Notes under the pieces: generated by a model
Databases searched by the model: none
Seen by the model: the letters and a program-made list of their open reading frames with translations, nothing else
Told to the model about the DNA's origin: nothing
Origin: an uncultured Pelagibacteraceae bacterium
Lineage (GTDB): Bacteria > Pseudomonadota > Alphaproteobacteria > Pelagibacterales > Pelagibacteraceae
DNA: 34,878 nucleotides
Assembly: GCA_902598315.1 (NCBI GenBank)
Contig: CACKBP010000008.1
Location: 1 to 34,878 of the forward strand
Reading direction: 5' to 3'
Position numbers and translations under genes: made by a program
In this document: positions 1 through 34,878 of the stretch, piece by piece
Position numbering within the stretch: the first letter of the stretch is position 1
Layout of the letters: each line of letters opens with the position of its first letter

Positions 1-27
1 GGCAATTATAAAAATGTATAGAAATAG

Positions 28-438
28 CTAATTTTTAAAAAAAAAATCGATTTCTTTTTTTGCATTCTCAGTAGAATCCGAACCGTGTACAGAGTTTTTA
101 TCGATTGAAATACCAAATAATCTTCTTATTGTGTTTTCATCAGCTTTTTTGGGATCAGTTGCTCCCATGATTTTTCTATAGTTTTTAATTGCATCCTTCC
201 CTTCCAATATCATAACTACTATTGGGCCAGAGGATAAATATGTACACAAATCATTAAAAAATGGTTTAGATTGATGAACTTTATAAAACTCTGACGCTTC
301 ATCTTTTGTAATATGAATCTTTTTAGCATCTATAATATTTAGGTTATTTTTTTTAAAAATGTCCTTGATATCATCGGCTAAGTTTCTCTCTACAGCATCT
401 GGCTTTATAATTGATAAAGTTTGTTCAATATTATTCAT
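28..438 (-). CDS. ndk: Nucleoside diphosphate kinase
   Basis: Transfers the terminal phosphate from ATP to other (d)NDPs through a phosphohistidine, the last step in making GTP and the other NTPs and dNTPs. The protein is about 136 residues, normal for bacterial Ndk. It opens with the family segment TLSIIKPDAVERN and carries the active-site block NSVHGSDSTENA near the C-terminus, whose His is the phosphorylated residue. I chose ATG at 438 because it places the SIIKPDA strand where Ndk usually has it; a TTG four codons upstream (450) is also open. The start lies 8 bases inside the end of pepA, so the two are probably co-transcribed and translationally coupled. No clear terminator is visible in the 27 bases to the window edge. 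Confidence 0.96.
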   Translation of the reverse strand: MNNIEQTLSIIKPDAVERNLADDIKDIFKKNNLNIIDAKKIHITKDEASEFYKVHQSKPFFNDLCTYLSSGPIVVMILEGKDAIKNYRKIMGATDPKKADENTIRRLFGISIDKNSVHGSDSTENAKKEIDFFFKN

Positions 439-1888
439 AATTTTCTTCAATCAATTCGTTCAGCAATCTAACGCCGAACCCTGTAGCCCCGCCAGAATTT
501 AACGCTCCACCATATTTTGAAAAAGCCATTCCAGCAATATCTAAATGAGCCCATGGAGTGTTGTTTAAAATAAATCTCTGTAAAAATTGAGCTGCTGTCG
601 TTGAACCTGCTCCACCTACATAATTTATATTTTGCATATCAGCATTTTTTGAATTCATCAGTTTATCATAATTTTTATGTAAAGGCATTCTCCAAACTTT
701 TTCCTCTACCGCCTCACCAGCGCTAAAAATTTGTTTTGAAAGTTTGTCATCATTAGAAAAAAGCCCAGCATATTCTGATCCAAGTGAAACTATGATTGCT
801 CCTGTAAGAGTAGCAAGATCGATAATAAATTTTGGTTTAAATTTTCTTTCCGTAAAAGTTATTGCGTCAGCTAAAACAAGTCTGCCTTCAGCGTCTGTAT
901 TTAAAACTTCAATAGATTTACCGCTGTAAGATTTAACAATATCCCCTGGTCTTTGAGCATTTCCACTTACCATATTTTCAACTAAGCCTACTATTCCTAC
1001 AGCATTTATTCTCGCCTTTCGAAGCGCTAAATTTTTCATTAATCCCACAACTGCTGCTGAACCAGCCATATCGTAAGTCATGTCCTCCATAAATTTTGCA
1101 GGTTTCAAAGAGTATCCTCCAGTATCAAAACATACCCCTTTACCCACAAATGCTAAAGGCTTAGAATTGTTTTTCGCCCCATTCCACTCCATGATTGCTA
1201 GGTAAGACCCTCGAACACTACCTTGTCCAACACCTAATAAAGCATTCATTCCAAGTTGTTTTAATTTTTTTTTATCATAAATCGTAACTTTTAAACCATC
1301 TTTTTTAAGAGCTGTTATTCTTTTAGCATACTCATCTGGATGTAAAATATTTCCAGGTTCGGAAACTAAATCTCTAGCAAAAAAAGTACCTTCTTCTAGG
1401 GCTTTAAATTTAACTTTATCTTTATTTGAAACCGTATTTTTTTTTCCTAAAACTTTAATAGAAATTAATCTATTCTCTTTTTTTGATTTGTATTTATTGA
1501 ACTTGTAAGATTTTAATTTTAAACCATGAAGAAAATAACCTATGAAATTTTTATGCCTTGACTCAATGCTATCTGAATTTATAAAATATTCATCATTTTT
1601 GTTTTTATTTATCTTCTCGTAAAACTCTGCACCTAAATTTTCAATTTTGAACCTATTTAAGTCTTTTTTAATAGAAATTAAAATAATCTTTTTTTTAGCA
1701 TTAAGTTCAAAAGTAAAAATATTTTTCTTTGGATCAATGTTTTTTAGTAAATCATTTATATAAATAAGTTCAGATTTAGATACATACGTATTGAAATTGT
1801 TTGTAGAGAATTTCTCATTAACAAACAAAACAAGATTTGATGAAATATTCTTGCTTGAATTGCTCAAATAACTGATGCTTAACGACAT
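431..1888 (-). CDS. pepA: Leucyl aminopeptidase (M17 family)
   Basis: Cytosolic dinuclear-metal aminopeptidase that removes N-terminal residues from peptides in protein turnover. At 485 residues it is close to the usual ~500. The C-terminal catalytic half has the M17 signatures: GKGVCFDTGGYSLKP with the metal- and substrate-binding Lys/Asp residues, DMAGSAAVVG, and the hallmark NTDAEGRLVLADA. The N-terminal third is Lys/Asn-rich and poorly conserved, as is common for this family's non-catalytic domain. It is the first gene of a leftward pair with ndk and shares a 128-base divergent gap with lptF. A sigma70-like promoter is visible at 1916-1944. E. coli PepA also acts as a DNA-binding factor, but nothing here bears on that role. 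Confidence 0.96.
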   Translation of the reverse strand: MSLSISYLSNSSKNISSNLVLFVNEKFSTNNFNTYVSKSELIYINDLLKNIDPKKNIFTFELNAKKKIILISIKKDLNRFKIENLGAEFYEKINKNKNDEYFINSDSIESRHKNFIGYFLHGLKLKSYKFNKYKSKKENRLISIKVLGKKNTVSNKDKVKFKALEEGTFFARDLVSEPGNILHPDEYAKRITALKKDGLKVTIYDKKKLKQLGMNALLGVGQGSVRGSYLAIMEWNGAKNNSKPLAFVGKGVCFDTGGYSLKPAKFMEDMTYDMAGSAAVVGLMKNLALRKARINAVGIVGLVENMVSGNAQRPGDIVKSYSGKSIEVLNTDAEGRLVLADAITFTERKFKPKFIIDLATLTGAIIVSLGSEYAGLFSNDDKLSKQIFSAGEAVEEKVWRMPLHKNYDKLMNSKNADMQNINYVGGAGSTTAAQFLQRFILNNTPWAHLDIAGMAFSKYGGALNSGGATGFGVRLLNELIEENYE

Positions 1889-1907
1889 ATTTTTAATTTC
1901 CTAAATT

Positions 1908-1937
1908 TTGATTGGTATATATGTTCAAATATATCAT
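1908..1937 (+). promoter_or_regulatory. Weak candidate promoter for the lptF operon
   Basis: TTGATT (1908-1913) is followed by TATCAT (1932-1937) with an 18-base spacer. It overlaps the candidate pepA promoter on the other strand. It is the only -35/-10-like pair I can find ahead of lptF in this gap. Confidence 0.25.
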
Positions 1938-1944
1938 ATTTCAA
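1916..1944 (-). promoter_or_regulatory. Candidate sigma70 promoter for pepA-ndk
   Basis: On the minus strand TTGAAA (1944-1939) is followed after 17 bases by TATATA (1921-1916). This would start transcription near 1909, about 20 bases before the pepA ATG at 1888. Seen by eye only; AT-rich DNA gives many chance matches. Confidence 0.4.
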
Positions 1945-2016
1945 CGATTAATTCATCACTGTTCACTCTTAAGTTGAATTTATTAATTGGATAAATTAAA
2001 TATATACAAAATATAT

Positions 2017-3147
2017 ATGCTTCAAAACAAAATTTACCATAATTACATTGTAGAAATTTTTAAATTATTTTTAACTATTTTGTTTAGTTTAGCTGTAATT
2101 GCCTGGACAGTAAGGGCTGTAAATTTTTTAGATTTAATTGTAGAAAGTGGTTATCCAGTTTTAACTTATTTTCAATATTCTTTTTTGAATTTATTTGGAA
2201 TATTAAACAAATTTATTCCACTATCTTTTTTATTAGCTTTGACAATTTTTATAATTCGTCAAATGCAAGAGAATGAATTTATTATATTATGGACATCTGG
2301 TGTAAAGAAGATTCAAGTAGTACATCTTTTTTTTCTTATTTCAGTGCTTGTATCTATTTTTCATATAATTTTTTCAGTTTTTATCACTCCAACAGCTTTA
2401 AATAAATCAAGAAAACTTTTAGGCAAGGAAGAAATTACTTCTTTTTTACCTACAGTAAAAATTCAGCAATTCAGTGACTCATTCAAAGGACTTACGTTTA
2501 TAGTTGATGATAAATTTGAAAACCAATTAAAGAATATCTTTATACACGATAATTTGAATATTTTAAAAAATATTAAAGCTAAAAAAAATAATAAATCTTC
2601 TTCTACAATTATTGCCAAAACTGGAATAGTTGAAGAAAAGAAAATGATTCTTTTTAATGGAATAATAATCTCTTCGGATAAAATTAATAACAAAAATGAT
2701 TTAATAAAATTTGAGCAGTTAGATATAGATTTGAAAAATTTACAAAATACGACAATAAAAAAACCTAAAATACAAGAAACTTCTACTTTTAAATTAATTG
2801 GATGTGCTAATAATAATTATTTTGATGACCCTAATTGTGCAGGAAATTTTAAAAAAGAAATTTATCCTACTTTAAATAGACGTATTATATTACCATTATT
2901 TATACCTACTATCGCATTAATTTCATCTCTATTATTAATTAAAACTAGAAAAAGATTTTATTACAATAAAATAAGTATCTTTGCTTACTCTTTTTTAGTG
3001 CTCTTATACGCGGAATTATTTATCAGATACACTGGGATCAATAATATTATAACAAATATATTTGTTCTATCCCCTATAGCTATAACATTTTTAATTTATT
3101 TTTTTCTCAAATTGAAATTAAATCAAGAGGCAAAGATAAATGAATAG
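2017..3147 (+). CDS. lptF: LPS export ABC transporter permease LptF (YjgP/YjgQ family)
   Basis: Inner-membrane permease that with LptG and the LptB ATPase extracts lipopolysaccharide from the inner membrane and passes it to the Lpt bridge. The topology is typical: hydrophobic segments near the N-terminus (TILFSLAVIAWTV, then two more up to about residue 125), a long hydrophilic periplasmic domain (roughly 130-290) and three membrane segments at the C-terminus. I chose ATG at 2017, which leaves only about ten residues before the first membrane helix, as in E. coli LptF; a TTG at 1987 is in frame. It is first in an operon and overlaps lptG by 8 bases. The periplasmic domain holds a Cys pair, in GCANN and PNCAG, which could form a disulfide. 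Confidence 0.92.
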   Translation: MLQNKIYHNYIVEIFKLFLTILFSLAVIAWTVRAVNFLDLIVESGYPVLTYFQYSFLNLFGILNKFIPLSFLLALTIFIIRQMQENEFIILWTSGVKKIQVVHLFFLISVLVSIFHIIFSVFITPTALNKSRKLLGKEEITSFLPTVKIQQFSDSFKGLTFIVDDKFENQLKNIFIHDNLNILKNIKAKKNNKSSSTIIAKTGIVEEKKMILFNGIIISSDKINNKNDLIKFEQLDIDLKNLQNTTIKKPKIQETSTFKLIGCANNNYFDDPNCAGNFKKEIYPTLNRRIILPLFIPTIALISSLLLIKTRKRFYYNKISIFAYSFLVLLYAELFIRYTGINNIITNIFVLSPIAITFLIYFFLKLKLNQEAKINE

Positions 3148-4228
3148 AGTTATTTTAAATTATCTTTTGAATGGATATATAAAAAATTTTTTAAAAGTTT
3201 TTTTATTTTTTTATACATTTGGAATAATTTTAAATCTATTTGAAGAGATTGAATTCTTTAAAAATCTCGATGTATCGATTTTTACTCCATTAATTATGAC
3301 AAGTATTTACATTCCAGGTATGATGGTAAATTTAATGCCTTTTATAATTTTTATTACCAGTATGAAATTTATTGTTGATATTAGAAACAATAAAGACTTG
3401 CTTACTATGAAGGTATTTGGATATTCAAATTTTAAGATATTCATTATTCTTGCCTTCACATCTTTTATTCTTGGATGGTTAATACTATTCTTTGTAAATC
3501 CATTTACATCGGCAATGTCAAAATATTATGAAAAAACTAAATCAAACTATTCTAGAGATATAGACCATTTAGTAACTTTCAATAATAATGGACTATGGAT
3601 TAGAGAAAATTTAGAAAAAGGTCATAGAATAATAACAGCTTCTAAATATGAGGGAAAAACATTAAAAGATATTACAATTTTTAACATCGATGAAAATCAT
3701 AATCTTAATGAAAGAATTTTTTCAAAATATGCAAATATTGAGAAAAATGAATGGATTTTAAATGATGTTACAATTTTAAAAATTAATAATTTTGATCAAG
3801 ATGAAGTAAGTTTAGAAAATAAAAGAATAAGTTCAATATATACTTATAATAAAATTATTAATTTGTTCAAAAAATTAGAGACATTGTCATTTGTTGATTT
3901 AATTATAAATTATAATAAATTGATAAATCAAGGTTATACAAAGATTTTCCTTAATCAAAGCTTGCACTCGATGCTTTCAATGCCTTTTTTTCTATTCATT
4001 ATGACAGCATTAGCAGCTACTCTTGTAATGGGAACATTAAAAAAGTCTAATAATGTGAGAGTAATATTTGTTGGTATAATTACTTGTGTTTTAATTTATT
4101 ATTTAAAAGATTTATCTGTAGCCATTGGACAAACTAATCGAATTTCTTTAACTCTGGCAACTTGGATACCAATCTTAGTTATTGGTATGTTTAGTTCAAT
4201 AGGTATATTGCAAATAAATGAAAAATAG
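3140..4228 (+). CDS. lptG: LPS export ABC transporter permease LptG
   Basis: Second permease of the LptB2FG complex, paralogous to LptF. At 362 residues it has the same plan: two to three N-terminal membrane segments (IKNFLKVFLFFYTFGIILN; IYIPGMMVNLMPFIIFITSM; a third near 105), a central periplasmic jellyroll-like domain, and three C-terminal helices beginning LSMPFFLFIMTALAATLVMG. The block PGMMVNLMPF corresponds to the conserved coupling region of LptF/G. It overlaps lptF by 8 bases and lptD by 11, so the three are translationally coupled. LptB, LptA and LptC are not in this window. Confidence 0.92.
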   Translation: MNRVILNYLLNGYIKNFLKVFLFFYTFGIILNLFEEIEFFKNLDVSIFTPLIMTSIYIPGMMVNLMPFIIFITSMKFIVDIRNNKDLLTMKVFGYSNFKIFIILAFTSFILGWLILFFVNPFTSAMSKYYEKTKSNYSRDIDHLVTFNNNGLWIRENLEKGHRIITASKYEGKTLKDITIFNIDENHNLNERIFSKYANIEKNEWILNDVTILKINNFDQDEVSLENKRISSIYTYNKIINLFKKLETLSFVDLIINYNKLINQGYTKIFLNQSLHSMLSMPFFLFIMTALAATLVMGTLKKSNNVRVIFVGIITCVLIYYLKDLSVAIGQTNRISLTLATWIPILVIGMFSSIGILQINEK

Positions 4229-6524
4229 TATTTTAATATTTATAATTTTATTACTTTTTAAAAGCTTAGCTTCAGCTAATGAGTTAGATATAAGTGCAAA
4301 AAATATTTCTATAGATAAAAAAAATCAAATTTCAACGTTTAAAAATGAGGTGGTAATTAAAGATGATTTTGGAAACACTATAGAAACTGATAATGCCATT
4401 TATAATAATGAAAAAAAAAATTTGGAAATTATTGGTAAAGCAACAATTTTAACATCAGAAGGTTATTTTGTTGAGACTGAGGATTTGAGATTGGATAAAA
4501 ATAAAAATATCGCTTATTCAGATAAATCCTCTACAATTTTAGATAACCAGAAAAATAAAATATATTTAGAAAATTTTCATTATACTTTAAACAAAAATAT
4601 TTTTAAATCTATTGGAAAAATAAAAGTCGTAGATAAATCCGATAATTATTATGAATTTACTCAAATATATATTAATGAAAAGAAAAAGGAATTAATAGGC
4701 TCTGATTCTAAAGCATACTTAAATGATAAAAGTTTAAAAGTTAACAAAAATAATAAACCTAGAATTTTTTCTAATTCTATAAGCATAAAAGAAAACGATA
4801 CAAATTTTTTTAAGAGCACATTTACTATGTGTGATTACAGAGCAAATGATAAATGTCCTCCATGGCAATTAAGTGCAACTTCAATGAAGCATGATAATAT
4901 TAAGAAGACTATTTATTATGATAATGCAGTAATTAAAGTTTACAATATACCAATCTTTTATTTTCCCAAATTGGCGCATCCTGACCCCACTGTTAAAAGG
5001 CGAAGCGGACTACTTGTTCCGACTTATTTAGATACAAAAAATTTAGGCTCAGGGATATCGCTTCCTTATTTTTGGGCCATAAGTAACGACAGAGACTTTA
5101 CTTTTAAAAGTAAGTTATTTGCAAGTGAAAATCCTTTACACCTAGGGGAATACCGTCAAGCTTTCAAAAATTCTAATTTAATTTTTGATTTTGGTTATAC
5201 CGAAGGTTATAAAAAAACAACTAGTACCAAAAAATCTGGTGACAAATCACATTTTTTTGGAAAATTCACTAACAGTTTTATTTCAGGAAAAAATAATGAA
5301 AACAATTTAGAAATTAGCTTACAGGAGGTATCAAATAGAAAATATCTTAAATTGTATAGAGTAGAATCTGAGCTTGTTGATTACGAAACTAATACATTAG
5401 AAAATTTTGTAAATTTTGATCATTATAATGATGAGAAAGATTTTTTCTTAGCTTTTAAATCAAGTATGTATAGAAATTTAAGTGACACATACAATGATAA
5501 ATACGAGTTTATTTTACCTGATATCAATTTTAATAAAAATCTATACAACGAAAATTTTGGTAATGGAAATTTAAACTCAAATTTTAAAGTAAGAAATTAT
5601 GATACAAATAAAACTGAAAAATTTTTTATAAATGACTTTGACTGGGAGTACGATAAATCGTTTACAAAATTACCCTATGATGGAAAAGTTCTTTTAAACC
5701 TTAAAAATGTTAATTATGAAATCAATAATGTTGAAAAATTTAAAAAAGATACTACAAGTGAAATATTCGGCTCATTGGGTTATTTAGCTAATCTCAATTT
5801 AATCAAGGAACAAGCAAATGGAACTGACCATCTTTTAAAACCAAAAATTTTGTTGAGATATTCTCCAAATCACATGAGAAAAGAAACAGGTGATTATAGC
5901 CTTTACAGAGAAAATATATTTTCACTGAATAGGTTGAACTCCTCATCAAATTATGAAAGTGGAAGTAATTTGACATATGGATTTGATTACGAAATGGATG
6001 GTGAAAGTCATATAAATTTCTCTATAGGTCAAATTATCAACGAAAAGAAAAATAATAGAAATATGCCAGACTCATCAAGTTTGGACAAAAGATTTTCAGA
6101 TATTATTGGTAACTTTGGGTTCTCTAAGGATAATTTTAACTTCAACTATAATTATTCATTAGATCAAAATTTTAATGAAATGAATTATAATGAAGCGACT
6201 GCAAAGTATTCTTTGAGTAACATCAAGTTTAATCTAAATTATTTAGAAGAAGACAAAGTAGACAATCAGAAAGAATATTTCAAATCATCTATTGAATTTA
6301 AAAAAGGTGAAAACGGTTTATTATCATTTAATAATAAAAGAAATATGATAACTAATTCGTCAGAATATTATAATTTAAGTTACGAGTATATTAATGATTG
6401 TTTAAGAGCCGGATTAGTTTACAGACGAGAGTTTTATAACGACTCGGAACTCGAACCAGAAAATTCCTTAATGTTTAAAATAACATTAAGTCCGTTTGGA
6501 GAAATTGCTTCACCTAAGTTTTAA
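4218..6524 (+). CDS. lptD: LPS-assembly outer membrane protein LptD
   Basis: Outer-membrane beta-barrel that, plugged by LptE, inserts LPS into the outer leaflet. A signal peptide (KNSILIFIILLLFKSLASA) is followed by an OstA/LptA-like N-domain with short beta repeats (about residues 22-190). The LptD linker signature TMCDYRANDKCPPWQL comes next at 203-218, then a Tyr/Asn-rich barrel of many alternating strands to the C-terminus. At 768 residues it is similar to other LptDs. The C-terminal NDCLRAGLVYRREF matches the usual late-barrel Cys region. Only three cysteines are present (205, 213, 728) against four in E. coli, so the disulfide pattern must differ. It overlaps lptG by 11 bases and is followed one base later by surA. 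Confidence 0.93.
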   Translation: MKNSILIFIILLLFKSLASANELDISAKNISIDKKNQISTFKNEVVIKDDFGNTIETDNAIYNNEKKNLEIIGKATILTSEGYFVETEDLRLDKNKNIAYSDKSSTILDNQKNKIYLENFHYTLNKNIFKSIGKIKVVDKSDNYYEFTQIYINEKKKELIGSDSKAYLNDKSLKVNKNNKPRIFSNSISIKENDTNFFKSTFTMCDYRANDKCPPWQLSATSMKHDNIKKTIYYDNAVIKVYNIPIFYFPKLAHPDPTVKRRSGLLVPTYLDTKNLGSGISLPYFWAISNDRDFTFKSKLFASENPLHLGEYRQAFKNSNLIFDFGYTEGYKKTTSTKKSGDKSHFFGKFTNSFISGKNNENNLEISLQEVSNRKYLKLYRVESELVDYETNTLENFVNFDHYNDEKDFFLAFKSSMYRNLSDTYNDKYEFILPDINFNKNLYNENFGNGNLNSNFKVRNYDTNKTEKFFINDFDWEYDKSFTKLPYDGKVLLNLKNVNYEINNVEKFKKDTTSEIFGSLGYLANLNLIKEQANGTDHLLKPKILLRYSPNHMRKETGDYSLYRENIFSLNRLNSSSNYESGSNLTYGFDYEMDGESHINFSIGQIINEKKNNRNMPDSSSLDKRFSDIIGNFGFSKDNFNFNYNYSLDQNFNEMNYNEATAKYSLSNIKFNLNYLEEDKVDNQKEYFKSSIEFKKGENGLLSFNNKRNMITNSSEYYNLSYEYINDCLRAGLVYRREFYNDSELEPENSLMFKITLSPFGEIASPKF

Positions 6525-6525
6525 T

Positions 6526-7473
6526 ATGAAATTATTTAAAATTTTATTAGTAAACACATACATTATTTTTTTCATACTCAGTGCCTCCCTAGCGGCTAAA
6601 AATACAAAAATATTAGTAAAGGTTGGAAATGAAATAATTACTAATTTTGAATTAGAAAATAAAATTAAAACTACACTTTTATTAGCAGGAGAGGAATTGA
6701 ATCAAAAAAATATTAATTCTGTTAAAAATAGATCTGTTAATTCATTAATAAATTTAAAGCTAAAAGTGGAGGAGATAAATCGTTACAACTTTAAAGAGGG
6801 TGACAACGATTTAAGAATTAAAAATCATCTCAAAAAAATTGCCTCTAGATTTAACGTTCAGACCGCAGACCTAAGAAACATTTTTTTAGTGAATCAAGTA
6901 GACTATGATCAGTATTTAAGTGAACTAAAAACTGAATTTATTTGGCAAAATTTAATTTTTAAAATTTATTCAAGTAAAATTTCTTTAGACGAAAATCAAA
7001 TTTTAAATGAGCTCAATAATATTATTGAGAACACTGAAGAAATTAATGAATTTAATTTAGCTGAAATTGAAATTAAAATACCTGAAAAAAAGGATAAAGA
7101 AAAAATTCTAAATGAGGTTATAAATCATATTGAAAAATTCGGTTTCGAAAATGCTGCTACAAAATATAGTGTATCCAGTTCATCGTTGAACGGTGGAGAT
7201 TTAGGTTGGATAAGTTATGGCGGACTCTCAGAAAAAATAAAAAATTTGACCAAATCTTTAAAAATTGGAAATTATGATAAAATTGAAATTAACCTTGATA
7301 CTGTTATTTTTTTAAAATTAAAAAATAAAAGGAGTGTATCTACAAAAGATAAAATTAATATAGATCAACTAAAAAATTCCCTGATAAATAAGCAAAGAAA
7401 TGATCTTTTGACAATGTACTCTAACAATCATATTTCAAAGAAAAAGAATAATACATTGATAGAATTCAAATGA
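6526..7473 (+). CDS. surA: Periplasmic peptidyl-prolyl isomerase / OMP chaperone, SurA-like
   Basis: Chaperone expected to escort unfolded outer-membrane proteins, including LptD, through the periplasm. ATG at 6526, one base after the lptD stop, gives 315 residues with a clear signal peptide (LFKILLVNTYIIFF, cleavage after the SLAA segment); a TTG at 6496 inside lptD is open but would spoil it. The SurA N-domain follows (KILVKVGNEIITNFELENK). One parvulin domain is visible, with LAEIEIKIP and the hallmark LNGGDLGWISYGGLSE. E. coli SurA has 428 residues and two parvulin domains, so this form is shorter and has a single one. pdxA begins with an ATGA overlap at its stop codon. Confidence 0.88.
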   Translation: MKLFKILLVNTYIIFFILSASLAAKNTKILVKVGNEIITNFELENKIKTTLLLAGEELNQKNINSVKNRSVNSLINLKLKVEEINRYNFKEGDNDLRIKNHLKKIASRFNVQTADLRNIFLVNQVDYDQYLSELKTEFIWQNLIFKIYSSKISLDENQILNELNNIIENTEEINEFNLAEIEIKIPEKKDKEKILNEVINHIEKFGFENAATKYSVSSSSLNGGDLGWISYGGLSEKIKNLTKSLKIGNYDKIEINLDTVIFLKLKNKRSVSTKDKINIDQLKNSLINKQRNDLLTMYSNNHISKKKNNTLIEFK

Positions 7474-8435
7474 TTAAAAAAATATTAATAGTAGCTGGTG
7501 ACCCAAACAGTATTAATTCAGAAATTATTTTCAAGTGTTGGAATAGAATTAATGACAAATATAAAAAAAACATATTTGTCATTGGAAATTATAAGTTATT
7601 GTTAGAACAATCAAAAAAGCTTAAGATTAAAGTTAAGTTAAACGAGGTATTTAATTTAAAGTCGAAATTGGATAAAAAACAAATTTCAATTATAAATTTC
7701 CCATTAAGTTATAAAAATTGCTTTAAAGTGTCTAAATTTAATTCTTCAAAATATGTAATTGGATGTTTGAATCTTGCACATAGATTTTGTATGGAAAAAA
7801 AATTCAATGGGTTTATTAATTGTGCTATCGACAAGAACTTGATTTCAGGTAATAAAATGTCAGGTGTAACAGAATTTATAGCAAAAAAATCAAAGATTAA
7901 AAAAGATACCGAGGTAATGATGTTGCATAACAATAAATTATCAGTAGTTCCAGTCACTACACACATAAAAATCAAAGAGATATCAAAAAAAATAAAAAAA
8001 AATTTAATAATTAAGAAACTTAAAACTTTAAACTCTTTTTACAAAAAAATATTTAAAACAAAACCTAAAATTGCTGTATTAGGTTTAAACCCTCATAATT
8101 GTGAATTAATGAGAAAATCTGAGGAAATTAAAGAGATAATTCCAGCTATAAAAGTTTTAAATAAAGAAATGAGATTAAGTGGACCGTTTGCTGCTGATAG
8201 TTTTTTTAATAAGGACTTTAAAAAGTATGATGTTATTGTTGGTATGTATCATGATCAAGTATTAATTCCTTTTAAAAATTTTTTTAAGTATGACGCTATT
8301 AATATAACTCTCGGATTAAGATACATAAGAGTATCACCAGATCATGGTACAGCTAAAAATTTAATTAAAAAAAATAAAGCGAATCCAGAAAGTTTACTAA
8401 ATTGTATTTATTTCCTAAATAAATTTGAGTTATGA
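7470..8435 (+). CDS. pdxA: 4-hydroxythreonine-4-phosphate dehydrogenase (PdxA), divergent
   Basis: Family function: NAD-dependent oxidation of 4-phosphohydroxy-L-threonine in pyridoxal phosphate synthesis. At 321 residues it matches the family's length. The three metal-ligand His regions are present: VTTHIKIKEI, GLNPHNCELM and GMYHDQVLIPFK. GPFAADSFF and SPDHGTAKNL are also typical. Several glycine-rich positions are changed: the usual N-terminal GDPAGIGPE is GDPNSINSE, the segment after GLNPH normally reads AGE and then glycines but is NCELMRKS here, and LGLP is LGLR. The position between surA and rsmA is the usual PdxA position in alphaproteobacteria. Family identity is firm; substrate and activity are less so. 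It starts by ATGA overlap with surA and ends by ATGA overlap with rsmA. Confidence 0.87.
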   Translation: MIKKILIVAGDPNSINSEIIFKCWNRINDKYKKNIFVIGNYKLLLEQSKKLKIKVKLNEVFNLKSKLDKKQISIINFPLSYKNCFKVSKFNSSKYVIGCLNLAHRFCMEKKFNGFINCAIDKNLISGNKMSGVTEFIAKKSKIKKDTEVMMLHNNKLSVVPVTTHIKIKEISKKIKKNLIIKKLKTLNSFYKKIFKTKPKIAVLGLNPHNCELMRKSEEIKEIIPAIKVLNKEMRLSGPFAADSFFNKDFKKYDVIVGMYHDQVLIPFKNFFKYDAINITLGLRYIRVSPDHGTAKNLIKKNKANPESLLNCIYFLNKFEL

Positions 8436-9205
8436 TTTTACCTAAAAAATCTTTGGGTCAAAACTTTCTCATAGATCCAAATATTACGGAGAAGATTTTA
8501 AAAATAACAAATATTGAAAATAAAAATATTATCGAAATAGGCCCAGGAAGAGGTGCGCTTACGGAGGCAATTTTAAAAAAAAAACCTAAGTCTCTTTTAA
8601 TGATAGAAAAGGATAAAATTCTTGCCAATCAATTAAAAATTAAACTGAAAAACTTCAATAATGTTAAAGTGATAAATAAAGATATATTAGATATTAAGAT
8701 TGAGAAAATTATAAAAAGTAAATCAGTTATACTAGGTAATTTACCATATAATATTTCTTCAAAAATTTTGATAAATTTTATAAAATTTGAAAAATGGCCT
8801 CCAAAGTTCTCTGAAATAATTTTTATGTTTCAAAAAGAAGTTGCTGAAAAAATAATCGGAAAATCATATGGCAGATTATCTATAATAACCAATTATAAGT
8901 TAAATTGTGAAAAGAAATTTGAAGTATCTCCTAATTGTTTTTATCCTAGGCCAAAAGTTATATCATCAGTTATTCATTTTACACCCAAAAAAAACGTATT
9001 TTTCAAAATAAAGAATTTAGAAAATTTAGAAAAATTAACTAATATTTTTTTTTCAAAAAAAAGGAAAATGATTAAAAAAAATTTGCATAAAGTTCTTAGC
9101 ATAGATCAAATTAAAAAACTTAAAGATTTAAATCTTAGCCTAAGGCCGGCTGATTTAAAGCCAGAAACATATTACAAAATTGTGGAATTGATTGAGTCTA
9201 AATAG
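8432..9205 (+). CDS. rsmA: 16S rRNA (adenine1518-N6/adenine1519-N6)-dimethyltransferase
   Basis: RsmA/KsgA dimethylates the two adjacent adenines in the 3'-terminal hairpin of 16S rRNA, a late check on small-subunit assembly. At 257 residues it shows KKSLGQNFLIDPNIT at the N-terminus, the SAM-binding EIGPGRGALTEAIL and the catalytic NLPYNISSKI (motif IV). The basic C-terminal region with FFSKKRKMIKKNL is usual. It is the last gene of the lpt operon, begins by ATGA overlap with pdxA, and overlaps the convergent gmk by 34 bases, so the last eleven or so codons of both genes share DNA and there is no intergenic terminator. Confidence 0.97.
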   Translation: MILPKKSLGQNFLIDPNITEKILKITNIENKNIIEIGPGRGALTEAILKKKPKSLLMIEKDKILANQLKIKLKNFNNVKVINKDILDIKIEKIIKSKSVILGNLPYNISSKILINFIKFEKWPPKFSEIIFMFQKEVAEKIIGKSYGRLSIITNYKLNCEKKFEVSPNCFYPRPKVISSVIHFTPKKNVFFKIKNLENLEKLTNIFFSKKRKMIKKNLHKVLSIDQIKKLKDLNLSLRPADLKPETYYKIVELIESK

Positions 9206-9774
9206 TTTTTCTTATGTGATAAAATAATTTTCTCTATCTGCTGAAAACAATTTTCTAAGTTCTTATTAATTACTACATAATCATAATCTTTCCAATGTTT
9301 TCTATCTTCTTCAAATGACTTTAATCTCTTGTTCACTTCTTCTTTGCTGTCTTGATTTCTTTTTAAAAGTCTTTTTTTTAATTCATCTTTACTTGTTACA
9401 GTTATATAGATCTTTATTAAATTCAATTTTTCGTAATTTGATAGTTGTTTATTTCCTTGCCAATCAATATCAAAAATAATGTCGTTTGTTTTAATTAATT
9501 TATCTACTATTTCTTTAGAAGTGCCATAATAATTATCATATATATTAGCATATTCGTAAAGTTGTTTTTCTTTAATCATTTGTTCAAAAATTTTTTTGGA
9601 AACAAAATTGTAGTCAACTCCGTTAACTTCATTTGGTCTAGGTTTTCTTGTAGTGTGAGAAACTGAAATTTTGAAAGAATTAAATTTTTGCTGAATTTTT
9701 TTTGTTATAGTTGTTTTCCCTGCACCTGAAGGAGAAGAGAGGACAACCATGATATTTTTTTTATCATGCTCCAT
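9172..9774 (-). CDS. gmk: Guanylate kinase
   Basis: Phosphorylates GMP to GDP with ATP, linking GuaA to Ndk. At 200 residues it is of usual size. The P-loop SPSGAGKTT spans residues 14-22, followed by the GMP-binding SVSHTTRKPRPNEVNGVDY, the YGTSKE segment and DIDWQGNKQL. It is the last gene of the leftward fabD-fabG-acpP-gmk run, 15 bases after acpP. In many alphaproteobacteria fabF, mltG and a YicC-family gene lie between acpP and gmk; none is here. Its 3' end runs 34 bases into rsmA on the other strand. Confidence 0.97.
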   Translation of the reverse strand: MEHDKKNIMVVLSSPSGAGKTTITKKIQQKFNSFKISVSHTTRKPRPNEVNGVDYNFVSKKIFEQMIKEKQLYEYANIYDNYYGTSKEIVDKLIKTNDIIFDIDWQGNKQLSNYEKLNLIKIYITVTSKDELKKRLLKRNQDSKEEVNKRLKSFEEDRKHWKDYDYVVINKNLENCFQQIEKIILSHKKNYLDSINSTIL

Positions 9775-9789
9775 TTTTTTAAAGGAAAT

Positions 9790-10032
9790 TTATTGATTAG
9801 ATTTACTCTCAATAAATTTGATTGCATCACCTACAGTTAGAATCTTCTCAGCCTCACTATCAGAAATTTCAGATCCAAACTCTTCTTCGAATGCCATTAC
9901 TAATTCAACTGTATCTAAACTATCAGCTCCTAAATCGTCAATAAAACTTGCTTCCTCAGTAACTTTTTCCTCTTCGATCCCTAAGTGATCAGCGACAATT
10001 TTTTTTATTTTATTTTTAACATCTTCTGACAT
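9790..10032 (-). CDS. acpP: Acyl carrier protein
   Basis: Small acidic carrier of growing acyl chains in type II fatty-acid synthesis. At 80 residues it has the 4'-phosphopantetheine attachment motif [19 protein letters not shown]; Ser38 is the modified residue. The start is supported by a strong Shine-Dalgarno-like AAAGGAA about seven bases before ATG, stronger than most others in the window, which fits a highly expressed protein. It lies 51 bases after fabG and 15 bases before gmk. Confidence 0.98.
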
Positions 10033-10083
10033 GGATTCCTTTCGTGTTTATTTAATTTCTTAATAGATTATTAGCAAGAATTG

Positions 10084-10815
10084 TCAAGACATATACATTC
10101 CGCCATTAACATGTAGGGTCTCACCATTTATATAATTTGATAAATCAGAAGCTAAAAAAGCTACACAATTAGAAACATCTTCTCCGGAACCTAGCTTGCC
10201 TGATGGTATCTTGCTGATAAGATTTTGCTTAAATTCTTCATTAATTTTATCGGTCATTTCGGTCTTTATAAAACCTGGTGAAACGCAATTGATATTTATA
10301 TTTTTTTTTGCATATTCTATTGCCAGACTTTTGGAAAAAGCAACTATGCCTGCCTTCGAAGCTGAGTAGTTGGCCTGCCCCAAATTACCAGTATGTCCGA
10401 CTATCGATGTAATATTTACTATTTTTCCATATTTTTTTTTTAACATTTTTTTTATTGCTGATTTACACATTAAAAAAGTAGAAGTTAGATTGATATCTAA
10501 AACTTTTTTCCAATGTTCCTCTGAAAGACGAATAGATAAATTATCTAATGTTATACCCGCATTGTTTATTAATATGTTCAAACCGTTTAAATTATTGTCA
10601 ACTTTATCTATAAAATCCTCTATTTTATTATGTTCCTCTAATTTAAATTTTTCAAGATGAATATTGTTAAACCTTTTTTTTAAATTACTCAGTTTCTCTT
10701 CGTTAGTTCCCGAGGCGACAATATTAGCTCCACTTTCATAAAATTTTTTTGTTAGGTCGTTGCCAATTCCTCCGGTAGCACCTGTTATTAAAACATTTTT
10801 ATTTTTTAAATCCAT
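10084..10815 (-). CDS. fabG: 3-oxoacyl-[ACP] reductase
   Basis: NADPH-dependent short-chain dehydrogenase that reduces 3-oxoacyl-ACP. The motifs are complete: TGATGGIG cofactor loop, NNAGIT, Ser in NITSIVGHTG, the YSASK catalytic Tyr/Lys, and SPGFIKTEM. I chose ATG at 10815 (243 residues, the usual FabG length); an in-frame upstream start at 10839 would add eight residues lying inside fabD and not typical of the family. The start overlaps the end of fabD by 17 bases, so translation is probably coupled. Confidence 0.96.
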   Translation of the reverse strand: MDLKNKNVLITGATGGIGNDLTKKFYESGANIVASGTNEEKLSNLKKRFNNIHLEKFKLEEHNKIEDFIDKVDNNLNGLNILINNAGITLDNLSIRLSEEHWKKVLDINLTSTFLMCKSAIKKMLKKKYGKIVNITSIVGHTGNLGQANYSASKAGIVAFSKSLAIEYAKKNININCVSPGFIKTEMTDKINEEFKQNLISKIPSGKLGSGEDVSNCVAFLASDLSNYINGETLHVNGGMYMS

Positions 10816-11740
10816 CTTGTAAATTTTTAATATCAGCAATTGAGTTAATTGAAAAGCAATTAACGTTTTTTAGGGTCCTTTTCACCATACCAGTTAAAAC
10901 TTTACCAGGACCCAGTTCAATATAGTTTTGTACCCCATTTTTAGACATAAATAGTAAACTTTGTCGCCATTTTACAGTTGAGTAAATTTGTTTAATTAAT
11001 AAATCTTTAATTTTACTCGGATTTTTTTCTGGTTCAGCAGTAACATTACTTACTATATTAAAACCTGGTTCTTTAAAGATTGTTTTATTAATTTTCTCAC
11101 TCATATACTCTGCCGATTTTTTCATCAATGTACAATGAAATGGAGCACTAACTTTTAATGGAATAGATTTAATTTTTTTTTCTTTAAGTAGATTTTGAAA
11201 ATCGCTGACACTATTTTTCTCTCCACTAATTATAACTTGACCATTTGAATTATCATTTGCTATTTCACAAATTCCAGATTTGTTATTATACTCTTTAATC
11301 ATTTTTTCAATTTCTTCAATTTCTAATCCAAGTACAGCCAACATGCTTCCTTTACCCACAGCGACTGCACTTTGCATTGATTTGCCTCTCTCATGCAACA
11401 AATAAAGTGCATCTCTAAAATTTAATGAGTCAGAGCAAACCAGTGCACTATATTCACCAAGTGAGTGTCCAGCAAAAAAATTAAATGAATTAATATTAAA
11501 TTTAAATTCATCTTTAAGAGCTCTAAAAATTGAGTAACTAACTGTTAAGATTGCCGGTTGAGTATTTTCAGTTAATTGTAGCCTTTCCGCTGGACCCTCT
11601 AAAATTAGTTTCGAAATAGGAAAGTTTAATACATCGTCTGCATCACTAAATATTTTTTTAACGAATTCAAAATTATTATAAAATTCGGAACCCATCCCTA
11701 CTATCTGTGATCCTTGGCCGGGAAATAATAAAGCGTTCAT
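10799..11740 (-). CDS. fabD: Malonyl-CoA:ACP transacylase
   Basis: Loads malonyl groups from CoA onto ACP. At 313 residues it has LLFPGQGSQIVGMG at the N-terminus, the nucleophile motif GHSLGEYSALV, and APFHCTLMK with the catalytic His. The C-terminal ELGPGKVLTGMVKR is also typical. It is first in the fabD-fabG-acpP-gmk run and shares a 101-base divergent gap with rpsF, in which opposed -10 boxes are visible. Confidence 0.97.
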   Translation of the reverse strand: MNALLFPGQGSQIVGMGSEFYNNFEFVKKIFSDADDVLNFPISKLILEGPAERLQLTENTQPAILTVSYSIFRALKDEFKFNINSFNFFAGHSLGEYSALVCSDSLNFRDALYLLHERGKSMQSAVAVGKGSMLAVLGLEIEEIEKMIKEYNNKSGICEIANDNSNGQVIISGEKNSVSDFQNLLKEKKIKSIPLKVSAPFHCTLMKKSAEYMSEKINKTIFKEPGFNIVSNVTAEPEKNPSKIKDLLIKQIYSTVKWRQSLLFMSKNGVQNYIELGPGKVLTGMVKRTLKNVNCFSINSIADIKNLQDGFKK

Positions 11741-11770
11741 TTATATAAGTTTAATTAATAATAATTAGTA

Positions 11771-11798
11771 TTGCTATAATTCTTCATTATAGTATAAA
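11771..11798 (+). promoter_or_regulatory. Candidate promoter for rpsF-rpsR-rplI
   Basis: TTGCTA (11771-11776), a 16-base spacer and TATAAA (11793-11798). The same two hexamers with the same spacer precede icd (26689-26716). The predicted start near 11805 leaves a leader of about 37 bases. No CCG-bulge hairpin of the kind bound by S6:S18 in some bacteria fits in it. Confidence 0.45.
11774..11792. repeat. Inverted repeat in the fabD/rpsF gap
   Basis: CTATAAT (11774-11780) and ATTATAG (11786-11792) are perfect 7-base arms around a 5-base centre. Each arm contains TATAAT on its own strand. The repeat fills the spacer of the candidate rpsF promoter. Confidence 0.6.
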
Positions 11799-11812
11799 CC
11801 AGTTTTTACAAA
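11786..11812 (-). promoter_or_regulatory. Candidate promoter for fabD-fabG-acpP-gmk
   Basis: A perfect TATAAT lies on the minus strand at 11791-11786. A possible -35, TTGTAA (11812-11807), is 15 bases upstream, which is short. The predicted start near 11779 gives a leader of about 39 bases before the fabD ATG at 11740. The -10 forms one arm of the inverted repeat at 11774-11792. Confidence 0.35.
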
Positions 11813-11841
11813 TAAATAATAAAACAATTAATTAGAAAAAT

Positions 11842-12168
11842 ATGGCTTTTTACGAAAATACTATTGTTGCTAAACAAGATCTAGCCGAGAAAGACTTAAA
11901 AACGATAAAAGAGAAATATAACGAGCTCATAAATAGCTCCTCGGGTAAAGTTATTAAAATAGAAGAGTGGGGTTTACTTAATTTAGCTAATAAGATTAAA
12001 AATTATAGAAAAGGGTTTTATATTCATTATAAATTTGAAGGAGACAACAATACTCTTAAAGAGATAGAAAAAAAAATTAAAATTGATAGCTCTGTTATAA
12101 GGTATCTCACTGTGAGGTATAAGAAACTTGATACTAAAAATGAGTTTTTCAAAAAGGAGAAAAAATAG
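11842..12168 (+). CDS. rpsF: 30S ribosomal protein S6
   Basis: Small-subunit platform protein that pairs with S18. At 108 residues it shows the S6 pattern: YENTIVAKQDL, EEWGLLNLANKIKNYRKGFYIHYKFEG and the strand DSSVIRYLTVRYKK. It is first in the rpsF-rpsR-rplI operon, three bases before rpsR. The ATG at 11842 is preceded only by an A-rich stretch with no clear Shine-Dalgarno. Confidence 0.96.
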   Translation: MAFYENTIVAKQDLAEKDLKTIKEKYNELINSSSGKVIKIEEWGLLNLANKIKNYRKGFYIHYKFEGDNNTLKEIEKKIKIDSSVIRYLTVRYKKLDTKNEFFKKEKK

Positions 12169-12171
12169 TTA

Positions 12172-12444
12172 ATGAAACGAAAATCCAAAAATTTTCAAAA
12201 AAAAGGGGCTAATTCACTTAATAAGCTTAGTTTGTTTCAAAAAAACGATGGTAAATTTTCAAAAAAATGTCCCCTATCAGTAAAAAATGCGCCAATTATT
12301 GATTATAAAAATATTATCCTTCTTAAAAAATATGTATCAGATAATGGAAAAATAATTTCTTCGAAAATTACCTCTGTTTCATATAACAAGCAAAAGAAAC
12401 TAACTAAAGAAATAAAAAAGGCAAAAATTTTAGGTTTAATATAA
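12172..12444 (+). CDS. rpsR: 30S ribosomal protein S18
   Basis: Small-subunit protein that binds beside S6. Identified by IDYKNIILLKKYVSDNGKI and KQKKLTKEIKKAKILGLI, which match the S18 core. The protein is 90 residues with a Lys-rich N-terminal part. The usual Arg-rich stretch after GKI is Ser/Lys-rich here (ISSKITSVSYNKQ), which may reflect AT pressure turning Arg codons into Lys. The order S6, S18, L9 confirms the call. Its stop overlaps the rplI start by one base. Confidence 0.94.
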   Translation: MKRKSKNFQKKGANSLNKLSLFQKNDGKFSKKCPLSVKNAPIIDYKNIILLKKYVSDNGKIISSKITSVSYNKQKKLTKEIKKAKILGLI

Positions 12445-12899
12445 TGGAAATTATTCTTTTAGAAAATATTTTAAATTTAGGAAATATTGGAGATAAGGTT
12501 AAAGTTAAAAATGGATACGGTAGAAATTATCTTCTTAAACAAGGAAAAGCTTTAAGATTTAGTAAAGAAAATCTAGAATTTGTAAGTAAAAAAAAAGATG
12601 AGCTTAATAAGAAAAATAATGAAATTAAAAATAAGTTTAAAGAAATAGCTAAGATTGTAAATAACAAAACTTTTATTTTTAATAAAGAGAGTAAAGACAA
12701 CGGCGACCTTTATGGATCAATTAAACCTAAAGAAATAACTAATTTGATACACGAAAAACTCAAAGTTGACATTAGTCCATCTCAAGTAATTCTAAAGACT
12801 GAGCTAAATAAAATTGGAGTTTATACAGTTGATATTAACTTTCACACAGACGTAAAATCACATATTTCAATCAAAATAGACAAAATACAATCTAAATAA
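12444..12899 (+). CDS. rplI: 50S ribosomal protein L9
   Basis: Elongated large-subunit protein near the L1 stalk base. The N-terminal domain is diagnostic: ILLENILNLGNIGDKVKVKNGYGRNYLLKQGKAL. A Lys-rich connecting helix follows (about residues 45-75), then a C-terminal domain with LYGSIKPKEITNLI. At 151 residues it has the usual size. It starts on the last base of the rpsR stop codon. The short gap to dnaB contains competing inverted repeats. Confidence 0.97.
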   Translation: MEIILLENILNLGNIGDKVKVKNGYGRNYLLKQGKALRFSKENLEFVSKKKDELNKKNNEIKNKFKEIAKIVNNKTFIFNKESKDNGDLYGSIKPKEITNLIHEKLKVDISPSQVILKTELNKIGVYTVDINFHTDVKSHISIKIDKIQSK

Positions 12900-12937
12900 C
12901 TTTTCCACAGAGCTTTAGAAAAAGTGCGTAACTTTTC
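12899..12937 (+). promoter_or_regulatory. Competing short inverted repeats between rplI and dnaB
   Basis: ACTTTTC occurs at 12899-12905 and again at 12931-12937. Between them lies one complementary segment, GAAAAAGT (12918-12925), which can pair with either copy, with one bulged A. The downstream pairing has a 5-base loop. No long U-run follows, so this would be at best a weak terminator or attenuator. Confidence 0.25.
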
Positions 12938-12973
12938 GCTTTATAGAATTTTGCCATTATTTAATATCCATTT

Positions 12974-14401
12974 GTGGAAGAAATTAAACCTTTAAAAAAA
13001 AATATACAAAATGAACAACCTTCTAACCTTGAGGCTGAACAAGCGTTAATTGGATCTGTGTTAGTAAATAATGATATAATCGATGAAATATCGACAATAA
13101 TTAATCCCTCAATTTTTTACGATCCCGCTCATGTCAAAATTTATGAGGTTATAGAAAATTTAAATAATAAAGGAATGATTGCTAATCCAATTACACTTAA
13201 AAATTTCTTTGAAAAAGATAATATGCTTAGTGAGGTTGGTGGCACAGAGTACTTAGTAAAACTTACACGGTTTTCTAGTTCGCCTAAGCAAGCACTTGAC
13301 TATGCTAAAATTATACACGAAATGTATTTAAGAAGAGAATTAGTTTTAATTTCAAACAAGTTATCATCAGATACTCTAGATACAAATTCTCAAGAACAAA
13401 ATGCTGAAAGTATAATTGAAAGCACCGAAAAATCTTTATTTGATCTAGCGGAACGTGGAAGTTTTTCACAATCTTTTTTAAAATTTAATCAAGCTCTTGA
13501 TCAAACAATTGAGATGGCAACTCTTGCAATGCAAAACGATCAGGGTATTGTTGGTGTACCGACCGGTTTAAAAGATTTAGATGAAAAGTTAGGTGGGTTG
13601 CACAAATCAGATTTAGTAATTTTAGCAGGAAGACCCTCTATGGGAAAAACAGCACTCGCTACAAACATTGCATATAATGCTGCACAAAATATTTTAAAAA
13701 GACAGGAAAAATCTTCTATTGCCTTTTTTTCTTTAGAAATGTCATCAGAACAATTATCTACGAGAATTTTATCTGAACAAGCTAAAATTAGATCTGATGA
13801 CATAAGACGAGGTAAAGTCAGTGAAGAGGAAATTAATAGATACATTGAGACTTCCAGAAACATTTATAATCTACCTCTTTATATAGATGAAACACCAGCG
13901 ATTACTATTGCAACTTTAAGTAACAGAGCAAGAAGAATAAAAAGGCTATTTGGTTTAAGTTTAATTGTTGTGGACTATATCCAATTGATGAGATCAAGTT
14001 TAAATAGAAATGAAGGAAGAGTTCAAGAAATTTCAGAAATTACACAAGGCTTAAAAGCACTCGCAAAAGAATTATCAGTACCTGTTCTGGCGCTTTCGCA
14101 ATTATCAAGAGCTGTTGAGCAAAGAGATGATAAGCAACCACAATTGGCTGATTTAAGAGAGTCAGGATCAATAGAGCAAGACGCTGACGTGGTAATGTTT
14201 GTATATAGAGAAGCTTATTATTTAGAGCGAAAACAACCAAAGTTAGGCTCTATAGAGCACGCGGAGTGGCAATCGAAAATGAATGATGTCAACGGTCTTG
14301 CAGATATAATATTAGGTAAACAAAGGCACGGCCCTACTGGAACTGTTAAAGTAGAGTTTGAGGGCATTTACACTAAATTTAAAGATTTAACCAAAAATTA
14401 G
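12974..14401 (+). CDS. dnaB: Replicative DNA helicase DnaB
   Basis: Hexameric 5'-3' helicase that unwinds DNA at the replication fork and recruits primase. At 475 residues: an N-terminal DnaB domain (about 12-115, with NLEAEQALIGSVLVNN), a linker, and a RecA-like ATPase domain. Walker A GRPSMGKTA lies at 219-227, then FFSLEMSSEQL, the Walker B strand LIVVDYIQLM, and LSQLSRAVEQR with ESGSIEQDADVVMF. The start is GTG at 12974; it begins just before the conserved N-domain and no ATG fits as well. The exporter gene follows 53 bases downstream. Confidence 0.97.
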   Translation: MEEIKPLKKNIQNEQPSNLEAEQALIGSVLVNNDIIDEISTIINPSIFYDPAHVKIYEVIENLNNKGMIANPITLKNFFEKDNMLSEVGGTEYLVKLTRFSSSPKQALDYAKIIHEMYLRRELVLISNKLSSDTLDTNSQEQNAESIIESTEKSLFDLAERGSFSQSFLKFNQALDQTIEMATLAMQNDQGIVGVPTGLKDLDEKLGGLHKSDLVILAGRPSMGKTALATNIAYNAAQNILKRQEKSSIAFFSLEMSSEQLSTRILSEQAKIRSDDIRRGKVSEEEINRYIETSRNIYNLPLYIDETPAITIATLSNRARRIKRLFGLSLIVVDYIQLMRSSLNRNEGRVQEISEITQGLKALAKELSVPVLALSQLSRAVEQRDDKQPQLADLRESGSIEQDADVVMFVYREAYYLERKQPKLGSIEHAEWQSKMNDVNGLADIILGKQRHGPTGTVKVEFEGIYTKFKDLTKN

Positions 14402-14454
14402 AGCTAATTAACACTTTAGTTATAACAAATTTACGATATATCTGAAATATCTCT

Positions 14455-16914
14455 ATGTGGTTATATATTTATAAAAAATTGGTTTTAGATTACTCAAAAT
14501 TAACTCTATTCTTATTATTGTTAATATTGTGCTTTTCATTTTATCAGGCTAAAAATTTCAATCTTGATGCCTCATCAGATGCCTTGCTTTTAGAGGGAGA
14601 TAGAGATCTAAAATATTTAAGACAGATAAATGATAGATATGGAGCAAAAGATTTTTTATTTCTTACCTACTCTCCAGTTTCAAGTTTTATAGATAAAGAG
14701 ACTATATTAAATTTACAATTACTGAAGTCTAAAATTGAAAAGCTTACATGGGTTGATAGCGTAATCACTATTATTGACGTTCCTCTTTTAAAAAGCACAG
14801 ATGAAGGATTAATGGAAAGATTAAAGAATTTTAAAACATTAGCTTATCCAGAAATTGATAAAAAAAGAGGTTTTGAAGAAATTTTAGAGAGTCCAATTTA
14901 TAGAAATTACGTTATCAGTGAAGATGGTAAGACATCAGGAATAGTAGTTTATTTAAAGAAAGATGAGAGGCTAGAAGAATACATTAAAGTTAGGGAACAA
15001 TATCATAACCAGGATGTAGATATTGGACTGACAAAAGAGGAAAAAGTAAATTACAAGAATTTTATAAAAGAATACGAAAATTATAAAAATCTATATAATT
15101 TAAGAAATCATCAAAACATTTCAGAGATCAGAGATGTCATTGGTAAATACGGTAATAACGCTAAAATTCATTTAGGTGGAATACCAATGATAGCTGATGA
15201 TATGATGAGCTTTATTAAAAATGATATACTAGTTTTTGGTGCTGGAGTCTTTATTTTTATAATCTTAACTCTTTGGTTTATTTTCAGAAATATAAAATGG
15301 GTTTTAATACCTCTATTAGGTTGTGCCACATCCGTTATTATCATGATTGGCTTATTAGGTTTAATAGGATGGAAAGTAACAGTAATCTCCTCAAATTTTA
15401 TAGCTTTGATGTTAATATTGAATATGGCAATGAATATTCATGTCACAGTAAGATTTCTGCAATTAAAAAAAGAGAGTCCCCAACTACAGAAAAACGATGC
15501 AGTTTTAGAAGCAAGTAAAAAAATGATTTTGCCTATTTTATATACTGTATTAACAACAATTTGCGCGTTTTTGTCATTAATTTTTAGCGAGATAAAACCA
15601 ATTATAGACTTTGGTTGGATGATGACTTTGGGTCTAATTGTTTCTTTAATTGTTACGTTTTTACTATTACCAAGTTTGTTAAATATTTTTTCATCTGAAA
15701 ATGAGATAAATGTAAAAGATACGGAAAAATCATTAATAACTTCTATGCTAGGAAATATCGCTAAGAAGAATCAAAATATAATATTTGGTTTAACCTTTAT
15801 AATCATAATTACTAGTTTATACGGTGTCTCAAAGCTGGAAGTAGAAAATAGTTTCATAAATTATTTCAATAAAGAAACTGAAATTTACAAAGGTATGAAA
15901 AAAATAGATGAAGATCTTGGCGGAACTACTCCTCTTAATGTCGTAATCAAGTTTCCAGTGATAAAAAAAGAAACCACTGATGATGAATTTTCAGAATGGG
16001 AGGAAGATGTTGATAAAAATGCAGAGAAAGAAAAATACTGGTTTACAAGAGACAAAATGGACAAGATTTTAAGAGTTCACGATTATTTAGACTCATTGCC
16101 AGAAATTGGAAAAGTTCTGTCATTTGGATCTATATTAAGAGTTGCTGAAGATCTTAACAAAAAAGAGTTGCAAAGCTTAGAAATAGCTGTGCTTTATAGT
16201 AAAATACCTGAAACAATCAAAAAAGAGATAATTTCACCTTATATTTCTGTTGAACAAGATGAGGCTCGTTTAGTGGTTAGAATAAAAGACTCGTTGCCAA
16301 ACTTAAGAAGAGATGACCTCATAAAAAAAATAAATTATGAAATGAATACAAAGTTAGGTTTTAAAAAAGATGAGTATCAACTTGCTGGAGTATTAATTCT
16401 TTTTAATAATTTGTTACAAAGTTTATTTAAATCTCAAATCCTTACTTTAGGAATAGTGATGTTAGGTATTTTTGGAATGTTTTTTATATTATTTAGAAAT
16501 TTGACACTTTCTTTTATTGGTATAGCGCCAAATTTCCTTGCTGCGTTTTTCATACTTGGTCTAATAGGTTTATTGGAAATACCCCTAGATATGATGACAA
16601 TAACTATAGCTGCTATCACGATTGGTATAGCTGTTGATAATAGTATTCATTATATTTACAGATTTAGAGAAGAATTTAAAAAAATTAGAAATTACAATAA
16701 AACGTTAGATAGATGTCACAAAACTGTGGGCATTGCTATACTGAATACCTCTATAACTATAGTATTTGGATTCTCTATACTTGTTCTTTCAAACTTTATT
16801 CCGACTATTTATTTTGGAGTATTTACTGGAGTTGCTATGTTGCTGGCTATGATATCTGTACTTACTTTACTGCCTAAGCTTTTGCTAATTTATAAACCTT
16901 TTGGAAGTGAATAG
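14455..16914 (+). CDS. RND-superfamily exporter (MMPL/HpnN-like), substrate unknown
   Basis: Inner-membrane transporter with two RND repeats. Each half has one membrane helix, a large periplasmic domain and a cluster of about five helices: TM1 about 15-31 and a cluster about 252-410; then TM7 about 440-460 and a cluster about 665-815. The second cluster has the MMPL motif TIGIAVDNSIHYIYRF. The segment DASSDALLLEGDRD after TM1 is typical of the predicted exporters of the RND superfamily, a group that includes the hopanoid transporter HpnN. At 819 residues it is full length. It has no adjacent membrane-fusion partner and no hopanoid genes are nearby, so the substrate cannot be named. It sits between dnaB and cvpA, where I expect alr and radA in many alphaproteobacteria. 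cvpA follows after 8 bases. Confidence 0.85.
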   Translation: MWLYIYKKLVLDYSKLTLFLLLLILCFSFYQAKNFNLDASSDALLLEGDRDLKYLRQINDRYGAKDFLFLTYSPVSSFIDKETILNLQLLKSKIEKLTWVDSVITIIDVPLLKSTDEGLMERLKNFKTLAYPEIDKKRGFEEILESPIYRNYVISEDGKTSGIVVYLKKDERLEEYIKVREQYHNQDVDIGLTKEEKVNYKNFIKEYENYKNLYNLRNHQNISEIRDVIGKYGNNAKIHLGGIPMIADDMMSFIKNDILVFGAGVFIFIILTLWFIFRNIKWVLIPLLGCATSVIIMIGLLGLIGWKVTVISSNFIALMLILNMAMNIHVTVRFLQLKKESPQLQKNDAVLEASKKMILPILYTVLTTICAFLSLIFSEIKPIIDFGWMMTLGLIVSLIVTFLLLPSLLNIFSSENEINVKDTEKSLITSMLGNIAKKNQNIIFGLTFIIIITSLYGVSKLEVENSFINYFNKETEIYKGMKKIDEDLGGTTPLNVVIKFPVIKKETTDDEFSEWEEDVDKNAEKEKYWFTRDKMDKILRVHDYLDSLPEIGKVLSFGSILRVAEDLNKKELQSLEIAVLYSKIPETIKKEIISPYISVEQDEARLVVRIKDSLPNLRRDDLIKKINYEMNTKLGFKKDEYQLAGVLILFNNLLQSLFKSQILTLGIVMLGIFGMFFILFRNLTLSFIGIAPNFLAAFFILGLIGLLEIPLDMMTITIAAITIGIAVDNSIHYIYRFREEFKKIRNYNKTLDRCHKTVGIAILNTSITIVFGFSILVLSNFIPTIYFGVFTGVAMLLAMISVLTLLPKLLLIYKPFGSE

Positions 16915-16922
16915 CTTAAATA

Positions 16923-17471
16923 ATGGTTGAAAACTTTTTAGAGAAAATTTACGAAAACATAAATTTATTTGATACATGTTTCGTAATAATTTTATTATAT
17001 TTCATTATACAATGTTTTATTAAAGGTTTTTCTTTAAGTTTAATATATTTTATGAAATGGGTGATCTCAACAGTGATAACGATTATTCTTGTTCCTAAAC
17101 TTCGACCTACAGTTGGTAATTATATCGAATCAGAATTTGTCAACAGCGTGGGGCTGGGAGTCTTAATTTTTGTTTTAACGCTGTTTATTATTATTGTACT
17201 AGGTAAAGCTATTGGAAGAGCGGTAACTTGGACCGGTGTTGGCCCTATTGATAAATCATTTGGCTTAGTATTTGGTATTTTTAAGGGTTATGTGGTTTCT
17301 GTCTGTGTATTTTCCATATTAAATTGGTTTTATCCTTATCAGAATTGGGGTATATCAGCAGATAAGGCTTACTCTTTTAACATTATTTTAAAAGGTAGTG
17401 AAATTTTAGTTGAGGAGTTTCCATCAAGTGAAGAATTCATAGATACGAAAGAAAAAATTGAGAAAATCTGA
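16923..17471 (+). CDS. cvpA: CvpA-family inner-membrane protein
   Basis: Multi-spanning membrane protein of the family first named for colicin V production, whose biochemical role is unresolved. At 182 residues about four hydrophobic segments are visible (FVIILLYFIIQCFIKG; a second near residue 45; GLGVLIFVLTLFIIIVLGK; VFGIFKGYVVSVCVFSILNW). The family hallmark is present as DKSFGLVFGIFKGYV. It sits directly before purF, the classic cvpA-purF arrangement, and purF starts 14 bases before its stop. Confidence 0.9.
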   Translation: MVENFLEKIYENINLFDTCFVIILLYFIIQCFIKGFSLSLIYFMKWVISTVITIILVPKLRPTVGNYIESEFVNSVGLGVLIFVLTLFIIIVLGKAIGRAVTWTGVGPIDKSFGLVFGIFKGYVVSVCVFSILNWFYPYQNWGISADKAYSFNIILKGSEILVEEFPSSEEFIDTKEKIEKI

Positions 17472-18909
17472 TCAAGATAAATTAAGGGAGGAATGTGGTA
17501 TTTTTGGAGTCTCAGACCACTCTGACTCTTCAGCATTAGTAGCTTTAGGTTTACACGCCTTACAACACAGAGGTCAGGAAGGATGTGGAATTGTTTCTTT
17601 CGATGGGAAAAATTACCACTCAGAAAAACGACAAGGACTAATTGGAGATCATTTTACCAATCCTGAAGTCATAAAAAAACTACCTGGTAAATTTGCAATT
17701 GGACATAATAGATATTCTACAACTGGTGGAACATCTTTAAGAAATATTCAGCCCTTTTTTGCAGATTTGCACATGGGTGGATTAAGTATTGCTCATAATG
17801 GAAACTTAACAAATGCTTTATTTCTTAGAGAAAACTTAGTTAAGGATGGTGCGATATTTAGAACCACTACTGACACTGAAACAATCGTACAGCTAATAGC
17901 TAAATCAAAAAGAGATAAATTTTTAGATAAATTAATTGACACATTATTTCAAATTCAGGGGGGTTACTCTTTAGTAATTATGACAAATAAAAAACTTGTA
18001 GGCGTAAGAGACCCTTTTGGTATTAGACCTTTAGTAATAGGAAAATTGAATAATTCTTTCATATTTGCATCAGAAACATGTGCATTAGATATTGTTGGAG
18101 CAAAATTTTTAAGGGAAGTTGAAAATGGTGAGATCGTTGTGGTAGAAAATAATCAATTGAAGAGTATTAAACCTTTTCCTAAGCAAAGACAAAGACCCTG
18201 TGTATTTGAATATATCTATTTTGCAAGGCCCGATAGTTTTATAAATGGAAAATGTGCATATGAATACAGAAAAAAACTTGGATACGAATTAGCAAAAGAG
18301 GCGGATTTAGATGCTGATTTAGTTGTACCTGTTCCAGATTCTGGGGTAGCTGCTGCAATTGGTTATGCTAATTATTCAAAGAAAACATTTGAAATGGGTC
18401 TAATCAGAAATCATTATGTAGGTAGAACTTTTATTGAACCAAGCCAAAATATTAGAAGTTTTGGGGTCAAACTAAAATTAAATTCTACTAAGTCAATTAT
18501 AAAAGATAAATCTATAATATTAATTGATGACTCTTTAGTGAGGGGAACAACATGTCACAAAATAGTAAAAATGCTATATGAGGCTGGAGCAAAAGATGTT
18601 CATGTAAGAATAGCGTGTCCAGAAATTAAATATCCTGATTTCTATGGTGTTGATATGCCTACAAAAAGTGAGTTATTGGCCCACAACAAAACAAATGAGG
18701 AAATGTGTGATTACATAAATGCTAAAAGTTTAAAATTTTTGAGTTTGGAGGGTTTGTATCAAGGTTTGATTGGTGAGAAAAGAAATTCAATCTACCCTCA
18801 ATTTAGCGACCATTATTTTACAGGTGAATATCCCATTAAGCCAACAGATGATATGCAAGGTTTAAGAATACAACAATTGTCTTTATTAAGCGTTAAATCT
18901 AATAACTAA
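17458..18909 (+). CDS. purF: Amidophosphoribosyltransferase (PurF), predicted to lack the Fe-S cluster
   Basis: Commits PRPP to purine synthesis using glutamine-derived ammonia. The Ntn glutaminase domain begins at Cys13 in EECGIFGV and continues through HNRYSTTGG and IAHNGNLTNA; the PRPP loop is LIDDSLVRGTTCHK (355-368). The start is TTG at 17458, inside cvpA, because no ATG precedes Cys13; the twelve residues before the Cys would be a propeptide, removed as in Bacillus subtilis PurF. The sequence follows the Bacillus type (RNHYVGRTFIEPSQ). Of the four Fe-S ligands of that type, the equivalent of Cys236 is kept (Cys248 here), the equivalent of Cys382 is Asp394, and the C-terminal CxxC before FTG is Ser450/Tyr453. 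The gene converges on bamB with a 4-base overlap. Confidence 0.96.
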   Translation: MRKSDQDKLREECGIFGVSDHSDSSALVALGLHALQHRGQEGCGIVSFDGKNYHSEKRQGLIGDHFTNPEVIKKLPGKFAIGHNRYSTTGGTSLRNIQPFFADLHMGGLSIAHNGNLTNALFLRENLVKDGAIFRTTTDTETIVQLIAKSKRDKFLDKLIDTLFQIQGGYSLVIMTNKKLVGVRDPFGIRPLVIGKLNNSFIFASETCALDIVGAKFLREVENGEIVVVENNQLKSIKPFPKQRQRPCVFEYIYFARPDSFINGKCAYEYRKKLGYELAKEADLDADLVVPVPDSGVAAAIGYANYSKKTFEMGLIRNHYVGRTFIEPSQNIRSFGVKLKLNSTKSIIKDKSIILIDDSLVRGTTCHKIVKMLYEAGAKDVHVRIACPEIKYPDFYGVDMPTKSELLAHNKTNEEMCDYINAKSLKFLSLEGLYQGLIGEKRNSIYPQFSDHYFTGEYPIKPTDDMQGLRIQQLSLLSVKSNN

Positions 18910-20231
18910 TTTATCACGTTAACTTTATTTTTATTGTCCACATAGATCATAGAATTATTTACAAAAATTGGGTTTGTATTAATTTTTGAAGGCAATTTAT
19001 CAACCTGCTCAAGTTCACCATTCAATTTAAATTTCAATAAATACGAATTTTCCAAAAAAATAAAGATTTTATTATTAATCATAAACATATTTTTTAAAAC
19101 TACTTCTCTCTTTTTTATATTTAAAAAATTAGCAATCTTTTTATTTATGTCATATGAGTAAACTAACTTTCCAGTATTTAAATCCATTAATATGAGAAGA
19201 TTATTTTTTGAAACTAAAAAATAGTAATCTTTTAATACAAATGATTTAATTTGGGGACTAAAGTTCGTTTTTTGTAAAATAGAACCAGTTTTGCTATCTA
19301 GAATGTAAGTGAATTCACTAGAAGAAACTAAAATTTTATTTTTATAAGCAATGATTTGAGAACCAATAAACAAATTATTTGGGTTAATATCTAATGATTG
19401 GTTCAAATTTAAAAACCAACTTACTTGTAAAGTATTATTATTAATTGCATACAACGATCCATAAGTATTTAAAAAAAATAAGAATTTTTCGTTAATTGAG
19501 ATGTTATTTCTAAAATTTGTCTTAACCGATGTTTCCTCTGTTGGAAATTTTTTAATAAGGTTGCCAGTTTTTTTTTCAAAAAAATATAATGTATTATTCT
19601 GATTAGCCGCAATAAGCTTATTTTTAAAAATCTTTAAATTGGATCTAAAGGGTATTTTGTAATCTTTAGCCCAAACTAATTTTTTATTTAAAAAATCGAA
19701 TGCATATAAATATCCTAAATTATCTGAAACATAGATTATAGAATTTTCTATTATTAAATTAAGAGATTTTTTTATATTTCTATGTTTTTTTTTATAGAAG
19801 TTGAATTTATTAATAATCTTTTTTTCTTGAAGTGAATAGATAATTAAACTTCCATTTTCATCGTTTAAAATAACATGATTGTTTTGGAAAAGAATGAATT
19901 GGCCAATATCAAATTTTGTAATTTTTTTTGTTTTTAAAGAAACTTTATCTAGATCATTATAGGAGAAATTTTTTGTATTGTTTGATTTATCATAAAATAT
20001 GTCACTCCACTTTTCATTTTTTATCTTATCAAACAGAATAAATTTAAAATTTTTATCAATTGGCATTTCTTTGTCAAAAGATGTGTTTCTGGAATTAATA
20101 GTTTTGAAGTCTTTAAATACATCATTTTTGGAGGTTTGCTTTTTATTTTGATTATTCCAAATACCTGATTTGTTGTCAAAAGAACAGCTTTGAAATAAAA
20201 AAAAGAGAATTATTAAACTTAAAAATCTCAT
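18906..20231 (-). CDS. bamB: Outer-membrane assembly lipoprotein BamB-like (PQQ-like repeats)
   Basis: Predicted outer-membrane lipoprotein of the BAM complex that helps insert beta-barrel proteins. A short signal peptide ends in a lipobox with Cys16 (LFFLFQSCSF). Repeated beta-propeller blades follow: GSLIIYSLQEKKIINKFNF, YVSDNLGYLYAFDFLNKKLV, NNTLYFFEKKTGNLI, GSLYAINNNTLQVSWFLN and LLILMDLNTGKLVYSYD. At 441 residues it is somewhat longer than the ~390 of E. coli BamB, with an Asn/Lys-rich linker after the lipobox. The gene lies directly after a YfgM-like TPR gene, as bamB does in many proteobacteria. The GTPase gene der, often next downstream, is absent; purF converges instead. Confidence 0.85.
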   Translation of the reverse strand: MRFLSLIILFFLFQSCSFDNKSGIWNNQNKKQTSKNDVFKDFKTINSRNTSFDKEMPIDKNFKFILFDKIKNEKWSDIFYDKSNNTKNFSYNDLDKVSLKTKKITKFDIGQFILFQNNHVILNDENGSLIIYSLQEKKIINKFNFYKKKHRNIKKSLNLIIENSIIYVSDNLGYLYAFDFLNKKLVWAKDYKIPFRSNLKIFKNKLIAANQNNTLYFFEKKTGNLIKKFPTEETSVKTNFRNNISINEKFLFFLNTYGSLYAINNNTLQVSWFLNLNQSLDINPNNLFIGSQIIAYKNKILVSSSEFTYILDSKTGSILQKTNFSPQIKSFVLKDYYFLVSKNNLLILMDLNTGKLVYSYDINKKIANFLNIKKREVVLKNMFMINNKIFIFLENSYLLKFKLNGELEQVDKLPSKINTNPIFVNNSMIYVDNKNKVNVIN

Positions 20232-20741
20232 TTATTTATCGAGTATTTCTTTCGCCAAAAATGCTAATGTAGAATTTGACTCGATTAATCTTTTTAATAA
20301 TTTTTCACCTTCATCTATACTTGATATATCATATAAATATAGTGCTTTTTTAAAAATAATTAAGTCTCTTTTTTCGTCATCAATTTTTAAATTTTCGAGT
20401 ATTTCAAAATATTCTAATATTTTTGTACTATCCGTTATCAGTTGCTTTTCTAAAATCGTATTTAATGCTAAAATTGCGTAAAATTTATTTTTACTCAATA
20501 TCACTTCCTCTAATAATTTTGTTGAGCCCTCTTTTTTATTGCTAGCTAAGAATAATCCTGCCTGAAGGTATTTCTCTGAAATAAGATTACTTTTTTTCTG
20601 TTTTAAGTCCTGAAGATAAAAATATGTACCTAAAGATAAAAAAAATAAGATAATTAGAGTTATTATTTTTTTTTTGTTTTGAGTATAAAATTGTCCTGAT
20701 TTTTTTTTTATATCTTCCTTATTATCTTTATTATTATCCAT
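20232..20741 (-). CDS. Membrane-anchored TPR-like protein (YfgM type)
   Basis: Single-pass protein of 169 residues. A short Lys/Asp-rich cytosolic start is followed by one membrane helix at about 24-46 (KIITLIILFFLSLGTYFYL) and a soluble helical part that resembles the TPR-like 2 domain of YfgM. YfgM is a periplasmic ancillary subunit of the SecYEG translocon in E. coli and its gene is commonly next to bamB, as here, where the two abut exactly. The family call rests on topology and context more than on motifs. Its start overlaps panB by 8 bases. Confidence 0.72.
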   Translation of the reverse strand: MDNNKDNKEDIKKKSGQFYTQNKKKIITLIILFFLSLGTYFYLQDLKQKKSNLISEKYLQAGLFLASNKKEGSTKLLEEVILSKNKFYAILALNTILEKQLITDSTKILEYFEILENLKIDDEKRDLIIFKKALYLYDISSIDEGEKLLKRLIESNSTLAFLAKEILDK

Positions 20742-21513
20742 TTAAAAAATTTTTAAATCTTGGGAACTTATTATTTTTTACATCTCTACTATATTTTTTT
20801 ACAGATTTTTCAATTATTCTACTTAAATCAACATATTTTTTTACGAATTTTGGGTAAAAACCACTCAAACCTAACATATCATCTGTAACTAATATTTGTC
20901 CGTCACAATTTGACGAAGAACCTATCCCTATAGTGGGAATGGATAGTTTAGATGTTATTTTTTTTGATGCTTTAGGCGTTATACATTCTAATACGATAGA
21001 AAAAGCACCGGCTTTCTCGATTTTTAAGGCCTCCTCAATTAATTCAAGAATTTTTTGACTTGTTTTACCCTCAATTTTAAATTTTTTCTTAAATTGGGGT
21101 GTGTAGCCTATATGCCCCATTACGGGTATATTAGATCTTACTAACTCTTTTATAATATTAAAATTTTTTTTATTACTCTCTAATTTGACAGCATCACATC
21201 TAGTAAGTTTCATAACCATTTTTGCATTTTTTAATGCTAAACTTTTATTGTTGTAAGAGCCTTTTGGCATATCAACAACTAGTAGAGATTTTTTTATACC
21301 TTTTTTTACACTCTTTGTATGTTTGATTATATTTTCAAGAGTTATACCACTTGTATTCTTATAGCCATACAAAACATTAGCCATGGAATCTCCTACTAAA
21401 ACGATGTCACAATATAGATCTAAAATCTTGGCAATATTTTTAGAATAAGCGGTTAGACAAACAATTTTAGATTTGTTTTTTTTATTTAAAATATCTTCAA
21501 TTTTTTTTTTCAT
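20734..21513 (-). CDS. panB: 3-methyl-2-oxobutanoate hydroxymethyltransferase
   Basis: Makes ketopantoate from 2-oxoisovalerate and methylene-THF, the first committed step to pantothenate and CoA. At 259 residues it is of usual length. Metal-site residues are in VLVGDSMANVLYG and VVDMPKGSY, with the Glu in AVKLESN. Further family blocks are GHIGYTPQ, the catalytic Glu in IVLECIT, IPTIGIGSSSNCDGQILV and PKFVKKYVD. It lies 12 bases after guaA and overlaps the next gene by 8. No panC, panD or panE is in the window, so whether the pathway is complete cannot be judged here. Confidence 0.95.
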   Translation of the reverse strand: MKKKIEDILNKKNKSKIVCLTAYSKNIAKILDLYCDIVLVGDSMANVLYGYKNTSGITLENIIKHTKSVKKGIKKSLLVVDMPKGSYNNKSLALKNAKMVMKLTRCDAVKLESNKKNFNIIKELVRSNIPVMGHIGYTPQFKKKFKIEGKTSQKILELIEEALKIEKAGAFSIVLECITPKASKKITSKLSIPTIGIGSSSNCDGQILVTDDMLGLSGFYPKFVKKYVDLSRIIEKSVKKYSRDVKNNKFPRFKNFLNG

Positions 21514-21525
21514 TATAATTGTTAT

Positions 21526-23085
21526 TTATTCTAACTCAATTGTACTTGGTGGTTTTGAGCTTATATCATAGACCACTCTATTTATGCCTTTTACATTATT
21601 AATAATTTTATTGGAAATTTTATCTAAAAAATCTTTTGGAAAATTAAAATAATCTGCTGTCATGCCATCTTCTGAAGTAACTGCTCTCAGTAAACAAGTA
21701 TATTCATAGGTTCTTGAGTCACCCATAACACCTACAGTTTTAATAGGTAAAAGAGCCGCATATGCTTGCCAAATTTTGTTATAAAGGTTGTGATTATTTA
21801 GTTCTTGAATAAATATTTGATCAGCCTCTTGGAGTATTTTAATTTTTTCTAAAGTGATATTGCCTATTATTCTAATAGCTAAACCAGGACCTGGAAATGG
21901 ATGTCGGCCAGAAATATTTTTAAAAAGTCCTAAAGAGCTACCTAAAACTCTTACTTCATCTTTAAAAAGTTCTTTTAGTGGCTCAATTAATTTTAAATTC
22001 ATTTTTTTCGGTAATCCTCCCACGTTATGATGAGACTTTATTTTTGATGTTTTGCTGCCTGTTGAAGATCTACTCTCAATTATATCAGGATAAAGAGTGC
22101 CTTGAGCAAGATATTTTATATTTTTAATTTTTTTCGACTCCTTTTCAAAAATTTTGATAAATAAATTACCAATAATTTTCCTTTTTTTTTCTGGATTAGA
22201 AATATTTTTAAGTTTTTTTAAAAATATATTAGAAGCATTTATTAGTTTAACATTTAATTTATGAGTATGCTTAAATAATTTGTAAGTATATTTAAACTCA
22301 TTTTTCCTCATTAACCCTGTATCAACCATTATACAAATTAATTTCTTCTTTATCGCTTTATTAACCAATAATGCTACAACGCTACTATCTACCCCGCCAG
22401 ATAGAGCGCAAATGACTTTATCTTTTTTAACAGTCTTTTTAATTTCTTGAATAATTTTAGTTTTTTGTGACGCAATATTCCATTTATCTTTTATTTTACA
22501 TATTAAAAATAAAAAATTTTTAAATATCTGATTACCATTATTGGTATGGGTTACTTCAGGATGAAACTGAACACCATATATTTTTGCTTTTGAATTTTCT
22601 ATAATTGTTAAGTTAGAGCTTTTGGTATAAGCAATAGAAGTAAAATTTTTCGGTAACTTTACAACAGCATCTTCGTGACTCATCCACACTACCTGATTAG
22701 AATTAAAAAAATTTTTAGTTAAAAGTGAATTTTTTTTTTTAAAAATTAACGTCTTACCAAATTCTCTTTTTTTTTTTGAAGATTTAATTTTTCCTCCATA
22801 TAACTTTGAAATTAATTGTAAACCATAGCATATTCCCAGAATAGGGATTTTTCTCTTAAAAATCTGTTTTGGAATACTTTGAAATTTATTTTTAGTAACA
22901 GTGGAGGGCCCTCCTGAAAGGATAATGCCTTTTACCAAATTATAACTATGATAATTTTTCGCTTCTAACGGGGTAATTATTTCTGCATATACCTTTAGAT
23001 CTCTTATTCTTCTTGCAATCAATTTTGTTACTTGAGATCCAAAATCAATAATTAATATTTTTTCCTTTTCTTTTTGAAATTGCAT
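21526..23085 (-). CDS. guaA: GMP synthase (glutamine-hydrolysing)
   Basis: Converts XMP to GMP with ATP and glutamine. At 519 residues it has the complete two-domain form. The class I glutaminase comes first ([19 protein letters not shown], nucleophile Cys in [22 protein letters not shown]), then the ATP pyrophosphatase domain with PP-loop [14 protein letters not shown]. The C-terminal dimerization domain has [13 protein letters not shown] and ends in [10 protein letters not shown]. It begins immediately after the stop of a small TPR gene that separates it from guaB. Confidence 0.97.
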
Positions 23086-23508
23086 TTATTTTTTTGATAA
23101 ATCTTCAATTTCTATTTTAAGTTTTTGGCTTTTTTCGCAGAATTTTTTGCATATATCAATTAAGCTGTCATTTAATTCTTTGCTCTTTTTATAGTCTGAG
23201 GTTTCTAATTTTAATTTTGCTAAATTATAAATAGCTTCCTCATTTTTTGGATTAAGTAAAATAACTGTGTTTAAGTTTTGCTCCTGTAAATCTTTATTAT
23301 CCAAGTTTTTGAAAATTTTGGATAGATATAGATATGACATCTCACTTTTTGGATTAAAAACTATGTCTTGTTCAAATTTAAATTTGGCTTTTTCAAAGTT
23401 TTTATTTTTATAAAAATTAATTCCTTCTTTAAAATATTCAGTATTAGCAAACAATAAATTTGGAATAAATAATGTTACTAAAAATATGTTTAAAAACTTA
23501 ATTTTCAT
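23086..23508 (-). CDS. Small secreted TPR protein between guaB and guaA
   Basis: I do not recognise a specific family. The 140-residue protein has an N-terminal signal peptide (KIKFLNIFLVTLFIPNLLFA) and then tandem helical repeats with TPR character: FKEGINFYKNKNFEKAKFKF, SYLYLSKIFKNLDNKDLQ and AIYNLAKLKLETSDYKKSKE. The tail is Lys/Glu-rich and may form a coiled coil. A periplasmic protein-binding role is possible. Its ATG overlaps the guaB stop as ATGA and its own stop abuts guaA, so it is coupled to two cytosolic purine enzymes with which it has no obvious link. It is too short to be a full BamD or YbgF. Confidence 0.8.
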   Translation of the reverse strand: MKIKFLNIFLVTLFIPNLLFANTEYFKEGINFYKNKNFEKAKFKFEQDIVFNPKSEMSYLYLSKIFKNLDNKDLQEQNLNTVILLNPKNEEAIYNLAKLKLETSDYKKSKELNDSLIDICKKFCEKSQKLKIEIEDLSKK

Positions 23509-24584
23509 AATTTATAATTAATTGTTTTTTCTGTCATTTCAACACTATGCACCATACTTTCATAGAATCCAGCTTTTGTAATTTTTATAAACTTTGCATT
23601 TTTTGCTATTTGTTCTAATTTTTTTGCTCCTATATATCCCATAGAGGAACGTAAACCGCCTTTCAATTGATAAATTATTTTTGAAACATTTCCTTTATAT
23701 TCTACCCTTCCCTCAACTCCTTCTGGTACAAATTTAGATTTATCTTTAAAATTTTTTTGAAAATACCTATTAGCTGATCCAGAAGACATTGCTCCGATAG
23801 AACCCATTCCTCTATATTGTTTATAAAATTTTCCTTTAAATTTAAATTTCTTTCCTGGACTTTCATTAGTTCCTGCAAATATTGATCCCATCATTATCGC
23901 ATCTGCACCGGCTGCTAAGGCTTTTGCTATATCACCAGAAAATTTAATACCGCCATCTGAAATTAGTTTTATTTTTTTTCTCTTTAATTCATTCTTAATT
24001 TCCATAATTGCAGAAATCTGTGGAACACCTATGCCTGCAACCATTCTTGTAGTGCAGATTGATCCAGGTCCTATTCCAATTTTAATTATATCAGCACCAG
24101 AATTATACAATCTTTTTGCAGCCTCTCCAGTAGCTATATTTCCTACACATAAAGAAGTGGATTGATCAATTTTTTTTAGTTTTGACAAGGTCTGTAAGAC
24201 TTTCTCGCTATGACCATGAGCTGTGTCTATTACTATTAAATCACATCCATTATCAATTAATGATCTGGCTCTCTCTATATCTTCCTTGCTTGTGCCCACT
24301 GCGGCTCCGACAATTAATTTTTTTTTCTTAACTTTTAAAATTTCATCAGTTTGTTTTTTAATATTAAGATTTCGGTGAATTATGCCTATGCCTCCTGCCT
24401 CTGCCATTGCTATTGCCATTTTGGACTCTGTCACTGTATCCATGGCAGAAGATAAAAATGGTACCTTTAAATGAATTTTATTTGATAACTTAAGTGAAAT
24501 ATCTGTTTCAGAGGGCAAAACGTCCGAATATCTTGGAAGGAGTAAAACATCATCAAAAGTTAAAGATTCTTTAATTGTTACCAT
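23505..24584 (-). CDS. guaB: IMP dehydrogenase lacking the CBS (Bateman) domain
   Basis: Oxidises IMP to XMP with NAD, the branch point to guanine nucleotides. At 359 residues it is well under the usual ~490. The barrel starts normally (LTFDDVLLLPRYSDVLP, SSAMDTVTESKMAIAMA) and runs to GGIGIIHRNLNIKKQTDEI at 64-82. It then passes after a few Lys residues to LIVGAAVGTSKED, with no room for the two CBS motifs. The catalytic loop GIGPGSICTTRMVAGIG carries Cys177, and the flap has NRYFQ and KFVPEGVEGRVEYKG. These mark it as IMPDH rather than GMP reductase, which also lacks CBS but has a different loop and flap. Without the Bateman module, adenine/guanine nucleotide control through it should be absent. 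Confidence 0.94.
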   Translation of the reverse strand: MVTIKESLTFDDVLLLPRYSDVLPSETDISLKLSNKIHLKVPFLSSAMDTVTESKMAIAMAEAGGIGIIHRNLNIKKQTDEILKVKKKKLIVGAAVGTSKEDIERARSLIDNGCDLIVIDTAHGHSEKVLQTLSKLKKIDQSTSLCVGNIATGEAAKRLYNSGADIIKIGIGPGSICTTRMVAGIGVPQISAIMEIKNELKRKKIKLISDGGIKFSGDIAKALAAGADAIMMGSIFAGTNESPGKKFKFKGKFYKQYRGMGSIGAMSSGSANRYFQKNFKDKSKFVPEGVEGRVEYKGNVSKIIYQLKGGLRSSMGYIGAKKLEQIAKNAKFIKITKAGFYESMVHSVEMTEKTINYKL

Positions 24585-24610
24585 ATAAACTTATATACAA
24601 TTTTTAAAAT

Positions 24611-25237
24611 TTATAAAGTCTTTAAAATCTTACAATGTAAATAAATTTCCTTAGATTCTCTTCTACTTGCCTCAGGTTTAAAAAAATTTACATTTTTAAA
24701 TAATGATTTAGCTAAGTTCTTTACATCATTAAAGTCTTCACCCATAAATAGCTTTGATACAAAAACACCATCATTTTTTAAAATTTTAGATGAAAAGTGC
24801 ATAACTTCAGTACATAATTGATTAGTTCTTATAGAGTCTAACGATTTATTGCCTGTTGTATTTGCTGCCATATCAGAAATAATTACATCTAAATTTTCTT
24901 TAAAATAATCTTTTATTTTATCTTTAGTATTTGATTCAAAAAAATCACAATTTAAAAATTGTACATTTTTTATCGGTATCATTTGCTTAATATCAACTGA
25001 CATAATTTTTCCATTTGAGATAATTTTTCTAGCAACCTGTGACCAGCCACCTGGGAATGATCCAAGATCAAGTAAATTTGTATTTTTTTTAATAAATTTA
25101 AACTTATCATTTAATTCTATTAATTTAAATGAGGCTCTTGATCTAAATCCCAGGGTTTTAGATTTTTTGAAAAATTGATCTCGATGTTGTTTTATTTTCC
25201 AAGTATTGCTTTTTTTAACTCGCTTAGATTTTTTCAT
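24611..25237 (-). CDS. rlmE: 23S rRNA (uridine2552-2'-O)-methyltransferase
   Basis: RlmE (FtsJ/RrmJ) methylates U2552 in the A-loop of 23S rRNA late in large-subunit assembly. At about 208 residues it has the K-D-K-E tetrad in RASFKLIEL, ISDMAANTTG, GVFVSKLF and SRRESKEIYL. The SAM site is LLDLGSFPGGWSQVARK. I chose ATG at 25237, which shares one base with the pssA stop (TGATG); GTG one codon earlier is also open. The basic N-terminus (KKSKRVKKS) is usual for the family. It lies 26 bases ahead of guaB, a linkage seen in other alphaproteobacteria. Confidence 0.95.
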   Translation of the reverse strand: MKKSKRVKKSNTWKIKQHRDQFFKKSKTLGFRSRASFKLIELNDKFKFIKKNTNLLDLGSFPGGWSQVARKIISNGKIMSVDIKQMIPIKNVQFLNCDFFESNTKDKIKDYFKENLDVIISDMAANTTGNKSLDSIRTNQLCTEVMHFSSKILKNDGVFVSKLFMGEDFNDVKNLAKSLFKNVNFFKPEASRRESKEIYLHCKILKTL

Positions 25238-26028
25238 CACAAAATATCTTCATGATCTTCGTCAGATATTTTTGTCAAATATTTTTTTTGCTGTTTCTTA
25301 TAAATTATAATACTAATAGGAATAGAAATTAAATATAAAAAACTAAAAATCAATAAAGTTTCAAAAGTATAAAATAATAATGCTATAAAAATAATACCGA
25401 CTGTTAATAGTAAAAATACCGTAGTTTTCGAAGAAATTGATATTTTTTTTAATGAAAGAGTTGGAATTTTACTTACCAACAACAAAGCAATTAATATCGT
25501 AAAAAAAGGAGTTAGAATTTTAATATTTAAATTAAATTTTAAATCGGTCAGTTCGTAAATTAAAGGCATTAATATCAACAAACCTCCAGCTGGAGAAGGG
25601 ACACCTTCAAAAAAATTATTTTTCCATTCTTGCTGGTTTTCAATTTTAGTTAAATTAAATCTAGCTAATCTCAAAACACAACATACTGAGTAAATTAAAG
25701 CTATAGCCCATCCCAATTTTCCATAATTGTTGAGTTCCCAAAAGTATAAAATCAAAACTGGAGCAATTCCAAAACTCACAAAGTCTGTCAAAGAATCAAG
25801 TTCCTTTCCAAATTCTGATGTTCCTTTTATCAATCTTGCTACTCTACCGTCTAAAGCATCAAGTATAGCCGCAAGTAAGATTAATGTTACAGCAAGACTA
25901 AAATTTCCATCTATAGAAAATTTTATTGAACTTATACCTAAACATACTCCCCCTAAAGTAAGAATATTTGGTAAAAGATATCTAGTTTTTTTTGATGAAA
26001 CTAATTTAAATTTTTTGTTTTGTTCCAT
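25237..26028 (-). CDS. pssA: CDP-diacylglycerol-serine O-phosphatidyltransferase
   Basis: Integral membrane enzyme that joins CDP-diacylglycerol and serine to make phosphatidylserine, which Psd decarboxylates to phosphatidylethanolamine. At 263 residues it has the CDP-alcohol phosphotransferase signature (DG, AR, G, then two Asp) in DALDGRVARLIKGTSEFG followed by KELDSLTDFVSFG. Several membrane helices follow, including a strongly hydrophobic pair near the C-terminus (TVFLLLTVGIIFIALLFY). It starts two bases after psd ends, so the two consecutive steps are coupled. Confidence 0.96.
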   Translation of the reverse strand: MEQNKKFKLVSSKKTRYLLPNILTLGGVCLGISSIKFSIDGNFSLAVTLILLAAILDALDGRVARLIKGTSEFGKELDSLTDFVSFGIAPVLILYFWELNNYGKLGWAIALIYSVCCVLRLARFNLTKIENQQEWKNNFFEGVPSPAGGLLILMPLIYELTDLKFNLNIKILTPFFTILIALLLVSKIPTLSLKKISISSKTTVFLLLTVGIIFIALLFYTFETLLIFSFLYLISIPISIIIYKKQQKKYLTKISDEDHEDIL

Positions 26029-26030
26029 TG

Positions 26031-26678
26031 TTATGAAGCAATTAAACTTTCACCAGCTGTTACGTTCTGCCCTACTTTAGCTAAAACATTTTTATTTTTG
26101 AAATATATATCTACTCTACTCCCAAACCTTATCATTCCAATTCTATCACCTTGTTTTAATTGTTGTCCTTGTTCTACTTCACACACAATTCTTCTTGCAA
26201 TTAAGCCTGCTATTTGAACAATTATTATCTCCTCATTATTTTGTGATGTTTTGATTTTGTAATAGTTCCTCTCATTTTCTTCACTCGCTTTATCTAAAGA
26301 CGCATTTAAAAATTTACCTGGCTTGTAATAGATCTCCTCTACATTTCCTGAAATAGGAACTCTATTCACATGACAATTAAATACGTTCATGAAAATACTA
26401 ATCCTTGTATAAGTTGTATTTTCTAATCTTAACTCCTCCGGGCCAGACTTTTCAGATATATCTGTAATTAAACCATCTGCAGGACTAACTAAAAAAGTAT
26501 CATCATTTATTGAAAATCGTTCAGGATCTCGAAAAAAATAATAAACCCAAACAGTGATTAAAATAAGCAAGAGTCCGAAAAACTTAGAAAAAAACAGAAC
26601 AACAAAAGTAACTAAAATCGAAATAGCCAAGAATTTGTAGCCCTCTTTATGGATTTTCGGAAAAATAGTATTAAACAT
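26031..26678 (-). CDS. psd: Phosphatidylserine decarboxylase proenzyme (short form)
   Basis: Pyruvoyl-dependent enzyme that converts phosphatidylserine to phosphatidylethanolamine. At 215 residues it belongs to the short form common in alphaproteobacteria. The self-cleavage site is in IGMIRFGSRVDIYF: cleavage between Gly and Ser leaves the pyruvoyl alpha chain. Earlier blocks are FFRDPER, VSPADGLITDI, and FMNVFNCHVNRVPISG with the conserved His. An N-terminal hydrophobic hairpin (FLAISILVTFVVLFFSKFFG) anchors it. It is first in a nine-gene leftward run, divergent from icd. Confidence 0.95.
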   Translation of the reverse strand: MFNTIFPKIHKEGYKFLAISILVTFVVLFFSKFFGLLLILITVWVYYFFRDPERFSINDDTFLVSPADGLITDISEKSGPEELRLENTTYTRISIFMNVFNCHVNRVPISGNVEEIYYKPGKFLNASLDKASEENERNYYKIKTSQNNEEIIIVQIAGLIARRIVCEVEQGQQLKQGDRIGMIRFGSRVDIYFKNKNVLAKVGQNVTAGESLIAS

Positions 26679-26688
26679 AATTTTAAGT

Positions 26689-26716
26689 TTGCTAAATTTT
26701 TCTTAATATGTATAAA
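26689..26716 (+). promoter_or_regulatory. Candidate promoter for icd
   Basis: TTGCTA (26689-26694), a 16-base spacer, TATAAA (26711-26716). The hexamers and spacer are identical to those ahead of rpsF. The predicted start near 26723 gives a leader of about 20 bases. Confidence 0.45.
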
Positions 26717-26736
26717 AATTACATTTATTCAATCAA
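26709..26736 (-). promoter_or_regulatory. Candidate promoter for the psd-pssA-rlmE-guaB run
   Basis: On the minus strand TTGATT (26736-26731), a 16-base spacer, TATACA (26714-26709). The predicted start near 26702 leaves about 24 bases to the psd ATG. It overlaps the icd promoter on the other strand base for base at the -10 region. Confidence 0.4.
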
Positions 26737-26742
26737 TTTTTT

Positions 26743-27957
26743 ATGGCAAAAATAAAAGTTAAAAATCCAGTTGTAGAGCTAGACGGTGATGAAATGACTA
26801 GAATTATATGGTCGTTTATTAAAGATAAGTTAATTAAACCCTATCTTGATGTAGATCTAAAATACTACGACCTTGGTATGGAGAGTAGAGATAAAACTAA
26901 TGACCAAATAACAGTAGATGCGGCAAATGCTATCAAGCAACATGGTGTGGGTATAAAATGTGCAACTATTACACCTGACGAGGCCAGAGTACAGGAATTT
27001 AAACTAAAAAAAATGTGGAGATCTCCAAATGGGACTATAAGAAATATTCTAGGTGGAACAGTTTTTAGAGAGCCAATTATTTGTAAAAATATCCCTAAAC
27101 TAGTTCCTGGGTGGACGCAGCCAATAGTGATAGGAAGACATGCCTTCGGTGATCAATACAGAGCAACTGACTTTTTGATTCCTGGTGAAGGAAATTTAGA
27201 AGTTAAATGGACTTCAAAAGATGGTAAAAATAAAAAAGAGTTTAAAGTTTTTAATTTTCCTGGCTCTGGAACCGCTCTAACGATGTACAATTTAGATGAA
27301 TCTATTAAAAATTTTGCAAGAGCATGCATGAATTATGGTCTAGAGAGAAAATGGCCAGTTTATTTGTCAACTAAAAATACAATACTTAAAGCTTATGACG
27401 GACGATTCAAAGATCTTTTCCAAGAGGTTTTTGATTTTGAATTTTCAGATAAGTTTAAAAAAGCAAATATAACTTATGAACACAGACTAATTGACGATAT
27501 GGTGGCTTGTGCAATGAAATGGAATGGAGGCTATGTTTGGGCATGTAAAAATTATGATGGTGACGTACAATCAGATACTGTTGCGCAGGGATTTGGTTCT
27601 TTAGGACTGATGACAAGTGTATTGATGACCCCAGATGGTAAAACAGTAGAATCTGAAGCTGCTCATGGTACAGTGACTAGGCATTATAGAATGCACCAAC
27701 AGGGAAAAGAGACATCTACAAACCCTATAGCATCAATATTTGCATGGACAAGAGGTTTAGCTCATAGAGGAAAGCTTGACGGGAACGAGAAACTAATAAA
27801 ATTTTCATCCAATATTGAAGAAGTGTGTATTAAAACTGTGGAAGGTGGTTCGATGACCAAAGATTTGGCAATTCTAATTGATAAATCAACTAAATATCTA
27901 ACTACAAATCAATTTTTAGAAGCTATTAACGAAAATTTAAGGAAAAAACTTAACTAA
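26743..27957 (+). CDS. icd: Isocitrate dehydrogenase (NADP-dependent, eukaryote-like homodimeric type)
   Basis: TCA-cycle enzyme that converts isocitrate to 2-oxoglutarate and CO2 with reduction of NADP. At 404 residues it is of the type usual in alphaproteobacteria and mitochondria. Blocks are [19 protein letters not shown], the substrate segment [38 protein letters not shown], the metal Asp residues in [16 protein letters not shown] and [19 protein letters not shown], and the cofactor segment [11 protein letters not shown]. It is a single rightward gene between two leftward runs. Its end overlaps convergent alaS by 8 bases. Confidence 0.97.
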
Positions 27958-30625
27958 TTTTTTTAGATATTTCCTTAAACGCATCCGTAATTTTATTTTT
28001 ATCTATACCGCCAGCCTGAGCAAAATCTTTCCTTCCACCACCCCCTGTGCCACCTAAAATTACTGATGCTGCTTTAACTAAATCTACTGCGTTATATTTA
28101 GTAGTCAAATCTTGAGAAATTCCCACAGCTAAACCAACTTTATCTCCAAATGTTGAAATGCCAATTACAATTCCTGACTTAATATCTTTTTTACCTTGAT
28201 CTATAATTCCTCTTAATTCCTTTGGTGGAAAATCTTTTAGGATTTGTTCTCGTATAACAATATTTCCTATTTTTTTATCCTTAATTATATTTTTATTTTT
28301 ATCTTTCTTTATGATATCAATTTTTACCTTACTAAGCTGTTTACTCAAATTTTTTAAATTTTCGGATAAACTTAAATTATTTTTATAATCTGCTTTTATT
28401 TTCAGATTATATAATTCTTTCTTTATCATATCTATTTCATCTATGAGATTTGACTCCTTCTGAGATTTATTTTTCTTTTGAATTTTTTCGTATTCTTCTA
28501 ATTGTTTATCTCTTAATGCTTCAACTCTCCTAACTCCTGAAGCAATAGAAGATTGACTTATTACTTTAAATTTACCAACTTCTTTAGTATTTTTAACATG
28601 AGTGCCTCCGCACAATTCTGTTGAAAAAAAACCATTATTTTCCTTCCCCATAAAAACTACTCTTACTTCCTCTCCATACTTTTCACCAAATAATGCAAGG
28701 GCACCCATACCAACAGCTTCTTTTGGGGTCATTATTCTTGTTTGCACATCAGACGCTCCGGATATTATTTCATTTACCATATTATTTATTTTTGTTATTT
28801 CCTCTTTTTCAATTGGTTTATTATGACTAAAATCAAATCTTAATCTCTCAGGTGAAACTAATGAACCTTTTTGTGTCACATGTTTTCCTAGAGTCCTTCT
28901 TAATGACTCATGTAATAAGTGGGTTGCTGAGTGGTTGGCTTTTGAATTGTTTCTTTTTAAAACATCTATTTCTAAATTTACACTCTGCCCGGTAGATATT
29001 GAGCCTTTCTCAATTTTTCCATAGTGAACAAATAAATCTCCCATTTTTTTTTGTGTATCATTAATTTTTATTTTACATTCTGAGCTAAAAATATATCCCT
29101 GGTCACCAACTTGGCCACCTGACTCTCCATAAAATGGCGTTTGATTTGTAATTATTTCAACTTCATCTCCAGTATTTGCTGAATTTACAAATTTACCGTT
29201 TTTTGAAATTTTAATAATTATACCCTCTGCTTTATCAAATTCGTAACCTAAGAATTCAGTAGGATTAAGCTCCTCTCTAATTTTAAACCATCTTTCCTCA
29301 ACAGACTTGTCTCCAGAGCCCTTCCAGTTAGATCTTGCCAAGTCTTTACTTTTTTCCATTTCTTTATCAAAACCGATATTATCTACTTTAATATCATTAT
29401 TCCTTAAGATGTCAGCTGTCAGATCTAAGGGGAAACCATATGTATCGTACAATTTAAAAGCTACTGGACCTGGTAGAATTTTATTTTGAACTTTACTCAA
29501 ATTTTCCTCAAGTATTTTCATTCCTCTTTCTAAAAGAGAAGAAAATTTTTCTTCTTCATTTTTGAGGGTTTCAACTATTAATTCTTTACCGCTAGTTAGT
29601 TCAGGATAGCTACTTTTCATTTCATTTAATAAAATTTCAAAAAGTTTATAAAAAACAGGGTGTTTACTGCCTAGAGAATGAGCATGTCTCATTCCCCTTC
29701 TCATGATCCTTCTTAAGACATATCCTCGACCTTCATTAGAAGGCAATATACCCTCGGCAATTAAAAAACTACTTGCTCTTAAGTGATCAGCGATTACTCT
29801 GTGACTTGCAATCGTTTTATCATCTATAGTAGTTTTTGTAATATCAGATGAAGCAGTCATAATTTTCTGAAAGTGATCGATTTTATAATTATCATGAGTG
29901 CCTTGAAGGACTGCTGTCATTCTTTCTAGTCCCATGCCTGTATCAACTGAAGGTTTAGGTAAATTAATTCTTTTATCTTTAGACATTTGTTCAAATTGCA
30001 TAAATACAAGATTCCAAATTTCTATATATCTATCACCATCTTCATCTGGACTTCCTGGAATTCCACCTTTTAATTTATTACCGTGATCATAAAATATCTC
30101 AGAGCATGGACCACATGGTCCTGTATCACCCATTGACCAGAAATTATCAGACGTTGATATTTTAATTATCTTATTTTCACTTAGCCCCGATATTTTTTTC
30201 CAAAGATTGGAAGCGTCTTGGTCTTCATGAAAAACGGTTACTAATAATTTTTCTTTTGGTAATCCAAAATCTTTAGTTAATAAATTCCAAGCATGGTGAA
30301 TGGCTTGTTCTTTGAAATAATCGCCAAATGAAAAATTACCTAACATTTCAAAAAAGGTATGATGTCTTGGAGTATAACCAACGTTTTCTAAATCATTGTG
30401 TTTTCCGCCTGCTCTCACACATTTTTGTGATGTAGTTGCAGTTTTATAAGATCTTTTTTCTAAACCGGTAAATACGTTCTTAAACTGGACCATTCCTGAA
30501 TTAGTAAACATTAGTGTTGGATCGTTATTAGGTACTAAATTACTTGAATCAACAATTCGATGATTGTTTTTTTTAAAATATTCTAAAAATTTTTTTCTTA
30601 CATCTGTAAGCAAAATTTGGCTCAT
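27950..30625 (-). CDS. alaS: Alanyl-tRNA synthetase
   Basis: Charges tRNA-Ala and edits Ser/Gly mischarging. At 891 residues it is full length. The class II aminoacylation domain comes first ([40 protein letters not shown]), then the tRNA-recognition region. The editing domain has the zinc/water motif [10 protein letters not shown] with [11 protein letters not shown], and the C-terminal DHHA1 domain ends [17 protein letters not shown] Lys-rich coiled coil lies between the editing and C-terminal domains. It follows the DUF779 gene after 43 bases, and its 3' end overlaps icd. Confidence 0.97.
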
Positions 30626-30668
30626 ACATAATTAAATACAGATATTTTTCGGCTTGTCTATAAAGAGA

Positions 30669-31025
30669 TTAATTTGTCTGCTTTTTATCGTTATCTACAA
30701 CAACACATATTTCTGATTTTGTGAGAAATCTTTGTCCAGTACCATTATCTAGCGAGAACATTCCTCCAATTCCCTTAACTGCATCAATTGTAAGGTCTGT
30801 ATGTTTCCATTTTTCATACTGATCCTCATTCATGTAAAAAGGAGTTCCATCTACTTCTCCCAGTTTTACATCGCTATTGCCTACTTGATATTCTTTAGCT
30901 GGAAAACACATAGGTGCGCTACCATCGCAGCATCCGCCTGATTGATGAAATAGAAGATCGTCACCGTGAACTTCTTTAATTTCGTTAAGTAATTTTTTCG
31001 CTGATAATGTGAATGATACCTTCAT
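30669..31025 (-). CDS. DUF779 protein, partner of aldehyde dehydrogenase
   Basis: Small conserved protein of unknown activity often found next to NAD aldehyde dehydrogenases of the acetaldehyde type. The hallmark is FHQSGGCCDGSAPMCF, a Cys-rich segment that could bind metal or react with thiols, followed by LGEVDGTPFYMNEDQYEKWK. I chose ATG at 31025 (118 residues) because it aligns with the family's first strand (KVSFTLSAKKLL) and leaves the strong hairpin outside the gene. ATG at 31043, six codons earlier, is in frame but lies inside the hairpin's stem. The dehydrogenase gene ends 51 bases upstream, so the two form a small operon. Confidence 0.9.
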   Translation of the reverse strand: MKVSFTLSAKKLLNEIKEVHGDDLLFHQSGGCCDGSAPMCFPAKEYQVGNSDVKLGEVDGTPFYMNEDQYEKWKHTDLTIDAVKGIGGMFSLDNGTGQRFLTKSEICVVVDNDKKQTN

Positions 31026-31036
31026 TTGTATATTTC

Positions 31037-31061
31037 GGCCCATGATTTAGAATCATGGGCC
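31037..31061 (-). promoter_or_regulatory. Perfect 11-bp intercistronic hairpin
   Basis: On the transcribed (minus) strand GGCCCATGATT pairs with AATCATGGGCC around a 3-base loop. The hairpin lies between the dehydrogenase stop and the DUF779 start. No U-run follows the stem, so it does not look like an intrinsic terminator. It could stabilise the upstream message, limit translation of DUF779, or act as a processing site. Confidence 0.75.
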
Positions 31062-31076
31062 ATTATATATTATTGG

Positions 31077-32630
31077 TTAAAAGAAGCCTAATTTTTTCTC
31101 ACTGTAAGATACGTGTAAGTTCTTAACTTGTCTATAATGATTTAACATCATTTTGTGAGTTTCTCTTCCAATACCAGATTGTTTGTATCCGCCAAATGCA
31201 GCGTGAGCTGGGTATGCATGGTAACAGTTTGTCCAAACTCTACCTGCTTCTATACCTCTACCCATTCTGTAAGCAATGTTTCCGTCTCTAGTCCAAACAC
31301 CTGCTCCTAACCCGTAAAGAGTATCATTAGCTATCTCTAATGCTTCTTTCTCATCTTTAAACGTCGTAACTGATACAACTGGTCCAAAGATCTCTTCTTG
31401 GAATATTCGCATGTTGTTTTTTCCCTCGAAAATTGTTGGTTGGATATAGTTTCCTTTTTCAAGACCGCTATTTATTTTTGCTTGACTTCCACCACACAGA
31501 ACTTTGGCACCTTCTTTTTTACCTAAGTCTAAATAAGACTTAATTTTTTCCATTTGTTCTAGTGAAGCTTGAGCTCCAATCATAGTTTCCATTTTTAAAG
31601 GATTGTCTTGTTTCACAGCTTTCGTTCTTGCAATAGCTTTTTCCATGAATTTGTCATAGATAGATTTTTGAATTAAAGCTCTGCTTGGACAAGTACAAAC
31701 TTCTCCTTGGTTAAGCGTAAACATAGCAAAACCTTCTAAACATTTATCAAAGAAGTCGTCATCTTTAGACATAACATCTTCGAAGAAAATGTTTGGTGAT
31801 TTACCGCCTAGCTCCAAAGTAATTGGTATTAAGTTTTGAGATGCATACTGCATAATCAAACGTCCAGTAGTAGTTTCACCAGTAAAAGCGATCTTCTTAA
31901 TTCTTTTTGAAGAAGCTAAAGGTTTACCTGCTTCAAGACCATAACCACTTACAACGTTTACAACACCTGCTGGTAATAGATCTCCAATAAGTTCCATTAA
32001 AAGCATAATTGATGCGGGTGTTTGTTCGGCTGGTTTTAATACCACACAGTTTCCCGCTGCCAATGCTGGAGCTAGTTTCCATGTAGCCATTAATAATGGG
32101 AAGTTCCATGGTATAATCTGACCAACGACACCTAATGGTTCTGGTATGTGGTAAGAATATTCGCTGTTACTGATTTCAGCAACTGATCCTTCCTCTGCTC
32201 TTATTACTCCTGCAAAATATCTCCAATGATCAATTACCAAAGGTAAATCGGCAGCCATACATTCTCTAATTGGCTTACCATTGTCTAGACATTCTGCTGT
32301 CGCTAAAACGTTCAGATTTTTCTCTATTACATCAGCAATCTTTAAGAGTATATTTGATCTCTCAGTGATTGATGTTTTTCCCCAAGCAGGAAATGCTGCG
32401 TGGGCTGCGTCAAGAGCAAAATCTACGTCCTTTTCATTCGATCGTGGCACCTTACAGATAACTTCATTAGTGATAGGAGTAGTATTATCAAAATACTTTC
32501 CAGATTTAGGTTCTACAAATTTTCCGTTTATGTAGTTTCCATATTTAGCTTTAAATGGAAATTTAACCTTCAAATGAGAGGTATCTAAAGATGAAGACAC
32601 TTTCGGGCTTGATGCTTGTTGTGTACTCAT
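31077..32630 (-). CDS. NAD-dependent aldehyde dehydrogenase (AldB/ExaC acetaldehyde type)
   Basis: Oxidises an aldehyde to the acid. Relatives with the same active-site string and a DUF779 neighbour act on acetaldehyde or other short aldehydes. At 517 residues it is full length. [17 protein letters not shown] (172-188) and KPAEQTP form the cofactor site; Glu273 in [15 protein letters not shown] and nucleophile Cys312 in [14 protein letters not shown] are the catalytic pair; [10 protein letters not shown] follows. A very strong Shine-Dalgarno-like AAGGGGGAAA precedes ATG at 32630, suggesting high expression. Upstream is a palindrome that could be an operator. The gene and its DUF779 partner lie between recA and alaS, which are near each other in many alphaproteobacteria. 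Confidence 0.93.
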
Positions 32631-32664
32631 TTTTCCCCCTTTTGTATAAGTCTTATATTAAAAC

Positions 32665-32681
32665 CAATCTGGACTAGATTG
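32665..32681. promoter_or_regulatory. Candidate operator upstream of aldehyde dehydrogenase
   Basis: CAATCT (32665-32670) and AGATTG (32676-32681) are perfect 6-base arms separated by 5 bases, centred about 43 bases before the gene's ATG. This size suits a dimeric repressor or activator. No regulator gene is nearby. Chance occurrence is possible in AT-rich DNA. Confidence 0.35.
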
Positions 32682-32758
32682 TACACTTGTATTTTTGACA
32701 CTTTTTTTCAAACTACTAAATGTAGTTATAGTCAATTTAAAGTTGAGTTTTCACGAGA

Positions 32759-32787
32759 AACGGGAGATTTAAACTAAACCTCCCGTT
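32759..32787 (-). terminator. Hairpin after recA, possible terminator
   Basis: AACGGGAG (32759-32766) pairs with CTCCCGTT (32780-32787). After one A-C mismatch the stem continues with TTTA/TAAA, giving 13 positions around a 3-base loop. It begins 18 bases after the recA stop. On the recA transcript it is followed by UUCUCGUG, not a clean U-run, so termination strength is uncertain. Confidence 0.5.
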
Positions 32788-32804
32788 GAAATGATGGCTG
32801 AGAA

Positions 32805-33908
32805 TTATTCTTCCTCTTTTTTATCGCTAATTTTTTCGTTTGCTGAAGGATTGCCTTCTAGCTCTTTACTAATCGCTGAAGCTTCATCTCTAATTATTTT
32901 TTCTATCTCTGCAGCAACGTTGGGATTTTTTTGAAGATAAATTTTGGCATTTTCTCTTCCTTGACCTATTTTTTCGCCCTTGTAAGCATACCAAGCTCCT
33001 GATTTTTCAACTACACCAGCTTTAGTACCAAGGTCTATTAACTCACCTAACTTACTTATTCCTTTTCCGTACATTAGGTCAAACTCAACAACTTTAAATG
33101 GTGGTGCCACTTTGTTTTTGATTACTTTTACTCTTGTAGAGTTACCTATAATTTGATCTTTTTCTTTAATTGCTCCTATTCTTCTAATATCCATTCTCAC
33201 AGATGAGTAAAATTTTAGTGCATTTCCGCCTGATGTAGTTTCTGGATTACCAAACATAACTCCAATCTTCATTCTTATTTGGTTTATAAAGATTACCATT
33301 GTATTTGATTTGGAAACTGACCCTGTAATTTTTCTTAAAGCTTGACTCATTAGTCTAGACTGCAAACCAACATGGTGATCTCCCATTTCTCCCTCTAATT
33401 CTGCTTTGGGAGTTAGTGCTGCTACTGAGTCAACAACTAATACAGATACTGATCCTGATTTTATTAATGTATCAGTAATTTCTAAAGCTTGTTCTCCAGT
33501 ATCGGGTTGGGAGATTAATAATTCTTCCGTTTTAACTCCTAACTTCTTAGCATACACAGGGTCCATAGCGTGCTCCGCATCAACAAAAGCGCAAATGCCG
33601 CCAGCTTTTTGAGCTTCAGCCACAACTTGTAATGCTAAAGTCGTTTTTCCTGATGACTCTGGTCCATATATCTCTATAATTCTACCTTTTGGTAAACCGC
33701 CTATACCTAGGGCTAAATCAAGGCTTAGTGAGCCAGTTGAAATTGCTTCCACGTCTAAAGCTTGTTGTTGACCAAGCCTCATTACTGAACCTTTTCCAAA
33801 ATTTTGATCAATTTGGCTTATAGCAGCCTCTAGTGATTTATTTTTCTCTTTTAATTCTTGTTGTTTTTTATTGTCTGTTTTCACTACTTTTAAGTTATTT
33901 TTTGTCAT
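32805..33908 (-). CDS. recA: Recombinase RecA
   Basis: ATP-dependent strand-exchange protein and SOS co-protease. At 367 residues: Walker [10 protein letters not shown] at 82-90, [18 protein letters not shown], the Walker B strand [23 protein letters not shown] (about 140-165), loop L2 region [18 protein letters not shown], and an acidic C-terminal tail (SDKKEEE) as usual. A Lys/Gln-rich stretch of about 20 residues precedes the conserved start region ([18 protein letters not shown]), slightly longer than in E. coli. A Shine-Dalgarno AAAGGA precedes ATG at 33908. A TATAAT box and a LexA-like site lie in the 92-base gap upstream. Confidence 0.98.
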
Positions 33909-33937
33909 TTTTTTTCCTTTTTGTTATTCGAATCGTT

Positions 33938-33943
33938 ATTATA
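33938..33943 (-). promoter_or_regulatory. recA -10 box
   Basis: A perfect TATAAT on the minus strand, predicting a start near 33931, 23 bases before the recA ATG. No good -35 hexamer is found 16-18 bases upstream; that position is A-rich. Confidence 0.5.
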
Positions 33944-33946
33944 AAT

Positions 33947-33961
33947 GTACACATTTTGTTC
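33947..33961. promoter_or_regulatory. LexA-like SOS box in the recA promoter
   Basis: GTAC-ACATTTT-GTTC on the plus strand (GAAC-N7-GTAC on the recA strand). The alphaproteobacterial LexA site is the direct repeat GTTC-N7-GTTC; this differs by one base in one half. It lies between the -35 and -10 regions, where a repressor would block transcription. Confidence 0.45.
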
Positions 33962-33977
33962 TTTTTATCAAGAAGTT

Positions 33978-34000
33978 AAAAAAGACCTTAAAAGTGAGGT
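33978..34000 (-). terminator. Weak candidate terminator after the TolC-like gene
   Basis: ACCT (34000-33997) can pair with AGGT (33988-33985) over an 8-base loop, followed on the transcript by CUUUUUUAA. The stem is only 4 base pairs, so termination is doubtful. Confidence 0.25.
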
Positions 34001-34878
34001 TTATTTAAGCGTTTTAATGGACAAAGAGCCGATTTGCATAGACAGTTCAAATTGAGCTGTAATAAAATCTCTTTGAGATTTTGCGTGATCAATTCTTGCG
34101 TTTAAAAGTAGGCTCCTTGACTGAATAACTTCTAGAGTTGTTCGGCTGTTACCTGCATCATATTCAAGTGTTATTCCCTCATTAGCAATTTCAGCAGCCT
34201 CTAGCTGAGATTTAGTAGCTTTTAAAACGCTTTTAGACGATTGATACTTGGACCAAGCATTTGAAGTTTCAGTTGAAGTCTTATTTTTCGTATCTTGCAA
34301 GATAAGTTTAGCTCGCTGTTTTTCATAAGAGGACTTTTTAATAGAAGAAACGTTTTCACCTCCTTTAATAATAGGCCAGGTAATAGTTGCTTTCACTGTT
34401 TCATCGTCCTGTTCATCTATAGTTGAACTGAGATCTCTAGTTTCGGTTTTTGAGATATTAATTGAGGCAGAGGGAGATAGCCTTGCTCGTTCTATGTTTA
34501 AATTTTTTTTAGTAATCTCATAATCAAGTTTTGCTATTAAAATATCTAAATTTTCTAGTTCTGAAATTCTTAAAGAAGACTCCAAAGAAGTCGGTAACTC
34601 TAAATTTATATCATTTTTGAGAATTTCAGGATTTGGAGCTCTTTCTCCAATAACTCTCTCAAAATTCGTTTTTGAGGAAAAAAGTTCGGTTTTGGCTTTA
34701 ATAAGTTTTGCATTTGCTCCGGCTAAAGAAGATTCTGATTGAGCTAGATCTGTTAAAGTTATTTCTCCTTTTTGTAGTCTAGCAGTATCAGACTCGACTT
34801 GCCTTTCAAATAAGCTCAAATTTAAAAGATTAAATTTTTCATTTTTGTACTTGTAAATCAAGTCAAAATACGCGTTAG
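34001..34878 (-). CDS. TolC-family outer-membrane efflux protein (partial, 5' end outside window)
   Basis: The C-terminal ~292 residues of an outer-membrane channel that would join an inner-membrane pump and adaptor to expel substrates across the envelope. The reading frame continues to the window edge (NAYFDLIYKYKNEKF), so the true start lies beyond 34878. The TolC pattern is clear: long amphipathic helices, RQVESDTARLQKGEITLTDLAQ matching the second-helix FxxGxxxxxD region, strands such as RLSPSASINISKTE and VKATITWPIIKGG, then the second repeat with NEGITLEYDAGNSRTTLEVIQ. The end lacks the long polar tail of E. coli TolC. recA follows after 92 bases in the same direction. Confidence 0.9.
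   Translation of the reverse strand, partial: NAYFDLIYKYKNEKFNLLNLSLFERQVESDTARLQKGEITLTDLAQSESSLAGANAKLIKAKTELFSSKTNFERVIGERAPNPEILKNDINLELPTSLESSLRISELENLDILIAKLDYEITKKNLNIERARLSPSASINISKTETRDLSSTIDEQDDETVKATITWPIIKGGENVSSIKKSSYEKQRAKLILQDTKNKTSTETSNAWSKYQSSKSVLKATKSQLEAAEIANEGITLEYDAGNSRTTLEVIQSRSLLLNARIDHAKSQRDFITAQFELSMQIGSLSIKTLK

Follow-up and report, generated by a model that had tools for sequence, protein, structure and literature searches.

The window analysed here, a 34,878-nucleotide stretch of DNA from an uncultured Pelagibacteraceae bacterium, encodes a Bacillus-type PurF in which, to judge from its sequence, the ligands of the iron-sulfur cluster are gone yet the propeptide (ending KLREE directly before the catalytic cysteine) is kept, a new combination that is outside the two-class scheme of these enzymes. 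We consider it highly probable that this is an otherwise ordinary PurF of the Bacillus, plant and animal type, whose ancestor deep in the Alphaproteobacteria lost a structural [4Fe-4S] cluster, the cavity left behind being repacked.

The purF gene, its ligand columns and its propeptide

The purF open reading frame runs from a TTG start at 17458 to a stop at 18909 and encodes a complete PurF of 483 amino acids. Residues 13-459 match the whole of the PurF equivalog profile TIGR01134 (positions 1-432 of 432) at 479.6 bits, the cut-off being 350, and a match to Pfam Pribosyltran lies just below its cut-off (24.9 bits; cut-off 26.3). The catalytic N-terminal cysteine and the PRTase domain are both found: Cys13 aligns with Cys1 of Bacillus subtilis PurF (1ao0), the translation contains the loop LIDDSLVRGTT, presumably the PRPP loop, and the structural match to PurF extends over the whole length. 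The best matches in a sequence search of the PDB were Arabidopsis GPRAT2 (6lbp; 466 bits) and B. subtilis PurF (1ao0; 430 bits); Escherichia coli PurF (1ecb) scored 314 bits. The features discussed below are:

16923 to 17471, plus strand: cvpA (Colicin V production protein family; PF02674, 85.7 bits), overlapping the start of purF by 14 bases
17458 to 18909, plus strand: purF, encoding an amidophosphoribosyltransferase (glutamine PRPP amidotransferase) of the Bacillus type that lacks three of the four [4Fe-4S] ligands
17458 to 17493, plus strand: predicted propeptide of 12 residues, with TTG start, ending DKLREE, ahead of the catalytic Cys13
17494 to 17496, plus strand: nucleophile Cys13 (mature Cys1), aligned to Cys1 of 1ao0
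18199 to 18201, plus strand: Cys248, in the column of B. subtilis ligand Cys236; kept
18637 to 18639, plus strand: Asp394, in the column of B. subtilis ligand Cys382; lost
18805 to 18816, plus strand: Ser450-Asp451-His452-Tyr453, in the C437-x-x-C440 column before FTG; both cysteines lost and Ala439 replaced by His

Alignment with the mature 1ao0 sequence places B. subtilis C236, C382, C437 and C440, which have cysteine at exactly these numbers and which we take to be the cluster ligands, opposite C248, D394, S450 and Y453 of the window PurF. The segment before FTG aligns without gaps, the CxxC there being CLAC in B. subtilis. The residues and numbering given by a sequence-only reading of this DNA were therefore right, and the full set of four cysteine ligands that marks B. 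subtilis-class GPATases is not found in the window PurF. Sequencing error can be ruled out as the source of the missing cysteines, since the same C-D-SDHY (columns 236, 382 and 437-440) recurs in the PurFs of 20 further genomes that share the window's genus code, which makes 21 of 21 rows with the window (repeats included). Nor are the cysteines conserved at shifted positions, an outcome that the earlier reading had singled out for checking: among 63 aligned alphaproteobacterial PurFs, Cys13 is the sole invariant cysteine, with C208 and C248 nearly so. The retained cysteine at column 236 says nothing about a cluster, because the cluster-less E. coli PurF, whose ligand columns read C-N-ECSV, also has cysteine there. 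We infer from the residues in these columns that the window PurF binds no cluster.

An AlphaFold2 model of the window PurF has a mean pLDDT of 86.3, with block means of 84 to 98 across residues 391-460. Using VIA-align, the model matches 1ao0 with Z 49.0 (447 residues, rmsd 2.5), 6lbp with Z 48.7 and E. coli PurF with Z 45.3. The predicted fold is thus that of PurF; the side-chain arrangement in the former cluster region is outside what the model shows. Indeed, a model of a PurF with all four cysteines (locus L014), made as a control, is much alike in confidence (pLDDT 86.2) and in the order of its elements, and as AlphaFold models contain no cofactor, such a model cannot tell a bound from an unbound state.

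We refer below to PurFs with (T/S/A)-D-H-(C/Y) before FTG, usually with Asp at column 382, as the DH type; aligned rows were assigned to it by D438-H439. The propeptide that marks the B. subtilis class is present in the window PurF (12 residues ending KLREE), which therefore differs from the E. coli class, defined by having neither propeptide nor cluster, and it also lacks the kinship with E. coli PurF. The TTG at -12, the window's only in-frame ATG, GTG or TTG upstream of Cys1, is shared by every one of the 21 rows from that genus (repeats included). Of the rows readable upstream, 171 of 183 distinct DH-type and 78 of 81 four-Cys ones have Glu at -1. Conservation of these two features in DH rows indicates that the propeptide outlived the ligands. 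Zalkin and co-workers reportedly found that ligand mutants of B. subtilis PurF block processing; if so, the DH type must process its propeptide differently. An ATG directly before Cys1 occurs only in rows without a full ligand set, namely three loci of family f24 (L077, L089, L090), L021, L070 and E. coli. In the f24 loci, and in L021 of family f33, ligand loss goes together with absence of the propeptide.

A CvpA-like ORF lies upstream of purF in all eight loci, of both PurF types, that were inspected by eye. An MMPL/HAE3-type RND transporter gene (14455-16914, plus strand) lies between dnaB and cvpA in the window, and at several other alphaproteobacterial loci the ORF 5' of cvpA resembles, by eye, the end of radA. 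Downstream of purF, on the opposite strand, are panB, guaA and an IMP dehydrogenase gene (23505-24584, minus strand). The usual IMP dehydrogenase is longer and carries a pair of CBS domains; the protein encoded here has only 359 residues, spanned by the IMPDH Pfam domain, with no CBS-domain match listed. Elsewhere in the window, a DUF779 gene directly adjoins an aldehyde dehydrogenase gene (30669-31043 and 31077-32630, minus strand), and a 768-residue protein without a Pfam match is encoded directly after two LptF/LptG genes (4218-6524, plus strand); from its position it is possibly a divergent LptD. Among the matches listed, the closest named relatives of the window PurF are from Pelagibacteraceae loci, most at ~68-72 % identity, and the window adjoins Pelagibacteraceae loci on a tree of 148 rows, which points to a genome of the SAR11 type. 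One scan of viral contigs with the window protein returned no viral copies.

Distribution and ancestry of the DH type

To place the window PurF among its relatives, we read 78 near-complete PurFs (77 loci and the window) from an even draw of 115 genomes across the class, leaving out G025, in which the gene is split over two contigs, and the partial hits in G046, G048, G071 and G077. All four cysteines are kept in 63 of the 78, mostly as CDAC-FTG. Thirteen, including the window, are of the DH type (ten with Asp and three with Cys at 382), and the other two ligand losses are L021 (D-C-EDSV), which has no His439 and seems to have lost its ligands independently, and L070, whose PurF is E. coli-like. 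The latter PurF (genome G022, family f23) has no propeptide, and three other sampled members of the family (L294, L300, L301) are of the four-Cys type; it was possibly gained by horizontal transfer. Closer to the window, 35 other genomes scored above the cut-off; the PurFs of 34 of them were fetched (all but G413), and every one is of the DH type, as is the window itself; together they comprise 21 with SDHY, from the window's genus, and 14 with TDHC, from a sister family.

A motif pattern for the DH type matched 46 of 385 genomes of the class and, in a draw across the phylum, 39 of 398, all 39 in the window's class. This pattern misses some DH rows and has no match in the window's own genome; indeed, of 24 pattern-negative genomes that were read further, five have a DH-type and 19 a four-Cys PurF. 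A motif scan of named genomes gave at least 120 loci, 115 of them with a PurF ORF (repeats included) and most from named Alphaproteobacteria; among the matches listed, no PurF ORF came from L162, L179, L186, L245 or L258, and that of L160 is without the motif part. The orders represented among the matches listed are Hyphomicrobiales, Caulobacterales, Hyphomonadales, Maricaulales, Parvularculales, SAR116 and Pelagibacterales, and the genera include Rhizobium, Ensifer, Caulobacter, Hyphomonas, Devosia, Bosea, Methylosinus and Brevundimonas. At the locus of a single Flavobacteriaceae motif match we found no PurF ORF, and two MAG contigs, one assigned to Dadabacteria and one to Verrucomicrobiales, sit within the marine alphaproteobacterial part of the 148-row tree, so that misbinning is a more likely explanation than real occurrence in those groups.

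At column 439, His counts of 76/76 and 208/208 in DH rows are true by construction, and fair counts are those from rows not picked by motif. On this basis, His439 in place of Ala, a new observation, accompanies the loss of Bacillus-type ligands in the class draw, being present in 13 of the 14 Bacillus-type rows without C437 (the exception is L021) and in none of the 63 four-Cys rows. It is likewise present in 34/34 of the fetched relatives and in 5/5 of the further losses found without the motif pattern, and absent from all 82 four-Cys rows (repeats included), where the residue is Ala and once Gly. When 76 thinned DH rows were compared with 63 four-Cys rows (repeats included), the columns that differed most, besides 437 and 439, were 378, 235 and 382, where I stands for T, P for F and D for C (the last in 68/76), all of them in or beside the ligand segments in sequence. 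Within the DH type, a search for columns co-varying with C/Y440 gave no clear partner.

Several trees bear on the age of the loss. The 148-row tree was built without the ligand columns and the C-terminal motif, its Arabidopsis row being labelled by hand with the 437 column unread. One starred clade of this tree takes in 75 of its 80 DH rows (repeats included), with two C-C-TDHY groups (f9 with L174; f62) lying outside it, and the tree needs three changes of state. E. coli PurF sits on a far branch, and the window lies among alphaproteobacterial Bacillus-type enzymes, far from both E. coli PurF and the E. coli-like L070. This position, together with the bit scores (314 for E. coli against 466 and 430 for GPRAT2 and B. 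subtilis), rules out an E. coli-type origin; with the retained propeptide, it also bears out the earlier proposal of a ligand loss inside the Bacillus-type lineage, one that is probably ancient.

Whether the loss occurred once is answered somewhat differently by each tree. In a careful tree of 63 rows, which includes 40 of the larger tree's 80 DH rows and roughly one in three of its cluster rows, the DH rows do not form one clade and there are three changes of state; a single DH clade is nevertheless not rejected by AU tests on this set (p 0.20 for 36 core rows; p 0.31 for all 40). A 135-row tree with more cluster-type rows, built quickly and with no bootstrapping, unites its 55 DH rows in a single clade (SH-aLRT 99) with one change of state. 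These two trees omit four rows with long branches and the two E. coli-like rows. The mapping of the loss that the sequence-only reading had called for thus gives one DH clade in the 135-row tree and a less clear picture in the 148-row and 63-row trees, and a single loss of the cluster ligands in the DH type is likely from these data. The order of changes can be glimpsed from C382, which survives in f92 (C-C-TDHC, near a poorly resolved base), f9 and f62; C437 and A439 therefore probably changed before C382 or apart from it. Column 440 requires ten changes of state and column 382 three (E. coli-like rows included). Family code f175 contains both types, four-Cys PurFs at L282-L284, L292 and L295 and a DH-type PurF at L303, and a CvpA-like ORF lies upstream of purF at L282, L295 and L303 (by eye), which suggests that purF was replaced in place, in either direction.

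Possible explanations: a repacked cavity, an exchanged metal or saved iron

In the explanation we favour, loss of the structural cluster followed by repacking, the change that a large set of alphaproteobacteria share is C437 to T, S or A with A439 to H, joined mostly by C382 to D and, in several lines, by C440 to Y. The cavity between the ligand loops would be repacked by His439, Tyr/Cys440 and Asp382 with the neighbouring F235P and T378I, and the C-terminal FTG segment could stay docked without iron. The glutaminase and PRTase domains are kept in DH-type PurF, and the propeptide would still be removed autocatalytically, exposing Cys1, with no need for a cluster. Oxygen-sensitive, cluster-dependent inactivation has been described for B. 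subtilis PurF; it should be absent from the DH type, and an aerobic ancestor may have been under selection to tolerate oxygen or to save iron.

Against plain repacking, His439 is conserved more tightly than the mere filling of a cavity would need, and of the 191 distinct DH rows with all four letters none is without a cysteine there: one is left in 98, two in 89 and three in four. A different explanation, which we regard as unlikely though worth stating, is that the ligand shell was rebuilt as a mononuclear site for Zn2+, Fe2+ or Mn2+ by C/D236, D/C382, H439 and C/Y440, a site that would retain a structural metal without being oxygen-labile. Such an exchange of [4Fe-4S] in situ for an oxygen-stable metal would free propeptide autocleavage from iron; to us this, too, has an outside chance. 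In every DH row with a letter, columns 236, 382 and 440 hold solely metal-capable residues: the 194 distinct rows have C 181 times, D ten times and three gaps at 236, D 184 times and C ten times at 382, and C 99 times and Y 95 times at 440, although 156 of the 208 DH rows came via patterns requiring D-H-(C/Y), which fixes C or Y at 440 there just as the DH definition fixes H439. The 52 rows not picked by pattern use the same letters, but they are fewer and mostly close kin. ("Distinct" counts merge 14 pairs of loci that show no difference in the stretch compared, which begins at Cys1; eight of these pairs are one gene fetched twice.) His439 does accompany loss of C437 in the rows not picked for His, yet L021 lost C437 without it. 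Also in favour of such a site, D236 never occurs with Y440 (0/10 distinct D236 rows), but this exclusion rests on few independent events. Against it, the window PurF retains a single cysteine.

That the change suits life in iron-poor surface water, as the sequence-only reading had proposed, is not supported, and an adaptation specific to SAR11 is in our view very improbable. It is true that PurFs of the window's genus belong to those with one cysteine of four (C-D-SDHY, 21/21, repeats included) and that the genomes of several DH families in the class draw are small. However, the same motif is common to Rhizobium, Ensifer, Devosia, Bosea, Methylosinus and Brevundimonas, rhizobia and Caulobacteraceae being among its bearers, and to f171 genomes, which measure 7.5 to 8.8 Mb; Rhizobiaceae, too, have rows with a single cysteine (C-D-TDHY); and in the 135-row tree the window groups with non-SAR11 DH rows in one clade. 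SufB is still encoded in the window's genome, which therefore still makes iron-sulfur clusters. As the change reaches far beyond marine lineages and SufB remains, oceanic iron saving is unlikely as its origin. A passage search in the main text of a study of iron limitation in Ca. Pelagibacter ubique gave no mention of purF (PMC2864753).

Least probable of all, and barely credible for the window, is a [4Fe-4S] or [2Fe-2S] cluster still bound via non-Cys ligands (Asp382, His439, Cys236, Cys/Tyr440): clusters with Asp or His as ligands are known from other proteins and the C-C-TDHC rows (four distinct) retain three cysteines, but the window's shell of one Cys, Asp, His and Tyr would be an implausible one.

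The DH type beside known PurFs

The purpose of the PurF cluster has long been unclear, and it is not known to take part in the reaction as a redox group. The DH type offers a large natural group beside four-Cys relatives in the same class and even under the same family code (f175), with intermediate rows that still retain C382 or C440. Pairs of DH and four-Cys enzymes would allow a direct test of any need for the cluster, be it in processing, stability, feedback inhibition or the response to oxygen. Were the metal exchange true, it would be a natural case of cofactor replacement in situ. A practical caution is that alphaproteobacterial PurF should not be annotated as an iron-sulfur protein from homology. 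By title and start of abstract, we found no open-access paper on a cluster-less, propeptide-bearing alphaproteobacterial PurF, most classic PurF work being outside that scope, and the passages found in PMC8594446 have nothing on the PurF cluster.

According to PMC7056826, PurFs fall into two classes, that of B. subtilis with propeptide and Fe-S centre and that of E. coli with neither. The window PurF shares with the B. subtilis enzyme (1GPH, 1AO0) the fold, the catalytic Cys1, the propeptide and the PRTase domain, but where that enzyme has C236, C382, C437 and C440 and an Fe-S centre (PMC7056826), the window has C, D, S and Y. Arabidopsis GPRAT2 (6LBP), its best sequence match in the PDB, likewise has a propeptide and, in the crystal structure, a 4Fe-4S cofactor in each molecule, seen without the propeptide (PMC7056826), whereas the window PurF is without three of the ligands. 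Human PPAT also carries 4Fe-4S and was seen without the propeptide, according to PMC13421311. The four-Cys PurFs of Alphaproteobacteria belong to the same class, with the same propeptide pattern and, for most, ~50 to 57 % identity to the window, but they have all four cysteines (63/78) and Ala, once Gly, at 439, where the window has His. E. coli PurF (1ECF and others) has no cluster (PMC7056826) and resembles the window in its Cys at column 236; unlike the window, it has no propeptide (ATG directly before Cys1), reads C-N-ECSV and lies on a distant branch. As read from its sequences, the DH type is thus a third combination, a propeptide without cluster ligands.
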